From Candidatus Aenigmatarchaeota archaeon (lineage in GTDB: Archaea > Aenigmatarchaeota > Aenigmatarchaeia > QMZP01 > QMZT01), in the NCBI GenBank assembly GCA_016932735.1, contig JAFGCI010000001.1, positions 62,001 through 126,000 on the forward strand: 64,000 bases of DNA. Reading direction: 5' to 3'. The position numbers were made by a program, and so were the translations under genes. The notes beneath the pieces are model-generated. The model saw only the letters and a program-made list of their open reading frames with translations, had not been told where the DNA came from and searched no databases. Shown in pieces: positions 1 to 64,000 of the stretch. The first letter of the stretch is position 1. Each line of letters starts with the position of its first letter.

Positions 1-201
1 CATTCTTGAAAATGATACGGCGGTATTAGTTCCTCCGCCCCCCACATCAAAATGCACGGCCTTTGCCTCTATCTTAGAGCCGAATGGAACTTCAACTATG
101 CCCTTCTGCTTTCCCTTTCTGAAAAGGTCGGAACCTGTATCCACGAAAATATCGATGGTTGCAGAGCCCATTGTGACAATATCATATTTCTTCATTGCCA
201 T
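1..201 (-). CDS. PfkB/ribokinase-family sugar kinase, 5' part only
   Basis: The first 67 codons of a gene that runs off the left edge. The reading begins MAMKKYDIVTMGSATIDIF and contains a DVGGGGTNTAVSFSRM stretch. This matches the N-terminal substrate-binding strand and the glycine-rich GG-N-A motif of PfkB-type carbohydrate or nucleoside kinases, which phosphorylate small sugars with ATP. The substrate cannot be told because the C-terminal ATP/anion-hole part (GAGD) is outside the window. A second ATG two codons downstream (195) is an equally possible start. Assignment to the family is fairly firm; function within it is open. Confidence 0.75.
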   Translation of the reverse strand, partial: MAMKKYDIVTMGSATIDIFVDTGSDLFRKGKQKGIVEVPFGSKIEAKAVHFDVGGGGTNTAVSFSRM

Positions 202-290
202 TGCCTCATCCTGTTATCATATTTGTAGGCTCTGGATAATAAATCAAACCAGAAAACTTTCAAAATTATTGCGTACAAATAAGAAGTAAA

Positions 291-309
291 ATATAAAAGC
301 TTTATATGG
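291..309 (+). promoter_or_regulatory. Likely TATA region of the small wHTH gene
   Basis: An A/T run containing ATATAAAAG and TTTATATGG lies 45-60 bases before the ATG at 352. A GGTG Shine-Dalgarno-like site sits about 10 bases before that ATG, so this gene probably has a short leader. Seen by eye only. Confidence 0.4.
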
Positions 310-351
310 AACCCCGATAAAAATTATCTAAAATAATGGTTAGGTGTTGAG

Positions 352-561
352 ATGGCAGATGTATTGGAAATGTTCGGCGGCAAAGCCGGTCTCGTATGGC
401 AGGAACTTAAAAGGAGAAGCCCTCAGACAGTCAACCAGCTTACTTCAAAGACTAATCTTAGCAAAGACGATGTTTTTGTCGCTCTCGGCTGGCTTGCGAG
501 GGAAGGGAAAATAAATCTTGACGACAGCAACAAAAGCCCGAGATTCGGCCTTATTGAATAA
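352..561 (+). CDS. Small winged-helix domain protein (DUF2582-like)
   Basis: A 69-residue protein that is essentially one winged helix-turn-helix. A first helix (GLVWQELKRR) is followed by a helix-turn-helix (SPQTVNQLTSKTNLSKDDVFVALGWLAREGKI) and a short wing ending in FGLIE. Size and pattern resemble the stand-alone DUF2582 winged-helix proteins, whose target is unknown. The start at 352 is preceded by GGTG at a good distance. It probably binds DNA or acts as a protein-protein module; no partner is evident from its neighbours. Confidence 0.65.
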   Translation: MADVLEMFGGKAGLVWQELKRRSPQTVNQLTSKTNLSKDDVFVALGWLAREGKINLDDSNKSPRFGLIE

Positions 562-583
562 AATAATCATTCAGCGTTTTTGC

Positions 584-2668
584 TTATTTTATCATAGTGC
601 AGACAATAATATTTTTCCTTTCTAAAGGGAAAGTCATAATATTTTTTCGAATCTCACTGTCGTTTGCACTGATTATCTTTACATTGCCGGGCATCTCCAG
701 CCTGCACATTATCTTTTTTCTGTAATCACTCTTCGCATCAATCTTTATCCTGATTTTATCATTCTCAGAAGTTATGATGAAATCAGTCGGGACGTTATCT
801 ATCTTCTTTCCGATGATTTTCATCTTGTCCCACCCTTCAGGAATGGAAGGCTTCAGATTAATTGTCAGATTTTTTGAGTCGTACTTTATGCCGAAAAGGT
901 ATTCTGTAACGGCTAGAAGATACATCGACATAGACCATGCCTGCATTCCGCATCCGAGAAGATGGCCGCTATCAGAACTCATAGTTTCAAACATCCCGCC
1001 GAGAGTGTTTCTCCTGACGTCAAGAGCGAGATTCTTCAGGTAATCCAGTCCTTTCCTCTGGTCGCCATACTTGAAAGATGCGCATGATGCGATTCCCGTC
1101 GTCATGCCCCATACAGAGCCGTTATGATAGCCATCAGGGGAATAGTTTGGAGCTGTTCTTGACCACGTTGAAACACCCCAACTACTCTCGAAATGTGTCC
1201 TTATCTTTTCAAGAACAGCAATGGAGCGGATTTCATCCGTTTCATTGAATAATATATGAAAGAGGGGATTTGACGTGTCCAGATTTGATATTGAAGGATG
1301 GCTGTTAATTTTAAGGGAGTCCGCATAGTATGTTTCCTCTTCATCCCAGTAAAGGCCATTTAACTTGCTTTCAATCTTCTGATGGTATGGCTTCTTATAA
1401 TCACGGAAAATCCTGGACCACAAAGCCTGCACTTCTATAGCAAAATTCCTTTCAAGGGTGTCCATCCATGTCATTTTTGGGTCGTGGCTGACAAGATCAT
1501 TTTCGAGTTTCACATCATTTACAATGTTTTTTAAAGCGAAGTCAAAACTCCTTTTGAAAATCTCGTCTCCTGTCCTTTCATAATAATGAAGCGATGCAAG
1601 TATGAAGAGGGGATTTGTGTCGGCAAAACCAAATTCCATCTTCCCTGAAGTCTCAATCTTTGAAGGAAGTCCCTTCCTCCTGAATATATTGAGAATGGTT
1701 TTTGTCTTTTCAAGCTCGTCAATGCTTGTCAGGCCGAAAGAAGCCAGAAAAGAGTCACGTGCCCAGTATTCCAGAAACCATGGATATCCTGCAAAAATCC
1801 CCGAAACGGTATCTGACTGATGAAACAATGAATTGAGCGACCATCTCGCCCATGAGAAGCCTTCATTTATCGTCTCGTCAGGAGTCTCGATGTAAAGCTC
1901 TGTTTCCTTGTTTTCAGCTTCTTTTATTCTCTCTTTCAAAAGGTCCTGCCACCCGTTGTAAGCCTTGTCAAAATGCTTCGTAAGGTTCGTGTTGGATTTG
2001 AAACTTCCGGAGAAAACGAAAGGAACATCAATGGACTCTTTCGGTTTCAGCTGGAAGCTTACTTTGTATTCACCCGGTATGTAGCACCTGAGTCTTTCTC
2101 CGGGAGAGTGTTCTCTGTAATAAGGATTTTCAGTAAACTTCACATCCTTTCTGAATCCGGTCTTTCCTACACCAAACATGAGATACCATGGTCCTGTCAA
2201 GGCCTTTACGATAACAGAATCCCTTACATGGTTGAAATGTGTTTTGTACACCCTTTCGTGGAAATTCTCGAATTTATTTCTCATATCAACAGCCACTTCG
2301 GGCATTATAGACAAATCTATTTTTTTGTCCGACTTGTTCTCAAAACGAATTACAGAGACCATAGTTCTTGAGGCGATTGGAATGAAGACGGACTCTTCAA
2401 TGGAAAGCTCGCTGTCGGCAAAATAATGAGTTGCACCCCATTTGCTCAGCCTGAAGCTTTCACAGTTATCCCACCCGAGCCAGAATTCGCGCCCGTCGGA
2501 GGATATTTTGTAAGAATAATAATCAATGAATTTCAGCGGGGGGCTCCAGAAGCCGCACCATTTCGTCTTATGGCCGGTGTCTGCATACCTTTGCATGAAG
2601 GCCTTTGTGCTTGAGAGTATGTAGTTTCTGTCTTCAAATTCCTTCCTATCAAGAGTAATTCCCCCCAT
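584..2668 (-). CDS. Glycogen debranching enzyme (amylo-alpha-1,6-glucosidase, GH133-like)
   Basis: A 694-residue enzyme expected to cleave alpha-1,6 branch stubs of glycogen or limit dextrin in the cytoplasm; no signal peptide is present. Residues 1-270 are beta-rich (N-terminal sandwich). From about 280 an (alpha/alpha)-barrel begins, with the family hallmark AGYPWFLEYWARDSF near residue 300 and YHNGSVWGMTTG near 514. The length is usual for archaeal stand-alone debranching enzymes, which lack the transferase half of the eukaryotic protein. It lies near two GT4 glycosyltransferases and a GH57 amylase, so it fits a glycogen turnover block. Confident at family level; exact chain preference unknown. 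Confidence 0.85.
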   Translation of the reverse strand: MGGITLDRKEFEDRNYILSSTKAFMQRYADTGHKTKWCGFWSPPLKFIDYYSYKISSDGREFWLGWDNCESFRLSKWGATHYFADSELSIEESVFIPIASRTMVSVIRFENKSDKKIDLSIMPEVAVDMRNKFENFHERVYKTHFNHVRDSVIVKALTGPWYLMFGVGKTGFRKDVKFTENPYYREHSPGERLRCYIPGEYKVSFQLKPKESIDVPFVFSGSFKSNTNLTKHFDKAYNGWQDLLKERIKEAENKETELYIETPDETINEGFSWARWSLNSLFHQSDTVSGIFAGYPWFLEYWARDSFLASFGLTSIDELEKTKTILNIFRRKGLPSKIETSGKMEFGFADTNPLFILASLHYYERTGDEIFKRSFDFALKNIVNDVKLENDLVSHDPKMTWMDTLERNFAIEVQALWSRIFRDYKKPYHQKIESKLNGLYWDEEETYYADSLKINSHPSISNLDTSNPLFHILFNETDEIRSIAVLEKIRTHFESSWGVSTWSRTAPNYSPDGYHNGSVWGMTTGIASCASFKYGDQRKGLDYLKNLALDVRRNTLGGMFETMSSDSGHLLGCGMQAWSMSMYLLAVTEYLFGIKYDSKNLTINLKPSIPEGWDKMKIIGKKIDNVPTDFIITSENDKIRIKIDAKSDYRKKIMCRLEMPGNVKIISANDSEIRKNIMTFPLERKNIIVCTMIK

Positions 2669-2710
2669 GCCTAAATGTTTCTTAATCCTGATATAAAAGC
2701 ATTTTGAAAT

Positions 2711-3082
2711 TCACTTGTCTTTCGACTTGAAAAACAGCCAGTTCTTGTCCTTGAAACGGAGTATAGTGAATCTTCCCTTCAGTTTTTCTCCATGTATTAT
2801 TGCAACTATTTTATCAGCCTTGACGTTTTCCTGTTCCCAATATCCTCTGTCCCATAACTCGACCTTTCCGGCTCCGTAAGAGCCTTCCTCTATCTCGCCC
2901 TCAAAATCCATATATTCTATGGAATGGTCTTCGACTTGAACAGCCAGCCTCTTAACGCCTTCTTCAGTCGAGGGGCCTTTCGGGATAGCCCACGACTTCG
3001 CGACGCCGTCCAGTTCCAGACGTAAGTCGTAATGAAGATGGGTTGCGAAATGCTTTTGAATACAGTATCTGAGTTTTTTCAT
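2711..3082 (-). CDS. Stand-alone LigD 3'-phosphoesterase domain protein
   Basis: A 123-residue protein with the fold signature of the phosphoesterase module of bacterial DNA ligase D. It shows [16 protein letters not shown] near the N terminus (the His and Asp/Arg residues of the metal site), then [23 protein letters not shown] and [14 protein letters not shown]. The family trims 3'-phosphates and 3'-ribonucleotides at DNA ends before ligation. Bacterial forms are fused to polymerase and ligase domains; in archaea it is commonly a single domain, as here. No ligase or Ku gene is adjacent. Confidence 0.88.
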
Positions 3083-3106
3083 AAAGAATAATTATTTCGG
3101 ATATTA

Positions 3107-3796
3107 TTACATATTTGGATAAAGGTAATTGTTTGTTAGTTCTTTATGAGTTTGTTCTATATAATCTTCTAATAACCCATTTTCTTTTGCTTTTCTTGCA
3201 TATTCATCTAAGTAGAGGTTATTCTCCTTATCCAATAGATATGTACAATTCAATACCGTGAAGAAATCTATTTGATTTCCCATTCTATCAAATTCAGACA
3301 GTTTGATAAGGAAAGAACCATTCTCCGGTTTATTTAACTTAAAATAAAAATTCAATTTATAATTACTATTACTTGGGAGGATGGGACTGAACTCGTCAAA
3401 AGATAGAAAACAATTATCATTGAAGAACCAACATTCATGATGGTTATCCATCCTAATTAGCATATTTTCTGAATACATATCAATCGTATAATAAGTTGGA
3501 GAGTTTCCGAAATTATGAAGCATCATAGAATAATTTGAAACTTTATCTGGAGTTAGTATTGGACACATTGCCGTAAAGGAAAGATGGGGTTTATTTTGTT
3601 CAACCTGCAGTCTAATATTTGCTGTTTGTAAATTTAATTCATAGGCAGAGTAATAGAGTTGTGAGCCAGAATAACTCAAACCAATAACTATGATAAATAT
3701 TTCAATAATTTTCAAGAAACCTGAGTTATTATCTGCCCAGTCAGATATTGTTTTAATTAATGTATTGCCTTTCTCATTATCTTTATTCCTGACCAT
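3107..3796 (-). CDS. Hypothetical membrane-anchored protein
   Basis: 229 residues, not recognised. A single hydrophobic helix (about residues 28-48, LKIIEIFIIVIGLSYSGSQL) follows a short charged N terminus. The rest (50-229) looks like a soluble beta-rich domain with a short acidic C-terminal helix (ARKAKENGLLEDYIEQTH). The gene is A+T-rich compared with its neighbours, which may point to a different history. Its start overlaps no other gene, and the divergent glycosyltransferase begins about 60 bases away. No function can be given. Confidence 0.6.
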   Translation of the reverse strand: MVRNKDNEKGNTLIKTISDWADNNSGFLKIIEIFIIVIGLSYSGSQLYYSAYELNLQTANIRLQVEQNKPHLSFTAMCPILTPDKVSNYSMMLHNFGNSPTYYTIDMYSENMLIRMDNHHECWFFNDNCFLSFDEFSPILPSNSNYKLNFYFKLNKPENGSFLIKLSEFDRMGNQIDFFTVLNCTYLLDKENNLYLDEYARKAKENGLLEDYIEQTHKELTNNYLYPNM

Positions 3797-3856
3797 TACT
3801 AAAAATTAAATTGATGCTATTAAAATCCATTTAAACCCCCCTCACAAATATCAATC

Positions 3857-5014
3857 ATGATTTTTGACATCGCCTGGGAGTTTCCACCCAACTATGTCGG
3901 CGGTCTTGGCGTCTATCAGGCGGAAACGTTCCGGATTCTTGCAAAGAGATTCGATATTGCGGCAACGGCAGTTTTCCAGCCGGAAGATGAGAAGGAGATA
4001 GATAAGGTCAACAATATTGAAGTCTTCCGCATAAAACATAACCCGAAAAACGACAGCATCTACAATCTTTTTGTCAGCCAGAATCAGTTCTGGTTTACAG
4101 AGGGAGGATACTACGAGTTCAATATGCAGAGCATAGAACTTGCATCCTCAATGAAAAAAATTTCACTCGTCCATTCCCATGACTGGCTGGGGATGTACGC
4201 GGGTTACATTGTGAGCCGCCACAGGAAGGTCCCATGGGTCGTAACAATACATTCTCTTGAGAAAGGACGGAACAACAACCCCAATCCATGGGTTATGGAA
4301 ATAGAGAAAATAGGCATGAACGCCGACAAGATCATAGCGGTGAGCCGCGAAATCGAGAAGGAGCTTCTTGAAATGGGGTTCCCGAAAAACAAGGTTGAGG
4401 TAATATACAACGGCATAGACGCCCAGAAATTCAATGCCGGCATCAGCGGCCGCGACATGAAAGCAAAACTCGGAATAGACCCGGAAAAGAAAGTCATATT
4501 CTTTGTCGGCCGTCCTGTAAGGGAAAAGGGCATTGACAGCCTTCTTGACGCTTACAGGAAGATAAGAGAGAAAAGGGACGACGTTGTCCTCGTCCTCCTT
4601 TCATTCGGCGAAATCCCGAATCTTCCTGATGGAGTTAAACACATCAACAAATTCGTCAGAGAGGACGACAGGATAAAGATGATATCGATGGCTGATATTT
4701 TCATCGTCCCTTCTTTGTACGAGCCTTTTGGAATAGTGACGCTTGAAGGAATGGCCATGGGAAAAGCAACGATAGGAGCCCGCACAGGGGGTATAGCCGA
4801 GGTCATAGAAGACGGGAAAAGCGGACTGCTTTTCGAGCCCGGAAACGGCGGGGAACTAGCTGAAAAGATTGAATCGCTTCTTGACGACATTAGCAGGAGA
4901 ATGAAACTCTCGCAGGAAGCCGTAAAGAGAGCCAGGGAATTCACCTGGGAGAAAAATGCTGATAAGGTCGCCGCAATCTATGAAGACCTTATGGGAAAGC
5001 CTGTTACTTATTAA
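3857..5014 (+). CDS. GT4-family glycosyltransferase (glycogen-synthase-like)
   Basis: A 385-residue GT-B enzyme. The N-domain opens with WEFPPNYVGGLGVYQAE (glycine loop that meets the nucleotide sugar) and carries HSHDWLGMYAGY. The C-domain holds FVGRPVREKGID and the retaining-enzyme E-x7-E motif within SLYEPFGIVTLEG, both glutamates present. It transfers a sugar from a nucleotide donor, in this family often glucose to an alpha-glucan. Proximity to debranching and GH57 genes makes glycogen synthesis the best guess. A TATA-like TTTAAAC at 3829-3837 lies about 25 bases before the ATG, suggesting a leaderless mRNA. It resembles the enzyme at 8860-10017. Confidence 0.85.
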   Translation: MIFDIAWEFPPNYVGGLGVYQAETFRILAKRFDIAATAVFQPEDEKEIDKVNNIEVFRIKHNPKNDSIYNLFVSQNQFWFTEGGYYEFNMQSIELASSMKKISLVHSHDWLGMYAGYIVSRHRKVPWVVTIHSLEKGRNNNPNPWVMEIEKIGMNADKIIAVSREIEKELLEMGFPKNKVEVIYNGIDAQKFNAGISGRDMKAKLGIDPEKKVIFFVGRPVREKGIDSLLDAYRKIREKRDDVVLVLLSFGEIPNLPDGVKHINKFVREDDRIKMISMADIFIVPSLYEPFGIVTLEGMAMGKATIGARTGGIAEVIEDGKSGLLFEPGNGGELAEKIESLLDDISRRMKLSQEAVKRAREFTWEKNADKVAAIYEDLMGKPVTY

Positions 5015-5035
5015 TTATTTCTGCAAATAGAATTC

Positions 5036-5455
5036 ATGGCTGTCGAAACGAAAACGATTTCTGTCCATTCTGAGGGGGAAATGAATGTAATAGACATTAC
5101 TGCCAAGATTGATGAGGTCATCAGAAAATCAAAAATCAATGAAGGCATCGCAACTATTTTCGTTCCAGGCTCGACTGCATCCGTTTCAACGATAGAGTTC
5201 GAGCCTAACCTTGTCAAGGATATGAAGAATGCGATGGAAAGGCTTTTTCCATCGGACATCAAATACAATCATCATGAAACGTGGGGCGATGATAACGGGA
5301 AAAGCCACGTCCGCGCGACTACGATGGGCCCTTCGATGACAGTTCCGTTCAAAGACAAAAAACTGCTTCTCGGTACATGGCAGCAGATTGTCCTGATAGA
5401 TTTTGATGTCCCTGCAAGGAAAAGGGACATTGTTGTCCAGCTGATGGGAGAATGA
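5036..5455 (+). CDS. YjbQ/UPF0047 family protein
   Basis: A 139-residue protein of the widespread YjbQ family. It shows GIATIFVPGSTASVSTIE, the metal-site region with NHHETWGDDNGKSHVRA, and the terminal GTWQQIVLIDFDVPARKR signature. Family members have weak thiamine phosphate synthase activity and complement a thiE defect in bacteria, but their true role is debated. It ends one base before the Nudix gene start, so the two are probably cotranscribed. A thiamine pyrophosphokinase lies elsewhere in the window (53248). Confidence 0.88.
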   Translation: MAVETKTISVHSEGEMNVIDITAKIDEVIRKSKINEGIATIFVPGSTASVSTIEFEPNLVKDMKNAMERLFPSDIKYNHHETWGDDNGKSHVRATTMGPSMTVPFKDKKLLLGTWQQIVLIDFDVPARKRDIVVQLMGE

Positions 5456-5456
5456 A

Positions 5457-6002
5457 ATGAAAGAGGAAATTTTTGATATTGTTGATGAAAACGACAATAT
5501 CATAGGAAAAGCGACGAGAAGAGAAGCGCATGAAAGGGGACTGAGACACAGAGGAATATCGATTTTTGTATTCAATTCAAAAGGCGAACTTCTCATCCAG
5601 AAAAGATCAGCGGGAAAGGATATATGTCCCGGATTTTTTGCAATATCCGCGGCAGGTCATCTTTCAGCCGGTGAAACATATGATGAAACCGCGAAAAGAG
5701 AGCTTGAAGAGGAACTGGGAATAAAAGTGCCTCTTGAGAAACTTGGAAAATACTGGCAGGATGTAAAATATCCTGACGGAAAAGCAGACAATGAAATAGT
5801 AATGGTATATAAGTGCTTGTGGGACGGCGATTATTCCATACAGGAGGAAGAACTCGAGTCGGCATCTTTTATGCCTTTTGAAAAGGTCAGAAAGATGATA
5901 AAAGAAAACGCGGAAAATTTTATGCCGTCTCTCGAAATAATGATATCTTTATTCTTCGGTGATTCAAAGGCAGAGAATTCGGGGCTCATTTGGAAAGCCT
6001 GA
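5457..6002 (+). CDS. Nudix hydrolase (YfcD/IPP-isomerase-like group)
   Basis: 181 residues with a complete Nudix box, GHLSAGETYDETAKREL followed by EEELGI, at about residues 60-82; all metal-binding glutamates are present. The opening EEIFDIVDENDNIIG and RRGIS-like strand (RHRGISIFVFN) resemble the YfcD and isopentenyl-diphosphate-isomerase branch of the superfamily. The isomerase cysteine motif is not evident, so hydrolysis of a nucleoside diphosphate derivative is more likely. It follows YjbQ with one base between, and its 3' end overlaps the convergent alaX gene by 17 bases. Confidence 0.85.
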   Translation: MKEEIFDIVDENDNIIGKATRREAHERGLRHRGISIFVFNSKGELLIQKRSAGKDICPGFFAISAAGHLSAGETYDETAKRELEEELGIKVPLEKLGKYWQDVKYPDGKADNEIVMVYKCLWDGDYSIQEEELESASFMPFEKVRKMIKENAENFMPSLEIMISLFFGDSKAENSGLIWKA

Positions 6003-6696
6003 AATACAGTCTCCTGTTGCTCTTTCCCTTGTTCTCGAGCTTTACGAGCTCGACCTTCCCGATTTCTGAAGTGTTCTTTACGTGCGTTCCGCCGTCTGGC
6101 TGAATGTCCACATCGCCGATTTTTACCATTCTTAAAACATCAATTCCGGGAGGAAGGCCTTTTGCAAGCTTGCATAATTCCGGATTGGCTTCGACTTCTG
6201 AACGGGGCATAGAACTGACGGACACATCAAGATTCCTTGATATGGCTTCATTCGCCTTTTCTATGTATCCGGCAAATGCATCTCTGTCAAAATTCTCAAG
6301 GTCAAAGTCGATTCGCGACTGCTCGAGCCCGAGCTGGTTTCCTGTGATGAGTGCTCCGGTTTCCTTGTTTATGAGAGTGCTTACTATGTGCGCTGTCGTA
6401 TGCATTCTCATGTGTTTGTAACGCCTGTTCCAGTCTATGACACAATGGACAGAATCGCCTTCTTTGAGCCCGGGCTTTCCGACCTCGTGGCTTATTTCGC
6501 CTGAGAATTTTCCCACAAAAACAACAGGAAATTCTTCCCTGTCTCGTATAATTGTTCCTGTATCATAAGGCTGGCCGCCCGCATTCGGATAGAAGGCTGT
6601 CCTGTCAAGAACGATGAACTTGTCGTCTTTAACCGATACGACCTTAGCATCAAACTCCTTTAAGTAAGAGTCATTCATGTAAAGAGCTTCCGACAT
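5986..6696 (-). CDS. alaX: Alanyl-tRNA editing protein AlaX (medium form)
   Basis: 236 residues; hydrolyses mischarged Ser- (or Gly-) tRNA-Ala. The N-terminal part has DRTAFYPNAGGQPYDTGTI, typical of the AlaRS/AlaX editing module. The zinc site shows MRMHTTAHI (HxxxH) and, near the C terminus, DGGTHVKNTSEIG, where the histidine is kept and the position before GGTH is Asp rather than the Cys of the CxxxH form. The length fits AlaX-M. The start is supported by GAGGTGAT seven bases upstream, which pairs well with the 16S 3' end found in this window. Confidence 0.9.
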   Translation of the reverse strand: MSEALYMNDSYLKEFDAKVVSVKDDKFIVLDRTAFYPNAGGQPYDTGTIIRDREEFPVVFVGKFSGEISHEVGKPGLKEGDSVHCVIDWNRRYKHMRMHTTAHIVSTLINKETGALITGNQLGLEQSRIDFDLENFDRDAFAGYIEKANEAISRNLDVSVSSMPRSEVEANPELCKLAKGLPPGIDVLRMVKIGDVDIQPDGGTHVKNTSEIGKVELVKLENKGKSNRRLYFRLSK

Positions 6697-6738
6697 TAAA
6701 TCACCTCACACTTCACAATGGGTTTCATGAAATAAAAG

Positions 6739-7170
6739 TTATACCTTCATAATCCTTGACTGCGGAATCTGGCTTTGCAGGATTCCGTCCTTCAGGAATC
6801 CGCATCCGAGTATGTGGTTTCTCCATCTGACGATGACGTACCCTTTCTCAAGTTCCGAATCCGTTTCAATACATGTTCCTCTGATAAAAAGCTCTTTTTC
6901 TTCGTCATTGACATCGAACACATTTTTTTTGGCTCTGCTTCCAAAAACCTGAAGGAAATTGGTTGTCGGTTTTATAGTTCTTCCGTCTCTCTGGATACGC
7001 CCTGCAACAATCCCATAAGAATGGGTTTTCCCGGGGAGGTTTTCTTCCAGGGCGACCTCTTCCGTAGTGACGTAAACCCGCTTCTCGTCGGCTATGAATA
7101 CAAGACCTCCAAAGTCCTCTTTTGTAAACCCGAATCTGTCTTTTATGTAGTCAATGAATTGTTGTTCCAT
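6739..7170 (-). CDS. PUA-like RNA-binding partner of NOL1/NOP2/Sun methyltransferase
   Basis: 143 residues resembling the C-terminal PUA-like domain found in RsmF-type and archaeal NSUN methyltransferases (SYGIVAGRIQRDGRTIKPTTNFLQVFG; ending GYVIVRWRNHILGCGFLKDG). Here it is a separate protein encoded just downstream of the catalytic gene at 7236-8174 (66 bases apart, same strand). Gene order suggests it supplies substrate binding in trans. The family link is by motif reading; the pairing is inference from adjacency. Confidence 0.75.
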   Translation of the reverse strand: MEQQFIDYIKDRFGFTKEDFGGLVFIADEKRVYVTTEEVALEENLPGKTHSYGIVAGRIQRDGRTIKPTTNFLQVFGSRAKKNVFDVNDEEKELFIRGTCIETDSELEKGYVIVRWRNHILGCGFLKDGILQSQIPQSRIMKV

Positions 7171-7235
7171 AAAATCACTTCATTTTGTTTTTCAGCTCTA
7201 TTTTGAATATTTCCCGCTTAAAGGCTATTGCCTTT

Positions 7236-8174
7236 TTACACCTTCTTCAGTTTTGCGACAAAGAAACCTTCAGTCCCGTTGTCCTGCGGCCACACCCTGA
7301 CACATTTTGAAACGCGCTCATTATAGGTGTATCTGTCCCAAGACGTGAGACCCTTTCTTGTCTTAATTCCCTTCAGTTCTATATCTTCGAGCTCAATGCC
7401 TCCGATTTTGAGCGCATGGTCTATTACCTCTTCATTCTCCTCCGGGGAAAGGGTGCAGGTCGAATAAACAAGAGTCCCGCCGGGCTTCAGGCATGAGATT
7501 GCCGAAGCGATGAGGTCTTTTTGCAGCCTGCACATCTTTATAACAAGCTTCATGTTCCACCTCTTTATGACTTCCCATTCGCGCATTACTATCCCTTCTC
7601 CTGTGCAGGGTGCATCCAGAAGAATCTTATCAAACCTGAGCTTTGATTTCGCAAAATCCCTTCCGTCAAGATTAGTTATAACAGAATTCAGGACACCGTT
7701 TTTATCGTTGTTGAACCGAAGCAGTTTAATGCGTTTATAATCAGATTCATTTGCTACAAGAACTCCCTTATTTTTCATCATCGCTGCAATCTGTGTTGTT
7801 TTGGAGCCGGGAGAAGCGCACATATCAAGGACGGTTTCCCCCGGATTCGGGTCAAGAACCATTGCGGGTAACATTGATGCAGGACCCTGAATATATATGT
7901 AGCCCATAAAATTCTCGAACGAATTTCCGACTGATTTCACGTCGGTGAAAAAACCGTTCTTTGTCCATGGAATTCTCTTTGTTATGATGCCGTTACCTTT
8001 CAACAATTCTAGAGCGTCTTCAACAGAAATCTTAAGCGTGTTCACACGGAACGATTTTTTGTAGTCATTTCTGCAGCACTCTTCAAATTTATCGTAATCT
8101 CTCCCGAAAATTGCTTCAAACCTTTCCTTCATCTTGCCTGGAATTTCAGGCATAGAATGCAGTTTTGCTCCCAT
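7236..8174 (-). CDS. NOL1/NOP2/Sun-family tRNA/rRNA cytosine-C5 methyltransferase
   Basis: 312 residues. It carries the SAM site VLDMCASPGSKTTQIAAMM, the motif DAPCTGEG (PC catalytic dyad, first cysteine) and STCTLSPEENE (TC motif, second cysteine), so both catalytic cysteines of m5C RNA methyltransferases are present. The N-terminal FRVNTLKI segment is also typical. No PUA domain is fused; the neighbouring 143-aa protein likely provides it. Target nucleotide (tRNA or rRNA) cannot be deduced. A GT-like gene starts divergently 76 bases away. Confidence 0.92.
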   Translation of the reverse strand: MGAKLHSMPEIPGKMKERFEAIFGRDYDKFEECCRNDYKKSFRVNTLKISVEDALELLKGNGIITKRIPWTKNGFFTDVKSVGNSFENFMGYIYIQGPASMLPAMVLDPNPGETVLDMCASPGSKTTQIAAMMKNKGVLVANESDYKRIKLLRFNNDKNGVLNSVITNLDGRDFAKSKLRFDKILLDAPCTGEGIVMREWEVIKRWNMKLVIKMCRLQKDLIASAISCLKPGGTLVYSTCTLSPEENEEVIDHALKIGGIELEDIELKGIKTRKGLTSWDRYTYNERVSKCVRVWPQDNGTEGFFVAKLKKV

Positions 8175-8222
8175 GGAACATTCTTGTGGCGATGTTATTT
8201 ATTTGTGTCAAAAGGGAACAGT

Positions 8223-8230
8223 TTTAAATA
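8223..8230 (+). promoter_or_regulatory. TATA box of the 8251-10017 glycosyltransferase pair
   Basis: TTTAAATA lies about 25 bases before the ATG at 8251, the spacing expected for an archaeal leaderless transcript. This choice makes the 8251 start preferable to longer in-frame starts further upstream. Confidence 0.6.
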
Positions 8231-8250
8231 CGACTTCTTTAATAGTTAAT

Positions 8251-8850
8251 ATGGTTGGGACCGGAAGAATTCTGCTAATCACAAAGGATTTCAATATTCA
8301 GGGGCCTTCCAGCTATGTAAAGGACCTTTCTTTCTTCATGGCGGGCAGAGGAACGGATGTTCATGTTGTCTGCTATGGCAACGAAGAATGCGACTATGAC
8401 CTTGGTGAGAAAATCCACGTCCATCAGGTCAGGTTCATTCTGGGAGCCAATAACACATACAACTGGCACATGCTTATGAACAATGAGCTGAAGAGGAAAT
8501 CCAGAGAGCTTATGGAGAAGAACGACTTCGATTTAATACACTGCATTGACTGGACAGCCTATCCGACGGCTATAGGAGTTTCCAGAATGTTCGACAAGCC
8601 TTATGTCATTACCTTATACTCGACCGAGAAGGAGAGAGGTCTTGGAGTTTACGAATCTGGTATGATATCAGACATTGAGTGGATGTCAACATATGACGCT
8701 GGATATATAATAACTCTTAATCAGGATACGAGAAATGTGTTAATTCATGATTATGGAGTGCCTTCCGGGAAGATAACGCTTGCAACCGAAAACGGAAAAG
8801 ACCCCTATGAAGAGACGGAGCATGTCTACGAAAGAATGCTAAATAACTGA
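8251..8850 (+). CDS. Lone GT-B N-terminal domain protein (GT4-like, no catalytic half)
   Basis: A 199-residue protein that matches only the N-terminal half of GT4 glycosyltransferases. It has ITKDFNIQGPSSYVKDLS at the glycine-loop position, FDLIHCIDWTAYPTAIGV, and YVITLYSTEKERGLGVYES, which aligns with the complete enzyme that starts 9 bases after its stop. It ends after the linker region (ITLATENGKDPYEE) without the C-domain and its E-x7-E motif. A full frame-disrupted remainder is not visible, since the next gene starts at once with its own N-domain. It may be a non-catalytic partner or regulatory subunit of the downstream enzyme; that is inference. Confidence 0.75.
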   Translation: MVGTGRILLITKDFNIQGPSSYVKDLSFFMAGRGTDVHVVCYGNEECDYDLGEKIHVHQVRFILGANNTYNWHMLMNNELKRKSRELMEKNDFDLIHCIDWTAYPTAIGVSRMFDKPYVITLYSTEKERGLGVYESGMISDIEWMSTYDAGYIITLNQDTRNVLIHDYGVPSGKITLATENGKDPYEETEHVYERMLNN

Positions 8851-8859
8851 GATGAGAAA

Positions 8860-10017
8860 ATGAGAATACTTATGACAACATGGGAATATCCGCCAGACAA
8901 GGTAGGCGGTGTTGCATCCCACGTTGCAGACCTTTCAAAAGCTTTAGTGAAGATGGGACATGACATACACATACTCATCCCCGGAACTGAAAAAAAGGAA
9001 GAGCTTTACGACAAGGGCATAACAATGCACAGGATGGAACCTATACACAATGTGACTGACATGACAACATGGTCAACTGCTATTGCACACAGAATGGAGA
9101 AAGAGGCAATAAAGCTCCACAAACAGCAGAAGTTCGACATTGTCCATACGCATGACTGGATGATGGTTCCGGCCGGTACAGGAATAAAGAAGCTCCTGAA
9201 CGTTCCATTGGTCTTTACAATCCATTCAACCGAGCATGGAAGGAGCGGAGTCCATGACCCTTATACGAAGATGATAAACGACCTTGAATGGTACGGGACT
9301 TATGAAGCGAACAACGTCATAACAGTAGGAAAGGATTTCTGCAGGGAAGTCCAGTCGCTTTTCAGGGTACCGGATGATAAGATACATTATGTTCCGAACG
9401 GAGTCGAGCTTGAGAAATTTGACAGCCCCAAACTGAATGCAAAAAGGGAGGACTTTGTCGGAGACTGGGAGAAGATGGTTTTATTCTGCGGAAGAATGAC
9501 ATATGTAAAAGGAGTCCACAATCTGATAGAAGCGATGCCTTCTATAGTAAGGGAACATCCCGACACAAAGTTCGTTCTTGCAGGAAAAGGGCCTGACCTT
9601 GAAAATTACAGAGGAAGGGTCAAATCGATGGGCATCGCCGAGAAAACACTTTTCCCGGGATACGTTGATGATGACACACTGGTCGCCCTCTACAGGATGG
9701 CAGACCTTACAGTGGCTCCATCACTCTACGAGCCTTTCGGAATCGTCGCCCTTGAAGCAGCTGCGGCAAGAAGACCTACAATCGGCTCTTACATAGGCGG
9801 GCTGAAGGAAACAATAGTCCATGAACATACAGGCCTTCACACATGGGCAGGAAATTCCGGCTCGATAGCCGACCAGGTGAACAGGATGCTCTGGGACGGG
9901 AGCTGGAGGAACTGGCTCGGAGAGAACGGAAGAAGATACGTCGAAGACAATTTCATGTGGAACAAGATAGCTTACTGGACGACGGGAATTTACGGTAAGA
10001 CTTTGGGAATATGGTAA
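8860..10017 (+). CDS. GT4-family glycosyltransferase (glycogen-synthase-like)
   Basis: 385 residues, complete GT-B fold. It has MTTWEYPPDKVGGVASHVADL at the start, HTHDWMMVPAGTG, FTIHSTEHGRSG, FCGRMTYVKGVHNLI and the E-x7-E motif in SLYEPFGIVALEAAA. This type uses UDP- or ADP-glucose to extend alpha-1,4-glucan in archaea. It follows the N-domain gene by 9 bases (one operon) and its stop is adjacent to that of the convergent GH57 gene (10019). Together with the GH133 enzyme these form a glycogen synthesis and breakdown set. The donor is not determined by sequence. Confidence 0.87.
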   Translation: MRILMTTWEYPPDKVGGVASHVADLSKALVKMGHDIHILIPGTEKKEELYDKGITMHRMEPIHNVTDMTTWSTAIAHRMEKEAIKLHKQQKFDIVHTHDWMMVPAGTGIKKLLNVPLVFTIHSTEHGRSGVHDPYTKMINDLEWYGTYEANNVITVGKDFCREVQSLFRVPDDKIHYVPNGVELEKFDSPKLNAKREDFVGDWEKMVLFCGRMTYVKGVHNLIEAMPSIVREHPDTKFVLAGKGPDLENYRGRVKSMGIAEKTLFPGYVDDDTLVALYRMADLTVAPSLYEPFGIVALEAAAARRPTIGSYIGGLKETIVHEHTGLHTWAGNSGSIADQVNRMLWDGSWRNWLGENGRRYVEDNFMWNKIAYWTTGIYGKTLGIW

Positions 10018-10018
10018 A

Positions 10019-11323
10019 TCATTTCTTTTTAGAATTAGCCTTCTTAACGGGCGGGTCCTTTATTGGGACTCGGTTATGGCTGCTGCATTTATTCTTCTCG
10101 ACAAGATTCTCATAGACCTTTTCCTTGAAATCCAGAAGGACGTCTGTCAGCGTCCCGAAGCCCTGTTGCGGGTGGTCGAAGTATGAGAAGTATTGATGGA
10201 CATCGCCGTCTCCCCACCATTTCGTGCATATGTTGTGAAGGTGGTCGGAGCACTGAAGAATCTTCCATATCCTTATCAGCTCCTTGTTCCCGGTCTGCTT
10301 CACCGGGCCTTCAAGCCTCTTCAGCTCTCCGTGGAAAGTCTTCTGGACCTCGTTTCCGAGCCATGCGGATACGTCCATTTCAAGGTCGGCCCATGAGATG
10401 CTGTTCATCTCATAAACGTCAAACTCCCCTTCAGGCTGGTGGTCTTCTATGATTTCAGAAGGCGTTCTGAATCTAAGGTGCGGATAATCGTTTATCTTGT
10501 AAGGGAATGCATTCAGAAAGTGGAAGATTCCAGTTTCTTCCCAGTGGTGCTCCCCCCATGTCTCATAGTCCATGAAGAGGTTTATGCACTGGCCCGCATT
10601 GCCTGCGACCCAGCCTGCATATTTTTCCGCTGTCAGAGGCCATGCATCCCACCATCTTGCAGAGAATCTGTAGCCGACGTCATCGGTAAGATTCCTGTTC
10701 CTTAAAAGGACTCTTATTTTATCATCAACATAATAAGGAGGTTTATACACATAATTTGGAGACTTCCATCCCAATATCCCCGGATGGCCTTCCGTGAATA
10801 TTCCTTTGTATCCGGCTTCGGAAGCCGCCTTTGCTATAACATTATTGTATATCAGTTCTGTGTTGGTCATAACCTTCGGCTTTACACCGAAGACCGACTT
10901 CATCAGTGCGCTGTGCTCTTTTACCTGTTCAATGAATTCGCCCATATCATGGCTCATCGCAGCCAGAGAATGGTAGTATGTCTCATCAAGGAACTCAACA
11001 CATTTCTTGGGGAATTGTTTGAAGAGGTTAATCAGTTCAGGATGCCATCTCTCAGCCTGCTCCATCCAGAGCCCCGTTATCGAAAACGCGACCTTGAAAG
11101 GTTTCCTGCTGTTCTTGAGCTCCTCGACCGAATGGAGGATGTTGTATGTTGCCGGATAATAGCACTTGGAAGCGACCTTGTCAAAGACCTCCTTGTTGAA
11201 CTCATCAGAAAAATACCTGTCATAAAGCGTCGGTGAAAGTCTGTCTACGCCGAATTTTTTCAGCCTCAGAGGCTGATGCACCTCGAAAATAAGTGATACG
11301 TCAGGCATAGATAAGAGATGCAT
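10019..11323 (-). CDS. GH57 family alpha-amylase-type glycoside hydrolase
   Basis: 434 residues. The GH57 motif 1 HQP stands in IFEVHQPLRL at residues 16-18. GIFTEGHPGIL near 175-185 holds the likely nucleophile glutamate, and the motif MDYETWGEHHWEETGIF near 250 holds the likely acid/base aspartate. The last motif style (DYETxGEH) is the one seen in archaeal cytoplasmic alpha-amylase-like GH57 enzymes encoded beside glycogen genes. No signal peptide; the C terminus is a basic tail (KKANSKKK). Expected to hydrolyse or rearrange alpha-1,4-glucans in the cytoplasm. Confidence 0.88.
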   Translation of the reverse strand: MHLLSMPDVSLIFEVHQPLRLKKFGVDRLSPTLYDRYFSDEFNKEVFDKVASKCYYPATYNILHSVEELKNSRKPFKVAFSITGLWMEQAERWHPELINLFKQFPKKCVEFLDETYYHSLAAMSHDMGEFIEQVKEHSALMKSVFGVKPKVMTNTELIYNNVIAKAASEAGYKGIFTEGHPGILGWKSPNYVYKPPYYVDDKIRVLLRNRNLTDDVGYRFSARWWDAWPLTAEKYAGWVAGNAGQCINLFMDYETWGEHHWEETGIFHFLNAFPYKINDYPHLRFRTPSEIIEDHQPEGEFDVYEMNSISWADLEMDVSAWLGNEVQKTFHGELKRLEGPVKQTGNKELIRIWKILQCSDHLHNICTKWWGDGDVHQYFSYFDHPQQGFGTLTDVLLDFKEKVYENLVEKNKCSSHNRVPIKDPPVKKANSKKK

Positions 11324-11438
11324 GGGTGCTTATTAAAGGTTTCGGTTTTCAAAACCACTATTATAGAGCATCAGACTTAAATACGAATTCAGATAAATCT
11401 TATAAGTATTTTTGCTGAGTTATTCATAGGTTGGGGAC

Positions 11439-12059
11439 ATGCCTATAAGAAACATAATTTTCGACTGGTCAGGCGTCATCAGCGATGACTTCTTCGCCGT
11501 TTACAAGGCGACGATGGAGATATTCAAGAAGCTTGACATGAAGGAAATCACCTTCGAAAAATTCAGGACCGAGTTCTGCCTGCCTTATATGGATTTCTAC
11601 AGGAAAAGGACAAGCGAGGTAGACAAGCTACTCATAAACCAGATTTTTCTCGAGATGTATGGAAAGAAAGTCAGGGCAAAGCCATACAAGAATGTAAAGG
11701 ACGTGCTTACTGAGCTGAAATCCAAAGGAATAAAGATGGCAATAGTCACCTCCCAGCTGGAGCCTTTCATAAAAGAGGAGATTTCAACGTTCGGCCTTGA
11801 TGACATTTTTCATCAGGTTCATACGAACATAGACGATAAGGTAGCAGACCTTGGAAAGCTTCTCAAAAGGACAGGCTTTGAAAAAGATGAAACCGTCTTT
11901 GTCGGCGACACACCGCATGACGTAGCGGCCGCGAAGAAGGCGGGCCTGAGGATGGTTGCAAGTGCATACGGCTATGTAGATAGGAAGACAATGGAAAAGG
12001 AAAATCCCGATTTCATTATTGACAGCATAGAGGAACTGCCTCGTATTATTCTAAAGTGA
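11439..12059 (+). CDS. HAD-superfamily hydrolase
   Basis: 206 residues of the haloacid dehalogenase fold. Motif I is IIFDWSGVISDD, motif II MAIVTSQ, and motif IV FVGDTPHDVAAAKKAG. Motif I has Ser two residues after the nucleophile aspartate, where phosphatases normally have the acid/base Asp, so catalysis may be weak or of another kind. An alpha-helical cap (residues 18-80) follows. A TATA-like CTTATAAGTATT lies 30-40 bases before the start. Tail-to-head with tRNA-Arg, 41 bases downstream. Substrate unknown. Confidence 0.8.
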   Translation: MPIRNIIFDWSGVISDDFFAVYKATMEIFKKLDMKEITFEKFRTEFCLPYMDFYRKRTSEVDKLLINQIFLEMYGKKVRAKPYKNVKDVLTELKSKGIKMAIVTSQLEPFIKEEISTFGLDDIFHQVHTNIDDKVADLGKLLKRTGFEKDETVFVGDTPHDVAAAKKAGLRMVASAYGYVDRKTMEKENPDFIIDSIEELPRIILK

Positions 12060-12100
12060 GCTCTTTTTAAACAGTTTAGCCTATTATTTGTTATTATCAA

Positions 12101-12215
12101 GAGCCTGTGGCTTAGCTTGGATATAGCGCCGGATTGCGGATCCGGAGACCGCGAGTTCAAATGTGATCACCGAAGTGAAACGTCTTCAGTGATACTGAAG
12201 ATCTCGCCAGGCTCG
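12101..12215 (+). tRNA. tRNA-Arg (anticodon GCG) with a 40-nt T-loop insertion
   Basis: Acceptor GAGCCTG (12101-12107) pairs with CAGGCTC (12208-12214). Anticodon stem CCGGA/TCCGG encloses TTGCGGA, anticodon GCG (reads CGC). The T stem GCGAG/CTCGC is complete, but between the T loop TTCAAAT and the 3' T strand lie 40 extra bases (12163-12202). Removing them leaves a normal 75-nt tRNA. The insertion contains two hairpins and is homologous to the one in tRNA-Lys. The excision sites could be shifted by a base or two. The D stem has one T-T mismatch. Confidence 0.85.
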
Positions 12216-12332
12216 TATAACCGAAATCTCACTGAACAGCAGCGAGCACACAAGAAATCTTATAAAGATTGAGTAGAAAATAGTAGAATAAAAACCAGCT
12301 TCTGTTGATAGAATCAACAGAAATACAAATAT

Positions 12333-12525
12333 GCGGGGATACCCAAGCGGTCAAATATCAAAGGACACGCATTTTATGCGTGTCAAGAGACTAAAGGGGC
12401 CCGGCTAAGGACCGTGTAGCTTAGTGCTTTCAAGGGTTCGAAAGGTTGGAAAAGGCGATATTCCATCGCCAAAACTCAAATTGAAATGATATGGGTTAAA
12501 ATACCTGAGATTCCCTTTCCCCGCA
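12333..12525 (+). tRNA. tRNA-Leu (apparent anticodon AAG) with D-loop and T-loop insertions
   Basis: Acceptor GCGGGGA/TCCCCGC (12518-12524), long variable arm, T stem AAGGG/CCCTT: a class II leucine tRNA. An insertion of about 40 bases lies in the D loop (around 12356-12395, containing the 8-bp hairpin GACACGCA/TGCGTGTC). A second of about 69 bases lies in the T loop (around 12444-12512, with hairpin GGCGAT/ATCGCC). Without them the tRNA is 84 nt. The anticodon loop reads CTAAGGA, giving AAG, which is very unusual in archaea; the stem CCCGG/CCGTG has one C-T mismatch. Isotype is well supported, the anticodon less so. Confidence 0.75.
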
Positions 12526-12532
12526 TATATTT

Positions 12533-13114
12533 TTATACTTCATTCACGAAGATAAGGCTGTCCGGCCACTCCTTCTTTATCTTCCCGTTCTCCATGTTCA
12601 TTGCAGGCATATAGTTGTGATGGACCCTGACCATTCTGTCAAGGTTTGTAGTTATAATGTCCTTTATGCATTTCTGGCCAAGCTTCTCTTCAAGGAAAGG
12701 GACAATCTTTCCGTTGAACTCCTCAACAAGGTCTTCCCTCGTTTTTGCATCGAGTATTATTATCAGTGCCAGATGCCCGTCCTTTTCGCCCAGATATGCA
12801 AGTGAGATGTAATGCGAATTGAACATCCTCCATGTCGGGTCCTTTTCCAGCGTCTCATAATACGTCTGTCTCGTGATGCCTATCTTGAACTTTATTACAA
12901 ATAGTGTTTTGGCGCCGAATACCTTGAGTCCGAACTCTCCCTTGTCAATTGATGTATAGTATCTGAGAAGTTTCTCTTCCTCGAGTTTCTTCCTTTTTCT
13001 GTTCACGGTCATTACGGGTATGTTAGTCCTTTTTGCTATCTGGTTGTCGCTCGCCCTCGGGTCCCTGATGAGCTCGCGGATAATCTTTACTTCCTTTTCA
13101 TCTAACTCTCTCAT
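12533..13114 (-). CDS. Lrp/AsnC-family transcriptional regulator
   Basis: 193 residues. An N-terminal helix-turn-helix (DEKEVKIIRELIRDPRASDNQIAKRTNIPVMTVNRKRKKLEEEKLL, residues 4-50) is followed by an alpha/beta domain with the strand pattern of an Lrp ligand-binding/oligomerisation module (FVIKFKIGI, HLALIIILDA). Family members bind as dimers or octamers and often sense amino acids. It is transcribed away from the small hypothetical gene at 13200 and could regulate it. Its 3' end nearly touches tRNA-Leu. The effector is not predictable. Confidence 0.75.
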   Translation of the reverse strand: MRELDEKEVKIIRELIRDPRASDNQIAKRTNIPVMTVNRKRKKLEEEKLLRYYTSIDKGEFGLKVFGAKTLFVIKFKIGITRQTYYETLEKDPTWRMFNSHYISLAYLGEKDGHLALIIILDAKTREDLVEEFNGKIVPFLEEKLGQKCIKDIITTNLDRMVRVHHNYMPAMNMENGKIKKEWPDSLIFVNEV

Positions 13115-13199
13115 TTTATCACAATATTTAAATAGATGTTATATTTATAACCTTTTTCAATACATCGGAATATATAGTTGCCTAAACAACATCTTCTTG

Positions 13200-13694
13200 A
13201 TGATAGAATCCATAAACAGAAGCTATTGCAGGTTTGCGAAGGATTATCTCCTTTCTCAGGCCAGAAGTGCGAAAGAGTCAGGCGTAAGAATATACAGGCC
13301 TTCAAGAGATGAAAGATTGAGTTTTTATCAGACACTTTGTAATGAATATCCTATAAACAGGAAAGGTAATCATAAAAGTTCATGCTGGAGAGTTGATATT
13401 ACTGACCATACCATACCAGCAGAAAAGTATGGAAAGGACCATGTAACTCATATTGTCTGCAAAGGCAGGATGCATCTTTTCAACGGTTCCACTGAATGTG
13501 CAATGTTCCTGATAGAGAAGCCTCCTCAAAACGGACACAAGGAATATGGAATTCATTTCCATGTCGGAGGTGCCGACGAGACGCTTTTTTTAAGAGAGCC
13601 GAGAGAAGGAGTTCATATATACTCCATTATGTCCAAAGGAGCAAAAAACCTGCCGAAAATACTTGCAAGCGCAACGAGAATGCTAAATAATTAG
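13200..13694 (+). CDS. Hypothetical protein
   Basis: 164 residues if started at ATG 13200. Longer in-frame starts would run through the divergent regulator and are unlikely. I do not recognise the family. The central part has regularly spaced histidines and acidic residues (WRVDITDHTIPAEKYGKDHVTHIVC; GIHFHVGGADETLFL), a mixture that could bind metal, but no known motif fits. No signal peptide or membrane helix. TATA-like ATTTATAA lies near 13142-13149. Shares the intergenic region with the Lrp-like gene. Confidence 0.6.
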   Translation: MIESINRSYCRFAKDYLLSQARSAKESGVRIYRPSRDERLSFYQTLCNEYPINRKGNHKSSCWRVDITDHTIPAEKYGKDHVTHIVCKGRMHLFNGSTECAMFLIEKPPQNGHKEYGIHFHVGGADETLFLREPREGVHIYSIMSKGAKNLPKILASATRMLNN

Positions 13695-13749
13695 GTTGCC
13701 ATATTTTCTACATTTTTATATATTTGCATCAATAATGTTATCTAATATT

Positions 13750-14004
13750 GGGCCCGTAGCTCAGCCTGGATGAACATTTGCATGTTCAGGGCGTTTAGAG
13801 CACCGGCTAAGACGGATATGTCTTTGGTGAAACTTTTAACTAGGAAGTTTGTCGACATCATTCGGAAAGACAGCTTGCTTCAATAGAAATAAGCTGTCAA
13901 ACCATTTGGTGGATGAAAGCGGAAGATATCCGGGTGTCGCGGGTTCGAATGCAATCGCTGAAGCGAAACGTGTTCAGCAGATGCCGAACATCCCGTCGGG
14001 CCCA
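13750..14004 (+). tRNA. tRNA-Lys (UUU) interrupted by four insertions
   Basis: Exons can be joined to a perfect 75-nt tRNA-Lys. Acceptor is GGGCCCG/CGGGCCC, D stem GCTC/GAGC, anticodon stem CCGGA/TCCGG, loop CTTTTAA and T stem GCGGG/CCCGT. Insertions to remove: D loop about 13770-13794 (25 nt, hairpin TGAACAT-TTGC-ATGTTCA); position 30/31 about 13807-13831 (25 nt); canonical 37/38 about 13839-13927 (89 nt); T loop about 13951-13991 (41 nt). Without the 30/31 exon choice (ACTTTTAA at 13832-13839) the anticodon stem would mismatch and no anticodon with U33 would fit, so this reading is favoured. Boundaries may shift by a base or two. Confidence 0.75.
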
Positions 14005-14013
14005 TAAACTTTT

Positions 14014-14760
14014 ATGGCAAATTCAGATTTATTTAGTATGGGAAAAGACTTACTTTACAAAGACCTTGCAAAATATTATGATGTTATCTACTACTGGAAG
14101 GATTACAGTAAAGAAGCCGGACTGTTGGTGAAATTGATATCAAAATACAAAAAATCAGAAGGGAAAGAGTTACTTGAAGCCGGCTGCGGGACAGGTCATC
14201 ACCTGCAATTTCTTAAGGACAATTTCAAATGCACCGGAACCGATATCAACCAGGAAATGCTCAATGTTGCAAAGAAGAAAAATAAGGATGTGACTTTCAG
14301 AAAAGCCGACATGATAGATATGAAATTAAACAAGAAATTTGATGTAATAATTTCCATGTTCAGTTCAATTGGTTATGTCAAGACTATAACTAATCTGAAG
14401 AAAACATTGCAGAATTTCTCTGGCCATCTTAAATCCGGGGGAGTTCTTATAATAGAGCCTTGGTTTAGTCAGGATCAGTTCACTAACAGTAAAACACAGT
14501 TAATTAGTTACGAAGACGATAAAATAAAAATCGCACGAATGAGCAAATCAAAAAGAAAAGGAAACATCTCGATTCTTGATATGGACTACCTTGTTTCTGA
14601 GAGTGGTGAAGATACCAAACATTTTAAAGACCGTCATGAACTGGGTCTTTTTGAAACAGAGAAAACACTGGAATTGATGGAAAGCGCCGGTTTAAAATCC
14701 AGAATGTTAAAGAACGGGTTTATGAAAGGCAGAGGAGTGTTTATCGGTGTAAAGGAATAG
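14014..14760 (+). CDS. Class I SAM-dependent methyltransferase
   Basis: 248 residues. The SAM-binding motif ELLEAGCGTGHHLQFL is at about 53-68, and TGTDINQEML follows with the acidic residue that binds ribose. DVIISMFSSIGYVKT and GGVLIIEPWFSQDQF resemble the TylM1/DesVI-type sugar-amine N-methyltransferases, so a small-molecule or sugar substrate is plausible, but no sugar pathway lies nearby. The start at 14014 lies 10 bases after the tRNA-Lys 3' end; an alternative start at 14038 (MGKDLLYK) is possible. Group-level substrate call is weak. Confidence 0.8.
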   Translation: MANSDLFSMGKDLLYKDLAKYYDVIYYWKDYSKEAGLLVKLISKYKKSEGKELLEAGCGTGHHLQFLKDNFKCTGTDINQEMLNVAKKKNKDVTFRKADMIDMKLNKKFDVIISMFSSIGYVKTITNLKKTLQNFSGHLKSGGVLIIEPWFSQDQFTNSKTQLISYEDDKIKIARMSKSKRKGNISILDMDYLVSESGEDTKHFKDRHELGLFETEKTLELMESAGLKSRMLKNGFMKGRGVFIGVKE

Positions 14761-14770
14761 AGTACTTTTC

Positions 14771-15457
14771 TTAATCGGTTATCTCTGTCCCTACGAATTT
14801 CTTCCCTTTCAGTGCATTTATCAGATTATCAACATTCCTTATGTCCAATGCAATGGTTCTTATATTTGAACGTTTCAAAAGCAGCGCAGCCTGAGGGTCT
14901 ATTATAGACGATGTCCCCGCAACGAATGTATCGTTGCTGACAATTTCAAAAAGCTTTTCGTAGCTTATTTCGTCAAACTTCTTTGCCTTCTTATTCTTCC
15001 TCGGGTCTGAGTCATATATCCCGTCAACAGATGTTCCTTTTATGAGAAGGTCCGCTCCAATGTAGTCGGCCAGCTGGACGGCGACCGCATCAGTCGTCTG
15101 GCCTGGTGTCAGTCCTCCCATGACAAGCATCTTTCCGGAAGCAAGTGCTTTTCCTATATCCTCAAATCTTTCCGGAGGGAACGGATATGCAATATCATGG
15201 AAAGCTGCTATGACAGACATGGCATTGAGCCTTGAGCTCTTCACACCAATAAGATCGAGAGTCGTGTTTGATAATCCGAACTCCTTGCAGGCGGCTACAT
15301 AGTTTTTTCCTAGAACGCCTCCGCCGGCAACAAAATGAACCTCGTTTTTTCCTTTCAGAAATTTCCTGACATTGTCCGATAATTTCTTCAGAAGCTTCGT
15401 GTCCGGCTTCCCGTCAGGACATAAAACAGAACCGCCAAACTTAATTACTACTTTCAT
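14771..15457 (-). CDS. pyrH: Uridylate kinase (UMP kinase, archaeal type)
   Basis: 228 residues of the amino-acid-kinase fold: VVIKFGGSVL at the N terminus, HFVAGGGVLGKNYV, GGLTPGQTTDAVAVQLADYIGADLLIKGTSVDGIYDSDP and the terminal strand IRTIALD. The short archaeal length and the GQTTDAVA loop are characteristic of PyrH, which phosphorylates UMP to UDP in pyrimidine nucleotide synthesis. It ends 10 bases from the convergent methyltransferase gene and lies between that gene and the giant membrane protein gene. Confidence 0.93.
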   Translation of the reverse strand: MKVVIKFGGSVLCPDGKPDTKLLKKLSDNVRKFLKGKNEVHFVAGGGVLGKNYVAACKEFGLSNTTLDLIGVKSSRLNAMSVIAAFHDIAYPFPPERFEDIGKALASGKMLVMGGLTPGQTTDAVAVQLADYIGADLLIKGTSVDGIYDSDPRKNKKAKKFDEISYEKLFEIVSNDTFVAGTSSIIDPQAALLLKRSNIRTIALDIRNVDNLINALKGKKFVGTEITD

Positions 15458-15500
15458 AATTATCTGAGAAATAATGGGCGAAGTGGTTTAAATTAGTGGG

Positions 15501-18500
15501 TTAAACTTTTCCTGGCCAGAAGTCGCTTCTCCCGTGTCTCTGCTCATAGACTAATATATATCCTGTCAATGCAACAGCGCCTACAACTTCTCCGACTTTA
15601 TAGCCTCCGGCTGCTCCTGTTCCCCAGCTGAAGACGCCCGCCACGACAGCTCCGACAGCGCCGCAGATTTCGGGAGCCCATCTCATTATCGTTGATACCC
15701 TGTCTTTCTCATCGATGCAGAAATTGTACTGACTGTTCGTATCTATTTTGTCAACATAGACTATCTGGCCCCTTATTTTGCAGTCCTTTATCTTAAGGAG
15801 GTTCATGATTCCGTCATTTTCTGTGTCTGTATCCATGAGAATTATTTTTGGGTCTTCCTTTATCCCTACAGCCCACTTGATTTTGTCCCATGTTGTGTCA
15901 TATTCCGAGACAGTGATTGTGTCGACTACACCGTCTTTGCTTGTATCGATGAAACTGATGTCATACCTCGAGTCTTCCTTTGCCCAGAGCTTCAGTTCTG
16001 AAGTCTCTGTTTCAACGAATTCGGGCTCATCGTTGTCTTCACTACCGATGCCGTCGTATGGAGTCAGACCTACACTTCTCGAGAAGAAGATGTTGTCATT
16101 CTTCTTGTAGTATGTATAAAGATAGCAATACCTGTCCATGGCTTCCGTGTCGAATGTTCCGGAAGTTATCATCTTAGTCTTATCATTGCCAAGTATATCG
16201 TCATAAAAATTCTCATTTTGTTTGTCTGTAATGTGGCTGAGTCTTTCCTCGCCGTCTGGAGTTGCGGGGTCTTGTATATAGGTCGTTCCCTGATATTCAA
16301 ACCATACCATCTTTCCTTCTTCATTACATTCCACATCCTTAAGGATGTCTCCCTGAGGCACGATATTTTTCATCTCGATCCTGCAATTAAGGTTCTTGTG
16401 CCTTATGTGATAGGAGTCGCTGTTGTATTTGCTATTGAACTCAAAATAGGCGCTTTCCAAGCCGATGCACAGTTTGATGTTCTCTACGGACTCCTTTGCC
16501 AAATCCCTCTTCTCGCTTTCAGACATCTCCTGCCACTGCTTTGTATTCACGCCGTTGCAGCAATATGTCTTTTCATCTCCGTTCTCCATGAAATTGTAAA
16601 TGCTTTCCTCGTCTAAAGGCACATTGGGAATCTCTCCCAACTTGTATGCGACCGAGTTGCATGCAAGAAGGCCGTTCTTGTATTCGCCTTCCGGAGGATT
16701 GTACGCAGCACACTTGCCCTCGCCGCCGACTTTAACTGTATAATCCCCCAAGACGCTGTTTTTTAATGACAGGTCTATCAAAGCATCTTTCCCACCAAAA
16801 CTCAGATTATAATATGCATTCTCAGCATTCATGTCTGCATCCATCATTTCAGGAGGCATCACCAACCCTGTCATTTCCTGAACGTCGCATCGCGTGGTCG
16901 GTTCGATGCTCATCTTCAGGAAGTCCATTGCTGAACTACCACAGTTAGAAGCGCCGGCAAGGTTACTGAAATCGAAAACAAATCTTATTCCCGATATGGG
17001 GTCCCTTATGTAGGCTATATCAGTATTAAACATTTCAAGCGACGTATCATCCTTGACCAAATCCCAGTTGCTTATCCCGAACTGGAAAATACGCAAAGCT
17101 TCCACTCTTTCTTCTATATATTCGTCGTATCGGATGTCATTGCCTTTGCTCTTTTCCACTACATCAATGCTGATAGGTTCTGGTGCGCCGTCCAGCTGGA
17201 CATCTATCCTTTTTCCACCGCTCTCTATACCTGTAAGCTCGACAATCTTGTTGCTTATTATATCCCTGTCAAGTATGTCACCGTTTATAATGGCTCTGTA
17301 GCAGTCTTCTTCAGCAGATATTGTGTCCTCCTCGTCTGGTTTTTCGCAGTTGTCGACGCTGGATGCAAGCTCCCTGAGACCTCCGAAGGTCGTCCCGAAA
17401 TATCCGCATTTTACAGGCGCGAGCTTTATTTCCAGGTTAGCATAGCATGGGGATGCGAGGTAGAAAGGCTTCAGAGAACTTCCGATGAAGTCTTTTGTTT
17501 TCACGAAAAGCTGAGTCGGGGCTTTTGTTATCACAGAATTTTCCTGAAGAGTTCCGACGACAGGTATGCTGACGACGAGCTTGTTTGATTCGGGGGTGTT
17601 TCTCTGCGTCCTTGCATCCATGACGCCTATTGCATATGCGGTCAGTGTAACAGCTCCCCATCTTCTTAATCTGTCAGACCAAAGCCTTAGAGCCTCTTTG
17701 TGACCATCAATGAAAGCATTCGCTATTCTGTTAAGGGTGGTTCCTGAAAGCTTGGCGGCTTCCTCAGCGACTTCGCCGCCGATTGTCTTGGTTCCTATAA
17801 GTTTGCCTGCTGAATCAAAACTATTTACTACATGCTTTGTCACAAGCGAACCGTCAGGACTTCTTAGCACTGTCTTATATATCTGCCTTGTCGTCATGCC
17901 GTTCTTCCCAAAAAGAGGCATGAATGTAACATCGACAACGGTACCAAGCCCCTGCTTTTCTATTGCGGAGAGGGTGGATTTGGAAGCCATTTCTCTGACA
18001 GCCATCTCACCGAGCTGCCTCTCGTTGACAGTGGCTGGAAGGAACCATATGCCATGAGAGCGCGCGAATTTTCTTCCGAGTCTTTTTACTTGTGCATCTG
18101 TCATAGTGCCGATATATTCTTTTGTGACTTTCTCAACGGCTTCATCCAGGACTTCTGCATACCCTCTCTGAAGGAAAGCTTCTCCCAACTCCTTTGCAGC
18201 TCTTTCCTCTGCTTCTTTAACCAGTTTATTAGCTGCGCTTGAACCCATTTCTCTGCCCAAAAGCTTCACGCCTTCTTCAAGAGATTCCCTGGTTCCGGCT
18301 TCCGCCAGTTCTTTGGCAAGCTTCTTCTGGGCGGTCTCCGCACCAGTCTCTGCAAATTCCAGGAGCGCAATCTTGAGGCCTCTTTCGAAGATAACGTCTT
18401 CACCTATCTCTTTCATAGCTTTTTCTGTAAGTTCTTTTGAAAGATACCCTACGAATAGTTTGCTTTTTATTGGCCTTGTTATCAGTTTTTCGGTGAGTAA

Positions 18501-19952
18501 ACTGGCACCGTTCCTAATAATCCCCGGAGCAGCCTTGAGTCCTTTGCCTATACCTTTTATTGTGCCGCCGACGCCTATCCATGCAAATCCTATATCAATG
18601 ATATTAGATACCCACTGGGCTCCTCCGGACCATGAGTCGGAAGCGTCCTTCGGGAATTGCTGCCAGTAAACAAGATAAAGTGGGTCGCCGAACCCCTTTA
18701 TCCATGCCTTCCAGTCGCTGACTTCCTGCGGAAGGTAGAAATTGCTCAGAGTGCACTCATAAACAGCGCTGTCGAACCCCGTGTTTATGAACTCGTCCCT
18801 GTTGTCATTCTCCCTGTATTTTATCTTGAAATCCTCTCCAAATGTGGGGTGCAGATAATGGACATCTATATGGTCGTCATCAATCCCGCCGAGTTTTTTG
18901 TTGAGTTTCGAAATTACGTCTTTTATATCTTTCGATTTCAAGTCCACAGCGCTTTTTTCAGAATCTGATAATTGCTGATAGAATATGGTATTCTCGATAT
19001 TTTTCTTGACTTCAAGCTGTCTGAGGTCCGAGTTCATATTAAGAGCGAGGCCCGTATCTGAGAGGACAGAATTTATCTCTGAAAGGTACTGCTCTTCATA
19101 ATAAATACCGTCAAGTGCGTTCTGAAGGACCTTCAGCCCCTCTTTGTATCTTTTGTCATGCGTCAATCCATTTACTTCTTTCAGTTTTTCCTTTATTATA
19201 TCGTTAAGCGGATCTGCTTTAATCAAGGCCGTGTCAAGCGTCTCTAAATTTGCATATATTTTTTTCTCTTCTTCCTTGTTATGACCATTTATAACCGTTC
19301 TAACCATATCTTTATTATCTGTCCACCACTCCCATTTCTCAGAAACCGCATCAAAAGTATACCAGACATTTTGCTTTTGATCCTTGCAGTTCAGATTATA
19401 AAATCTGCAGTCTTCTTCGTATTCAAATTCAGGATATCCACTGAGCGATAAGCAGTCCATTTCCTGTTCTTCTGTATACAAAATAGGACCCTCAGAGCTA
19501 GCCATCCCTGTTATCTTCATTAAATCAGAAGAGCCGGATGTTATCATGCCTACAAGGCTCAGAGGGGGTCCTGATGTCACTCCGCTGCTTGCAAAGAACA
19601 TACCTGTCATTTTTCCTGATGATGGCAGCCAGGAGTCCTCCTTGTAATTAAACACCCTTTTTTCGCATCCACCGACAAGCTCTCCTGTAGCTATTGACTC
19701 TATTATGCATGCAAGATATGTGGACGAATCCATAGAAACGATGTCCTGTTCTGTATATTTGATGTCCGCTAATCTGCATTTATCGGGATTTTTTTCACAG
19801 AAAAGGTTTGTGGCATTGGCAATAGTGCCAAACATATTGCCTAGCATGGTACCGACAACCAGTATGCATATAATCACTAATGCAGCACTCATCATTATCC
19901 ACATGTTTTCGGAGCCTTGTGCTTTCTTTCTCTGAGAAGAAACGATAATCAT
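15501..19952 (-). CDS. Giant membrane-anchored protein of unknown function (1483 aa)
   Basis: 1483 residues, no family recognised. The N terminus has basic residues (QRKKAQGSE) and one hydrophobic helix (about 17-40), like the pilin-type anchors of its divergent neighbours. Next comes a cysteine-containing region with coiled-coil segments (60-330). Hydrophobic glycine-rich stretches (about 447-490) follow, then a long Ala/Glu/Lys-rich helical region (about 500-660), a possible TM near 770, a cysteine-bearing beta-rich region (800-1400), and a C-terminal glycine-zipper-like membrane segment (about 1424-1466, GAVGAVVAGVFSWGTGAAGG). It shares a 79-base divergent promoter region with the 20032-24811 operon. 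TATTTATAATC about 27 bases upstream supports the start. Possibly a structural or pore component of the same apparatus. Confidence 0.8.
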   Translation of the reverse strand: MIIVSSQRKKAQGSENMWIMMSAALVIICILVVGTMLGNMFGTIANATNLFCEKNPDKCRLADIKYTEQDIVSMDSSTYLACIIESIATGELVGGCEKRVFNYKEDSWLPSSGKMTGMFFASSGVTSGPPLSLVGMITSGSSDLMKITGMASSEGPILYTEEQEMDCLSLSGYPEFEYEEDCRFYNLNCKDQKQNVWYTFDAVSEKWEWWTDNKDMVRTVINGHNKEEEKKIYANLETLDTALIKADPLNDIIKEKLKEVNGLTHDKRYKEGLKVLQNALDGIYYEEQYLSEINSVLSDTGLALNMNSDLRQLEVKKNIENTIFYQQLSDSEKSAVDLKSKDIKDVISKLNKKLGGIDDDHIDVHYLHPTFGEDFKIKYRENDNRDEFINTGFDSAVYECTLSNFYLPQEVSDWKAWIKGFGDPLYLVYWQQFPKDASDSWSGGAQWVSNIIDIGFAWIGVGGTIKGIGKGLKAAPGIIRNGASLLTEKLITRPIKSKLFVGYLSKELTEKAMKEIGEDVIFERGLKIALLEFAETGAETAQKKLAKELAEAGTRESLEEGVKLLGREMGSSAANKLVKEAEERAAKELGEAFLQRGYAEVLDEAVEKVTKEYIGTMTDAQVKRLGRKFARSHGIWFLPATVNERQLGEMAVREMASKSTLSAIEKQGLGTVVDVTFMPLFGKNGMTTRQIYKTVLRSPDGSLVTKHVVNSFDSAGKLIGTKTIGGEVAEEAAKLSGTTLNRIANAFIDGHKEALRLWSDRLRRWGAVTLTAYAIGVMDARTQRNTPESNKLVVSIPVVGTLQENSVITKAPTQLFVKTKDFIGSSLKPFYLASPCYANLEIKLAPVKCGYFGTTFGGLRELASSVDNCEKPDEEDTISAEEDCYRAIINGDILDRDIISNKIVELTGIESGGKRIDVQLDGAPEPISIDVVEKSKGNDIRYDEYIEERVEALRIFQFGISNWDLVKDDTSLEMFNTDIAYIRDPISGIRFVFDFSNLAGASNCGSSAMDFLKMSIEPTTRCDVQEMTGLVMPPEMMDADMNAENAYYNLSFGGKDALIDLSLKNSVLGDYTVKVGGEGKCAAYNPPEGEYKNGLLACNSVAYKLGEIPNVPLDEESIYNFMENGDEKTYCCNGVNTKQWQEMSESEKRDLAKESVENIKLCIGLESAYFEFNSKYNSDSYHIRHKNLNCRIEMKNIVPQGDILKDVECNEEGKMVWFEYQGTTYIQDPATPDGEERLSHITDKQNENFYDDILGNDKTKMITSGTFDTEAMDRYCYLYTYYKKNDNIFFSRSVGLTPYDGIGSEDNDEPEFVETETSELKLWAKEDSRYDISFIDTSKDGVVDTITVSEYDTTWDKIKWAVGIKEDPKIILMDTDTENDGIMNLLKIKDCKIRGQIVYVDKIDTNSQYNFCIDEKDRVSTIMRWAPEICGAVGAVVAGVFSWGTGAAGGYKVGEVVGAVALTGYILVYEQRHGRSDFWPGKV

Positions 19953-19973
19953 AATAATTAATTGTCTCAGGCG

Positions 19974-20008
19974 ATTATAAATATCTAAAAGGGCTAACTA
20001 TATAATAA
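19974..20008. promoter_or_regulatory. Divergent promoter between the giant protein gene and the anchored-protein operon
   Basis: On the minus strand a TATA-like TATTTATAATC lies around 19974-19984, about 27 bases before the ATG at 19952. On the plus strand CTATATAATAAG lies around 19998-20009, about 28 bases before the ATG at 20032. Both spacings fit leaderless archaeal transcripts. The shared 79-base region suggests joint control. Confidence 0.65.
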
Positions 20009-20031
20009 GTCATCTGCAACAATAGTTTAAT

Positions 20032-20163
20032 ATGGCTGTGATGGAGTCGGATGCGGGCAATACCACGGGATATGTTATCTGGATACTTGTCGGCGGCGTT
20101 ATAACGGCTTTGCTGGTGGGAATATTTGTTTTCAGCTATATGAAAGAGGTCGGACTCATATAG
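20032..20163 (+). CDS. 43-aa single-TM small protein
   Basis: A short gene with sequence MAVMESDAGNTTGYVIWILV at the start, then a hydrophobic helix (about residues 13-35) and a short KEVGLI tail. A good TATA box at leaderless spacing, and position as first gene of a tight series (12 bases to the next), support it as real. The length resembles minor pilins or small membrane scaffolds, but no prepilin peptidase site is clear. Function unknown; role in the surface apparatus inferred from context only. Confidence 0.65.
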   Translation: MAVMESDAGNTTGYVIWILVGGVITALLVGIFVFSYMKEVGLI

Positions 20164-20175
20164 AGGCGGATTCAA

Positions 20176-20319
20176 ATGCTAAAAAGCGATATTCATAATA
20201 AAAAGGGAATGGTCCCCATATGGATAGTCGGAACAATAATATTCTCGATAATGGTAATTGCGGCTGCAATTTTATTATGGCCCAAACTTTTTGAGCTTTT
20301 GATGGGGCTGCGCGGTTAG
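20176..20319 (+). CDS. 47-aa pilin-like single-TM small protein
   Basis: The N terminus MLKSDIHNKKG is followed at once by a hydrophobic helix (MVPIWIVGTIIFSIMVIAAA). The arrangement of basic residues, Gly, then a long hydrophobic stretch resembles class III (type IV pilin-like) signal segments; similar KKG and RKG starts occur in the M23 protein and the protein at 24077. The body after the helix is only about 15 residues. Follows the 43-aa gene by 12 bases. Whether it is cleaved by a prepilin peptidase is unknown. Confidence 0.65.
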   Translation: MLKSDIHNKKGMVPIWIVGTIIFSIMVIAAAILLWPKLFELLMGLRG

Positions 20320-20369
20320 AATTAATCTATTTAAAATTCTTTTTAAGTTTCCTTAATTAATATTTTTAA

Positions 20370-21014
20370 ATGCGAGGCATCTTAGGACCGCTTCAGGAGA
20401 CGATATTTTTAGGTTTCAAGATAATAGCTTTCCTGCTGCTTATCGTGATAGTTTTTAATCTGATTACAGAATACACCGATAGCGTATGTGTGGAATCCAC
20501 TACTCAAAGCATTAACGACTTGATAGATGAAATAAAGGGGGATTCAGGCAGTGGATTTGCGACAATATCAGTCAATAAACAATGTATAGATGCTGTTGTT
20601 ATAGCAGACAAACAGCCTAATATAGGAGCCTGGACAGAAGTGAAATGTTACAGCGACCAGAAAAATGAAGGCGGCACACTCTTCATAACATATTACAAAG
20701 ATGCCGGCTTCAGCGAATATATATCGAGTGTAAAACGCGCCGACATAACTGAAATAGTTTCTCATATCAAAAGAAGCGTTAAAAACAAATGCCAATATGC
20801 ACCGCTGATTCTAACTTATGCGTCATTTGATGCCGTCAAGGCGGGCGATGCAAAGCTGGAAATAAGGGGATCAGGCTCGAAAACTTACAGCGGTGTATAT
20901 CTCCCTTCTGACAAAAATGAAGAAATAACAAAATACTGCATCCACTATACTATAAAGGAAGAGCAAGAAAGGAACGTCTTCCAGATAGACAGTATAACGA
21001 GTGGTGAATGTTAG
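20370..21014 (+). CDS. Unknown membrane-anchored exported protein
   Basis: 214 residues: an N-terminal hydrophobic helix (about 15-32, FKIIAFLLLIVIVFNLI) and a soluble outside domain with five cysteines (including SVCVEST, NKQCIDA, VKCYSD) that could form disulfides. No known family. A TATA-like TTAATTAATATTTTTAAATG lies directly before the start, so the start may have its own promoter. Part of the operon-like series; 11 bases separate it from the SLT-like gene. Confidence 0.7.
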   Translation: MRGILGPLQETIFLGFKIIAFLLLIVIVFNLITEYTDSVCVESTTQSINDLIDEIKGDSGSGFATISVNKQCIDAVVIADKQPNIGAWTEVKCYSDQKNEGGTLFITYYKDAGFSEYISSVKRADITEIVSHIKRSVKNKCQYAPLILTYASFDAVKAGDAKLEIRGSGSKTYSGVYLPSDKNEEITKYCIHYTIKEEQERNVFQIDSITSGEC

Positions 21015-21025
21015 AAGTTGATTGA

Positions 21026-22081
21026 ATGGATATAGCATTAAGGAAAACAATAATAATGGCAATCACGATTATTGTCTGCTTGTTCAGTATAACGCTTGTA
21101 GCCATGGATAAGATATCGGAACTTGCTCAGGATACTCCTGTATCAACATTCGATGTAGGCACTCTGCTATCGAAATCATTTACCGAACTCAACAATATTG
21201 ACAAAGCGCAGAGGTTCATAAATTTCGGATTTCTTTTCAAAATAGAGATTGAACCAAAAAAATCCGGCTTGGAAAAAATGAAGCAGTATGAAATAAAAGT
21301 TGTCGCTGTTGACAATGAGAGTGAAAAGGAATATGGAGAGGAATTCGAACAGGAGATAATTTCCAATATCATAGGTTGTGACGGAAAGAAATGCACGTTT
21401 TTGTGTTCGGGTGTCGGAATAAAAAAAGACGAAAAAGGAATATGTATACAATGCTATGACAAAAGAAAAGATGATATCACGGGCAGTTGCAACGAAAAGG
21501 ATTTCAGGTTCCATCCCTGCCCTTACGCAGACAGGCAGGAAGAACTGAACGAAATCAAGAATTATATGGAAGAATATTCCGATTCAGATGTCTCTGGCCT
21601 TTCAGACGAAGAATTGCTCGCAATGTTGAAATCCATTGGCCTCAAAGAGACTTCTTTAAGGCACTGTAAAGATGGTATAGTTATACTCGGTCTTACAGGA
21701 GACATAGGTCTTATGCAAATAAACCCGAACGCGCACAAAGACGGGAACTGGTTTATACTTGAAGAAAACATAAGAAAAGCTAGGGACATACTTGTCGGAA
21801 ATTTAAAATTCTTTAATGGATATAAAGAGCAGAAGAGGCTCGCATTTGCCTATTACAACTGCGGAAATACGGTAAAGAAAGCCATACCTGAGTATGAATC
21901 GATTCATGGATCTGGAAGCGCCAAAAATATGGAATGGAAGGATTTTGAAGACATACTGGCCAAATATTGCCGTCAGGGGGATACAAGTTCAACGACTGTG
22001 GATCATGTAAATTTGATTGTGGACAACTATATGCAGAAATTTATTAACAATCCGGGTTGTTACGATTTCGTGTGTGTGTGA
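21026..22081 (+). CDS. Membrane-anchored lysozyme/lytic-transglycosylase-like protein
   Basis: 351 residues. An N-terminal TM helix (about 8-25) anchors a domain with cysteines (CDGKKCTFLC), followed from about 180 by a region like the SLT/goose-lysozyme fold. That region has IGLKETSLRHC (candidate catalytic Glu), LTGDIGLMQINPNAH (the GLMQI motif near 230) and LAFAYYNCGN (the A-YN-G motif near 282). Such enzymes cut the glycan strands of murein. Finding one in an archaeon is unusual because archaea lack true murein. Its neighbour two genes on carries an M23 peptidase. Fold call is by motif only. Confidence 0.72.
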   Translation: MDIALRKTIIMAITIIVCLFSITLVAMDKISELAQDTPVSTFDVGTLLSKSFTELNNIDKAQRFINFGFLFKIEIEPKKSGLEKMKQYEIKVVAVDNESEKEYGEEFEQEIISNIIGCDGKKCTFLCSGVGIKKDEKGICIQCYDKRKDDITGSCNEKDFRFHPCPYADRQEELNEIKNYMEEYSDSDVSGLSDEELLAMLKSIGLKETSLRHCKDGIVILGLTGDIGLMQINPNAHKDGNWFILEENIRKARDILVGNLKFFNGYKEQKRLAFAYYNCGNTVKKAIPEYESIHGSGSAKNMEWKDFEDILAKYCRQGDTSSTTVDHVNLIVDNYMQKFINNPGCYDFVCV

Positions 22082-22089
22082 GTGATTTT

Positions 22090-22869
22090 ATGGAGATACT
22101 AGACTTGTTTGCTCTCATTCTTCTGATAACAGTTGTAGCTGCGGTTGTTACCGCTTCTCAGATAGATTACGTATCAATAAAAACCATTCAGACGTCCTCT
22201 ACACAGAAAATGCTTATTGTTGATTACAGTAAGACCGTGGAATCCTGTCTTCTTCAACTCTGTGACGGCAAGTTCATAGATGCAGAAAAACTGGACGAAA
22301 TACGTGACGAAAGCGACGATATAGATGAAATATGTGATATGGATTTATTGAAAGGCATGTATGTAAGGTTGGAAGCGGTCAATTCGGACAGAATATGGGA
22401 ATTTGGAAAGAGTAAAGGAGATAAAAAGAAGGGCAGCCACATGTCATGGATAAACATAGGATTCAAAGAAATTGAAAAAATACAGAAAGAAGGGGACTTT
22501 CAGATTGAAAGCGGGGACTATGAAATAACGATACGGAAAATCGACAACGGATTGCTCGAGAAGGACTCTATACTGCTTTCTTTTAAAAAATTGTCCACAA
22601 ACGAGGCTTTACAGGAGTTCAATGTTCAGGAGAAGGAACAGATAAACGGGCTTTATGAGGAGGCATTGAAAAACGACGAAGATTTCAAAAAATCATTCAT
22701 TTTACGCGTGCCGGAAGGGGAAATATACAACACGGATAATTTTTTAGTTGAAGGGTATACATTCAGAAAATTCGGAGATTCGTACACTGTGGGCAGAGGA
22801 AGGCCTTTATGGTTTGATGTAGAAGGTGACAGTTTGACAGATGTGGGGACGTTATATGTCGAGATATAA
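22090..22869 (+). CDS. Unknown membrane-anchored exported protein
   Basis: 259 residues from ATG 22090, which lies 8 bases after the stop of the SLT-like gene; a longer in-frame start at 22057 would overlap that gene. One N-terminal hydrophobic helix (about 5-25, LFALILLITVVAAVVTA) precedes a charged soluble domain with three cysteines near residues 50-80. No family recognised. The 3' end overlaps the M23 gene by 14 bases, implying translational coupling. Confidence 0.72.
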   Translation: MEILDLFALILLITVVAAVVTASQIDYVSIKTIQTSSTQKMLIVDYSKTVESCLLQLCDGKFIDAEKLDEIRDESDDIDEICDMDLLKGMYVRLEAVNSDRIWEFGKSKGDKKKGSHMSWINIGFKEIEKIQKEGDFQIESGDYEITIRKIDNGLLEKDSILLSFKKLSTNEALQEFNVQEKEQINGLYEEALKNDEDFKKSFILRVPEGEIYNTDNFLVEGYTFRKFGDSYTVGRGRPLWFDVEGDSLTDVGTLYVEI

Positions 22870-24067
22870 GAAGGGAGCTGTGCCAGTAATACTACTTATA
22901 ATAATTTTATTGGCTGCAATGATTATTGGGAGCCTTTTTTTACGCTCATTTGCCAGTTCCAACACTCTGGGCAGGAGTTTATTGAGAGACCAGAAAGTAA
23001 TCAGGTATTATTATGATACAGAAAATATGGGCACCATGGTCCTCTCATTTCTTAACACAAAGCAAGGCGAAATGGACTATGCGGTGCTTCTGGGTGCAAT
23101 GGGAGCAAGCAACTTCCCTCTTCAGAAGAAAAATGATATAGAGAAAACTTTGGAGCAGATGGCGACTGCAATGAACAAGGAAAAATGTTATATTGTTATC
23201 AGAGGCGCGGAAAATACAGAGACATTAGGAAAGAGCTCTTCGGTTCAGTCCTCACCGAACGCCGGATTTTCTGAAAGAAAGGAGATAGAGGCAACAATAA
23301 ACAACCTTCCAGTTAAAGGCGATACATGTATAACATCCCCTTTCGGCTGGAGATTCTGGTGGACGACACATGATTATTCCAACGAGGATGGAAAAAGATG
23401 GCAGTTCCATATGGGAATTGATTTGGGAAGCAAAGACCAGGAAGTGGTTTCTGTTGATGAAGGGATAATAGATTATATAGAAAGTTCATGTGATGAGAAC
23501 GTTCCCCATACATGCCTTCAGGCCGGTCAGGAGGATGTGAAGGGATGCGCCTGCAATAGCGGATACGGTAATACGGTTGTAATTGCCCATGGAGAGAAAT
23601 CAGAAAAATCGGTATACAATAAAATAAAGAACAAGGAAGAGAAAGTGACCGCATATGATTTTTACACAATATACTCCCATATGAATGAAGTAAAAGTAAC
23701 CAAAGGACAGTCTGTCTCGGCCGGAGATGTTTTGGGAACAGTCGGCAATTCTGGAAAATCTACAAATTATCATTTACATTTTGCTGTCAGCAAAGCTCCA
23801 TACGAACCTGAATACAGAAGCAGCCCATTAAACTATTACAACCCCTGTCCATTATTCTCCGAAAATTCCGGATTGAAAGAAATCATTTCCAAGAATAGCG
23901 GAAACTGCAAATCCTGCGAAGCCGACTGTATGGAGAATGTTCTGGACCCGGAGGCAGATAAAGACGAGATTGAGTTATGTGCTTTGAGTGGGGGAATAAA
24001 AGAAGCTACATACATACCACTTGTGGATGAATATAAGACAGGTACAGTTGAAATAGCCTGTTATTAA
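22856..24067 (+). CDS. Pilin-like anchored M23 family metallopeptidase
   Basis: 403 residues from ATG 22856 (overlapping the previous gene). The N terminus SRYKKGAVPVILLII is a class III-like anchor: basic residues, Gly, then hydrophobic helix. The central domain (about 150-330) is an LytM/M23 peptidase. It has QFHMGIDLGSK (zinc His and Asp), YSHM near residue 280, GDVLGTVGNSGKS and the HxH ligand in YHLHFAV, so all zinc ligands are present. M23 enzymes cut peptide cross-links of murein. The C-terminal 70 residues have a cysteine cluster (CKSCEADC). Functionally linked to the SLT-like protein by operon position. Confidence 0.85.
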   Translation: MSRYKKGAVPVILLIIILLAAMIIGSLFLRSFASSNTLGRSLLRDQKVIRYYYDTENMGTMVLSFLNTKQGEMDYAVLLGAMGASNFPLQKKNDIEKTLEQMATAMNKEKCYIVIRGAENTETLGKSSSVQSSPNAGFSERKEIEATINNLPVKGDTCITSPFGWRFWWTTHDYSNEDGKRWQFHMGIDLGSKDQEVVSVDEGIIDYIESSCDENVPHTCLQAGQEDVKGCACNSGYGNTVVIAHGEKSEKSVYNKIKNKEEKVTAYDFYTIYSHMNEVKVTKGQSVSAGDVLGTVGNSGKSTNYHLHFAVSKAPYEPEYRSSPLNYYNPCPLFSENSGLKEIISKNSGNCKSCEADCMENVLDPEADKDEIELCALSGGIKEATYIPLVDEYKTGTVEIACY

Positions 24068-24076
24068 GTGAAAATA

Positions 24077-24811
24077 ATGTCAAGACAAAGAAAGGGAATG
24101 GGAAACATGGTAATTGCTTTCGCGTTAATAGTCATATTGATATTTGTCTGGACCCCTACAGGAAAACTGAAAGGCGAAACTTCCAATGATTACATTACAA
24201 TAGTCAGAGAAGACGATACTAATACAGTCCAGAACTCCCTGGACCTCGCCAAAAAGTTTTTAGAAACGTCTCTAAACTATGCTGTCTATCAGGCAATAGA
24301 AGATACATCTATCATGGAAGATGAACAAACACTATCTCAGCTTATCCTAAATAATCTAAATATATACACAGAGTCCGGGAAAAAAACAATAGCCTCTATG
24401 GGAAAGGAAATAAATCTGCTAGAATTTAAAAAAATAATTTTAGAACCTCGTGGGAATTACATGCAAATAAAGGCCGAAGCCGAGAAAGAACTGTCCTATG
24501 AAACCAAACTGAATGAAAACGATATTTTATATCAGGAAAAAAACGCCGATTTAGATATAATCCTTCCTTTTAGTATTTTTGAAATGAAAAACGAAGCCCA
24601 GAGCATTTTCGATTCGGTCAAATCAAATTCATGCGGAGGTAGAAAATATGACAGCGAATGCGGAAGATATTATTGCAAAGCATCATCCGTTATGGAAGAT
24701 ACCTGCAAAACCACAATAAAAGTCGAATATAGAGAAACGACTTATCCCGTTTTAGAAAACGACAAAGCAGTGTTCAAGAATCTTGGCCTTACATTCACCT
24801 TTAAAGAATGA
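24077..24811 (+). CDS. Unknown pilin-like anchored protein
   Basis: 244 residues from ATG 24077 (a GTG 9 bases earlier is less likely). It begins MSRQRKGMGNMVIAFALIVI, the same basic-Gly-hydrophobic anchor as the M23 protein and the 47-aa protein. The outside part is alpha-helical with Glu/Lys-rich segments, then a small cysteine cluster (CGGRKYDSECGRYYC). Last gene of the series; it ends one base before the stop of the convergent aIF6 gene. No family recognised. Confidence 0.7.
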   Translation: MSRQRKGMGNMVIAFALIVILIFVWTPTGKLKGETSNDYITIVREDDTNTVQNSLDLAKKFLETSLNYAVYQAIEDTSIMEDEQTLSQLILNNLNIYTESGKKTIASMGKEINLLEFKKIILEPRGNYMQIKAEAEKELSYETKLNENDILYQEKNADLDIILPFSIFEMKNEAQSIFDSVKSNSCGGRKYDSECGRYYCKASSVMEDTCKTTIKVEYRETTYPVLENDKAVFKNLGLTFTFKE

Positions 24812-24812
24812 T

Positions 24813-25481
24813 TCATACAAAACCAAAAGCCTCTGCAGCATTCCCCATCTCAGGACCGCTCGTATCCTTCCCGGCAATGAAGCCATTTGAATTGGCTACA
24901 AGTCCGGACCTTACCCACCCGGAGCCGAAATTAACAGTTCCCGTATCAACAGGAACTTTCAGGACATCTTCAAGTCTTTTCTTTTCAGCATCCCTGATAT
25001 TTTTGTGTACCAGACATCCCTTGTTAGTGCATACTCCAAGCGAGCCTACAAGGTTTATTTCATCTATCGTTCCGGTTTTGACTGTAACCTTCAGAAAGTC
25101 GCTTATCTTTTTCGAGAATTTTTCCAGTTCATCCGATATTATGCATCCGCTGTCATTGCAAAGTATAAGATTGCCCAGTGCCGTGTATCTGGTACTTAGG
25201 ACAAGGACGTTGGTTTTTCTTTTAAGTAATTCAATCTCTTCTTCATCCAGTTTATCTGAAACAATAACTCCTCTGGAATTTCCGGCAACGAAAATTCCCG
25301 CAAGCTCTGTTCCCAGAAAAGTTGTCTCAATAACATCGACTTTAAGAACTGCTTTCAGGATTTCGGTATGTTTTGCCGAGGCACCCCTTCCGATTATACA
25401 TAAAGAATCGGATGCGAAAGAAAAAAGACCTATGAAGGAATTGCCCTGAAAATCAAGCCTTTCAATCCTTTTTGGCGTCAT
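24813..25481 (-). CDS. eif6: Translation initiation factor 6 (aIF6)
   Basis: 222 residues of the pentein fold: RLDFQGNSFIGLFSFASDS, LVSTRYTALGNLILCNDSG-type repeats, VGSLGVCTNKGCLVH and the C-terminal VNFGSGWVRSGLVANSNG. aIF6 binds the large ribosomal subunit and prevents premature joining. The start overlaps the end of L31e by 20 bases, an arrangement (L31e-aIF6) frequent in archaea. The extra residues MTPKRIE before the conserved start could be avoided by a weaker start codon. Confidence 0.95.
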   Translation of the reverse strand: MTPKRIERLDFQGNSFIGLFSFASDSLCIIGRGASAKHTEILKAVLKVDVIETTFLGTELAGIFVAGNSRGVIVSDKLDEEEIELLKRKTNVLVLSTRYTALGNLILCNDSGCIISDELEKFSKKISDFLKVTVKTGTIDEINLVGSLGVCTNKGCLVHKNIRDAEKKRLEDVLKVPVDTGTVNFGSGWVRSGLVANSNGFIAGKDTSGPEMGNAAEAFGFV

Positions 25482-25947
25482 CTTTTACCTTCTCGGATTT
25501 TTTGTCAACCTGAACCTGCTCTTCAAAATTCTCTTCTGCAGACTTCTTCGGAGACTCTTTCTTTTCTTCGGCGGCTTTTTGAGGAGCAGCCGTTTTTGAT
25601 GCAAGCATCTCCTGAAGTTTTGATTTGGTGTCCTGCTTCTTTATTTTTCTTATCTTCTTTTTCTTTGCTTCTTTTTCATCAGGCAACATGATTTTCGCGG
25701 TCTCGTCGTCTATCATTACCTTTACTTTTATTTTATGCGCCGGATTTTTGACTCCTTTTTTCAGTACATAGTGATTAACGCCCTGGGAAACCTTTACTTC
25801 TGAAACATCACCCAGATTCTTCTCAAAATAAGCCCTAAGGTACCTCATTGCAGCCCGGCCTCTCTTGGGTCCGGACACGTCTCTGAAGCCGTTCCTGAGA
25901 TTGACGATATACATTCTCTCCTTATCAGAAACGTCTGTCTTTGCCAT
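25462..25947 (-). CDS. rpl31e: 50S ribosomal protein L31e with long charged C-terminal tail
   Basis: 161 residues. The first 90 match L31e (RMYIVNLRNGFRDVSGPKRGRAAMRYLRAYFEKN; VKVSQGVNHYVLKKG). A lysine/glutamate-rich extension of about 65 residues follows, ending KSEKVKDDAKKD, well beyond the usual archaeal length. It lies between L39e and aIF6 in a typical archaeal ribosomal cluster. The tail is low-complexity and may bind rRNA or be disordered. Confidence 0.92.
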   Translation of the reverse strand: MAKTDVSDKERMYIVNLRNGFRDVSGPKRGRAAMRYLRAYFEKNLGDVSEVKVSQGVNHYVLKKGVKNPAHKIKVKVMIDDETAKIMLPDEKEAKKKKIRKIKKQDTKSKLQEMLASKTAAPQKAAEEKKESPKKSAEENFEEQVQVDKKSEKVKDDAKKD

Positions 25948-25960
25948 ATTTTCACCGGCT

Positions 25961-26131
25961 TCATACCTTCAGATTCTTTCCCTTTCTCCATTTGGGAACG
26001 ATTATCCTTATTCTTCTCGACCTTGCCTTCTTGAGGCTGAACTTCTTGATATCAGCCCATCTGGGAGCCGGTCTGATTTTTGCTATTGCACCAAGGCGGA
26101 GCTTCTTTCCACCTGTCTTGTTTTTAGACAT
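25961..26131 (-). CDS. rpl39e: 50S ribosomal protein L39e
   Basis: A 56-residue, very basic protein beginning MSKNKTGGKKLRLGAIAKIR and ending PKWRKGKNLKV, matching the L39e pattern (KKLRLAKA..., W, RRxxWRRxxLKV). It is located directly upstream of L31e in the same direction. L39e sits in the peptide exit tunnel of the large subunit. Slightly longer than the common 51 residues. Confidence 0.88.
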   Translation of the reverse strand: MSKNKTGGKKLRLGAIAKIRPAPRWADIKKFSLKKARSRRIRIIVPKWRKGKNLKV

Positions 26132-26138
26132 ATAATCA

Positions 26139-26414
26139 TCATTTTCTTTTAATCCTGAAATTCTGTTTTTCTCCTGAGAGAAGACTTAAAACCTCTTTCA
26201 GTTTCTCATCGGTTACCGGGCGCAGGAGTTTTCCGCCCTGCTGGATTTGTATTATGTAAAGTTCAGCTTGATTTGCAATTGCCGGATTTACCGACCTCAC
26301 ACGGGCGAGCCTTTCATACGCCTCTTTTGTAAGAGCCTTCATCAGCAACTGTTTTTTTAATTTCTCGAGTTTTTTCATCTCTTCCATTTTTTCCATGTCT
26401 TCTGCTGAGTACAT
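26139..26414 (-). CDS. PDCD5-related DNA-binding protein
   Basis: 91 residues, mostly helical: a lysine/glutamate-rich N-terminal helix, then KEAYERLARVRSVNPAIANQAELYIIQIQQGG and PVTDEKLKEVLSLL, the conserved core of archaeal PDCD5 (MTH1615-like) proteins. These bind DNA or chaperonins; the exact role is unsettled. Located between S19e and L39e, seven bases from each, as in many archaeal ribosomal operons. Confidence 0.9.
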   Translation of the reverse strand: MYSAEDMEKMEEMKKLEKLKKQLLMKALTKEAYERLARVRSVNPAIANQAELYIIQIQQGGKLLRPVTDEKLKEVLSLLSGEKQNFRIKRK

Positions 26415-26420
26415 AAAGCA

Positions 26421-26837
26421 TCATGCGGATATGGATTTGATGCTCTTTGAAACGAATGAACGTCCTTTTGGTGTTAGCATTCTACCTTTACCTTTTTCGG
26501 TCTTGACAAGTCCTGCCTTTTCAAGCTGCTGAAATATGTTTCTTATGATGGCTCCCGAAGCCTTCTTCTTGTGCTCCGGTGCGGTTCCGTTGTTCTTTCT
26601 TCCCCCGTAGACCTTTCTTAATCTCTCCACACCAACGGGGTTATTCATGTATAATTTTCTTAAAATCGAGGAAGATCTTACATACCACCAGTCCTTGTTT
26701 TCGGGAACTCTTTGCCTGTTTACGCCTGTCTTCACGTATGCCGACCATTCAGGAGGCTTCATCTCTTCCATCTTGCCAAGGTCCGCAGAAAGCTTTACTA
26801 AAAGCTTATCAACGGACACATCTTTTGCTGAAATCAT
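26421..26837 (-). CDS. rps19e: 30S ribosomal protein S19e
   Basis: 138 residues from ATG 26837, which has GAGG eight bases upstream; the longer frame start at 26870 adds residues not typical of the family. Core motifs: PPEWSAYVKTGVNRQRVPENKDWWYVRSSSILRKLY, YGGRKNNGTAPEHKKKASGAIIRNIFQQLEKAGLV and GRMLTPKGRSFV. First gene of the S19e-PDCD5-L39e-L31e-aIF6 operon. Confidence 0.94.
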   Translation of the reverse strand: MISAKDVSVDKLLVKLSADLGKMEEMKPPEWSAYVKTGVNRQRVPENKDWWYVRSSSILRKLYMNNPVGVERLRKVYGGRKNNGTAPEHKKKASGAIIRNIFQQLEKAGLVKTEKGKGRMLTPKGRSFVSKSIKSISA

Positions 26838-26954
26838 AATTATTTCCTCTGCTGATTCCATGCGCACCAAAAGGCGCGATGCCTAAAATCGCTATTTTAG
26901 GTACTATATTAATGCAAGCATTTATATTTATATAGGTTATAGGGAGCGTGTTGT

Positions 26955-27220
26955 CTATAAACTGTACTTCATTGCGTCCAGAACCCCTTCCAGAGCCAGT
27001 ATATAAGCCGCTGTCCTCATGTCAGTTTTGTGCTTTTCTTTTTTGTCCATGACGTCTTTGAAAGACTGCGTCAGTATTTTATCCATCTTACAGGTATATT
27101 GACCGTCAGAATCCTTTTCGGGCTTTTCAGGACTTCAAGAATATCGGGCGCTGCATCTATGTATTTCGAAGCCTTCTCGAACTGTTTCAGTGAAATCTCA
27201 AAAGCATTTAACTTAGACAT
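26955..27220 (-). pseudogene. Glutamate dehydrogenase remnant with the middle deleted
   Basis: The first about 45 codons read MSKLNAFEISLKQFEKASKY... to ILTVNIPVR, the start of a Glu/Leu/Phe/Val dehydrogenase. In the +1 shifted frame the last 43 codons read MDKILTQSFKDVMDKKEKHK then TDMRTAAYILALEGVLDAMK, the very end of the same enzyme. About 330 codons (substrate and NAD domains) are missing. The join lies near 27081-27088 at AGATGGAT, which encodes RMD in the N-part context and MD in the C part. The fused frame stops soon after the join. A good Shine-Dalgarno (GGAGG) still precedes the start. Dead gene. Confidence 0.8.
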
Positions 27221-27334
27221 TTCAATCCCTCCGGTGATAATATATCTAAAATAAGATACATAATTATAAAGATATATTCATATGCCTTAACATTCAGATT
27301 ACCATTTATGAATGTTTAAAATCAGTCAAAAAAT

Positions 27335-28042
27335 TTATTCGCTCTTTTCAGGAGCGGCTACAGTTTCAGTCTTTTCAGGTTCTTCTGCTTTTTCCATTGC
27401 CTTCTCGAGGGCGGGTGTCATGGCATTTTCCGAAGGCTCAATTACTTTTATCCTTCCGATTTCACTGAATTTTACAGGATAAACCTTATTGAGCTGCTTC
27501 TTCATTTTCATCTGGAAAGAGCCTTTGATTACTTCCTGCATTAGATCGTTGAAGGTCATTTTCTTTATCTTGTCATCAATGAACTTTTTTGTATTGTTTA
27601 TTATTTCCGACCTTACAGCACTGCTGACGTTCCTTGTCATTATCAGAAGAGGTTTAATCCTTATTTCCCATCCATCTTTGGTCTTAACGACGTGCGTTAT
27701 TTCTATTTTGTCCTTTCTTTTTCTGACAATCCGCGAAAGGTATTCGTTCATGCACTGCATTCCGTTGGGAATGGTTTGCGCATTGCTTCCTTTGACATCA
27801 GCTATCTTGAATTTAAGCCATACAAAATATTTAGACCTCTCTCCTGTAACCTCAGAAACAGGAACATTGATATTCCTTCCTATAAGAGAGGCAGGGTCTG
27901 TGCTAGGTGTCTGGTAGATTACCTTGCTCCCGAATTCCGGAGGCGTCATTATATCAAACCAGTCCTTTCCCTTCCATTTCTTGACTGACTGCGCCTGGCT
28001 CATCTTCTTCTGTGGACCTTTTTTCTCAGCCTGTTTTGCCAT
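27335..28042 (-). CDS. rps3ae: 30S ribosomal protein S3Ae (eS1)
   Basis: 235 residues: KKWKGKDWFDIMTPPEFGSKVIYQTPSTDPASLIGRNINVPVSE, RYFVWLKFKI-like strand and KKMTFNDLMQEVIKGSFQ are the S3Ae signatures. A short acidic/alanine tail (residues 215-235) extends the C terminus. Located 6 bases downstream of the DHH phosphoesterase gene, so cotranscribed with it. Confidence 0.95.
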   Translation of the reverse strand: MAKQAEKKGPQKKMSQAQSVKKWKGKDWFDIMTPPEFGSKVIYQTPSTDPASLIGRNINVPVSEVTGERSKYFVWLKFKIADVKGSNAQTIPNGMQCMNEYLSRIVRKRKDKIEITHVVKTKDGWEIRIKPLLIMTRNVSSAVRSEIINNTKKFIDDKIKKMTFNDLMQEVIKGSFQMKMKKQLNKVYPVKFSEIGRIKVIEPSENAMTPALEKAMEKAEEPEKTETVAAPEKSE

Positions 28043-28048
28043 TTATCA

Positions 28049-29584
28049 TCACAAATCTTTTTCGGCACTGAAGCCGTCTTCAATTATCTTGTTATTATCT
28101 GTTTCACCATTACAGGATGAAATAGTACTTTCATTAATGGTATCTGTTATATTTAAATTTGTTAACTCATCCTCTACAATTTCCATAAACCTTTTTTCCA
28201 TATCTTTCGGGATTCGCGCCCCTGAAGCTCCTGCATGGCCTCCACCTTCGCCTCCGCATGCAGCTGATGCTTTGGAAATAATTTCCTTCAGGTTTATCGG
28301 GCCTCCGCTCAAGGACTTATCCAATCTTGCCGACACTTTTATTGTGGAATCCTCGCTCGCGAACCCTATAAGAGGTTTCCCGTCGGGAACCATATGTGAA
28401 TGATTGATGATTGACATTACATTAGAAATTATGTCCTGCGGTATCTTTTCACCAGCCATTACATAGACAGCATTGCTGAAAATGACTTTGTCTGTTCTTT
28501 GTTTAATCTGCTTCTGAACCCATCTGACAGAATTGCTTATGCTTCTCTTGTAAGATATTATTGCAGACCTCACATCATCAAAGACAGACTCATCATTCAT
28601 GCAAAGCCTGACACCCAGGTCTGGCTTCCCGGTCTTTCCGCATGAATTCAGCATAGTGGCAAATTCGTTAGCATCCCTGAACTCCTCATTCCTTTCAAGA
28701 AGTTCATAGACATCCCCAAATATTTCCTCGGGATTATCATGTTTCCCATTTATCCTTGCGACGATTATTCCTGACGCAAGATTTTTTTGCTCATCTTCGG
28801 ACAGGTCTGATATCGTTCTCCATGAGCCGTCTTCCCTTTTCAGGTTTATCATCATGTCATTGAGGAACGCGATTGACTTTGATTCGGAGCCTGTTATACC
28901 CGGTATGAAGGGGTCTGTTGTGTATTCAAGAGCCTTATGAAGCGGTCTTGTGTAACGTCCCCAAATTCTTAACCCCTTTAGCAGTGCAATCTTTCCGGAA
29001 TTCTGCGCATCTTTCAGAATCTCCCTGTTCATGCCGTTTAAGCCCCAGTTGTCTCCGACCGAGTCAATCTGTGAATCCCCGATTGCCCCGATTATGGCAA
29101 GTTCGCTCAGGTCTATATTATTATTGTCAAGAGCTCTTGCAAGAATATAAGAAACCCCTGAGCCCGAGAGGTTCTCGCCCATTCCGAGCTCCAGCGAATT
29201 TATGTGAATTATACCTTCCCTTTTGATTTCGCCCTGAATCTGGTGGTGGTCGCAGATTATGATTTTTGAATCCGGAAGATATTTCTGAAGATTATCAAGC
29301 TGTCCCGAACCCATGTCGGTGATTATGTTAAGAGAATATTTTTCCTTTTCGAGGCCCTTTATGAATTCTTCTTCCAGCTGTCTGAATATGGAAAGATGGA
29401 ACTTCTTGCCAAGACGCTTTAGCGCAAGAGAAATTATCGCGGCAGATGTTATACCGTCTGCATCGTAGTGTGATATGACTCTTATTGTATCATCATAACC
29501 CTTTATCATCTCTGCTGCTTTTCTGGCTGCAGCTACCATCTCCTTTAGGCCTTCGATAGCAACAGCGTCTTCTATATTTTCCAT
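28049..29584 (-). CDS. DHH/DHHA1 family phosphoesterase (archaeal RecJ/GAN-like nuclease)
   Basis: 511 residues. DHH domain motifs are ISHYDADGITSAAI (DxD metal site), ITDMGSGQ and ICDHHQ. The DHHA1 part has CGGEGGGHAGASGA near residue 445. Archaeal members of this length are single-strand-specific 5'-3' exonucleases related to RecJ and to Cdc45, often bound to GINS in the replisome. The last 50 residues are an unusual Asn/Thr/Ser-rich tail. Operon with S3Ae downstream. Confidence 0.87.
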   Translation of the reverse strand: MENIEDAVAIEGLKEMVAAARKAAEMIKGYDDTIRVISHYDADGITSAAIISLALKRLGKKFHLSIFRQLEEEFIKGLEKEKYSLNIITDMGSGQLDNLQKYLPDSKIIICDHHQIQGEIKREGIIHINSLELGMGENLSGSGVSYILARALDNNNIDLSELAIIGAIGDSQIDSVGDNWGLNGMNREILKDAQNSGKIALLKGLRIWGRYTRPLHKALEYTTDPFIPGITGSESKSIAFLNDMMINLKREDGSWRTISDLSEDEQKNLASGIIVARINGKHDNPEEIFGDVYELLERNEEFRDANEFATMLNSCGKTGKPDLGVRLCMNDESVFDDVRSAIISYKRSISNSVRWVQKQIKQRTDKVIFSNAVYVMAGEKIPQDIISNVMSIINHSHMVPDGKPLIGFASEDSTIKVSARLDKSLSGGPINLKEIISKASAACGGEGGGHAGASGARIPKDMEKRFMEIVEDELTNLNITDTINESTISSCNGETDNNKIIEDGFSAEKDL

Positions 29585-29702
29585 GGAATCACAAAGAATT
29601 ACCTTTAGTTATAGTTCAGTACGATTAAATATTAATTCTCTCGTCATTCTCCTGTGACTTGGAAACATATGGGTTTATAAGATATTTCCATATAGAAAAT
29701 CT

Positions 29703-30104
29703 ATGAATTTTTACAATCGTATATTTTGGGCAGTGTTTATAATAGCAGCTGTTGTATCCATTTTTATAGCTCTCGGAGACCTGTTCTTTTTTGGCGTCAT
29801 TTTCTGCCTTTTTGTCATACTTGCGGGCATTGCAAAGCTTGAGCAGGATAAGAACAACAAGGAAATCATTGAATCGTTCGATACAATCGATGACGAGATG
29901 AGTAGCCTTGCAAGGAACTTCGAGAAGAGCCATCTTTACACCAGGGACACCAGGGACCAGACAGATTCAAGAATACAGAAATTCGAATCCAAAAGAATTG
30001 AAACGGAAAAGAAAGTCGAAACCATGTACAGGGACATCGTCAAGAAGATAATACAGATTGAGAACTCACTTAACAAGATGGGCAAGGAAACCAAAAAGAA
30101 GTGA
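29703..30104 (+). CDS. Small two-TM membrane protein with coiled-coil tail
   Basis: 133 residues. Two adjacent hydrophobic helices (about 5-25 and 27-45) are followed by a long charged helix (45-133, many Lys/Glu, heptad-like) predicted to stay in the cytoplasm. No family recognised. It has its own start away from the DHH gene and converges with the hypothetical gene at 30107 (3 bases between stops). Confidence 0.65.
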   Translation: MNFYNRIFWAVFIIAAVVSIFIALGDLFFFGVIFCLFVILAGIAKLEQDKNNKEIIESFDTIDDEMSSLARNFEKSHLYTRDTRDQTDSRIQKFESKRIETEKKVETMYRDIVKKIIQIENSLNKMGKETKKK

Positions 30105-30106
30105 GA

Positions 30107-30559
30107 TTATACTTTTCTTGTGGCGCGTCTCCACTGTGGACCTAAGCCAAACCATGGGTCATCCCTTTCCCGATCAGCGTTATTTATCATGTTCATGGTT
30201 TTATGAGCTATACTTTTAGCGTCTTCTAAAGTTTTTTGAGGCGTGCACAAAGCACCATCTCCGGGATAATGAGGAACAAATTCACCTACTATTGTCTTAT
30301 AAATAGGTACGGCTGTTCCTCCAATTTCGTATTTCATAAATAAGCCTTTGTCTGCCAGTTTTCTGGCCTCCGATTCAGTGCCACAAAGAACACTAGTAGC
30401 TTTACCATCAATAGAATATGTAAATTTTCCATCCTGTTGAGAAATGGATATTAACTGACCATACCGGTTTGAATATATGATGTCACTGGTAGCACTTCTT
30501 CTATTTTTTATTAACTTTGATCTGCCGAAGAGATCGAGCTGTTCTACTGTACTGGCCAT
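30107..30559 (-). CDS. Hypothetical protein
   Basis: 150 residues, soluble, no signal peptide, no recognised domain. The central region (GQLISISQQDGKFTYSIDGKA ... TESEARKLADKGLF) resembles a small beta-sheet plus helix unit; the C terminus is basic (WRRATRKV). TATA-like sequence on the minus strand (ATAAATACATAAG) lies around 30582-30594. Unknown role. Confidence 0.6.
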   Translation of the reverse strand: MASTVEQLDLFGRSKLIKNRRSATSDIIYSNRYGQLISISQQDGKFTYSIDGKATSVLCGTESEARKLADKGLFMKYEIGGTAVPIYKTIVGEFVPHYPGDGALCTPQKTLEDAKSIAHKTMNMINNADRERDDPWFGLGPQWRRATRKV

Positions 30560-30628
30560 GTCACATCAATTTATTATTTAACTTATGTATTTATAAATTA
30601 ATTACTACATAAGAGGAACAAAATATAA

Positions 30629-32086
30629 TTAATAACTCTTTGCAAAATAAACCGCATGCTGTGAAGGCTTCCCGCATTTTATGCATTTATCCCCTATTTT
30701 TGGTTGGTCAAAAGGTACGCACAAAGTCTTGATTCCCTCAGTCTCAAACTTAATTAATTCTTCGCATTCCGTTTCCCCACAGTGTGGAGCGAGGATTAGC
30801 TTTTTCTCTTTTGCGAACTTGGTAAATTCATTCCAGTCTTTTGGTTCAGCAATGCTTTCTGTGAGCCATTTTTTAGCTTTTTCAAAAAGCGATTTCTGGA
30901 TTTCTTCCAGAAGATTTTCGATGGTCTTTTCCAGATCATCGAATTTTACGAAAAGCTTCTCGCCTGTATCCCTTCTTACGAGAACGGCCTGATTCTTCTC
31001 GATATCTTTTGGGCCAATTTCCAGCCTTATGGGAACGCCTTTAAGTTCCCAGTGATTGTACTTCCAGCCGGAGCTGTACTCCTCCCTCGCATCCGTTTTG
31101 ACTCTGAAATTATCAAGAGATTTTTCAATTTCTTTTGCCTTTTCAAGGACTTCTTTTTTGGATTTTTCAAAAATTATCGGAACGATGACAACCTGCACCG
31201 GAGCTATCCTAGGTGGAAGAACCAAGCCCTTATCGTCGCTATGAGTTATTATCATGACACCGATTGAGCGTGTCGTGAAACCCCAGGAGTTCTGCCATCC
31301 ATACTGGTTCTTTCCGTTTTCATCAAGGAATTTTATATCGAAAGCCTTCGAGAAGTTCTGGCCCAGAAAATGTGACGTTGCTCCCTGAATGGCCTTTCCT
31401 ATCGGAAGAAATGTTTCGACGCTGGTCGTGTAAGCCGCTCCCGCAAACTTCTCCTTTTCGGTCTTCTTTCCTTTTATCATCGGAACAGCGAGCAAGTCTT
31501 CATACGTCTGTCTATAATATTCAAGTATTTCCAGAACCTCTTTCTCGGCTTCTTCTTTATTCGCGAAGACCGTGTGGCCTTCCTGCCAAAGGAATTCTCT
31601 GGTTCTGAGGAAAGGCATGGGATATTTGAACTCCCATCTCACGACATTGTTCCACTGGTTCAGCCTTAACGGGAGATCGTTATGTGACCTGACCCATTTC
31701 GCATAAGAATCATACATTATAGTCTCCGATGTCGGGCGGACTGCCAGCCTCTCGGACAGTTTGCTGTCTCCCGCGTGTGTTACCCACGCAACTTCGGGCG
31801 TGAATCCTTCAACGTGTTCCTGCTCTTTCATCAAAAGGGATTCCGGAATGAACAACGGAAAGTAAGCATTTTCGACTCCTGATTTTTTGAATCTTTCATC
31901 AAGAAAATCCCTAATCATATCCCACATCGCGTAGGAATAGGGTCTGAAAACGATGCATCCGGATACCTTCGAATAGTCGGCCAGTTCGGCCTTCTGAATA
32001 AGCTGTGTGTACCATTCACTGAAATTGTCAGTTTTCTTTTCGGTGAGGCCCTTCAGATTCGTGGAACTGTCATCGCTTTTACCCAT
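30629..32086 (-). CDS. proS: Prolyl-tRNA synthetase (archaeal/eukaryotic type)
   Basis: 485 residues. Class II motifs: FRPYSYAMWDMI (motif 1 region), FLRTREFLWQEGHTVF (motif 2) and GVMIITHSDDKGLVLPPRIAP (motif 3). The C-terminal domain has cysteine pairs (CGETECEEL, CIKCGKPS) and ends in the conserved AKSY tyrosine carboxylate typical of archaeal ProS. No editing insertion. Charges tRNA-Pro. Divergent from the rRNA operon, which starts about 300 bases away. Confidence 0.96.
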   Translation of the reverse strand: MGKSDDSSTNLKGLTEKKTDNFSEWYTQLIQKAELADYSKVSGCIVFRPYSYAMWDMIRDFLDERFKKSGVENAYFPLFIPESLLMKEQEHVEGFTPEVAWVTHAGDSKLSERLAVRPTSETIMYDSYAKWVRSHNDLPLRLNQWNNVVRWEFKYPMPFLRTREFLWQEGHTVFANKEEAEKEVLEILEYYRQTYEDLLAVPMIKGKKTEKEKFAGAAYTTSVETFLPIGKAIQGATSHFLGQNFSKAFDIKFLDENGKNQYGWQNSWGFTTRSIGVMIITHSDDKGLVLPPRIAPVQVVIVPIIFEKSKKEVLEKAKEIEKSLDNFRVKTDAREEYSSGWKYNHWELKGVPIRLEIGPKDIEKNQAVLVRRDTGEKLFVKFDDLEKTIENLLEEIQKSLFEKAKKWLTESIAEPKDWNEFTKFAKEKKLILAPHCGETECEELIKFETEGIKTLCVPFDQPKIGDKCIKCGKPSQHAVYFAKSY

Positions 32087-32189
32087 GAATTAACCCTCTT
32101 GATTTATTACTTTTAGTAGGTTTATTAGTTAATACATTTATATACCTCTTTGTTATATAATTTACGTTATCGCCTTCAGGATTGGATTA

Positions 32190-32200
32190 CTTATATAAAT
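32190..32200 (+). promoter_or_regulatory. rRNA operon TATA box; 32100-32398 is leader
   Basis: CTTATATAAAT preceded by a purine-rich stretch is the best TATA box before the 16S gene. Transcription would begin near 32215-32225, giving a leader of about 180 bases. The leader holds a hairpin (AGCCTGAAGCC to GGCATCAGGTT) and the 5' half of the 16S processing stem. No gene is seen between 32100 and 32398. Confidence 0.6.
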
Positions 32201-32398
32201 CTAACCTGCATATTAGGTGATACGCTTAACAGACGGTCAAAAACAAAACACACCGAAAACATGATACACCGTTCATATTCAATAGATGTGAGCCTGAAGC
32301 CGTTAGAGAGGCATCAGGTTTGAAGTAGGCAAGAACAGACTCAACCCAATGTGAAATCTTATTGAGAGATTTAATAGGAGTAAATGTGCAAAGCCAAT

Positions 32399-33915
<1,517 letters not shown>

Positions 33916-34110
33916 ATATCTTTCATTCACGAGTATCCTCTGGATACAGTGCCTTGAACCTCACGGTCCAAGGAAGTACACAAAATCGGGTCGAGTCTGA
34001 AAAAGTGGTTAATAAATATATGGTTCATGTGAGTACATGCCCGCCACTATCAATATAATCAAGCAGGATATCACAGCAAACCAATATAGCAGTGTTAACC
34101 AAATCATTAT

Positions 34111-34329
34111 GGGCTGATAGATCAGTGGTACCTCCTCTGCGCAATCAGGGAAGCCCTATTTGCATAGGGGGAACTTTAGATCGCTCGCTTTGCAAGCGAG
34201 AGGCCGTGGGTTCAAATGCATGTGCACTAACATGCAATGCCTTGAAAGGGATTCAAGGAGCCTTTCTCAGAAAATGAATATTCCGGAAATAAATCAAATT
34301 AAGGATGTTTGGAATTCCCACTCAGTCCA
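34111..34329 (+). tRNA. tRNA-Ala (UGC) in the rRNA spacer, with D-loop and T-loop insertions
   Basis: Acceptor GGGCTGA/TCAGTCC, D stem GATC/GATC, anticodon stem CTCGC/GCGAG with loop TTTGCAA (anticodon TGC), T stem GTGGG/CCCAC. A 48-base insertion follows AGTGGTA in the D loop (about 34131-34178, hairpin CCCTAT-TTGC-ATAGGG). A 99-base insertion follows TTCAAAT in the T loop (about 34218-34316, with hairpins GCATG/CATGC and CCTTGAA/TTCAAGG). Joined exons give a textbook 72-nt tRNA-Ala. Position between 16S and 23S is usual for archaea. Confidence 0.88.
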
Positions 34330-34393
34330 TTCTTGCCTGCACTTATAAATTTAATGTAACTATAATGTTTACAGCCCGTAAGGGCATTCACAG

Positions 34394-34497
34394 CAAAGCT
34401 GCTTTCAGAGTGGCCGTAACGTTTCGTCGGTCATGCGGCGCGATTGGAAAGATACCAAGTGTATCTCTATTGCGTCTTTTTCTCTGAATGCAGTTTG
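34394..34497 (+). ncRNA. Highly structured 104-nt element in the 16S-23S spacer (three-way junction)
   Basis: A long stem, CAAA(G)CTGCTTTCAGAG (34394-34410) with CTCTGAATGCAGTTTG (34482-34497), encloses two hairpins: TGGCCG/CGGTCA (34411-34432) and CGCGAT/ATTGCG with inner GATAC/GTATC (34439-34474). A TATA-like CTTATAAATTTAA lies about 50 bases upstream. Not a 5S rRNA (its conserved loop sequences are missing) and not a tRNA. May be a processing structure or a separate small RNA. The rest of the spacer 34330-34920 holds further hairpins and no protein gene. Confidence 0.45.
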
Positions 34498-34710
34498 TTC
34501 ATAATAACCAATTCATAAAGAACCTGGATCGTGATGCGCAAAAGGATCACGGTCCTGCGAGAAGGAAGGTAATGATCTAATAGCGGATCCGTTAAAGGCT
34601 CAGGCCTTTGATGGTCATGCACATATCACAAACGTTCAAATCCCGTGTGCATCATATCGGACCAAGACTCTAAAACCGATTTGACTGCTTATGCAGTCTT
34701 TCCGGTGAAA

Positions 34711-34775
34711 GGTATGATGATGTGAACACCGTTTGAACCTCCTAATGATCGGCATAGGCAGATTCTCCTGAAATT
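34711..34775 (+). ncRNA. Possible C/D box guide RNA in the rRNA spacer
   Basis: Box C ATGATGA (34714-34720), 12 bases, a D'-like TTGA (34733-34736), a C'-like AATGATC (34744-34750) and box D CTGA (34768-34771). The 12-base guide contains GTGAACACC, complementary to GGTGTTCAC in the 23S peptidyl-transferase region (about 37528-37536). The D' box is imperfect and the C'-D distance (17) is longer than usual. Low confidence. Confidence 0.25.
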
Positions 34776-34780
34776 GGAAA

Positions 34781-34854
34781 GACATAGAACTTTGCACTAA
34801 AGTGCAAGTCCTTGACAACGCCTGTAAACGGCTTGCCAAGGTCAAATCTATGTC
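34781..34854 (+). other. 74-nt three-way-junction structure before 23S
   Basis: GACATAGA pairs with TCTATGTC around two hairpins: TTGCAC-TAAA-GTGCAA and CCTTG...GCC-TGTAAAC-GGC...CAAGG. The length is tRNA-like, but no T arm or usable anticodon fits. Probably part of pre-23S folding. Confidence 0.35.
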
Positions 34855-34920
34855 GAACCGATACAAAATATATATGCGTTGGAAAATGCGCAGATGCAAA
34901 TCTGTGCACTTCCGATGTAA

Positions 34921-37893
34921 GGACTAAGCTACGCTGTGTGGTGGATGGCTTGGCTCAGGTACCGATGAAGGACGTGGCAAGCTGCGATATGCTTGGGGTA
35001 GGCGCATGCAGCCCTCGAACCCAAGATCTCCTAATGGGACTTCCCAACTTCGGTTGTTCGCACATGCGAACGGTGACGCGGTGGACTGAAACATCTTAGT
35101 AACCGCAGGAAAAGAAACCAATAGGTATTCCCTTAGTAAAGGCGATTGAAAAGGGAACAGGACAAACCGAATCTCTTATGGTAACACAAGAGAGATGTGG
35201 GGTTTGGACTACGGCTATGCCTAACTCTCCAAGTTGAAGTGAGCTGGAATGCTCTGCGAAACAGGGTGATAGCCCCGTAAAGGTAAGAGAGAAGGTAGTT
35301 ACGTGGTATCCAGAGTACTGCTGGTCGAATATCCAGTAGGAATACGGGAGTCAGACACTCCTAATCCTAAATATAACCTGAGTCCGATAGCGCATTAGTA
35401 CGGTGACGGAAAGCTGAAAAGTATCCGTAAAAGGAGCTGAAAAGAGCCTGAAACCATACAGTTATAGGTTGGCATGGCGAAGCGTAAGCTTTGTTATGCC
35501 GTCCGTTTCGAAACACGCGGCAAGGAGTTTATCTTCGTGGCGAGGATAACATTATGGTATCCACAGCGAAAGCAAAAATCCCGCAGCTTGCAAGGGGATT
35601 GGGTGTGAAAGCGCCCGAAGTCACGGGGATAATACCCGAAACCGGTCGATCTAGTCCTAGGCAGGGTGAAGTCAGGCGAAAGCCTGATGGAGGCTCGCTA
35701 CCGCAGATGAGACACAAATCTCTCGGGTGACCTGGGACTAGGGGTGAAAATAGAGATCGACGGCTTGGATAAATAGAAATAAGCCGTCCTTCCTTTCGAG
35801 GCCAATCGAGATCGGTAATAGCTGGTTCCTCTCTAAATGAACTAAAGTTCAGCCTCGGCAGAGGCAGATACAGGGGTATAGTTACTGATTGAGCAACCAA
35901 GGATAGAAATATCCAGTTGCTCTGTCAAACTCGGAATCTTGTATCGTCGTAGAAGCCGGGAGTGCGGATGCGGGGTAAGCTCGTTATCCAAGAGGGAAAG
36001 AACCCGGACTAAGGTTAAGGTCCCAAAATGTTGACTAAGTGAGAAAAGGCGTTGTTGTCCACAAACAACTGGGAAGTTGTCTTAGAAGCAGACACCTTTT
36101 AAAGAGTGCGTAATAGCTCACCAGTCTAGGTCAGCGGCCCTGAAAATGCACGGGACTAAGTCAACTACCGATACCTTAGATGTCGAAAGACATAGAGTAG
36201 AGAGGTGATCCGATGGGGCAGAAGCTTCTTCGTAAGGAGGAGTGGACCTGTCGGTTATAAGAATCTTGCTAATAGTAGCAGCGCAAGTGAGGTGAGAATC
36301 CTCACCATCTGAAGGGCTAGGGTTCCTCAGCAATGATTATCAACTGAGGGTTAGTCGATCCTAAGGCGTACCCTAACCGGAGTACGCCGAAAGGGATGCA
36401 GGTTAATATTCCTGCACTGCACAAGTACACGCGGCGACGCAAGTTACATTCCTGATTCTTCGGGATATGCGGACCATGGAGACATGGCTAAAAGTTCAAG
36501 CCTGTGGAGTGTCGTAATGACGAGAAACAGGCGAATGCTTGAATGGCCCTCTACGAGGGTTCTGCAGACTTCTGGAGACATTGAAAAGGGAATGCATCGG
36601 ATTTTGTGCATTCGTACCGAAAACCGTCACTGGTGCCCCTCGCTGAAAAGGCGAAGATGTATCGGGAGAAGTCAGTTTAGGGAATTCGGCAACATTGGCC
36701 CCGTAACTTCGGGAAAAGGGGTGCCTAGCATCCTATTTAAGATAGGGCTGTTAGGTCTCAGTAACAAGGGGGGTCCGACTGTTTAACAAAAACGTAGGGG
36801 AGTGCTAATCGGAAACGATGTGTATACTTCCTGAGGCCTGCCCAGTGCTGGTAAGTTAACCCGGGTTTCAACTCGGTGAAGCTCCAGTAAACGGCGGCGG
36901 TAACTCTGACCGTCTTAAGGTAGCGTAATCCCTTGCCGATTAATTGTCGGCCTGCATGAATGGCTTAACGAGATCCCCGCTGTCCCGAACTGACGCCCGG
37001 CGAACTGAATTGTCCTGTGCATATTCAGGAGACTTCCAGTGGGACGAGAAGACCCCGTTGAACTTTACTGCAGTCTGTTGTTGTGGTATGATTGTGACCG
37101 CATAGCGTAGGTGGGAGCGTCGCACCAGCCCCTTCGGGGACTGGGAAGGCACCAATGTAACACCACCCTTTCGCTGTCATATCGCTTACCCCTTCGGGGG
37201 GACACCGGCAGATGGGCAGTTTAACTGGGGCGGTATGCCTCTGAAAAAGTATCAGAGGCGCTCTAAGGTCGACTCATTCGGGTCGGAAATCCGAAGAAGA
37301 GTGTAAGGGCATAAGTCGGCCTGATAGTATCCTGTGCAATAAAGGATGCTAACGCGAAAGCGCGACCTAGCGATCCGCTGTGCCTCATTTCTGGAGGCCA
37401 GCTCTGACAGAAAAGCTACCACGGGGATAATGGAGTCGTGGCAGGTGAGAGTTCATATCGACCCTGCGCGTTGCTTCTCCGCCGTCGGCTCGGCTCCTCC
37501 TGGGCGTGCAGCAGCGCCCAAGGGTGGGGGTGTTCACCCATCAAAGAGTCACGTTAGCTGGGTTAAGTACGGTGCGAGCCAGTACGGTCTATATCTACTG
37601 GAAGTGTTGGTTGTCTGAAGGGAAAGCGCGTTTAGTACGAAAGGAACAGCGCGTTGTGGCCACTGGTGGATCAGTTGTGAAAGCATTGCTGAGTAGCTAC
37701 GCCATCGCGGATAAGGGCTGAAAGCATCTAAGCCTGAAGCCGCTCCTGAAAAGAGACAGCCATAGCTCTATCTGGCAGGCAACTGTCGGTGCGAGCTGGA
37801 GGACCCTGTAGACGACAGGTTTGATAGAATCGGGATGTACGCACTAAGGTAACGAGGTGTTCAGTCTACGATTACTAATCGTCCGACCAGTCC
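34921..37893 (+). rRNA. 23S ribosomal RNA
   Basis: The ends pair: GGACT at 34921 with AGTCC at 37889-37893. Recognisable blocks include GGTGGATGGCTTGGCTC near the 5' end, ACGGCGGCGGTAACTCTGACC, GACGAGAAGACCCC-type GGGACGAGAAGACCCCG, the peptidyl-transferase ring, and the sarcin-ricin loop AGTACGAAAGGAACAG. About 2973 bases, a normal archaeal size, so no large intron is evident. A 5S gene does not follow. Confidence 0.97.
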
Positions 37894-37967
37894 TAAATAT
37901 ATTTCATTGGTCTGGCATTGATTCGTCAATATCTTTCCGAAGTAAGGAGAATCTGACCTATGCCCTT

Positions 37968-37981
37968 CTATTTTTCTTTTA
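37968..37981 (+). terminator. T-rich terminator after the rRNA operon
   Basis: Two T runs (CTATTTTTCTTTTACT) about 75 bases after the 23S end fit archaeal intrinsic termination. No hairpin is needed. Confidence 0.5.
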
Positions 37982-38022
37982 CTATGCAGTGGTTATTTAA
38001 ATATTTAGTACAATTTCTAACT

Positions 38023-38268
38023 ATGGATGAAAATTATGACCTTCTGGAGTTAGAGCGTAATGGTAAAAAGGTTAAGTTCAAAGTAGGTGCCTTTGAACCT
38101 AGAATCGGTGATTATCTCGTTGATAAAGGTGGAGAACTGCATAAGGTTGAAACAGCAGGACAGAGAAGCACACCTGATGGGAAGATGTTCTACATAGAAA
38201 CCTCAATGGAGCCAGGCATACTTAGGAGAGTCCACCCCAAAATGAAATTCGCAAAATTGATAGATTGA
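38023..38268 (+). CDS. Small hypothetical protein, paralog of next gene
   Basis: 81 residues from ATG 38023, chosen because TTATTTAAATATTT lies about 25 bases upstream (leaderless); the longer frame start at 37960 would overlap the terminator. Pattern: VGAFEPRIGDYLVDKGGELHKV, then RSTPDGKMFYIETSMEPGIL and MKFAKLID. The next gene shows the same blocks. Looks like a small beta-barrel domain. Function unknown. Confidence 0.65.
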   Translation: MDENYDLLELERNGKKVKFKVGAFEPRIGDYLVDKGGELHKVETAGQRSTPDGKMFYIETSMEPGILRRVHPKMKFAKLID

Positions 38269-38331
38269 TAATATAATTTTGGTTTTTATTCAACAAAAAA
38301 GTATAAAAAAGTATTTCTCTTAGAATAAAAT

Positions 38332-38574
38332 ATGCAGTCTAATACAAATGTCGTAAAATACATAAAGGACGGAAGGAAAATACCTTTGGAAGTGGGGACG
38401 TTTGAACCTCAAAGAGGAGACTACCTTATTGAATGCGGTAATGTCCTAAAGATAGTGATGGTCACCCACAAGAGAACACCAACGGAAGCTATACTCTATG
38501 TTGAGACAGAAGACGCTCCCGGAATATTAAAGGAAATAAAAAGAGGAATGAAGTTTGGACGTTCTCTCAATTGA
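38332..38574 (+). CDS. Small hypothetical protein, paralog of previous gene
   Basis: 80 residues. Shared blocks with the gene at 38023: VGTFEPQRGDYLIECGNVLKIV, KRTPTEAILYVETEDAPGILKE, MKFGRSLN. It has its own TATA box (GTATAAAAAA at 38301-38310) 27 bases before the ATG. Tandem duplication is clear; separate promoters suggest they are used independently. The 3' end overlaps the convergent AIM24-like gene by 8 bases. Confidence 0.65.
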   Translation: MQSNTNVVKYIKDGRKIPLEVGTFEPQRGDYLIECGNVLKIVMVTHKRTPTEAILYVETEDAPGILKEIKRGMKFGRSLN

Positions 38575-39274
38575 ACCTGAGACCACCGCCTGAATGGGTA
38601 GTTCTATCCTTCGGTATCTTTGGTAAAAGCCACGCCAAAAAAGCATCTTCGCTTCTTGTCTGAATCAGCACTTTTCCCGGGCCCTGCAGATCAACAACCA
38701 GCCCCTCACCGCTGAAAAAGGTTGATTTTAATCCACCAACTTTTTTCACATTAAAGCCTATATTAGCAGTGAAAGCGACGAGATGACCTGTATCAACAGT
38801 CCATATCTGCCCTGCCTTAAGTTCAACTTCATGAATGGCTCCGTAGCTTGATAATATCAATGTACCTGTTCCTGAGGCCTTCAGCATGAAGAGGCCTTCG
38901 CTTGCAAAAAAAGTCTTAGCTCCAGTCCATTGTGTGTCTATTTCAACCCCTTCACCGGATGCTACATAAGAGCCCGACTGGACAAGCAATGTTTCCCCTT
39001 TCATCTGTTCGATTTTCATATCGCCGGGCAATGAAGGAGCCAGTGTTATGGTTCCGGGGCCGTTAGCTGCTGTGAACGTGTTTATGAAAAAGCTTTCCCC
39101 TCCAAGGAAAGACCTTTTCAGCGCCTTAAGGATACCACCTCTTGCCTTGGTCTCTATCGAAATAGTAGGATCCATAGAAACCATTGCTCCTCCTTCTGCA
39201 TTTATTGACTCTCCCTGTGCAAGTGTAACCTGAGCCAACGTATATGACGGATGAAATAATGTCTCTGTCTGCAT
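38567..39274 (-). CDS. AIM24/TIGR00266 family protein
   Basis: 235 residues, beta-strand rich: GESINAEGGAMVSMDPTISIETKARGG, FLGGESFFINTFTA, GTITLAPSLPGDM, SGSYVASGEGVEIDTQWTGAKTFFASEGLFMLKASGTGTL and VDTGHLVAFTANIGF. These are the signature blocks of the TIGR00266/AIM24 family of tryptophan RNA-binding-attenuator-like fold. The family is widespread in bacteria and archaea, with no settled function (the mitochondrial member affects inner-membrane organisation). Confidence 0.9.
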   Translation of the reverse strand: MQTETLFHPSYTLAQVTLAQGESINAEGGAMVSMDPTISIETKARGGILKALKRSFLGGESFFINTFTAANGPGTITLAPSLPGDMKIEQMKGETLLVQSGSYVASGEGVEIDTQWTGAKTFFASEGLFMLKASGTGTLILSSYGAIHEVELKAGQIWTVDTGHLVAFTANIGFNVKKVGGLKSTFFSGEGLVVDLQGPGKVLIQTRSEDAFLAWLLPKIPKDRTTHSGGGLRFN

Positions 39275-39451
39275 AGTAAAACCTCCTCTGAACGAATGGT
39301 TAATTTTTGTTTTCCCTTTTTAAATCCTTCGGGAAATAATATATTCACTTTGTAGCTACCCAAGCTGTAATGTTAATACGAAATTGAGTCTCTGTTTCCA
39401 ACGGAAACTGGCTCATAAAAGAATAAATATTAGCAAATGAACAATATAGAA

Positions 39452-39820
39452 GCTGAGCCGGATAAGCAGCTTTCCCTTAGGGGAGGAAGCTCCGCTCACC
39501 CAAAGACCTTTGAGCATGTATATTGGTTATTTGTGGAGCATGCGGCTTCGCCGCCATGAAACACGATTTGCCATTATATTTGTGAAAGGCATAATGCGTC
39601 ACAGCAATGTGGATGGGAGAGATTCCATCTGTAGGGAGCAGAAACGATACCGTTTCCGGTTTAATGATGACCTCGTAAGAGAGAAGTTCCCGGAAAGCGG
39701 ATGAAACGGCTTTACAGCGCATGGGTGCAAGGCCAGTATGGCCGCATAGACAAATGCTGCGACTTCCTTCGCAAGAATCTTTGCGGGAAGTACAGAAAGC
39801 GGGCTATTTCCGGGACAGCG
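39452..39820 (+). ncRNA. rnpB: RNase P RNA
   Basis: About 369 bases. P1 forms from GCTGAGCCGGATA at the start and TATTTCCGGGACAGC at the end. CR I is GAGGAAGCTCCGCTC, CR V is TACAGAAAGCGGGCTA, and the two form helix P4 (AGCTCCGCT with AGCGGGCT, one bulge). The internal blocks CACAGCAATGTGG (CR II-like) and ATGGGTGCAAGGCCAG also fit. A TATA-like AATAAATATT lies about 25 bases upstream. RNase P trims tRNA 5' ends. Strand and ends follow from P1 and the promoter. Confidence 0.85.
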
Positions 39821-39854
39821 AACAAATAAATATGCATTACGCCAGTGATATATT

Positions 39855-40013
39855 ATGTCAAAAAAGAACCAGTCAATGATGCCCCAGTCAACCGCAGGGC
39901 TTATCAGGTATTTCGATGAATCAGAGGCTAAAGTCAAGTTCAAACCGGAACATGTGGTCGCTTTCTCAGTAGTGATAATAGTCCTTGAGCTCGTTTTGAA
40001 GTTCATGTTCTGA
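39855..40013 (+). CDS. secG: Preprotein translocase subunit Sec61-beta (SecG)
   Basis: 52 residues: MSKKNQSMMPQSTAGLIRYF, then KVKFKPEHVVAFSVVIIVLELVL. The MP-S-AGLIRYFDE and KP-HVV blocks followed by one C-terminal TM helix are diagnostic for the archaeal Sec61-beta subunit. It is a non-essential subunit of the SecYE channel. Located between RNase P RNA and the endonuclease IV-like gene. Confidence 0.93.
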   Translation: MSKKNQSMMPQSTAGLIRYFDESEAKVKFKPEHVVAFSVVIIVLELVLKFMF

Positions 40014-40051
40014 TTGCTTTTTATTCACTGATTACATAGATAGATATTGCT

Positions 40052-40858
40052 ATGAAGATTTTCTTAGGACCTGCAGGCTCTCCATCGGTGTCAGGCTCGG
40101 TCATAGACGGAATAAAGGTAGTCAGGCAGATTGGCCTTAATTCCATGGAAGTTGAATTCACTTTCGGAGTCAGGATGAGCAACGAGAATGCGAAAGAGGC
40201 CGGAAAGATAGCCAAGAAGAACAATGTCAGGCTGTCTGTTCACGCTCCTTACTATATCAATTTATGCAATCCCGAGAAGCTTGCGGACAGCAAAAAACGC
40301 ATACTAGACTCCTGCGAAAGAGCGCATCATATGGGAGCAACCATAGTTGTCTTCCATCCGGGATTCTATCAGAATCTCAGAAAGGAAGAAGCCTTTGAAA
40401 GGGTAAAAAGAGCATGCATCGACCTCGAAAAGACAATCAGAAAGAAAAAATGGGACGTCATCCTGGGCCTTGAAACAACCGGAAAGCATACGCAGTTCGG
40501 GAGCCTTGACGAAATCATCAGGCTCAGCAAAGAGATTAAAGTCTGCGAGCCTGTTGTCGATTGGGCACATATATATGCACGAAACAACGGGGTTATTGAT
40601 TACAGAGACATCATCAGGAAAGTGGCGAAGCTGAATATCGATGTTATACACTCGCATTTTTCAGGAATAGAATTCTCTGAGAAAGGAGAGAAAAGGCATC
40701 TCCCGATTTCATCTGGAACCCCTCCATTCGATAAGCTTGCTGATGCCATTCTGAAAAGCAAGCATGACATCAATATAATCTGCGAATCCCCTGAACTTGA
40801 GGACGATGCCCTTTTGATGAAGGATATATTTCATCATAAAAGATACAAACTCAAATAA
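40052..40858 (+). CDS. Endonuclease IV-like TIM-barrel protein (AP endonuclease family 2)
   Basis: 268 residues. Metal-ligand blocks in order: LSVHAPYYINLCN, VVFHPGFY, ILGLETTGK, VVDWAHIYAR, HSHFSGIE and IICESPELEDDALLMK. These follow the Nfo order of His, His, Glu, Asp/His, His and Glu. In the usual D-x-H position near the end, ISSGTPPF replaces part of the motif. Expected to nick DNA at abasic sites, though some archaeal relatives have other roles. Confidence 0.85.
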   Translation: MKIFLGPAGSPSVSGSVIDGIKVVRQIGLNSMEVEFTFGVRMSNENAKEAGKIAKKNNVRLSVHAPYYINLCNPEKLADSKKRILDSCERAHHMGATIVVFHPGFYQNLRKEEAFERVKRACIDLEKTIRKKKWDVILGLETTGKHTQFGSLDEIIRLSKEIKVCEPVVDWAHIYARNNGVIDYRDIIRKVAKLNIDVIHSHFSGIEFSEKGEKRHLPISSGTPPFDKLADAILKSKHDINIICESPELEDDALLMKDIFHHKRYKLK

Positions 40859-40908
40859 ACCATCAATCATCCTTTTATAAATAATTAGCATAATTCTATT
40901 AAATCTCT

Positions 40909-41019
40909 GCGGAGGTAGCAAAACGGCCATGCGATCGGCTGCAGTATCGGTAAAATGAGACAATATGTCGATGAAAAGGCAGTTACCGATTTAAGGGGGT
41001 TCAACTCCCTCCCTCCGCT
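40909..41019 (+). tRNA. tRNA-Cys (GCA) with a 40-nt anticodon-loop intron
   Basis: Acceptor GCGGAGG/CCTCCGC. Anticodon stem ATCGG (40934-40938) pairs with CCGAT (40986-40990), loop CTGCAGA with anticodon GCA. A 40-base intron (about 40945-40984) sits at the canonical 37/38 site. It starts TATCGGTAA, which repeats the 5' anticodon strand and can pair with TTACCGAT. Exons join to 71 nt. The D stem is short (GC/GC). Unlike the other tRNAs here it has no D- or T-loop insertion. Confidence 0.85.
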
Positions 41020-41025
41020 TTCTGT

Positions 41026-41700
41026 TTATGCTGCTATGGAGTCTTCGGGTTTTGCATAGTCCCATTTTCCTGATTCCTGGGCTTCTCTTAAACTTCTAAC
41101 ACCTAAACCAAGAGCAATATCTGAGATAAATACGTCACCATCTCTATTGGTGTATCTTGTCCATGCATGACCTCCCAAAGGAGTTTGGTTTCTATTTATT
41201 CTTGCTTGTCCTTTTATATGACCATCCTTTTTGGCTTGTTGGAGTGCAAAAGTATTTACAAGAGACAGATGCCTGCATGATCCCACACCTTCATTAACAA
41301 AAATATCCAAATCTATTTTTGCATCCTTTGGGTTATTTGGATCAATATCGTATTTTCTTAGAATTTGGTCTACATACTCTTCTCCTTTTAAAGGAAAAGA
41401 TTCATCTATTACACTATATGCGGCATCAAGAATAAGACCATTATTTACCCTTCCGCCTAAGGTTGATGCATTTAGAATCTTTCTGTACACTTCAAGCAAT
41501 TTACCAGATTCTCTTCCAGAATCGACGACTATTGATTCTCTCTCCCCAGCACCTAAATATATGCCACCGTCGACAAGACTATCTCTACCTATAACACGTC
41601 TGGGCGTGCCTGCATTGTAATAAGGGACTCCATTAAGATATGTGATTTTGCCTTCCATCCTTCTTATGCACTGCCCCGTTTTATCCCAACTACTAACCAT
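41026..41700 (-). CDS. Transglutaminase-like (Cys-His-Asp) domain protein
   Basis: 224 residues. The triad positions fit the transglutaminase/papain-like core: Cys in EGVGSCRHLSLVNTFALQ (near 145), His in PLGGHAWTRYTN (near 180), Asp in VFISDIALG (near 195). Such domains act as proteases or amide-forming enzymes; substrate unknown. No signal peptide. Minus-strand TATA CTTTATAAG lies about 25-30 bases before the ATG. Confidence 0.7.
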   Translation of the reverse strand: MVSSWDKTGQCIRRMEGKITYLNGVPYYNAGTPRRVIGRDSLVDGGIYLGAGERESIVVDSGRESGKLLEVYRKILNASTLGGRVNNGLILDAAYSVIDESFPLKGEEYVDQILRKYDIDPNNPKDAKIDLDIFVNEGVGSCRHLSLVNTFALQQAKKDGHIKGQARINRNQTPLGGHAWTRYTNRDGDVFISDIALGLGVRSLREAQESGKWDYAKPEDSIAA

Positions 41701-41921
41701 ATATACTATTTAATAGTAGTACTTATAAAGCTTTTTACTCTCAAATAACAAACAATTCTAATTCCCATTTTTAGTGCATTTGTCGATTTTATAACCTTGG
41801 ATTGTTTATAAGCACTCTGAGATTGATTTACGTCAAAAAGCGTTTCTTAACAGTGTTATATTTCAAAACCGCTATGTTAAAGCCGTGCCAGAAACCGATA
41901 TACAACGACGACCAGTTAACT

Positions 41922-42125
41922 TTTTAAATACTCTGGTCCAACCTCTAAAATTATTACAAAAAATCAAACGGAGGGGGATTTAAAATGAGAATATGGGAGG
42001 ACGAAGAGTTCTAAATGAACTCCTAACATTTTTCTATTTCTTTTACATTAAGAGACTTACATCAAGTAACATCAAACAAAAAGAAAGTGATTTTGGCAGG
42101 CCATTTGCATGACCTGCCAAAGGAG
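41922..42125 (+). ncRNA. Possible leader or small RNA with strong promoter and hairpin
   Basis: The region 41701-42195 holds no normal-size gene. It has a TATA box (TTTTTAAATA, 41922-41931), then a strong Shine-Dalgarno (GGAGGGGG, 41970-41977), a 9-codon frame, a hairpin GAGTTC/GAACTC over its stop, and a hairpin TTGGCAGG/CCTGCCAA (42093-42120) whose tip is CAT-TTGC-ATG. Reads as a short transcript of its own; coding or RNA role unknown. Confidence 0.4.
41985..42014 (+). CDS. 9-residue frame with strong Shine-Dalgarno
   Basis: MRIWEDEEF, preceded by GGAGGGGG at 7 bases, the strongest ribosome site in the window. No continuation or coupled gene follows in the same direction. A peptide this short could be a leader for translation-linked control or a chance frame in a structured RNA. 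Confidence 0.3.
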   Translation: MRIWEDEEF

Positions 42126-42195
42126 GGTTTCCCTTTTCAACGAGGGGGTCGTTTAAATAAGGGAATATAAGGTTGGAAATCCTTCATCGGCGGTC

Positions 42196-43320
42196 TCATG
42201 CATACAAAGGTATTCCGAGTTCCTTGGAGAATTCCTTCGTGTCCTTCTTCTGCTGTTCCACAGGACCGAGTATGTAAGGCGATTTTACGCCCGTGACGAT
42301 TGTTATGACCTGAAGTTTTCCCTTGAAGTTCGGATCGACCCTTGCGCCCCAGATTACCTGGGCCTGCGGGTCAAGCTGTTTGGAGACATATTCTCCAATT
42401 TCATTGACTTCCTCAAGCTTAAGGTCTTCTCCACCTGTTATATGAATAAGCGCGCCGGAGCCTCCCTGGTAGTCCACCTCTAAAAGAGGATTTGACATCG
42501 CCTTATGGATAGCTTCTGCTGCTCTCTCCTTTGTGTTAGCCTCGCCGAAACCGCATGTAGCAACACCGCCGGAGTTCATTATCGTCTTGACATCTGCATA
42601 GTCAAGATTGACCAGCGATGGTGTCGAAATGGTCTCGGTCACACCTTTTATCATGGTTGATATAAGGTTGTCAGCCACAGCGAAGGCCTGCTTTAACGGA
42701 AGATTTCCTGCAACCTGAAGAAGCCTGTCATTCTCGATAACAATGACAGTATCGCAAACCTGCCTCAGCTGGTAAAGACCGTCCTCTGCCCTGCCTATCC
42801 TTGCGCCTTCCGTCTTGAAAGGCATCGTGACACAGCCGATTACGATCGCACCAACTTCTTTTGCAATCCTTGCGACAACCGGAGCGGCGCCTGTTCCTGT
42901 ACCGCCACCAAGACCGGTGACGACATATACCATATCTATTCCCTTGAGTATATCTCTCAATTCTTTTTCGCTCTCTTCAGCGGCTTTCTTTCCTACATTC
43001 GGGAATCCGCCAGCACCAAGGCCTCGAGTCAGCTCTTTACCGATAAGCATTCTCTTTCCGGCCTTGGTGATGGACAGATGTTTTACGTCTGTATTGATAG
43101 CCACTGTGTCAGCCCCCCTGATGCCTATCTCAGTCATCCTGGAGACCGTGTTATTGCCTGCTCCACCTGCTCCCACTATAAGAATTCTTGCCCCCTGAAC
43201 GGTTAGACCAAATTCCTTTTCTATCTCTTCCGGAGTCATCTCATGGTGGTGGTCATGTCCTGTTGAATGAGATTCCAGATTTCTTGTATTTTCAAACGCT
43301 TTCTGAACCAAAGATTCCAT
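42196..43320 (-). CDS. ftsZ: Cell division protein FtsZ
   Basis: 374 residues. GTP-binding motifs: ILIVGAGGAGNNTV, VVTGLGGGTGTGAAPVVA (tubulin signature) and the T7 region NLDYADVKTIM with the GTPase-activating Asp. N-terminal 40 residues include a His-rich stretch (STGHDHHHE). The C-terminal tail is short, without an evident membrane-adaptor peptide. GGAGGGG precedes the start at good distance. FtsZ polymerises into the cytokinetic ring. The upstream 43321-43770 is non-coding. Confidence 0.97.
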   Translation of the reverse strand: MESLVQKAFENTRNLESHSTGHDHHHEMTPEEIEKEFGLTVQGARILIVGAGGAGNNTVSRMTEIGIRGADTVAINTDVKHLSITKAGKRMLIGKELTRGLGAGGFPNVGKKAAEESEKELRDILKGIDMVYVVTGLGGGTGTGAAPVVARIAKEVGAIVIGCVTMPFKTEGARIGRAEDGLYQLRQVCDTVIVIENDRLLQVAGNLPLKQAFAVADNLISTMIKGVTETISTPSLVNLDYADVKTIMNSGGVATCGFGEANTKERAAEAIHKAMSNPLLEVDYQGGSGALIHITGGEDLKLEEVNEIGEYVSKQLDPQAQVIWGARVDPNFKGKLQVITIVTGVKSPYILGPVEQQKKDTKEFSKELGIPLYA

Positions 43321-43526
43321 ACCTTACCCCTCCTATTTTAACAGTAACATCGGATTTTGCTTGCCCATTCCTTCGGACTTTTGTTTCAATAAATATATTT
43401 TGCATTATCCAAATGTTTTTATTGCTGTAACAGCAATTACTCTATTAGAAATAATATTTCAACTACCAAGCTATTGAATCGCACTCAATCTGGATGGGGG
43501 TCCAAGTTGACTGTATAATTCAATTC

Positions 43527-43556
43527 ACTTATCAGCGTTGGGGGACGATGATAAGT
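43527..43556. other. Hairpin in the ftsZ-L18e intergenic region
   Basis: ACTTATCA and TGATAAGT (8 bp) with inner CGT/ACG and a G-run tip. It lies about 200 bases from each divergent gene start. No gene is seen in 43321-43770. Could be an operator or a small RNA part. Confidence 0.3.
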
Positions 43557-43770
43557 AATCTTTACAACCATTTTTAACCGATTATGTATTCATTTATTGC
43601 TATCTATGGTTTATAAAAACATTACTCAGAACATCGTTATAATTTATTTTTAGTAGTCAAATATTTTGATTGTTACCTGTAAATGACTCTCTATGAAGTT
43701 TAATATATTTAAATGTTATGTGCCATATGATTATAACAACTTTATATATATTAACTACAAAAGATGCTCT

Positions 43771-44130
43771 ATGAAAACAAGAGACAAGAACGAGGTTCTC
43801 AATGGTCTCATTGAGGATCTGTACAAGAAGGCTATGGAAAACGGGACGCCTATATGGAAGGCCGTAGCCTTAGGTCTTAACAGGCCGAGCAGGAAGATGT
43901 ACGAAGTCAATTTGTTCTTGATTGAAAATTTTGCTGATAACGGGGGGACTGTTGTTGTCCCCGGTGCTGTTCTCGGAAACGGTGAAATCAAGAAGAAGGT
44001 CACTGTAGCCGCTTTGAAATTCTCTGGTTCGGCCAAGGAAAAGATTGAGAAGGCTGGCGGAAAATGCATCGAAATCAGGGAATTATTTGAAAAGAACCCG
44101 AAAGGAACAGGGGTTAAAATTCTTGGATGA
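43771..44130 (+). CDS. rpl18e: 50S ribosomal protein L18e
   Basis: 119 residues from ATG 43771. TATA TTTATATATA (43741-43750) is 26 bases upstream, so the mRNA is leaderless and the longer in-frame start at 43693 is rejected. Motifs: WKAVALGLNRPSRKMYEVNL and VVVPGAVLGNGEIKKKVTVAALKFS. First gene of the L18e-L13-S9-S10 operon; the stop overlaps the L13 region. Confidence 0.95.
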   Translation: MKTRDKNEVLNGLIEDLYKKAMENGTPIWKAVALGLNRPSRKMYEVNLFLIENFADNGGTVVVPGAVLGNGEIKKKVTVAALKFSGSAKEKIEKAGGKCIEIRELFEKNPKGTGVKILG

Positions 44131-44135
44131 TTACT

Positions 44136-44627
44136 ATGGCAACAAAAAAGACAGACAATAAACCAAAGACCGAAAAGAAACAGGTGAAGACAGACGTCAA
44201 GAAAACCGAAAAGGAAAAAGTCAGATATATTGATGCAAAGAACTGCATTGCGGGAAGGCTTTGCTCCCAGGTCGCTAAGATGCTCCTGAAGGGCGAGAAA
44301 GTTTTCGTGTTCAATGCAAGCGATGTTGTTGTTTCAGGTAACAAGGTATTCATTCAGCAGGATTTCCTTCATGAGACAGTAAAAGGAGACCCGTATCATG
44401 GTCCTTTCTATCCAAAGGAAAGTGAGAAGATAATCAAGAGAATTACGAGAGGAATGCTTCCAAAGAAACCCAGAGGCATGGAAGCTTTAAAAAATCTTAA
44501 AGTATTTAGTTCACTACCTGCCGAATTCAAAGACACGAAGACAGAGGTTCTTGAAAAGACCGTAAATAAACTCGAATGCAAGTATTCAAAACTCGGGGAC
44601 ATTTCGAAGTTCCTTGGAGCCAAGTGA
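44136..44627 (+). CDS. rpl13: 50S ribosomal protein L13
   Basis: 163 residues from ATG 44136. GATGAT before it matches the pattern GRTGAT-spacer-ATG used by S9 and S10 next door; an ATG at 44127 overlapping the L18e stop is the alternative. An added lysine-rich N-terminal tail of about 30 residues precedes the L13 core (YIDAKNCIAGRLCSQVAKMLLKGE; RGMLPKKPRGMEALKNLKVF). Confidence 0.94.
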   Translation: MATKKTDNKPKTEKKQVKTDVKKTEKEKVRYIDAKNCIAGRLCSQVAKMLLKGEKVFVFNASDVVVSGNKVFIQQDFLHETVKGDPYHGPFYPKESEKIIKRITRGMLPKKPRGMEALKNLKVFSSLPAEFKDTKTEVLEKTVNKLECKYSKLGDISKFLGAK

Positions 44628-44632
44628 TTTTT

Positions 44633-45205
44633 ATGACCGAAAAGGAAAATCCAAAAACAGAGGCAAAGAAAGAGAAGACGGAAGCAAAGAGCCATCCAAA
44701 GGAAGAGAAACATGTAAAGGAAGCTCCAAAAAAGGAAGTTAAAAAACCAAAGAAAGTCCCGACTCCTAAGAAAGAGAAGCCAAAGGAAGAGAAGCAGGGG
44801 AAAAATGTCATTTTTACAGTAGGCAAGAGAAAGGTAGCTGTTGCCAGGTGTACTATAAGACCGGGTGTCGGCCGCATACTTGTCAATTCAACTCCGGTTG
44901 AGCTTATCCAGAGCGAGGTTGTAAGGCTCATGGTTTCAGAGCCGATGCTTATCCTTGGAAACGACAAGTGGAAAGCTTATGATTTTGATATAAACCTTAG
45001 CGGCGGAGGCGTGATGGGACAGGCAGAAGCTGCCCGTCAGTCTATCGCAAGAGGACTCGTCGAGCTTTTCGGCAACGAGGTAAAGGCAATATTCCTTGAG
45101 TACAACAGGGCATTCCTTGCATACGACCCGAGAAGGACAGAGCCCCACAAATCGCCAAGGTCTTCGCAGGGTCCAAGAAGATACAAACAGAGATCCAAGA
45201 GATGA
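44633..45205 (+). CDS. rps9: 30S ribosomal protein S9
   Basis: 190 residues from ATG 44633, preceded by GTGATTTTT. The first 55 residues are a Lys/Glu/Pro-rich low-complexity tail, then the S9 core: FTVGKRKVAVARCTIRPGVGRILVN, SGGGVMGQAEAARQSIARGL and the terminal DPRRTEPHKSPRSSQGPRRYKQRSKR that reaches the P-site tRNA. Longer than typical archaeal S9 because of the tail, a feature shared with L13 here. Confidence 0.94.
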   Translation: MTEKENPKTEAKKEKTEAKSHPKEEKHVKEAPKKEVKKPKKVPTPKKEKPKEEKQGKNVIFTVGKRKVAVARCTIRPGVGRILVNSTPVELIQSEVVRLMVSEPMLILGNDKWKAYDFDINLSGGGVMGQAEAARQSIARGLVELFGNEVKAIFLEYNRAFLAYDPRRTEPHKSPRSSQGPRRYKQRSKR

Positions 45206-45210
45206 TATTT

Positions 45211-45546
45211 ATGGAGTACGCACGCATTAAACTGGCTGGAAGAGACCATAAGAAGCTTGAAGAGATTTGCAAGGAAATTCAGGAGATTGCAAAGAAGTAC
45301 GGAACCACAATCAAGGGACCCATTCCTCTTCCGACAAAGAAACTTAAGGTGACCACATTAAAGACTCCATGCGGTGACGGAACAGGCCACGGAAACGCTA
45401 CTTTTGACAAGTGGGAGATGAGAATCCACAGGCGTGTAGTCGATATAGGCGCGAACGAGCGTGCATTAAGGCAGGTCGTGAGAATTCAGATCCCTGCCGA
45501 TGTCAAGATTGACATTGAGATGAAAGAGAGATACGAGCATAAGTAA
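45211..45546 (+). CDS. rps10: 30S ribosomal protein S10
   Basis: 111 residues from ATG 45211, with GATGAT six bases upstream; an ATG at 45202 overlapping the S9 stop is possible. Motifs: ARIKLAGRDHKKLEEICKEI, GPIPLPTKKLKVTTLKTPCGDGTG and KWEMRIHRRVVDIGANERALRQVV. In most archaea S10 follows EF-1alpha; here it follows S9, where RNA polymerase subunit genes (rpoN/rpoK) are more usual. Confidence 0.94.
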   Translation: MEYARIKLAGRDHKKLEEICKEIQEIAKKYGTTIKGPIPLPTKKLKVTTLKTPCGDGTGHGNATFDKWEMRIHRRVVDIGANERALRQVVRIQIPADVKIDIEMKERYEHK

Positions 45547-45611
45547 ACACTCTCTTTTACCATAAACATTTAAGTTTAACTACCACTATTTAATCAGAAA
45601 TTGGTGATATT

Positions 45612-45917
45612 ATGGCAGATGATGGTTACGGATCAAACTATCCGCATACCCAGCAAGTTGCTGGAGATCAAGGCGAAATTCTTGAAAATATCAAGGAAAG
45701 AGGTTTCCCTGTAAGTTTTAATGAGAAGGCAGAACCAAAGGATTTAATGGTCATTGGTTATGAACCAAATGCCAACGGCGGTTTTGATGTTACTGTTCAA
45801 AGAAGAGTAAAAGGCAGTGATGGGGGGCGTTACGTATCTCTTGTGGGCACAGGAAAAACATTTTATTTAAAGCCAGGTGAAATGATAAGGTTTAAGGATA
45901 ATCTTTGCCTGTTATAA
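45612..45917 (+). CDS. Hypothetical protein
   Basis: 101 residues, soluble. The C-terminal half (LMVIGYEPNANGGFDVTVQRRVKG ... GKTFYLKPGEMIRFKDN) looks like a small beta-barrel; its closing KPGEMIRFKDN block is faintly like the MKF ends of the paired proteins at 38023 and 38332, but identity is too low to claim kinship. GGTGATATT precedes the ATG. No function assigned. Confidence 0.55.
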   Translation: MADDGYGSNYPHTQQVAGDQGEILENIKERGFPVSFNEKAEPKDLMVIGYEPNANGGFDVTVQRRVKGSDGGRYVSLVGTGKTFYLKPGEMIRFKDNLCLL

Positions 45918-45952
45918 ATTCTTATTTTATCGTTTCTGTTCCAGTAAATAAT

Positions 45953-47164
45953 TCATCTAAGAGGCCTTTCAAAGACCTTTTCCAATACTTTCTTATTATA
46001 TTCAAGCTTTGTGGGATGCTCATTTATTCCGGTGTAAGGAGTTTTGAGGCCGTTACCCGTTACTATGCAAATCACATCTGTATCCGGCTCAAAGAAATCC
46101 TTTCTTCTAAGGATTCCTGCCAAAGCAACTGCTCCAGCCGGCTCCGGGAATATTCCTTCCTCTCTTGAAAGCGTCCTTCTGGCTTCCAGTATCTCTCCGT
46201 CCGAGACTGAGTCTGCCCAGCCACCCGATTCCTTCAAAGCCTTAAGCGCCCGGTTCCCGTCAAGCGGGGCTCCGCATTCTATTGCCCCTGCAATCGTTTC
46301 GGGTTTTCTTAAAGGTTTTATCTTTTCTTTATCATCAAATGCCTTAACTATAGGAGCGCATTTCTCTGCCTGAAACCCAATAATTTTAGGAAGATGCTTT
46401 ATGAACCCGACCTTCTTGAATTCAATCGCGGCCTTCCACAAGGCAGAAAGAAGGATCGCATTGCCGACAGGACAGACCACATACGAATCTTTCATATTGA
46501 AGTCCATCTGTTCGTATATCTCGAATCCGACAGACTTCGTTCCCTCTCTCCTGTGGGCGTAGTCTCCCAGAAGATAAACCCCGTAGCTTTTGAATGCAAT
46601 CTCGGACATCTTCTCAGCTTTTGTGTAATCGCCGTCTATCTTAAAGACGTTCGCACCGTATGCCATTATCTGCTCAATTTTTACGCCGGCCGCATCCTTT
46701 GGAGTGAATATGTCACAGCCGATGTTTGCGACGGCGCAGTATGCAGCAACCGACGCGCCCATATTACCGGTTGAAGCGCAGACAGCCCTTTTCTTTCGAA
46801 GGTCGAGAGCTTTTGCAACCTCAACAGAAGAGCCGCGATCCTTGAAGGAGCCGGTCGTGTTGACCGCTTCATTCTTGAACCATAAGCGAAACGGAAGATT
46901 GAATTTTTTTTCAATATTTTTCGAGCGCAAAAGGGGCGTTCCGCCTTCGCCTGTCGTGACAATATTCTTTACAGGATAGAATTCCATGTAGCGGAGATGG
47001 TCGAAGTTCCTGCTTTTCAGCTTGCGGATGGAAACAATCTTCCTAAGCTTATTATAATCAAATATGATTTCGACCGAGCCTCCACACTTTGGACAGCGGA
47101 AGACCTGCTCTGTCAGAGGAAACCTCTTTTTACAGTCGGAGCATTCCATTCTTGTCTCGTGCAT
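45953..47164 (-). CDS. thrC: Threonine synthase
   Basis: 403 residues from ATG 47164 (MHETRMECSDC). An N-terminal zinc-ribbon (CSDCKKRF ... CPKCGG) is usual for archaeal ThrC. PLP lysine in NTTGSFKDRGSS, phosphate loop VCPVGNAILLSALW, and a terminal ICIVTGNGLKTP. Converts O-phosphohomoserine to threonine. A longer frame start at 47194 adds residues absent from relatives. No other threonine genes are adjacent. Confidence 0.92.
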   Translation of the reverse strand: MHETRMECSDCKKRFPLTEQVFRCPKCGGSVEIIFDYNKLRKIVSIRKLKSRNFDHLRYMEFYPVKNIVTTGEGGTPLLRSKNIEKKFNLPFRLWFKNEAVNTTGSFKDRGSSVEVAKALDLRKKRAVCASTGNMGASVAAYCAVANIGCDIFTPKDAAGVKIEQIMAYGANVFKIDGDYTKAEKMSEIAFKSYGVYLLGDYAHRREGTKSVGFEIYEQMDFNMKDSYVVCPVGNAILLSALWKAAIEFKKVGFIKHLPKIIGFQAEKCAPIVKAFDDKEKIKPLRKPETIAGAIECGAPLDGNRALKALKESGGWADSVSDGEILEARRTLSREEGIFPEPAGAVALAGILRRKDFFEPDTDVICIVTGNGLKTPYTGINEHPTKLEYNKKVLEKVFERPLR

Positions 47165-47210
47165 TGTTATCTTTTTAATACTTAGCCAGACCAACTATTA
47201 ATTGATTAGA

Positions 47211-48251
47211 ATGTCGATTCTTGAGCTGGCCGCCGGAATGATTGACAAGCTTCCGCAACTATTCCAGCTTTTCTATATAATTGGATTCATTGTCATGGCA
47301 TGGTTTTTCGGGAACATTGCAGTAAAGTCGTTTAAGAAAAAGATGAACTATGCTGTCAGGTATGGTATATCTTTTGCCGTGGGGTTTGTCATAGTCTTTT
47401 GCGCATCCGCAATGAACAATGTTATTATATTCACTTCAGGGGGATTCCTTGATATGTTACAGATAAACCTTCTAATAAACGGCATAATAGCAACGATAAT
47501 AGTTTCAATCGGTCTTTATCTCGTTTCAAGTAAACGAAAGGAAAAACCACTAGAAAAGGTCATTGAGGACATGCAGAAGAGAATAGACAAGATGAAAATA
47601 GCGCTGGCCGAACATAAAATCCGGCTGATTTCAGCAGAAGACGCAAAAAAGAAGGCGACAGAGCTTGTCGAAGGGTATAATGTAAAGGACGCAACGCTGA
47701 GAGAGGATAAATGGGACATAACCATGGAGAATCTGGAAAAGAAGAAGGCAAATGTTTTCATAGACCCTTATGACGGCTCTTATGATATAGCAAAGGATGA
47801 ATCTTACTTTAAGAATAATATTTCGGCAATCATAGGAATCATAGCCATATTAGGAATCGTGGTCTTCTCTCTGTTCAATTTCACAGGTTTCAAGCAGAAC
47901 GATATGTCGGAAATGATTACCGATTTGGGAATCCCTCCTGAAGATGCTGCAATGTTCTTCAGGGAAAGGAACATCACCGGGGATTGCGTGAGCGCGATGT
48001 CTATAATGGCAAAATATGGTATGAACATGGAAGAGCTTGAAATATATGATTCAGAAGAAACCAGGCAAATGATAGAAGAAAAGACAGGAGAAAGGGTTCT
48101 TAAGATGTTTGTTGCGCCATATGAAGGAAAGGATTATATCATGTCTTTAAGCCTTCCGGAAGACGCCGACCCGTCAGATGAGCAGGCGGTCGGTAGCAAG
48201 ACGAATATCTGTGTCTCCACCGAAGACAAATTCTGCGATTGCCTGAGATAA
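47211..48251 (+). CDS. Multi-TM membrane protein with coiled coil, unknown function
   Basis: 346 residues from ATG 47211 (an upstream TTG in frame is unlikely). Three N-terminal TM helices (about 15-38, 48-70, 80-103) are followed by a charged coiled-coil stretch (EKVIEDMQKRIDKMKIALAE, about 110-150), a cytoplasmic segment, a fourth TM (about 205-225, ISAIIGIIAILGIVVFSLF), and an acidic C-terminal domain with two cysteines at the very end. Not recognised. It shares the 46-base intergenic region with thrC and lies upstream of a lipoprotein. Confidence 0.7.
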   Translation: MSILELAAGMIDKLPQLFQLFYIIGFIVMAWFFGNIAVKSFKKKMNYAVRYGISFAVGFVIVFCASAMNNVIIFTSGGFLDMLQINLLINGIIATIIVSIGLYLVSSKRKEKPLEKVIEDMQKRIDKMKIALAEHKIRLISAEDAKKKATELVEGYNVKDATLREDKWDITMENLEKKKANVFIDPYDGSYDIAKDESYFKNNISAIIGIIAILGIVVFSLFNFTGFKQNDMSEMITDLGIPPEDAAMFFRERNITGDCVSAMSIMAKYGMNMEELEIYDSEETRQMIEEKTGERVLKMFVAPYEGKDYIMSLSLPEDADPSDEQAVGSKTNICVSTEDKFCDCLR

Positions 48252-48365
48252 TCACAAGAAGCAATTAATTGTTTTCTGGATTGTGTCTGCATTGCAGAAT
48301 GAAAAATGCAGAATAAAAACAATTTATATCCCGGACGCAAATCAGAATACAGAGGTGGACAATAT

Positions 48366-49154
48366 ATGAGGATTTCATTGTTATTTTTAGGCCTTTTAGC
48401 TGTCATTATATTTATTTCAGGATGCGCTGAGCAGCCAACGAGCGGAGACGGAATCACAAATTTTGATGAGTGTACAGCTGCCGGAAACCCTGTCATGGAA
48501 TATTATCCGAGACAGTGCAGAACTTCCGATGGCATAACATTTACAGAGGAAGTCATCGAGCCCCCAATGCCCCCGGAAGATGAAAATGTAAAAGCGGTAA
48601 ACATTGCAAAAGGGGCCGCTTCCGGGCTTGATTCAACAATACTTTCAAATGAGAATACGACCATGAAAGTTAAGGATACCGTCCGGCGGGACTGTCCAGG
48701 ATGCTGGATTGTAGAACTGGAATATAGCCTGATGGAGGAATCCAACCGCGTCCAGAAAGCAACAGTGAAAATAACCATTGATGACTGGAAAGTTTCTGAT
48801 ACCTCATACAGCCAGATAACGGATGTAGCATTCACCCCTGAAGAATGCGTCTCGGAAGGCGGAAGAGCTGTCAATACCGTGGGTGGCGAAGGATGCAATG
48901 AAGACGAAACCGAAATCGGTGACGTTGTAGGATTCATTTCACCGAATATCTGCTGTGTCCCGACCAAGACCTACTGTACAGAAGAACAAAGAGGTGTACA
49001 GGCATGCACAATGGAATACCGTCCTGTTTGCGGGTGGTTTGATGAAAGCATACAATGCGTAAAATATCCATGTGCAGACACATATTCAAATCCGTGTATG
49101 GCATGTTCTGACGAGAAAGTCGAATACTGGACAGAAGGCGAATGTCCCCAATAA
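48366..49154 (+). CDS. Lipoprotein-like exported protein with Kazal-like C terminus
   Basis: 262 residues from ATG 48366. Signal peptide with lipobox IFISGCAEQ (Cys near 20), then a Thr/Glu-rich linker and two cysteine-containing regions. The end (CTMEYRPVCGWFDESIQC ... CADTYSNPCMACSDE) resembles a Kazal-type protease-inhibitor fold. An N-terminal block (NFDECTAAGNPVMEYYPRQC) recurs in archaeal exported proteins. Probably anchored outside the membrane. Inhibitor activity is inferred from the cysteine pattern only. Confidence 0.7.
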   Translation: MRISLLFLGLLAVIIFISGCAEQPTSGDGITNFDECTAAGNPVMEYYPRQCRTSDGITFTEEVIEPPMPPEDENVKAVNIAKGAASGLDSTILSNENTTMKVKDTVRRDCPGCWIVELEYSLMEESNRVQKATVKITIDDWKVSDTSYSQITDVAFTPEECVSEGGRAVNTVGGEGCNEDETEIGDVVGFISPNICCVPTKTYCTEEQRGVQACTMEYRPVCGWFDESIQCVKYPCADTYSNPCMACSDEKVEYWTEGECPQ

Positions 49155-49269
49155 AATACAAAAATAAGGTGAAAAGGTGAAATGGGATGAGGATATAAGG
49201 CTTTAGCTAATAATATATTTTTTATATCTTGTATAAATCGGTAATTTATCTACAAAAAGTGTGTAGGAA

Positions 49270-50436
49270 TTATCCAAGAGCAATCCTGTAAATCTTCAGA
49301 GTTTCCTTCTTTCCGATCTTTACAAAAGAACCTGCAGTCTTCCATCTTGCTACCATCGCATTTGCCATTTCCTCAAACTTCGAATCGTCTATATTCAGTT
49401 CCTTTAAGGTCGTTGCTACTCCGAGATTTTTATAAAAACCTCTCAGTGCCTCAATCCCCTCAAGAGCTTTCTCCTCATCTGAGCCTTCCCTTATTCCCCA
49501 GACTTCTTCAGCGAACTGGGCAAACCTTCTTACATCGTTTTTGTAAACGAATTTCATCCATGCAGGATAAAGGACGGCAAGACCTGCGCCATGTGCTACG
49601 TCATAAATTGCGGAAAGTTCATGCTCAAGAAGATGGGTTGCCCAGTCTTCCTGCCTCCCCGTCCCGAGGAGTCCGCAATGAGCGACTGTTGAAGCCCACA
49701 TCAGTTCCGCGCGGTAATCATAATTTTCCGGGTTTTCCATAACCAGCTTTGCGTTCTTTATTATAGACCGCATAGTTGATTCGCAGAGTTTGTCTGTCAG
49801 GTCGACATTTTTTGTGTTGGTAAAATATCTCTCGATTATGTGCCCGAGCATGTCGACAATACCATAAGCGGTCTGCTCAGGCGGAAGCGTTTTTGTGTAT
49901 TCCGGATTGAGAATCGAGAACTTCGGTCTTATTATATCAGATTTGAAACTGAGTTTTCTTGAATTCTCTTCATTTGTTATCACCGTAGCAAAGCTGGCTT
50001 CGCTCCCTGCAGCCGGTATTGTTAATATCGTTCCTATTGGGAGAGCTTCTTTCGGTTTTACCGAATCGGTGAGAAAGAAGTCCCACACATCCCTGTTTGA
50101 AGGGACACCAACGGCAATTGCCTTTGCAGAGTCTATAACGCTTCCTCCGCCAACGGCGAGGATAAAATCGATTCCTTCTTTCCTGCAGATATCAATACCC
50201 TTTCTCACAAGCGAAAGTCGCGGATTGGGAACCACTCCGGAAAGTTCAAAGACTTCTATCTTTTCATCATTCAGTAAAGAAACAACTTTTGCATAAAGGC
50301 CGGATTTCTTTATACTCCCTCCGCCGTAATGGAGAAGAATTTTTTTGGAATAGCCGGCAACTTCCCTGCCAACCTTCTCTTCGGTATTCTTACCGAAAAT
50401 TATCTTAGTCCCGCACCAGAAATCGAAATTATCCAT
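49270..50436 (-). CDS. Iron-containing alcohol dehydrogenase (BdhA/YqhD-like)
   Basis: 388 residues. The coenzyme loop is DFILAVGGGSVIDSAKAIA near 90-108; metal-site residues lie in YGIVDMLGHIIERYF, TVAHCGLLG and YDVAHGAGLAVLYPAWM. It reduces aldehydes or oxidises alcohols with NAD(P)H; in this subgroup the natural substrate is often a short-chain or methylglyoxal-type aldehyde. Adjacent to a secreted unknown protein, with no pathway context. Confidence 0.92.
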   Translation of the reverse strand: MDNFDFWCGTKIIFGKNTEEKVGREVAGYSKKILLHYGGGSIKKSGLYAKVVSLLNDEKIEVFELSGVVPNPRLSLVRKGIDICRKEGIDFILAVGGGSVIDSAKAIAVGVPSNRDVWDFFLTDSVKPKEALPIGTILTIPAAGSEASFATVITNEENSRKLSFKSDIIRPKFSILNPEYTKTLPPEQTAYGIVDMLGHIIERYFTNTKNVDLTDKLCESTMRSIIKNAKLVMENPENYDYRAELMWASTVAHCGLLGTGRQEDWATHLLEHELSAIYDVAHGAGLAVLYPAWMKFVYKNDVRRFAQFAEEVWGIREGSDEEKALEGIEALRGFYKNLGVATTLKELNIDDSKFEEMANAMVARWKTAGSFVKIGKKETLKIYRIALG

Positions 50437-50469
50437 GTGAAAAGAATTGTAAGGGAATAATAAAAAAGT

Positions 50470-51153
50470 TCATAGCTTCGCTGATATGCCTGCGACGAAA
50501 TTATTTCTTCTAAAATCGGTTTCATACCTCAAAAAACCGGAGGTCTTTTTCCATATAGGAAAATGAAAATAAGACTCAAAATATCCTGAAAGTTCTTTCT
50601 TTCCTATACTGCCATTGTGTGGAATTCTTACGCTTGCAAACGGATTCAAAAGAGATCTGCCTAATTTTATGTCTGCGTTGAATGTAAAATCAGTTCCAAC
50701 AGAACTGAAAGCAAGATCAGTATAGCTCCAGTCATTAGAATATCGAAGGCCGTAATATGGGGAGAAATTAAATCCGCCCATTCCATTGCTAATCTTTAAT
50801 ACAGTTATTGCAGATAGTTTTCCGTCTGCCCGTCCGGCAGATACAACCTGTCGGGTTGCAAATGAAGATTTTTCTCCTTGTTTCATCCTAAAGTCTACAG
50901 GGCCGCCAAATTTTATTTCAGCTCCTCTGAACCGTGCCGAATTGACAAAAATGACTCTTGGCTGGAACTGTCCGTTAACATTATATGCGGCCTCTATTCC
51001 ATTGTACAGCGGCTTAATTTCCAATCCTCTTTTAGCCGCCCCGCCTTTATCTCCTCCGTAAAGAGGCGAAAGAGTTGCCAGTGTATAAAGCCCGATGAGA
51101 GGCAAGAGACTTCTCATTTTTCTTCGTGGATATTTTCCGTACATAATCTTCAC
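50470..51153 (-). CDS. Exported beta-rich protein, outer-membrane-barrel-like pattern
   Basis: 227 residues. N-terminal signal peptide (KYPRRKMRSLLPLIGLYTLA then SPLYGG). The rest alternates short hydrophobic strands with turns (GRSLLNPFASVRIPHNG, SGYFESYFHFPIWKKTSGFL) and ends RRNNFVAGISAKL. The pattern resembles a small beta-barrel such as outer-membrane proteins, unexpected in archaea. No homolog recognised. Regulated region with the divergent Lrp-like gene (51293) is A+T-rich. Confidence 0.6.
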   Translation of the reverse strand: MKIMYGKYPRRKMRSLLPLIGLYTLATLSPLYGGDKGGAAKRGLEIKPLYNGIEAAYNVNGQFQPRVIFVNSARFRGAEIKFGGPVDFRMKQGEKSSFATRQVVSAGRADGKLSAITVLKISNGMGGFNFSPYYGLRYSNDWSYTDLAFSSVGTDFTFNADIKLGRSLLNPFASVRIPHNGSIGKKELSGYFESYFHFPIWKKTSGFLRYETDFRRNNFVAGISAKL

Positions 51154-51292
51154 TTTGGTTGATTATTTTCTTAAAAGTAGTATATATTTATATAATATAA
51201 AATTTATATATAAAATTTTTATCTTATTCAAGAATAAACAAATATATATTGAAATAGATAAAAATATAACCTTTTAATGTAAATATAAAAAT

Positions 51293-52255
51293 ATGATTCT
51301 GGATTCGCTTGACAAAGCTCTGCTATATGAATTAGAGCTGGATTCTTCTATTTCAGTGAGCAGACTTGCAAAGAAACTCAAACGCTCCAAGGAAGTTGTT
51401 GGATATCGGATGCAGCGTTTGGTTAAAGAAGGGATACTCATAAGATGCAGCGCTATAGTAGACATGTCGAGACTGGGTTACCTGACATTCAGGATTTACA
51501 TCAGATGGCAGAACATGACCGAAGACCAGAAGAAGGAATTCTGCAAGAAGCTCGGTGAAAACGAAAACATATGGACTGTTGCCAGAGTGCACGGAAAATG
51601 GGATATAGGATTTTTTATCGGCGTGAAATATTCTGATTCGATAAGGAAATTCCACGAGCTATGGTCAGTAATCCAGCTTGAATACAAGGAAAAAATAGCA
51701 GAATCGAAAATCGCAATTTATGCACCTATTCATAACTTTAACAAAAGATTTTTTATTGAAGGAGAAGGAAAAATCATTGAAAGAATATACGGAACGGGAG
51801 AACTCGTCGAACATGACGATATGGATGAAAAAATATTAAAGGTCTACGCATCCGATGTAAGACAATCCTTTACCGAAATTGCAATGAAACTGGGGTTATC
51901 GGTAGAAACCGTTAGACAAAGAATACGAAAATTAGAAAAGAAAAAAGTCATTGCTGGATACAAAGTAGATTTGAATATGCCAAAAATGGGTTTTCAGGGT
52001 TATAGGATAGATTTTATTCTAAATTCGACAGTCAGAAACAAAGAGATGTTTGAATATATGAAACGCCATAAATATTTTTATCAGATAAACAAACCGATAG
52101 GTGGAGGAGACTTCGAGACGGAAATAGTTGTAAGAGATCTTGCACATCTTCTGGAAGTGATAGAAGAGGTTGTCTCCCGTTTTAGTGATGTAATAAGGAA
52201 TTATGAATATATGGGATATTCTGGATTCCCGAAACTGACGATGGTTCCTGATTGA
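51293..52255 (+). CDS. Tandem Lrp-like transcriptional regulator (two HTH domains)
   Basis: 320 residues made of two similar halves. Half one has an HTH at 5-45 (ISVSRLAKKLKRSKEVVGYRMQRL) and an alpha/beta domain. Half two has an HTH around 180-225 (QSFTEIAMKLGLSVETVRQRIRKLEKKKVIAGY) and a second alpha/beta domain. The duplication suggests a monomer that mimics the Lrp dimer. Faces the exported beta-rich gene and may control it. Effector unknown. Confidence 0.75.
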   Translation: MILDSLDKALLYELELDSSISVSRLAKKLKRSKEVVGYRMQRLVKEGILIRCSAIVDMSRLGYLTFRIYIRWQNMTEDQKKEFCKKLGENENIWTVARVHGKWDIGFFIGVKYSDSIRKFHELWSVIQLEYKEKIAESKIAIYAPIHNFNKRFFIEGEGKIIERIYGTGELVEHDDMDEKILKVYASDVRQSFTEIAMKLGLSVETVRQRIRKLEKKKVIAGYKVDLNMPKMGFQGYRIDFILNSTVRNKEMFEYMKRHKYFYQINKPIGGGDFETEIVVRDLAHLLEVIEEVVSRFSDVIRNYEYMGYSGFPKLTMVPD

Positions 52256-52615
52256 TTACTTAATTTTCTTTTCAATTTTTTCCAGCCTTTCTTCAATCCT
52301 CTTGACAGCCTCGTACTGCTCGCTGAATCTGGGATGACGGTCAAATGTTATCGCGGACTCTGCAGGATAAGACCCTCTTTTCATGTCCTGCCATCCGATA
52401 AAGACCGTCAGGAAAAGATACACTGCACCGAAAAATATTGCGAAAATCCACATGTTGGGAAACATCTGTTCAAGTAGCGGAACGTTCTTGACACCCAGCT
52501 GGTATACAACGACCACAAATGTAGTGAGGCTTACAATGAATGAAAGATAGTTGCCATGACCTCTCCTGAAGTAAAACCAGAGCCTCCAGAACAGATTGTT
52601 CTCTCTTTCGTTCAT
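52256..52615 (-). CDS. Two-TM membrane protein, unknown
   Basis: 119 residues: two hydrophobic helices (about 23-42, LSFIVSLTTFVVVVYQLG, and 53-74, MWIFAIFFGAVYLFLTVFIGW) and a charged C-terminal helix (YEAVKRIEERLEKIEKKIK). Converges directly on the tandem regulator gene. Not recognised. Confidence 0.65.
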   Translation of the reverse strand: MNERENNLFWRLWFYFRRGHGNYLSFIVSLTTFVVVVYQLGVKNVPLLEQMFPNMWIFAIFFGAVYLFLTVFIGWQDMKRGSYPAESAITFDRHPRFSEQYEAVKRIEERLEKIEKKIK

Positions 52616-52671
52616 GATATATAATTAAGCAGATTGATATAAATCAGATTCAAAATTAAAGTTCCCTTAAT

Positions 52672-53154
52672 TTATTTTACAGGTTCAACACCGGTTAATT
52701 CTTTCAGATGTTTATTATAATCGTCTGCATCAGCTATAATCAGTATGTTGGGGGTTCCGGATGCGATTACAAAGTCGCGTCCTCCTCTTAACTTAAAAGG
52801 TATTGTCAGCCTCCCCTGTTGGTCGGTTCTGAGCAGGCGATACGCGGAGCATAATTTCAGGGAAGCAATAGAAGGTTCCTGTATAGTCAGATATTTTTCA
52901 GTTATAACATCTCTCATATATCTACCCGGAACAAGCTCGAAAACATATAATCCCCCGTTGGTTTCTTTAATCTCCCCCTTCATGAAATCAGGAATTGGCT
53001 TCCCGTAGAGGCTTATTCGTTCTCTATTGTCTAGGCCTTCGATCTTTCTTATACTTCCAAGAAAAGCGGCCGGAACACTAAGTCTGCCTTTATCATCCAC
53101 GCTTCTCTGATATGCACCTGAAAACGAATAATTCAGGGAAGATTGGTTGCACAT
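52672..53154 (-). CDS. MraZ-like protein with two AbrB-type domains
   Basis: 160 residues with two copies of the swapped-hairpin AbrB pattern: YQRSVDDKGRLSVPAAFL (about 15-32) and LLRTDQQGRLTIPFKLRGG (about 107-125). The D-x-K/Q-GRL-S/T-IP core in duplicate is typical of bacterial MraZ, the regulator of the division and cell wall cluster. Archaeal AbrB proteins are usually single-domain. No division genes adjoin; ftsZ is 9 kb away. It probably binds DNA as a ring-forming oligomer, by analogy. Confidence 0.75.
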   Translation of the reverse strand: MCNQSSLNYSFSGAYQRSVDDKGRLSVPAAFLGSIRKIEGLDNRERISLYGKPIPDFMKGEIKETNGGLYVFELVPGRYMRDVITEKYLTIQEPSIASLKLCSAYRLLRTDQQGRLTIPFKLRGGRDFVIASGTPNILIIADADDYNKHLKELTGVEPVK

Positions 53155-53247
53155 GAAGAAATATTCACAATAACATTTAAAAATTTACTATTATAAGGTG
53201 GTTTTATCATCCGGGTACAAATATATTATATTTCGTTGTGTGTATAA

Positions 53248-53880
53248 ATGGCTATGAATATCGCAATACTATCCAGCGGTCGGACAGAAGGCAGGAATTT
53301 TCACAAAAATATACTGAAAGGTTTCGATATCATTATCTGCGCTGATGGAGGTGCCAACAATGCAGAGCTTCTGGGAATAAAACCGAATTACATAATCGGC
53401 GACATGGACTCCATAAAGCCCGAAGTCATGGAAAAATTCGAAAAAGAATCAGTGAAAATAATAAGGGATAACAATCAGGGCATGACCGATACCGAGCTTG
53501 CAATCAGGCTTGCGCTTTCCCTCAAACCAAAGAAAATCATCCTTTTGGGATGCATAGGAAACAGGTTCGACCATACAATAGCTAACACACTTTCTCTGGA
53601 TAAAATCCCAGACGAAATTGATGCTGTAATTGCCGATGACAAAAATGAAATTCGCTTGTTGAAAGGTGGGGCTTTAAATATTTCCGGGACCAAGAACGAT
53701 ATAATCTCCGTCATGCCTTTGACCGAGGTGAAGGGACTGAGCTATGAAGGGCTTAAATGGGCCGTCAATGACAGAGATTTCGGCTTCGGCTGGTTCGGAG
53801 TTTCCAACAGGATGACCGGGAATAATGCAAAAATTTCTGTTGATAAGGGAAAGATCCTTGTTATAAAATCAAGGGACTGA
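53248..53880 (+). CDS. Thiamine pyrophosphokinase
   Basis: 210 residues. ICADGGANNAELLGIKPNYIIGDMDSI holds the metal/ATP aspartates, then NNQGMTDTELAIRLAL and LLGCIGNRFDHTIANTL, all TPK motifs. Converts thiamine to thiamine diphosphate with ATP. Ends one base before a Na+/solute symporter start, so the two are coupled; this suggests uptake of thiamine or a precursor. Start may be ATG 53248 or 53254. Confidence 0.9.
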   Translation: MAMNIAILSSGRTEGRNFHKNILKGFDIIICADGGANNAELLGIKPNYIIGDMDSIKPEVMEKFEKESVKIIRDNNQGMTDTELAIRLALSLKPKKIILLGCIGNRFDHTIANTLSLDKIPDEIDAVIADDKNEIRLLKGGALNISGTKNDIISVMPLTEVKGLSYEGLKWAVNDRDFGFGWFGVSNRMTGNNAKISVDKGKILVIKSRD

Positions 53881-53881
53881 G

Positions 53882-55300
53882 ATGGACACTATAAATCTGT
53901 CGCCTATTGATTCGGGTATAATAATCGCATATTTTGCGATGATACTCGTTATCGGCTATTTCGTCAAGAAAAGGATAAAGAATACGAACGATTACTTCCT
54001 CGCCGGAAGACGACTGACGCTTCCCATATTTGTCGCGACGCTTGTCAGCACGTGGTACGGCGGTCTCCTAGGCGTCGGTGAATTATCATTCAATTATGGT
54101 TTTGTCAACTGGGTGACGCAGGGAGCTTTCTGGTATGCAAGCTACCTTTTCTTTGCGCTGTTCCTTGCTAACAGAATCCAGAAATCCGGAATGACGACAC
54201 TTCCTGACCAGCTGGAGAAATTCTACGGAAAGAAGTCGAGAGCTTTGGGAGCATTCTTCAATTACATAATGGTGACGCCTGCTCCATATGTCCTCTCGCT
54301 TGGGATAATATTCAGCCTCTTTTTCGGATGGCCCGGATGGCTCGGAATAGTTTTCGGGACAATAATCACGATTTTCTATACTGTCAGGGGAGGCTTCCTT
54401 GCTGACGTTTACACGGATTTCATCCAGTTCGTCCTGATGTGCGTCGGCGTCGCGATGATAATACCTTTTGCAGTCTCTAAGTTTGGCGGGATTGATTTCC
54501 TTGTTGCAAACCTTCCTGCGACGCATTTCACACTGACCGGAACATGGACGACGCAGATGATACTTGTATGGGGCTTCATCGCATTCTGGACGCTTGTCGA
54601 CCCCGGTTTTTACCAGAGATGCTACGCGGCAAAGGATGACAAGATACCCAGAAAGGGAGTCATAATCTCGGTTTTCTTCTGGATGCTTTTCGATGTCTGC
54701 ACGACATTCACCGGAATGTATGCAAGGGCGTCCATGCCGGGAATCGACCCACTGACAGCGTACCCGGTATTCGCCGCTTCGGTACTTCCTGTGTTTTTGC
54801 AGGGATTGTTCTTTACAGGAGTCATAGCAACCGTAATGTCAACAATAGATTCGTTCACTTTCCTGGGAGCGATGAACATATCTCATGACATATACAGGAA
54901 AATCATAAACCCGAAAGCAGATGACAAAAAAGTCATGAAGGTCACAAAGGCTGCGATAGTCATGACAGCACTTATCGCGCTTGTCATGGCTCTGTTCTTC
55001 GAATCGGTGGTAGGAATGTGGTATACAATAGGAACGATAGGAATAAGCGCACTTCTCGTTCCGATGATGGCGGGATTCTTCTGGAAGAGAAAAAAGCCGG
55101 AGCTTGCCGCTCTTGCGAGCATGATTCTCGGCACTCTAACATCAGTCGCATGGCTTGCTTACGGATGGATTAACATGTATGAGGGATGGCCGGTGTATCT
55201 TTTCGATATAGAGCCGCTTTATCCGGGGCTTCTGGCCTCTTTCGTAACATTTATGGCAATTTCATTATTCTATAAAGAGGGATTGAAAAAATGGATATGA
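53882..55300 (+). CDS. Sodium/solute symporter (SSS family), likely thiamine-related
   Basis: 472 residues with about 13 TM helices. Family blocks: NDYFLAGRRLTLPIFVATLVSTWYGG near 40, GGFLADVYTDFIQFVLM near 170, DPGFYQRCYAAKD near 240 and GVIATVMSTIDSFTFLGAMNISHDIYRK near 320 (the sodium-site region). Coupled upstream to thiamine pyrophosphokinase by one base and downstream by overlap to a 32-aa TM protein. Substrate inferred from gene order; SSS members vary widely. Confidence 0.88.
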   Translation: MDTINLSPIDSGIIIAYFAMILVIGYFVKKRIKNTNDYFLAGRRLTLPIFVATLVSTWYGGLLGVGELSFNYGFVNWVTQGAFWYASYLFFALFLANRIQKSGMTTLPDQLEKFYGKKSRALGAFFNYIMVTPAPYVLSLGIIFSLFFGWPGWLGIVFGTIITIFYTVRGGFLADVYTDFIQFVLMCVGVAMIIPFAVSKFGGIDFLVANLPATHFTLTGTWTTQMILVWGFIAFWTLVDPGFYQRCYAAKDDKIPRKGVIISVFFWMLFDVCTTFTGMYARASMPGIDPLTAYPVFAASVLPVFLQGLFFTGVIATVMSTIDSFTFLGAMNISHDIYRKIINPKADDKKVMKVTKAAIVMTALIALVMALFFESVVGMWYTIGTIGISALLVPMMAGFFWKRKKPELAALASMILGTLTSVAWLAYGWINMYEGWPVYLFDIEPLYPGLLASFVTFMAISLFYKEGLKKWI

Positions 55301-55389
55301 CTTATCTTCTTCTGGCCGATGCTTATGTCCTGATAATAGCAGTTTTCGTAATGGCCTACTTCGTAGCCAGGGACATTTTCAGAAAATAG
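55291..55389 (+). CDS. 32-residue single-TM protein coupled to the symporter
   Basis: MDMTYLLLADAYVLIIAVFV followed by MAYFVARDIFRK. It starts inside the last codons of the symporter (10-base overlap), so translation is coupled. One hydrophobic helix with a basic cytoplasmic end. Some bacterial SSS carriers have small paired membrane proteins, but this one is shorter and not recognised. It ends directly beside the stop of the convergent beta-propeller gene. Confidence 0.65.
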   Translation: MDMTYLLLADAYVLIIAVFVMAYFVARDIFRK

Positions 55390-56670
55390 CTACTTATAAT
55401 CGCTGTGATTAGTATATTCGCTCTTATGTACATATTCACTTCTCGTCGAATACTCACTATCGGACAATCCATCCAGTCCGCCGAAATTGATTTTATACCT
55501 GTCGTCTTCAAATCCTTCCCGGGTATCATCCTCTGATTTTCGGACTTCCATCTCATATGGTGAGAAATTGTCTTCAACATAAGGTATTTTCTGTGCTGCG
55601 AGGCTTGAATGGAATCTCCAGACCTCTTCTCCGGTTTTTTCATCGACTGCATATGCCCTGCAGTCTTCGCATCCAAAAATCACCTTACCGTCATGGTAAT
55701 GTGGGCCGCACCAGACACAGTCCTCTGTCTTGAATTCCCACTTCAGTTTTCCGGAATGGTCAAGACAATACACTCTTGATGCGGAAGATGATGCGCATAT
55801 TGATTTTTTTGTGATGAGAGGTTTCGGAGTTCCGAATCCCCACGGTTTCATCTGTCCCTGGAATCTCCATACCTCATGACCTGAATCCTTGTTTATAGCA
55901 TAAATGCATCCGTCTCTGCATCCTATGATAATCATGTTGTTGAGAAGGGCAGGAGTGGTTGAAAATCCTCCCCCGCCCTTGAATCTCCAAACCTCGGCTC
56001 CTTTGTCTACTGAGAGAGCATATACATACCTGTCATGGGAGCCGAAGAAAATTATTCTGTCAACAATCAGAAACTTATGGGAATTCGTGATGTTGCCGTT
56101 CGTCTTGAATCTCCAGATTTCCCTGCCAGTGTTTTTATCAATACAATAAAGATATCCGTCAAAACATCCGGAAAAAATTTTCTCTTCAAAAACCGTGAGG
56201 TTTGTCGTGATTATGTCCCCTGTTTTGTATCGCCATTTTTCATGGCCGGTTTTTTCATCGAGAGCATAAATATAGCCGTCTCTTGAGGCGGCATATACAA
56301 CCCCGTCCGAGACAGCACAACTGCTGTCGGCTATTCCACCAGTCTTGAATTTCCAGACAACGTTTCTAGTGTATATTTCAACTGCATAAATATAATTATC
56401 GTAGCTTCCGAAAAAGATAACACCGTCATGTATTTGAGGTTCAATAGTGTTTATGCATCCTGTTGTTTTGAATTCCCAGACTTTCCTCCCGTTTTTCGGG
56501 TCGAGTCCGTACATGTAATAGTCATTGCAGCCGAGGTAGATGACACCTTCATGCTCCACTATTGTTGTATCAAGGCCGCCTCCCTGCTCATATGACCAGA
56601 GCCTCCTTGCTAAAGTCGGGTCCTTCTGTTTTATTGTCATCAGCTCGGTTTCGAAAGCATCAAAATCCAT
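55390..56670 (-). CDS. PQQ-like beta-propeller repeat protein, cytoplasmic
   Basis: 426 residues with at least eight repeats of about 40 residues built on YIYALDEKTGHEKWRYKTGD-like units, the PQQ/BamB-type propeller blade. No signal peptide, so probably cytoplasmic and a binding scaffold; the PQQ cofactor site is not evident. The last 25 residues are a separate repeat of S-E-Y units (YSTRSEYVHKSEYTNHSDYK). Faces the TrmB-like regulator gene. Confidence 0.85.
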   Translation of the reverse strand: MDFDAFETELMTIKQKDPTLARRLWSYEQGGGLDTTIVEHEGVIYLGCNDYYMYGLDPKNGRKVWEFKTTGCINTIEPQIHDGVIFFGSYDNYIYAVEIYTRNVVWKFKTGGIADSSCAVSDGVVYAASRDGYIYALDEKTGHEKWRYKTGDIITTNLTVFEEKIFSGCFDGYLYCIDKNTGREIWRFKTNGNITNSHKFLIVDRIIFFGSHDRYVYALSVDKGAEVWRFKGGGGFSTTPALLNNMIIIGCRDGCIYAINKDSGHEVWRFQGQMKPWGFGTPKPLITKKSICASSSASRVYCLDHSGKLKWEFKTEDCVWCGPHYHDGKVIFGCEDCRAYAVDEKTGEEVWRFHSSLAAQKIPYVEDNFSPYEMEVRKSEDDTREGFEDDRYKINFGGLDGLSDSEYSTRSEYVHKSEYTNHSDYK

Positions 56671-56763
56671 TTTTACTCCCTAGTAATTAATTATATCGTT
56701 ATAATATAAATATTGTGTTCCCCTTAGGGGGATACATATAAATCAGAATTTCAAATAATCATT

Positions 56764-57540
56764 ATGGATACTTCTATTCTGGAAGAAATTGGCTTAACTG
56801 AAGGAGAAATAAAGGCTTATCTGGCATTGCTTACTCTGGGCTCCAAATCAACAGGTCCAATTGCCAAAGAATCGGGGGTCTCCCGATCAAAACTTTATTC
56901 AGTTCTTGACAGACTTGAAAAGAAAGGTCTTGCATCACATATAGAAAAGGACGGAATCCGTTTCTTCCAGGCCGTTGAACCCTCCAAGATAAAGGATTAT
57001 CTAAATAAGAAAGGAGCGGAGCTAAGAAAACTGGAAACAGATTTTGACAGGTTTCTTCCTCAGCTTGAGGCTTTCCATGAAAAGGCCGGTAAAATCCAGT
57101 TGGTACGTGTTTATCAGGGATTTAAGGGAACGCAGATTGCCCACGAACATCTGTATCTTAAGCTAAAGAAAGGCGACATTTTTTACTATTTCGGCATTCC
57201 GGGATTCCAGCCAGAACCCCATCACAGATACTGGATGAAAGATCATGAAAGAAGAATTAAAGCAGGAATAAAATGTAGGCTCCTCTTCAATAACGATACA
57301 GATGAAGAAGTCATGATAAACAGGAACAGTTTCAAAGATTCCGATGCAAGGTACATGCCGACCAATCTGAAGACGCCTGCATATTATCTCGTTTACAATG
57401 ACACCCTAATGATAGCAATAGCAAGCGAAAACCCCATAGCTATTGAAATAATAAGCCAGGAAATCGCGGACTCGTTCATATCCACAGTTGAATACTTCTG
57501 GAAATTAAGCAAGCCCTTTGCTCCAAAGAAAAGGAAATAA
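56764..57540 (+). CDS. TrmB-family transcriptional regulator
   Basis: 258 residues. N-terminal winged helix LTEGEIKAYLALLTLGSKSTGPIAKES then SRSKLYSVLDRLEKKGL (10-60), a coiled-coil dimer helix (80-115), and a C-terminal effector domain (120-245) with short strands and LVYNDTLMIAIASENPIAIEI. Without the long sugar-binding domain of TrmB proper. TATA region ATATAAATATTG precedes it; it may control the propeller gene beside it. Effector unknown. Confidence 0.82.
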   Translation: MDTSILEEIGLTEGEIKAYLALLTLGSKSTGPIAKESGVSRSKLYSVLDRLEKKGLASHIEKDGIRFFQAVEPSKIKDYLNKKGAELRKLETDFDRFLPQLEAFHEKAGKIQLVRVYQGFKGTQIAHEHLYLKLKKGDIFYYFGIPGFQPEPHHRYWMKDHERRIKAGIKCRLLFNNDTDEEVMINRNSFKDSDARYMPTNLKTPAYYLVYNDTLMIAIASENPIAIEIISQEIADSFISTVEYFWKLSKPFAPKKRK

Positions 57541-57542
57541 AT

Positions 57543-57980
57543 TTACCCGGAGACAATCTCGACGAGTTTTATCTTGAAGTTAAGTGCCTTTCCGGCTAAC
57601 GGGTGATTGAAATCGATTGTCACTTCTTTCTCGCCGATTTCTTTTATTGTTCCCGGAATCTGCTGTCCGTTAGGAAGCGACATCGCAAGCATCATCCCCT
57701 CTTTAAGCTCTTCTTTAGGCAGATGTTCTCTGGGAACCTTTTGCATAAGTTGCGGGTTCGGGTCTCCGTAAGCATCCTTTGCTTCAATATGTATGTCTTT
57801 CTCATCATCCACTTCCATACCGACAACAGCCTCATCAAAACCTTTTATGAGCTGGCCTGAGCCTACCTCAAATTCGAGAGGATGGGAATGGCCATCATGA
57901 GTCGAGCTGTCAAAGACAGTTCCGTCATCCAAAGTTCCGGTGTAATCAACTTTTACTTTATCTCCTTTCTTTACAGGCAT
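57543..57980 (-). CDS. FKBP-type peptidyl-prolyl isomerase (SlyD-like)
   Basis: 145 residues. KVDYTGTLDDGTVFDSS, the FKBP core LEFEVGSGQLIKGFDEAVVGMEVDDEKDI, and an inserted-in-flap domain (KDAYGDPNPQLMQKVPREHL to NGQQIPGTIKEIGEKEVTID), closing with FNHPLAGKALNFKIKLV. Assists protein folding. Shorter than SlyD by lacking the His-rich tail. Ends 3 bases from the convergent TrmB-like gene. Confidence 0.93.
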   Translation of the reverse strand: MPVKKGDKVKVDYTGTLDDGTVFDSSTHDGHSHPLEFEVGSGQLIKGFDEAVVGMEVDDEKDIHIEAKDAYGDPNPQLMQKVPREHLPKEELKEGMMLAMSLPNGQQIPGTIKEIGEKEVTIDFNHPLAGKALNFKIKLVEIVSG

Positions 57981-58139
57981 AATATCAACTCCTCAAATTA
58001 TTTACCGAAAAAACAAGTGTGAGAGAACCCGCTTTGCCGATATATTCTAATTACACGGGTTTATTTTATTTAAGTGTTTGGCTTGTTGTGGAGATTCTAT
58101 AAATGAATTATAAATCTCTTCTGATAGAATAAGTTAAGT

Positions 58140-61100
58140 ATGAATGAAAAAATCATAATAGCAATGACCCTGATTTCAGGAATGTTCATTATTTTATTTT
58201 CAGCCAGGGCGGAAATCTATCCAAGCGAAATCGGCAAAATGCTATCAGACTTTGAAAATGAAAGGAATGTCATAATTAATTTTGGAGGAGCAAGTGACGA
58301 CTTTCCGGATGAGGCCGAATTCAATAATGCAGGAAGAGAGCTGTATCTTATTAACGAAATGGATAAGAAAGGTCTTCCGGATTTCAATGTATTCGTCCTT
58401 TATGCCAAGATTAATGGGCAGCCCACAATCGGATATTTCCATTCCTATAACTGCGACATCTTTACAAGAGTAATCAAAGGTCTCAAAGAAGAACTTGATA
58501 CAGAACCTTCGGAAAAGGACTTCAAGGACATTCTGGAAAACCTGATAAACAGAACAGAATATGTCTTGGATATTGGGGGAGAAGAATGTCTGCTCAATGT
58601 CTGCGAGTTGATTAAAAATGGAGAAGATGAGAGATACGAAGGTTTTAATTGCGAAAAGAAGGGAGCTAACGGTAAAGATGACAAAGACCCCCACAAATGT
58701 GTAAAGGGGGCAGAAGAGATACTATGCCTTTATGCAGAAGCCTACAAAACCGGAGAAACAGAGACTTTTATTGATTACGGGAAAACCGTTTTTCTTGTAG
58801 ATGACAGCGACTGGAGAACGACCCTCTCATTACTGCCTATTGCCGTCTATCATACATATGGTAATCTAATTGAAATAGCAGATGACGGGATGAAAAACAA
58901 CGCAAGACTTGCAAGCATTATTTACAATCCTTGGATAGTCTATCATAAAGAAGGCAACTCTGTGGATATCGAATCTGTCATGCACCTCCTAAAACAGTTG
59001 AAGTATTCTGAACGAACAAACCCCGAGGAGATAATCATTATAGCCGACTCCGAAAAGATAATTTCAAAAAACCTTCTTCTAGCCCTTTCTGACAAAAATG
59101 TCGGACTGGGATTCGAGCCGGGGAAGATAAAATTCGTGAAACCTGAAGATTACAATATTTTATGGGCTGAAACTATAAGCGGTATCGGAGGATTCCTCGG
59201 TCAGAAAGAAAAGAAATACGATTCCGTTGTGGTTTCCGATGCAAACGATTATGAGGCAGGACTAATGGCGGCGCATTTTGCATCCTTCATGCACATGCCT
59301 TTGATTTTTGTAGATCCCGGAAAAGACGGTTATGAAAAGGAACTGGGAAGGTACAAAGATACAGAAACTGTCTATATTGTAGGCGATTTTGATGATAATT
59401 TCAAATTATTGATCAGGGGAACGGACATTCTTAAAATGGAAAGAAGAGCTGTTCAAGATTCTGTCATATCTTACAGCAAGGAAGGGCTGGTCAATTACAT
59501 TTCAGAAACTCTTAATGCAAACAAAATGATTCTGGTAAATCCGGCAGATATAGAAACAGAAAACTGCGAAAATTTTGATTTCACTACATCTTTCGGCACC
59601 GTTACCAATGAATACTGCGGAGATTCGATAAATGCACCGCTTCTCGCGACATTCAGGAACGAGATAATAACTTTTACAAACACAGAACCTGTCGGTTATG
59701 ATATATCCTTACCAAAATGTGAACATTCTGATTTGTCTTCATCGCCCACGCAATTCATGGATTCAGAAGGTAAAATATATTCTTATCAAAATGATAAAAT
59801 ATCTTTTTTTGATACGAAAAATTTTGATAAATGGCAGACAATAATCAGTGGAAACTATTTTGTCAGCTTTTCAGTATCTCCCGATAAAAAGACGATATTC
59901 GGAGTCGAAAAGAAAACTGGGGAGATGAACAAATATTCATTTTATCCGTTAAGTGATATAATTTCTAGAGTGGTTGGGATAAAACCAGAATTTACCATAG
60001 AAAATGAAAAAGCAATATTCAGTTACCTTTCATTTTCCGGCACAGGTAAACCTGGATTTGTAATCGATAATCAGAGAAACATTTACGGCTTGTATGAGGA
60101 AACGGAGACAAATGAAGGGGAAAGCAAGAAATCGATAAAACTGGTAAAAATGAACGAAATGGGAAACGAAATAGGAACTTTCAATTTAATATCAGAGAAA
60201 GACGAACTGGTCAAATTCGCCACGAGAGAAATAGAAAACAGACTGAGCGAAGTTGCCGAAGTCGTGGGTTATTACCCGGACGCATTTGACCTGAAAATGG
60301 AGAACCTGAAAATAAATTCGTATCTCCGGCCGTTAAAAGACTCACTTTTCGTGCTGTACGAGTTCATACTTCCTCCTTTGGAAAAAGACAGAAAAGACAA
60401 CATCATTGTTACTCTTTTTGAGAAAATCACTATACAGGAATCCGGACTGAAAAGGAACATGTTTGCTGGCTCAAATATAGAGTTCGGCCCTGAAAAGCCG
60501 TTGTTTGTAGAGACGGATGAAGAGGGTAATGTTTTTTTCAGAAGGGAGAGCGAACTCATTTTTATCACAAATAATATGGAAAAACTGAAAAAGTATTCAA
60601 TACCCCTTGAGACGGGATTGCCGTTCTCCATGACATCTCTCTGCTTAAAGGGAGATAGGGCTTATTTAGTTTTGGACGATGATATAGTGGTTGAGCTTGA
60701 AAAGGAATCTGTTTTATCGGGAAAGGGGTTCAATGCTGAAAGAGTATTCAATCCAAAAAACTGCAGATACGGACCGGATAAAATAGGCATTGATGAAAAA
60801 TCAAAGAAAGCTGAAGATAAGATCCTTTATGAAATTCTTGAAAACGTAAGAAGCGATCTTGAAGATAAGATGGAGGGAATGGAATACCTTACTATATTAT
60901 CCTCGCCGAACCATATACCTCTGAGCTCTTACGTCCTTTCAGATATACAGGGAAACAATTACAGGATACCTCTGGATTCTGTATATTCGGACTTCAAAAT
61001 CAACGAGATTGAAGACAGAGAATCCTTCGATTTCATGCCGGAACTAAAGATTGGTGCAGACGGCATTGAGGATGTTGCTGTTGGGAGGATATTTGGGATA

Positions 61101-62615
61101 ACAGTTTCGGATACCTCGTCTTACCTAAATAGGATAATGAGCTTTGAAAGAAATGGTATGATGTATTTCCCAAATGACGAACTTCAGACACTGGAAACTT
61201 TAAACTCTATAACGATTTTCGATGCCGTGAATACAGGAAAATCAAAAACCACGTCATTGATAGAGCCTATTAAGAGTCTTTACGATATTAAATGCTTCAC
61301 TTCCTCGAATAAACAAGAAAATTGTAACTATATAAAAAGAGGCATGTTGCATCCTAATGAGATTAATTCCAATATATATTTGTACACAGGAACAGGAAAA
61401 ACGAATGAACTCATATACGCCGGAATATCTTCTGAAAATATACCGCCTCTTCAATCCACTATAGGGATAAGCGGAACTTCCCAGACGAACGACTACTATT
61501 CCTCATATAGAGACAGCCTCTTCGGAGCGAATATTATAAGGAATGGAGGTTCCAACTTCGGCTCCGTGAGCAGCACGATGGGAAACAAATTGGGAGAAAT
61601 AATATTTTCAAATATTATGTCCGGAATGGATTTGGGGAACTCTCTGAAATTGGCGAAAGAAAAATCAAAAACAAGGGATATTATCCTGACAAATTTCGTT
61701 CTTTTCGGCGACCCCGTAATGAAGCCTGCATTAAAAAAAATAATTGATTTGGGTGTAAAAGACCTTGATGACAACCTTTGCATCAAGGGAATATGCGATA
61801 TGTTTGCCCTTACAGGAACCTCAGTCCCGAAAAGGGTTTTCAGCGACGGCATAGTTGTTATAGACCCAGGACATGGCCATGGAGATCTTGGAACTGTCGC
61901 CAAATTAGACGGAAATGTTATTTTCGAGAAGGATGTGAATCTCGAGAATTCGAAGATGCTCAAAAAGGCTCTGGCCAGGAAAGGCATCCAGTCAATCTTA
62001 ACCAGACACGATGATGGCTTTTATCAGGCAGATCAATTCGATTATAAAATAGGAATCGCCAACGAAAATCCAGACGCTGTCTTTTTCATAAGCATGCATA
62101 TGGACGCTACCCCATATTCATTTAGCGGAGGAAACGATGTAGTGGACGAATGCCTGGAAAAAACTTCCTGCAGCATAAACGACGAGAAATTCAATGAATG
62201 CCTTATCAGTTGTGGAGAAGAAGCGGGTGAGAAAAAAGCAAGAAAATGTATACAGAGCGAAGGCTATAGCGTCTTCTACAACGAGGATGCTGACTCGCTT
62301 TACTATAAAGGAGAAGACAGGAAAGATGTTGCGAACGAAATTTTTGAGAAGCTTTTCAAACTTCAATCAGAAGAAGATTTTCAAAATTATAAGCCTCATG
62401 CAGGCAGGTTGAAAGCAGGTCCGAATGAACAATACATCAATAAAGGGGGTTTGGGCGTTCTAAGAAAAGCGAAAATGCCGGCAAACCTAATAGAGGTCGC
62501 CTTTCTTTGTAATGATTATGATATGAGCCTTTTATCAGATACTGAGAAACATTCAGCAATAATCAGTACAATAGCATCAGGAATAGAAGAATTTCTTTTC
62601 GGGGATAATGCATGA
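58140..62615 (+). CDS. 1491-aa exported protein with C-terminal N-acetylmuramoyl-L-alanine amidase (Amidase_3)
   Basis: Signal peptide at 1-24 (EKIIIAMTLISGMFIILFSA). Residues about 365-430 (YDSVVVSDANDYEAGLMAAH, VYIVGDFDD) resemble cell-wall-binding repeat 2. About 950-1230 resembles a gingipain/C25-like caspase fold (DVAVGRIFGITVSDTSSYLN and, near the end, LFGDPVMKPALKK) with no clear His-Cys pair. Residues about 1238-1490 are Amidase_3: VIDPGHGHGDLG (His), FEKDVNL (Glu), FISMHMDA (His) and LIEVAFLCND (catalytic Glu), all present. A cysteine-rich insert (about 1330-1375) splits the domain. The family cuts the amide bond between muramic acid and peptide. No sorting anchor seen at the C terminus. 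Confidence 0.85.
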   Translation: MNEKIIIAMTLISGMFIILFSARAEIYPSEIGKMLSDFENERNVIINFGGASDDFPDEAEFNNAGRELYLINEMDKKGLPDFNVFVLYAKINGQPTIGYFHSYNCDIFTRVIKGLKEELDTEPSEKDFKDILENLINRTEYVLDIGGEECLLNVCELIKNGEDERYEGFNCEKKGANGKDDKDPHKCVKGAEEILCLYAEAYKTGETETFIDYGKTVFLVDDSDWRTTLSLLPIAVYHTYGNLIEIADDGMKNNARLASIIYNPWIVYHKEGNSVDIESVMHLLKQLKYSERTNPEEIIIIADSEKIISKNLLLALSDKNVGLGFEPGKIKFVKPEDYNILWAETISGIGGFLGQKEKKYDSVVVSDANDYEAGLMAAHFASFMHMPLIFVDPGKDGYEKELGRYKDTETVYIVGDFDDNFKLLIRGTDILKMERRAVQDSVISYSKEGLVNYISETLNANKMILVNPADIETENCENFDFTTSFGTVTNEYCGDSINAPLLATFRNEIITFTNTEPVGYDISLPKCEHSDLSSSPTQFMDSEGKIYSYQNDKISFFDTKNFDKWQTIISGNYFVSFSVSPDKKTIFGVEKKTGEMNKYSFYPLSDIISRVVGIKPEFTIENEKAIFSYLSFSGTGKPGFVIDNQRNIYGLYEETETNEGESKKSIKLVKMNEMGNEIGTFNLISEKDELVKFATREIENRLSEVAEVVGYYPDAFDLKMENLKINSYLRPLKDSLFVLYEFILPPLEKDRKDNIIVTLFEKITIQESGLKRNMFAGSNIEFGPEKPLFVETDEEGNVFFRRESELIFITNNMEKLKKYSIPLETGLPFSMTSLCLKGDRAYLVLDDDIVVELEKESVLSGKGFNAERVFNPKNCRYGPDKIGIDEKSKKAEDKILYEILENVRSDLEDKMEGMEYLTILSSPNHIPLSSYVLSDIQGNNYRIPLDSVYSDFKINEIEDRESFDFMPELKIGADGIEDVAVGRIFGITVSDTSSYLNRIMSFERNGMMYFPNDELQTLETLNSITIFDAVNTGKSKTTSLIEPIKSLYDIKCFTSSNKQENCNYIKRGMLHPNEINSNIYLYTGTGKTNELIYAGISSENIPPLQSTIGISGTSQTNDYYSSYRDSLFGANIIRNGGSNFGSVSSTMGNKLGEIIFSNIMSGMDLGNSLKLAKEKSKTRDIILTNFVLFGDPVMKPALKKIIDLGVKDLDDNLCIKGICDMFALTGTSVPKRVFSDGIVVIDPGHGHGDLGTVAKLDGNVIFEKDVNLENSKMLKKALARKGIQSILTRHDDGFYQADQFDYKIGIANENPDAVFFISMHMDATPYSFSGGNDVVDECLEKTSCSINDEKFNECLISCGEEAGEKKARKCIQSEGYSVFYNEDADSLYYKGEDRKDVANEIFEKLFKLQSEEDFQNYKPHAGRLKAGPNEQYINKGGLGVLRKAKMPANLIEVAFLCNDYDMSLLSDTEKHSAIISTIASGIEEFLFGDNA

Positions 62616-62618
62616 ATT

Positions 62619-63023
62619 TTAAAGCCTCTTAACGACATGCTTGGACCCGCATGCCTCGCATTTTAAGAAAAGGAACCTGTCTTCTTTCATTATTTTTGTA
62701 TCCGGCTTCCCGCAGTCCTGGCAGTACACATATTCCTTGAGGTAAAGCTCAATCTTTCTTGAGATTGCATCCTTTGTGAACTTTCCCTGAAGAATCAGCT
62801 TAGGTCCGGAAAGCTCGCCTTTTGTTGCAAGCTCTTTGAATAAGAATTTCTGGAGATGCTCAGGCTCTCTTCTGACAGCGTTTGTTATCTCTGTGAAATT
62901 GTTTATAAGTGTCCTTGTCCCCATAAGGAAAGCTGAAATCTCCGGAACCTTGAAACGTTCCGAGGCGTCCGATACCTTCGGTATCTTCTCTATAGCCCTG
63001 TCGAGCATCTTTTCGTAATCCAT
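62619..63023 (-). CDS. Translation initiation factor 2 subunit beta (aIF2-beta)
   Basis: 134 residues. Core FKVPEISAFLMGTRTLINNFTEI, LQKFLFKELATKGELSG, and a C-terminal zinc ribbon CQDCGKPDTK ... CEACGSKH. Part of the archaeal eIF2 trimer that brings initiator tRNA to the ribosome. Downstream of ileS on the same strand, about 30 bases apart. Confidence 0.95.
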   Translation of the reverse strand: MDYEKMLDRAIEKIPKVSDASERFKVPEISAFLMGTRTLINNFTEITNAVRREPEHLQKFLFKELATKGELSGPKLILQGKFTKDAISRKIELYLKEYVYCQDCGKPDTKIMKEDRFLFLKCEACGSKHVVKRL

Positions 63024-63055
63024 TGCAATCTTCCTTTATGTTGATTCCTATGCTT

Positions 63056-64000
63056 TTATAACTTCTTGAGACCGAACCAAACCTTCTTGCCCATAATCTC
63101 GATCTGGTTTGGAGTTATGTTTTCATCGGGATTACCAAATTGTATGACTTCTGACCCGGTGTTTATTTTCAGTTGTTCTTCATGCCTTCTGAAAATATCA
63201 ACCGTTTCTGGATCGGAACCCACATTTAATTTTATTTTATCAGTTACAATCAAACCTTTCTCCTTTCTCTCAATTTGGGTATATCTTGAAAATTCTCTTA
63301 TGAAAGCTTCATCTTCAAGGACATCACCCAAAGACAATTTTCCGCCTTCAAACTCATTCGAAGCTCCGGAAACCTTTCCGACCGAGAATTTTTTCGAGTT
63401 TCCCATTTCGCAAAGTATTTCCTGAAGGTTTTCAACAGATTTTTTTATGTCCTCGTTAGACGTCTCAACAATGACTTCCGATACGGGCCATTTCAGTTTC
63501 ACTTTATGTTCCTGTCGCAGGGAGTTAGCGGATTCTATCATAACTTTGACAATCTCCATCTGTTTTTCAAGTTCGGCATCTATCAATCTTTCATTAGGTT
63601 CAGGCCAAGTTGAAAGATGGATTGAAACAGGTTTGTTTGAATCGCTGTTGCAGAACATTTTCTGGTAAATCTTCTCGCTTATGAAAGGCGAGATGGGAGC
63701 AAGTAGCTTAATGACATTTTCCAGAACATAGAATAACGTGAATTGCGCTTCTTCCTTGTCGGGCTCTTCATACCATGGCGACATTCTGTTCCTGATAGTC
63801 TTTATGTACCATCGGGAAAAGTCATTCAGGGTGAAGTCTCCTAAAAGTCTTCCTGCAAAATTAAGCTCGAAATTTTCAAGATGATTAGTGAACTGTTTTA
63901 TCACTGAATTGATCTTTGAAATTATGTATTTGTCCTCTTTTCTGAATTTAGACAAATTAAATTTCTTATCGATGAGCGACGGGTCTGCCTCATACATGTC
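63056..64000 (-). CDS. ileS: Isoleucyl-tRNA synthetase, C-terminal part
   Basis: At least 313 residues at the 3' end of the gene; the 5' part lies beyond the right edge. Readings such as DFTLNDFSRWYIKTIRNRM, NVIKLLAPISPFISEKIYQ and SIHLSTWPEPNERLID belong to the anticodon-binding helical domain. The remaining C-terminal domain (LRQEHKVKLKWPVSEVIVET) is typical of archaeal/eukaryotic-type IleRS. Catalytic HIGH and KMSKS motifs are outside. Confidence 0.93.
   Translation of the reverse strand, partial: DMYEADPSLIDKKFNLSKFRKEDKYIISKINSVIKQFTNHLENFELNFAGRLLGDFTLNDFSRWYIKTIRNRMSPWYEEPDKEEAQFTLFYVLENVIKLLAPISPFISEKIYQKMFCNSDSNKPVSIHLSTWPEPNERLIDAELEKQMEIVKVMIESANSLRQEHKVKLKWPVSEVIVETSNEDIKKSVENLQEILCEMGNSKKFSVGKVSGASNEFEGGKLSLGDVLEDEAFIREFSRYTQIERKEKGLIVTDKIKLNVGSDPETVDIFRRHEEQLKINTGSEVIQFGNPDENITPNQIEIMGKKVWFGLKKL

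Follow-up and report, generated by a model that had tools for sequence, protein, structure and literature searches.

The window analysed here, a 64-kb stretch (bases 62001–126000 of contig C1) of the 1.18-Mb, 11-contig genome of an uncultured archaeon, contains what is almost certainly, to judge from its sequence, a working tRNA-Lys(UUU) gene with four introns that would be spliced by proteins at bulge-helix-bulge (BHB) motifs, in an archaeon related to metagenome-assembled genomes (MAGs) labelled Aenigmatarchaeota or Micrarchaeota. A functional multi-intron gene is favored because the spliced product is perfect, BHB motifs bound the introns, no second tRNA-Lys(UUU) gene was found, codon AAA is in frequent use, the splicing enzymes are encoded and relatives carry introns in the same gene. 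The gene belongs to a known kind, is very probably functional, and exceeds the intron number on record. The published archaeal maximum is three introns per tRNA gene, as in tRNA-Pro(UGG) of Pyrobaculum islandicum (reviews), and the first-pass annotation, which called four introns extreme, agrees with it. Four introns are thus one above the published archaeal maximum found, and our literature search, covering openly readable main texts, retrieved no report of an archaeal tRNA gene with four.

Removal of the introns (25 + 25 + 89 + 41 = 180 of the 255 nt) leaves a 75-nt tRNA-Lys(UUU) that, with splice sites defined by the BHB motifs, reads GGGCCCGTAGCTCAGCCTGGTTAGAGCACCGGACTTTTAATCCGGGTGTCGCGGGTTCGAATCCCGTCGGGCCCA. 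The first-pass annotation had given the same coordinates, four inserts, 180 nt and 75-nt product, all of which were reproduced by recomputation; its insert positions (D loop, 30/31, 37/38 and T loop, the latter at 59/60) agree with sequence, comparisons and encoded enzymes alike. Likewise, the perfect tRNA it had expected after insert removal was called tRNA-Lys(ttt) by ARAGORN, with every stem paired, the last pair of the T stem being G-U. In the unspliced window, neither ARAGORN nor Rfam, both at default thresholds, detected the gene; ARAGORN called no tRNA there at all. The features of the locus are collected in Table 1.

Table 1. Features of the tRNA-Lys(UUU) locus, of its 37/38 intron and of a dispersed hairpin element (window coordinates).
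Feature	Positions	Strand	Remarks
Putative TATA-like promoter element TTTATATA	13715..13722	+	~30 nt upstream of the tRNA gene
tRNA-Lys(UUU) gene	13750–14004	+	255 nt; five exons, four introns
Exon 1	13750..13769	+	5′ strands of the acceptor and D stems; part of D loop
Intron 1	13770..13794	+	D loop, 25 nt; BHB
Exon 2	13795..13806	+	Remaining D arm, positions 26–30
Intron 2	13807..13831	+	Position 30/31, 25 nt; BHB
Exon 3	13832..13838	+	7 nt, ACTTTTA; anticodon UUU
Intron 3	13839..13927	+	Canonical position 37/38, 89 nt; BHB
Antisense segment GGAAGT (intron 3)	13843..13848	+	Against A31–U36 of the anticodon exon; same position in 16 lineages
7-nt spacer TTGTCGA and stem strand CATC (intron 3)	13849..13859	+	Box D′-like TCGA
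Stem strand GGTG, one nt (G) and ATGA (intron 3)	13908..13916	+	Box C′-like ATGA
Exon 4	13928..13949	+	Positions 38–59
Intron 4	13950..13990	+	T loop, position 59/60, 41 nt; BHB; family member
Exon 5	13991..14004	+	Positions 60–73; discriminator A; CCA not encoded
Hairpin element copies	13861–13903, 12359–12389, 34443–34470, 34683–34702, 34774–34858		Also at loci L112, L224, L227, L230

Each intron is predicted to fold into a BHB with its flanking exons, and the examination of every boundary proposed by the first-pass annotation yielded a fully paired central helix (4/4) at all four introns. In intron 1 this helix is GCCU/GGGC, with bulges GG↓A and GU↓U (arrows, cuts) and a 3/3 inner helix, the inner part of the intron being a 7-bp hairpin (TGAACAT/ATGTTCA). 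Intron 2 has the central helix CACC/GGUG, bulges GG↓C and AA↓A, and a 3/3 outer helix that pairs GAG of the D stem with CUU of the unspliced anticodon exon. Intron 3 combines the central helix CUUU/GAAG and bulges UA↓A and AU↓A with a weak inner helix (1/3), and is hence a relaxed site; its outer helix goes from 1/3 in the primary transcript to 3/3 once intron 2 is removed, and the intron can alternatively pair with the anticodon exon in a competing hairpin. Intron 4 (UUCG/CGAA) has complete outer and inner helices (3/3 each), and the minimum-free-energy fold of the T-arm piece containing it is exactly the BHB. The anticodon-arm cuts from a first alignment with free introns were discarded, as they lay one base off and gave poor BHBs; the BHB-defined cuts restore the A31-U39 pair. 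They also leave an anticodon exon that is very short, as had been anticipated, at 7 nt and not the approximately 8 first proposed.

The order of splicing would be partly forced: the 30/31 intron should leave first and the 37/38 intron second, because the outer helix of the latter needs prior removal of the former, whose own outer helix uses the still unspliced anticodon exon. The D-loop and T-loop introns could be removed at any point. At each site an epsilon2-type EndA, whose specificity loop permits non-canonical sites, would cleave within both bulges, and RtcB would ligate the exons. The 7-nt anticodon exon and the predicted obligatory order are testable with one purified enzyme.

Several comparisons with randomized sequences place this architecture far from chance. 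In an alignment that allowed free introns, the locus scored 31.7 against an intronless tRNA-Lys consensus of independent origin, and the whole reverse strand at most −4.6. With a lineage consensus the locus scored 42.7; the highest score was −2.1 among 300 dinucleotide shuffles, and 27.7 when shuffling was confined to the middle, with the two terminal exons intact. With exons fixed and introns shuffled, none of 20,000 sequences had four 4/4 central helices or the observed total score, and the precursor folded 4.3 standard deviations better than shuffles. A forward-strand score of 21.7 at 15503 was rejected as a second site, since it is the tail of the same locus under unlimited intron length.

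Codon AAA accounts for 299 of the 520 Lys codons of ten ORFs, so a UUU tRNA is needed, and no second tRNA-Lys(UUU) was found by searches and in chosen stretches of the assembly, which is 90.6 % complete. A complete second copy, which the first-pass annotation had named as evidence against the gene, was therefore sought and not found; the sole other Lys gene detected, Lys(CUU) at C11:57630, itself carries three introns. Upstream of the gene, a block (CATTTTTATATATTTGCAYCAATAATGTTATCTA) is kept in a genus-mate (G001; 91 % over query positions 6–70) and presumably constitutes the promoter. A degenerate tRNA-Lys pseudogene invaded by inserts, whose job is done by another gene, is conceivable inasmuch as the introns exceed those of any archaeal tRNA gene in the literature found and the assembly is not closed, so that a second tRNA-Lys(UUU) gene could be missing from it. 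However, the exon bases are undamaged, the promoter and exons are conserved in the genus, no other Lys(UUU) was found and the copies detected in relatives are interrupted too, all of which makes a pseudogene very unlikely.

Comparison with relatives from the order revealed introns at homologous sites in varying sets. Four introns occur in the tRNA-Lys(UUU) of G031, at the D loop, 30/31, 37/38 and T loop, although the BHB at its D-loop site is poor (2/4), and in those of G018 and G020, where the first lies in the D arm (D stem) and is followed by those at 30/31, 37/38 and the T loop. Three introns are present in G001, G003, G005, G006 and G022, two in G002 and G015, one in G017 and none in a class-level relative (L074). 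These introns were parsed automatically; the parse misplaced the splice sites of G034 and G019, and for G018 and G020 the D-arm intron was re-set. In the genus-mate G001 exactly the T-loop intron is missing (TTCGAATCCC) and the D-loop intron is longer, and the T loop is likewise plain in G006 and G015. Some tRNAs tolerate enlarged loops, and splicing is predicted here from sequence, so the mature tRNA might be thought to keep the inserts as expansions of its loops. Nevertheless, 89 nt in the anticodon loop would block decoding, a BHB bounds every insert, the T loop of G001 is exactly clean, and both EndA and RtcB are encoded; retention is extremely improbable, and excision is favored.

Interrupted tRNA genes seem to be the rule in this genome. 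The Rfam model finds between 2 and 63 contiguous tRNAs per genome in the order, and only 8–10 in the 1.18 Mb studied here, which makes it probable that the majority of its tRNA genes are interrupted, as are all four of those seen in the window. Besides tRNA-Lys, these are a tRNA-Arg(GCG) at 12101–12213, with a 40-nt T-loop intron (12162–12201; BHB 4/3/3) belonging to the family of intron 4 of tRNA-Lys; a tRNA-Ala(UGC) at 34111–34329, in the 16S–23S spacer, with a D-loop intron (~34130–34177) and a 99-nt T-loop intron (34217–34315); and another tRNA gene at 40909–41019 with one anticodon-arm intron. Such interruptions explain why tRNA finders miss most tRNAs here, and would bias claims on MAG completeness and codon decoding. 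Intron-rich tRNA sets, more than half with multiple introns, are likewise described in the main text of a report on Atabeyarchaeia and Freyarchaeia (PMC11291895); these, however, are Asgard archaea, and that main text gives no maximum per gene.

The genome encodes a single EndA of 394 aa, whose residues 7–394 align to residues 10–387 of the ARMAN-2 enzyme 4fz2 (4fz2/9w2k, E 5.7e-106). Residues Y236, H251, K282, Y160 and K161 are aligned to identical residues of the ARMAN-2 enzyme, the first three being catalytic and the last two belonging to the specificity loop, or ASL (PMC12397907). The alignment identifies the protein as an epsilon2-type (ARMAN-type) EndA that keeps its catalytic and specificity-loop residues. 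Its closest match (85 %) is from the MAG of the genus-mate (G001, JAADIF01), labelled Candidatus Micrarchaeota, and the following ones are from MAGs labelled Aenigmatarchaeota. RtcB is also encoded (E 7.2e-171). Group I introns do exist in archaea (PMC6125680), which would allow for self-splicing of this type; yet the window has no Rfam intron match, introns of 25–89 nt are too short and a BHB occurs at every site, so the probability of self-splicing is negligible and protein-dependent removal remains the preferred reading. Several genomes of the same order (G009, G012–G020 and others) have a second, short EndA (~190–260 aa) beside an epsilon2-like one of ~400 aa; the genome studied here has the long form only.

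ARMAN-1 and -2 (Micrarchaeum) resemble this archaeon in having an epsilon2 EndA with Y160/K161 and multiple introns per tRNA (PMC4033280), although four in one gene are not reported for them in the literature found and the relatives here are mostly labelled Aenigmatarchaeota. Thermoproteales, in contrast, have a reported maximum of three introns per gene and an (alpha-beta)2 EndA with a Crenarchaea-specific loop, whereas here four introns coincide with an epsilon2 enzyme in a DPANN-type lineage. The gene connects the growth in intron number within a DPANN-type clade with the broad-specificity epsilon2 endonuclease.

The 37/38 intron of tRNA-Lys(UUU) has a common layout in 16 lineages: a segment antisense to positions 31–36/38, seven nucleotides ending in A, a stem, one nucleotide and RUGA. 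The stem sequence is unrelated between species, with 62 of 64 base pairs formed, where exchange among species leaves 31 on average. In the 14 sequences compared, 100 % of the antisense-helix cells are paired and three pairs are compensating; the copy in the window is weak, with two G-U pairs, and its anticodon match was not significant by single-sequence shuffles alone, the support being comparative. The 7-nt spacer mostly ends in NUNA, with an exact box D/D′ (CUGA) in 3/16. RUGA is invariant, usually as AUGACAG, and a full box C/C′ (RUGAUGA) appears in no Lys copy of the 16 lineages, its second half being usually CAG. Under the N+5 rule, by which the target lies opposite the fifth nucleotide upstream of box D′ (PMC7994747), the geometry places C32 opposite the fifth nucleotide before the D′-like box in all 16 sequences.

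This arrangement suggests that the 37/38 intron probably works in cis, at about even confidence, like a C/D guide that directs methylation to C32. We have not filed it as a box C/D RNA because its boxes are degenerate and a terminal C/D pair (second k-turn) was not seen by eye in the intron. The same features, namely CUGA in only 3/16, full RUGAUGA in no Lys copy and no terminal C/D pair seen, would suit a device for folding or for splicing order, a role for intron 3 to which we give slightly less than even credence; against it, the exact 7-nt spacing brings C32 to the N+5 position in 16/16, RUGA is invariant, the genome encodes fibrillarin and the tRNA-Trp intron guide provides a precedent (PMC7994747). 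The putative methylation guide resembles that euryarchaeal guide (sR50) in being a 37/38 intron complementary to its own anticodon region, with D′/C′-like boxes and N+5 geometry, and differs in the tRNA, here Lys(UUU) and Arg(UCU), in its predicted target, C32, in its degenerate boxes and in the terminal C/D pair not found. By eye, a similar layout of anticodon-loop antisense, stem and box C′-like RUGA occurs in the 37/38 introns of tRNA-Arg(UCU) from this genome (L230, G000:C11), where GTGATGA is perfect, and from G009 (L093) and G015 (L013); their spacer is shorter than in Lys and would point to U34, not C32. By eye, the module fitted neither an H/ACA RNA nor a plain k-turn well, and both readings were discarded.

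Introns have also spread, to judge from their similarity, between tRNA genes and positions within this genome. A covariance model (R1) of the T-loop intron retrieved ten copies from it, each, on inspection, in the T arm of a different tRNA gene, and copies from 22 of 40 relatives, with none in the genus-mate G001; in all nine T-loop introns aligned, exon position 57 pairs with the intron, as G-C in some and as A-U in others. Near-identical copies of a second intron, of 75 nt, interrupt the T loop of the tRNAs at L235 and L240 and the D loop of a different tRNA, at L112, indicating movement between positions. This spread resembles the large-scale tRNA intron transposition of Thermoproteales (PMC4033280, PMC4090602), in which similar introns are common to different tRNAs (Fujishima 2010, as cited in both papers). 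Such related introns at different sites make tRNA intron gain open to direct study. We tentatively propose, at somewhat under even confidence, that BHB introns of this clade act like small mobile elements, which spread across tRNA genes and D- and T-loop sites, raising single genes to four, and that the 37/38 introns of the Lys(UUU) and Arg(UCU) genes were co-opted as self-targeting, C/D-like guides, each directing methylation to the anticodon loop of its own tRNA before excision.

We also observed a dispersed hairpin element (GGAAAGAC-stem-loop-GTCAAA, with AAA opposite AAA at the base) in tRNA introns, the rRNA spacer and intergenic sequences, and in relatives as well. A regular expression for it matched eight times in the window versus once in the reversed sequence, and the element is contained in the L112 copy of the 75-nt intron.

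Follow-up and report, generated by a model that had tools for sequence, protein, structure and literature searches.

The locus described here, eight genes of an uncultured DPANN archaeon (Candidatus Aenigmatarchaeota), is probably one part, the tip with its minor pilins, of a type-IV-filament machine that is particular to Aenigmatarchaeota and carries wall-cutting modules on pilin-like subunits. It occupies positions 15501-24811 of the window, by which we mean the whole 64,000-nucleotide stretch that was analysed, and sits on the 209-kb contig of a genome of 1.18 Mb in 11 contigs. What emerges beyond the first-pass annotation of this DNA is that, as judged from homologous sequences, the subunits bear their enzymes as modules that can be absent or exchanged for others.

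A divergent locus of anchored proteins

One gene of the locus, BIG, is read leftward and seven are read rightward across a 79-base gap, and all eight genes and the divergent spacing lie where the first-pass annotation had placed them. The rightward genes are separated by no more than about 50 bases or have short overlaps, and g247 ends two bases short of a convergent gene.

15501-19952, minus strand: BIG, 1483 aa, with an N-terminal prepilin-like anchor bearing KKAQG
19953-20031: divergent intergenic region, 79 bases, common to BIG and the rightward operon
20032-20163, plus strand: s43, a small hydrophobic protein of 43 aa, the weakest of the set
20176-20319, plus strand: s47, 47 aa, mini-pilin-like, with NKKG and then a hydrophobic helix
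20370-21014, plus strand: g214, pilin-like subunit 1, kept across the order
21026-22081, plus strand: SLTp, pilin-like N-domain and C-terminal SLT lytic-transglycosylase domain
22090-22869, plus strand: g260, pilin-like subunit 3 (the ORF opens with TTG at 22057; the ATG at 22090 is the more likely start)
22856-24067, plus strand: M23p, YKKG prepilin motif, pilin-like N-domain and C-terminal M23 peptidase (a start at 22841 is possible; the ATG at 22856 is more likely)
24068-24811, plus strand: g247, QRKG prepilin motif, pilin-like subunit 5

No homologue of s43 was established, s47 corresponds to a 54-aa protein in the equivalent position within its genus (L026 5022-5186; L, G and f numbers are our labels for loci, genomes and families), and weak single-sequence matches of both were taken as chance. 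A Pfam search recognised no known domain in g214.

All the rightward proteins have a single N-terminal hydrophobic stretch, as had been noted earlier for nearly all proteins of the locus, and BIG has a C-terminal hairpin besides. The companion claim, that several of them have KKG or RKG ahead of the anchor, stands for s47, M23p and g247, to which KKAQG in BIG can be added, and does not extend to the window's own SLTp and g260, from which the prepilin motif is absent. Among relatives, [KR][GA] is found just before the anchor in 32/33 M23p and 34/35 g247 proteins, against a background of 24 of 76 other single-anchor proteins (Fisher p = 5e-18 for the enrichment in M23p and g247), and it is less frequent in g214 (21/27), SLTp (19/31), g260 (14/27) and BIG (22/39). 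We regard the predicted prepilin motif as convincing for M23p and g247 and as partial for the other subunits. No Pfam or NCBIfam pilin family was matched by the set of BIG, g214, SLTp, g260, M23p and g247, and AF2 models of the window's SLTp (mean pLDDT 37.8) and of a 737-aa BIG homologue (mean pLDDT 36.8), each built on a shallow alignment, have means below 40 and are too poor to be read for a pilin fold.

Two murein-hydrolase domains

Judged by profiles and motifs, the SLT and M23 domains are genuine murein-hydrolase domains, predicted to be active, and the earlier recognition of an SLT/goose-lysozyme-like region and a complete M23 peptidase was correct. As a single sequence, M23p matches Pfam Peptidase_M23 at E = 8.5e-17; its family profile finds zinc endopeptidases, ShyA among them, at about 1e-22, and the zinc-ligand motifs HxxxD and HxH are present. 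The SLTp sequence by itself reaches Pfam SLT at E = 0.0053, below the curated cut-off, while its family profile gives E = 3e-10 to MltF and 2e-5 to goose-type lysozyme, and the catalytic Glu and the GLMQ and AxYNxG motifs are all present. Loss of the active-site residues, which would have counted against real enzymes, is not seen: E208 of SLTp and H190, D194, H280, H311 and H313 of M23p (M23p residues counted from the ATG at 22841) are invariant in 7/7 family members, and such invariance at 20-37% overall identity argues for selection on catalysis.

Elsewhere in the 64-kb window, a plus-strand gene at 58140-62615 encodes a protein of 1491 aa with an N-terminal hydrophobic signal-like stretch, a Peptidase_C25-like region and a C-terminal Amidase_3 domain whose H/E/H/E motifs are intact, making it a third murein-type enzyme.

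A conserved gene set with exchangeable enzymes

BIG and the operon recur in the nine genomes of the window's family, the BIG profile matches 82 of the 156 genomes of the phylum and 41/41 of the order, and the order g214-SLTp-g260-M23p-g247 is unbroken in all 33 loci that were recovered with three subunits or more. The genes thus do co-occur, a point that the first-pass annotation had left to a search of gene neighbourhoods.

The enzymes are far less constant than the subunits. In other families, SLTp and M23p are often represented by homologues of just 125-170 aa or so, which match the N-terminal part alone; because profiles made from the N-domains still match these enzyme-free homologues in the same slots, the short forms are the same subunits without an enzyme. 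Conversely, SLT is found on g247 in G135 and G136 and on g260 in G116, the g247 slot holds VanY in G126 and YkuD with Amidase_3 behind PKD-type domains in G117, and the M23p slot holds Peptidase_M15_4 in G115 and G116. Signature residues are visible in the swapped VanY, M15, YkuD and Amidase_3 copies, and most of the swapped enzymes have intact motifs. We left out of the active enzymes an SLT-like domain on a small pilin of G127 (L139 6076-6639), which has no catalytic Glu. Of the roughly 37 genomes of the order that could be evaluated, we counted about 21 whose operon has at least one murein-type enzyme, and every catalytic domain recognised in the operon belongs to a murein-acting family; several g247 proteins also have long C-terminal stretches without any match. 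In at least 13 relatives the operon bears no enzyme that we could recognise, so murein cutting is not a universal function of the machine.

Motor and prepilin peptidase

In the sister families f3 and f4, genes for PilB-like and PilC-like proteins, BIG, small pilin-like proteins and the five subunits are contiguous (L071, L072, L144, L145 and L150), with a T2SSE ATPase of 750 aa and a T2SSF platform of 700 aa and nine TM directly before BIG, and the class-level relatives L172 and L173 have the platform near BIG, with or without the ATPase. The first-pass annotation had seen no secretion ATPase in the window and had concluded that outside partners would be needed; there is indeed none at the locus, and the partners, known from the sister families, have close relatives elsewhere in the genome. 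On contig 7, apart from the operon, lie genes for a PilB-like protein of 749 aa (L217), 67% identical to the BIG-linked ATPase of G117 and with archaeal GspE2, CpaF and FlaI as its best PDB matches, and for a PilC-like protein of 713 aa with 8-9 TM (L208), 46% identical to the BIG-adjacent PilC of G117. Because this motor is at a separate locus, its pairing with the operon is by orthology only, and the genome has other T4P-type motors, namely three T2SSF pairs and further PF00437 ATPases. The T2SSF platform (PF00482) occurs in 9/9 genomes of the window's family and prepilin peptidase (PF01478) in 8/9, the window's included. PF00437 ATPases are present in 156/156 genomes of the phylum, so it is their linkage to BIG, and not their presence, that is informative.

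Several features lie around these genes. Between the PilB-like and PilC-like genes of the window genome (G000) stands one ORF of 6286 aa (L220 188-19048, minus strand, contig 7), which has a single N-terminal anchor and contains 404 cysteines; its place holds a protein of 1950 aa in G007 and one of 201 aa in G008. Where the prepilin peptidase matches on contig 1 of G000 (L203 8746-9981), a 284-aa, 7-TM protein is encoded; its neighbour, a small pilin-like ORF in which a MEKSIQIVVVVVVVLATALIIMIIF helix is seen, is possibly a major pilin. A cluster of small proteins of 3-6 TM recurs (L071 1055-3330, L072 1333-3441, L201 4218-6303 and L219 10267-12767), and in f3 it immediately precedes the PilB-PilC-BIG operon. 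A VirB/T4SS reading, considered because several small multi-TM proteins are found at other loci, was rejected, the BIG-linked motor being of the T2SSE/T2SSF type.

The BIG protein and its distribution

BIG has a conserved core, F-LPQ...GDPxxLVYWQ, with conserved cysteines, and a C-terminus that forms a glycine-rich hydrophobic hairpin and ends in WPG. It matched no PDB or Pfam family, and single-sequence matches to a type III translocon protein (E = 0.12) and to DUF7670 (E = 0.57) were taken as chance. A scan of named genomes, made with an alignment of four closer rows, returned mostly Aenigmatarchaeota records, the exceptions being the closest relative, which is deposited as Micrarchaeota, one "archaeon" record and one Nitrospirae record. 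In relatives, a gene of about 190-280 aa that is convergent with BIG recurs beside it (L027 5008-5586, L029 3236-3940, L031 4623-5276, L140 544-1275 and L142 3687-4409); it is absent from the window.

The Nitrospirae record (MTOU01000018.1, "Nitrospirae bacterium JdFR-85"; L074 9605-12669) holds roughly 3 kb of aenigmatarchaeal-type DNA inside a bacterial contig, with a broken BIG and the convergent neighbour gene, 55% identical to that of G144, surrounded by hydrogenase, DnaG and RpoD genes. Bar one marginal match (E = 5.8e-4), the piece was not found in the other 176 genomes of the Nitrospirae order, and it is either what remains of a DNA transfer from an archaeon to a bacterium or a chimera made in assembly.

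The likely target of the enzymes

A search for penicillin-binding transpeptidases found none in the 41 genomes of the order, and as a control it matched the ten bacterial genomes and no archaeal one. The order therefore almost certainly builds no murein, and on the same grounds maintenance of the cell's own wall was rejected as the role of the enzymes. M23, M15/VanY, SLT, Amidase_3 and YkuD cut or make different bonds, and murein is the one polymer known to unite them. The absence of the transpeptidase and the chemical range of the swapped enzymes together make bacterial walls the most likely target of the operon enzymes, a prediction from gene content. The first-pass annotation had proposed a surface apparatus that either opens bacterial walls or acts on an archaeal wall polymer; the surface apparatus is retained, with bacterial walls as its most likely object, and the polymer is disfavoured because the different bonds of these families meet only in murein.

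Explanations considered

The explanation that we think probable runs as follows. The five pilin-like subunits (g214, SLTp, g260, M23p and g247) and BIG would be inserted in the membrane, where prepilin peptidase would cut at least some of the subunits, and the subunits would be assembled or pushed outward by the PilB-like ATPase together with the PilC-like platform, the genes of both being those on contig 7. Their C-terminal murein-cutting domains (SLT and M23 in this operon) would then be held at the cell surface or at a filament tip, and could open the wall of a touched bacterium locally, be it for attachment, feeding, killing, or the exchange of DNA or protein. The same genes could instead form a static, membrane-anchored surface complex that makes no filament and cuts murein touching the cell. 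The missing prepilin motif of the window's SLTp and g260, the position of PilB and PilC outside the locus in the window's family and models too poor to show a pilin fold all suit that idea, which we nevertheless hold to be unlikely, given the contiguity of PilB and PilC with the operon in the sister families and at class level, the motif on 66/68 M23p and g247 proteins, and the prepilin peptidase in the genome. A bolder version of the filament, a contact machine whose exchangeable tip modules open living bacteria and whose BIG hairpin enters or bridges the bacterial membrane, so that the order would be predators or episymbionts of bacteria and not of archaea, we put forward as a rather improbable speculation.

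Nor need the bacteria be alive: murein of dead cells or debris might be digested for nutrients, and the biosynthetic limits of DPANN, the occurrence of enzymes for several murein bonds and the signal-peptide amidase protein at 58140-62615, which could be a soluble digestive partner, would fit. Such scavenging is distinctly unlikely, since digestive enzymes would not have to be fixed to the pilin-like subunits of an operon that is linked to a motor, and the operon usually has one or two enzymes per genome, not a full digestive set. The joint fit of M23, M15/VanY, SLT, Amidase_3 and YkuD to murein bonds, and to those only, and the retention of catalytic residues as in the bacterial enzymes make it very improbable that the substrate is an archaeal envelope polymer, whether the cell's own wall or the pseudomurein or glycoprotein layer of an archaeal host, even though archaea generally lack murein and all cultivated DPANN depend on archaeal hosts, as stated in the abstract of PMC11291902. 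Least probable of all is a pseudopilus for DNA uptake or protein secretion, in which the cargo is central and the murein enzymes are incidental to some lineages; enzyme-free operons are common, which means that the core function is not cutting, but the fused enzymes are exclusively murein-acting, and they have been joined repeatedly, in independent-looking events, to several different subunits. The filament tip with wall-cutting modules accordingly remains the reading that we prefer.

Relation to known systems

VirB1 and FlgJ open the wall of their own cell for trans-envelope machines. The proposed local opening of murein resembles theirs and that of phage tape-measure proteins, one of which, bearing an SLT domain, is among the matches of the SLTp family profile; the archaea of this order have no penicillin-binding transpeptidases. 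The type IV pili of Streptococcus sanguinis have modular minor pilins, PilB with a vWA module and PilC with a lectin module, modelled as a tip complex (PMC9934059). As there, C-terminal modules, here predicted to be active, are grafted onto minor pilins, here putative ones whose moieties also exist without an enzyme; the differences are that the modules are murein-cutting enzymes and not adhesins, and that they are borne, in an archaeon, by several subunits of a conserved five-gene set. With archaeal type IV pili (Haloferax PilB3/PilC3, Sulfolobus Ups/Aap), as described in the excerpted text of a 2016 census (PMC4858521), the system shares the T2SSE ATPase and T2SSF platform, putative class III signal peptides, clearest on M23p and g247, sets of putative minor pilins and large adhesin-like proteins; that text makes no mention of Aenigmarchaeota, DPANN, transglycosylases or M23 peptidases.

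Murein-cutting enzymes encoded by DPANN are known from Woesearchaeota and Pacearchaeota, whose large extracellular murein-like transglycosylase proteins have been proposed to act on bacteria (PMC8204110, PMC9723730). Those are large stand-alone proteins, whereas here, in another phylum, the modules sit on a pilus-type operon and enzyme families are swapped. Secreted archaeal peptidoglycan hydrolases have been shown experimentally to kill bacteria (PMC12352652), and they too include archaeal M23 enzymes; they are modular, with wall-binding domains and a patchy distribution, and are not pilus-bound as the enzymes here would be, for which a bacterial target is deduced. The open-access literature that we searched contains no account of an archaeal pilus-type operon whose subunits bear murein-hydrolase modules.

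What the locus would mean for the Aenigmatarchaeota

The BIG core and the five pilin-like genes provide a marker set with which such machines can be sought in other genomes, and the concept of the modular minor pilin would cover wall-cutting enzymes as well as adhesins. That archaea without penicillin-binding transpeptidases conserve a pilus-type operon which has repeatedly gained murein cutters predicts physical contact with bacteria, and this prediction bears on the question of which hosts the Aenigmatarchaeota may have.
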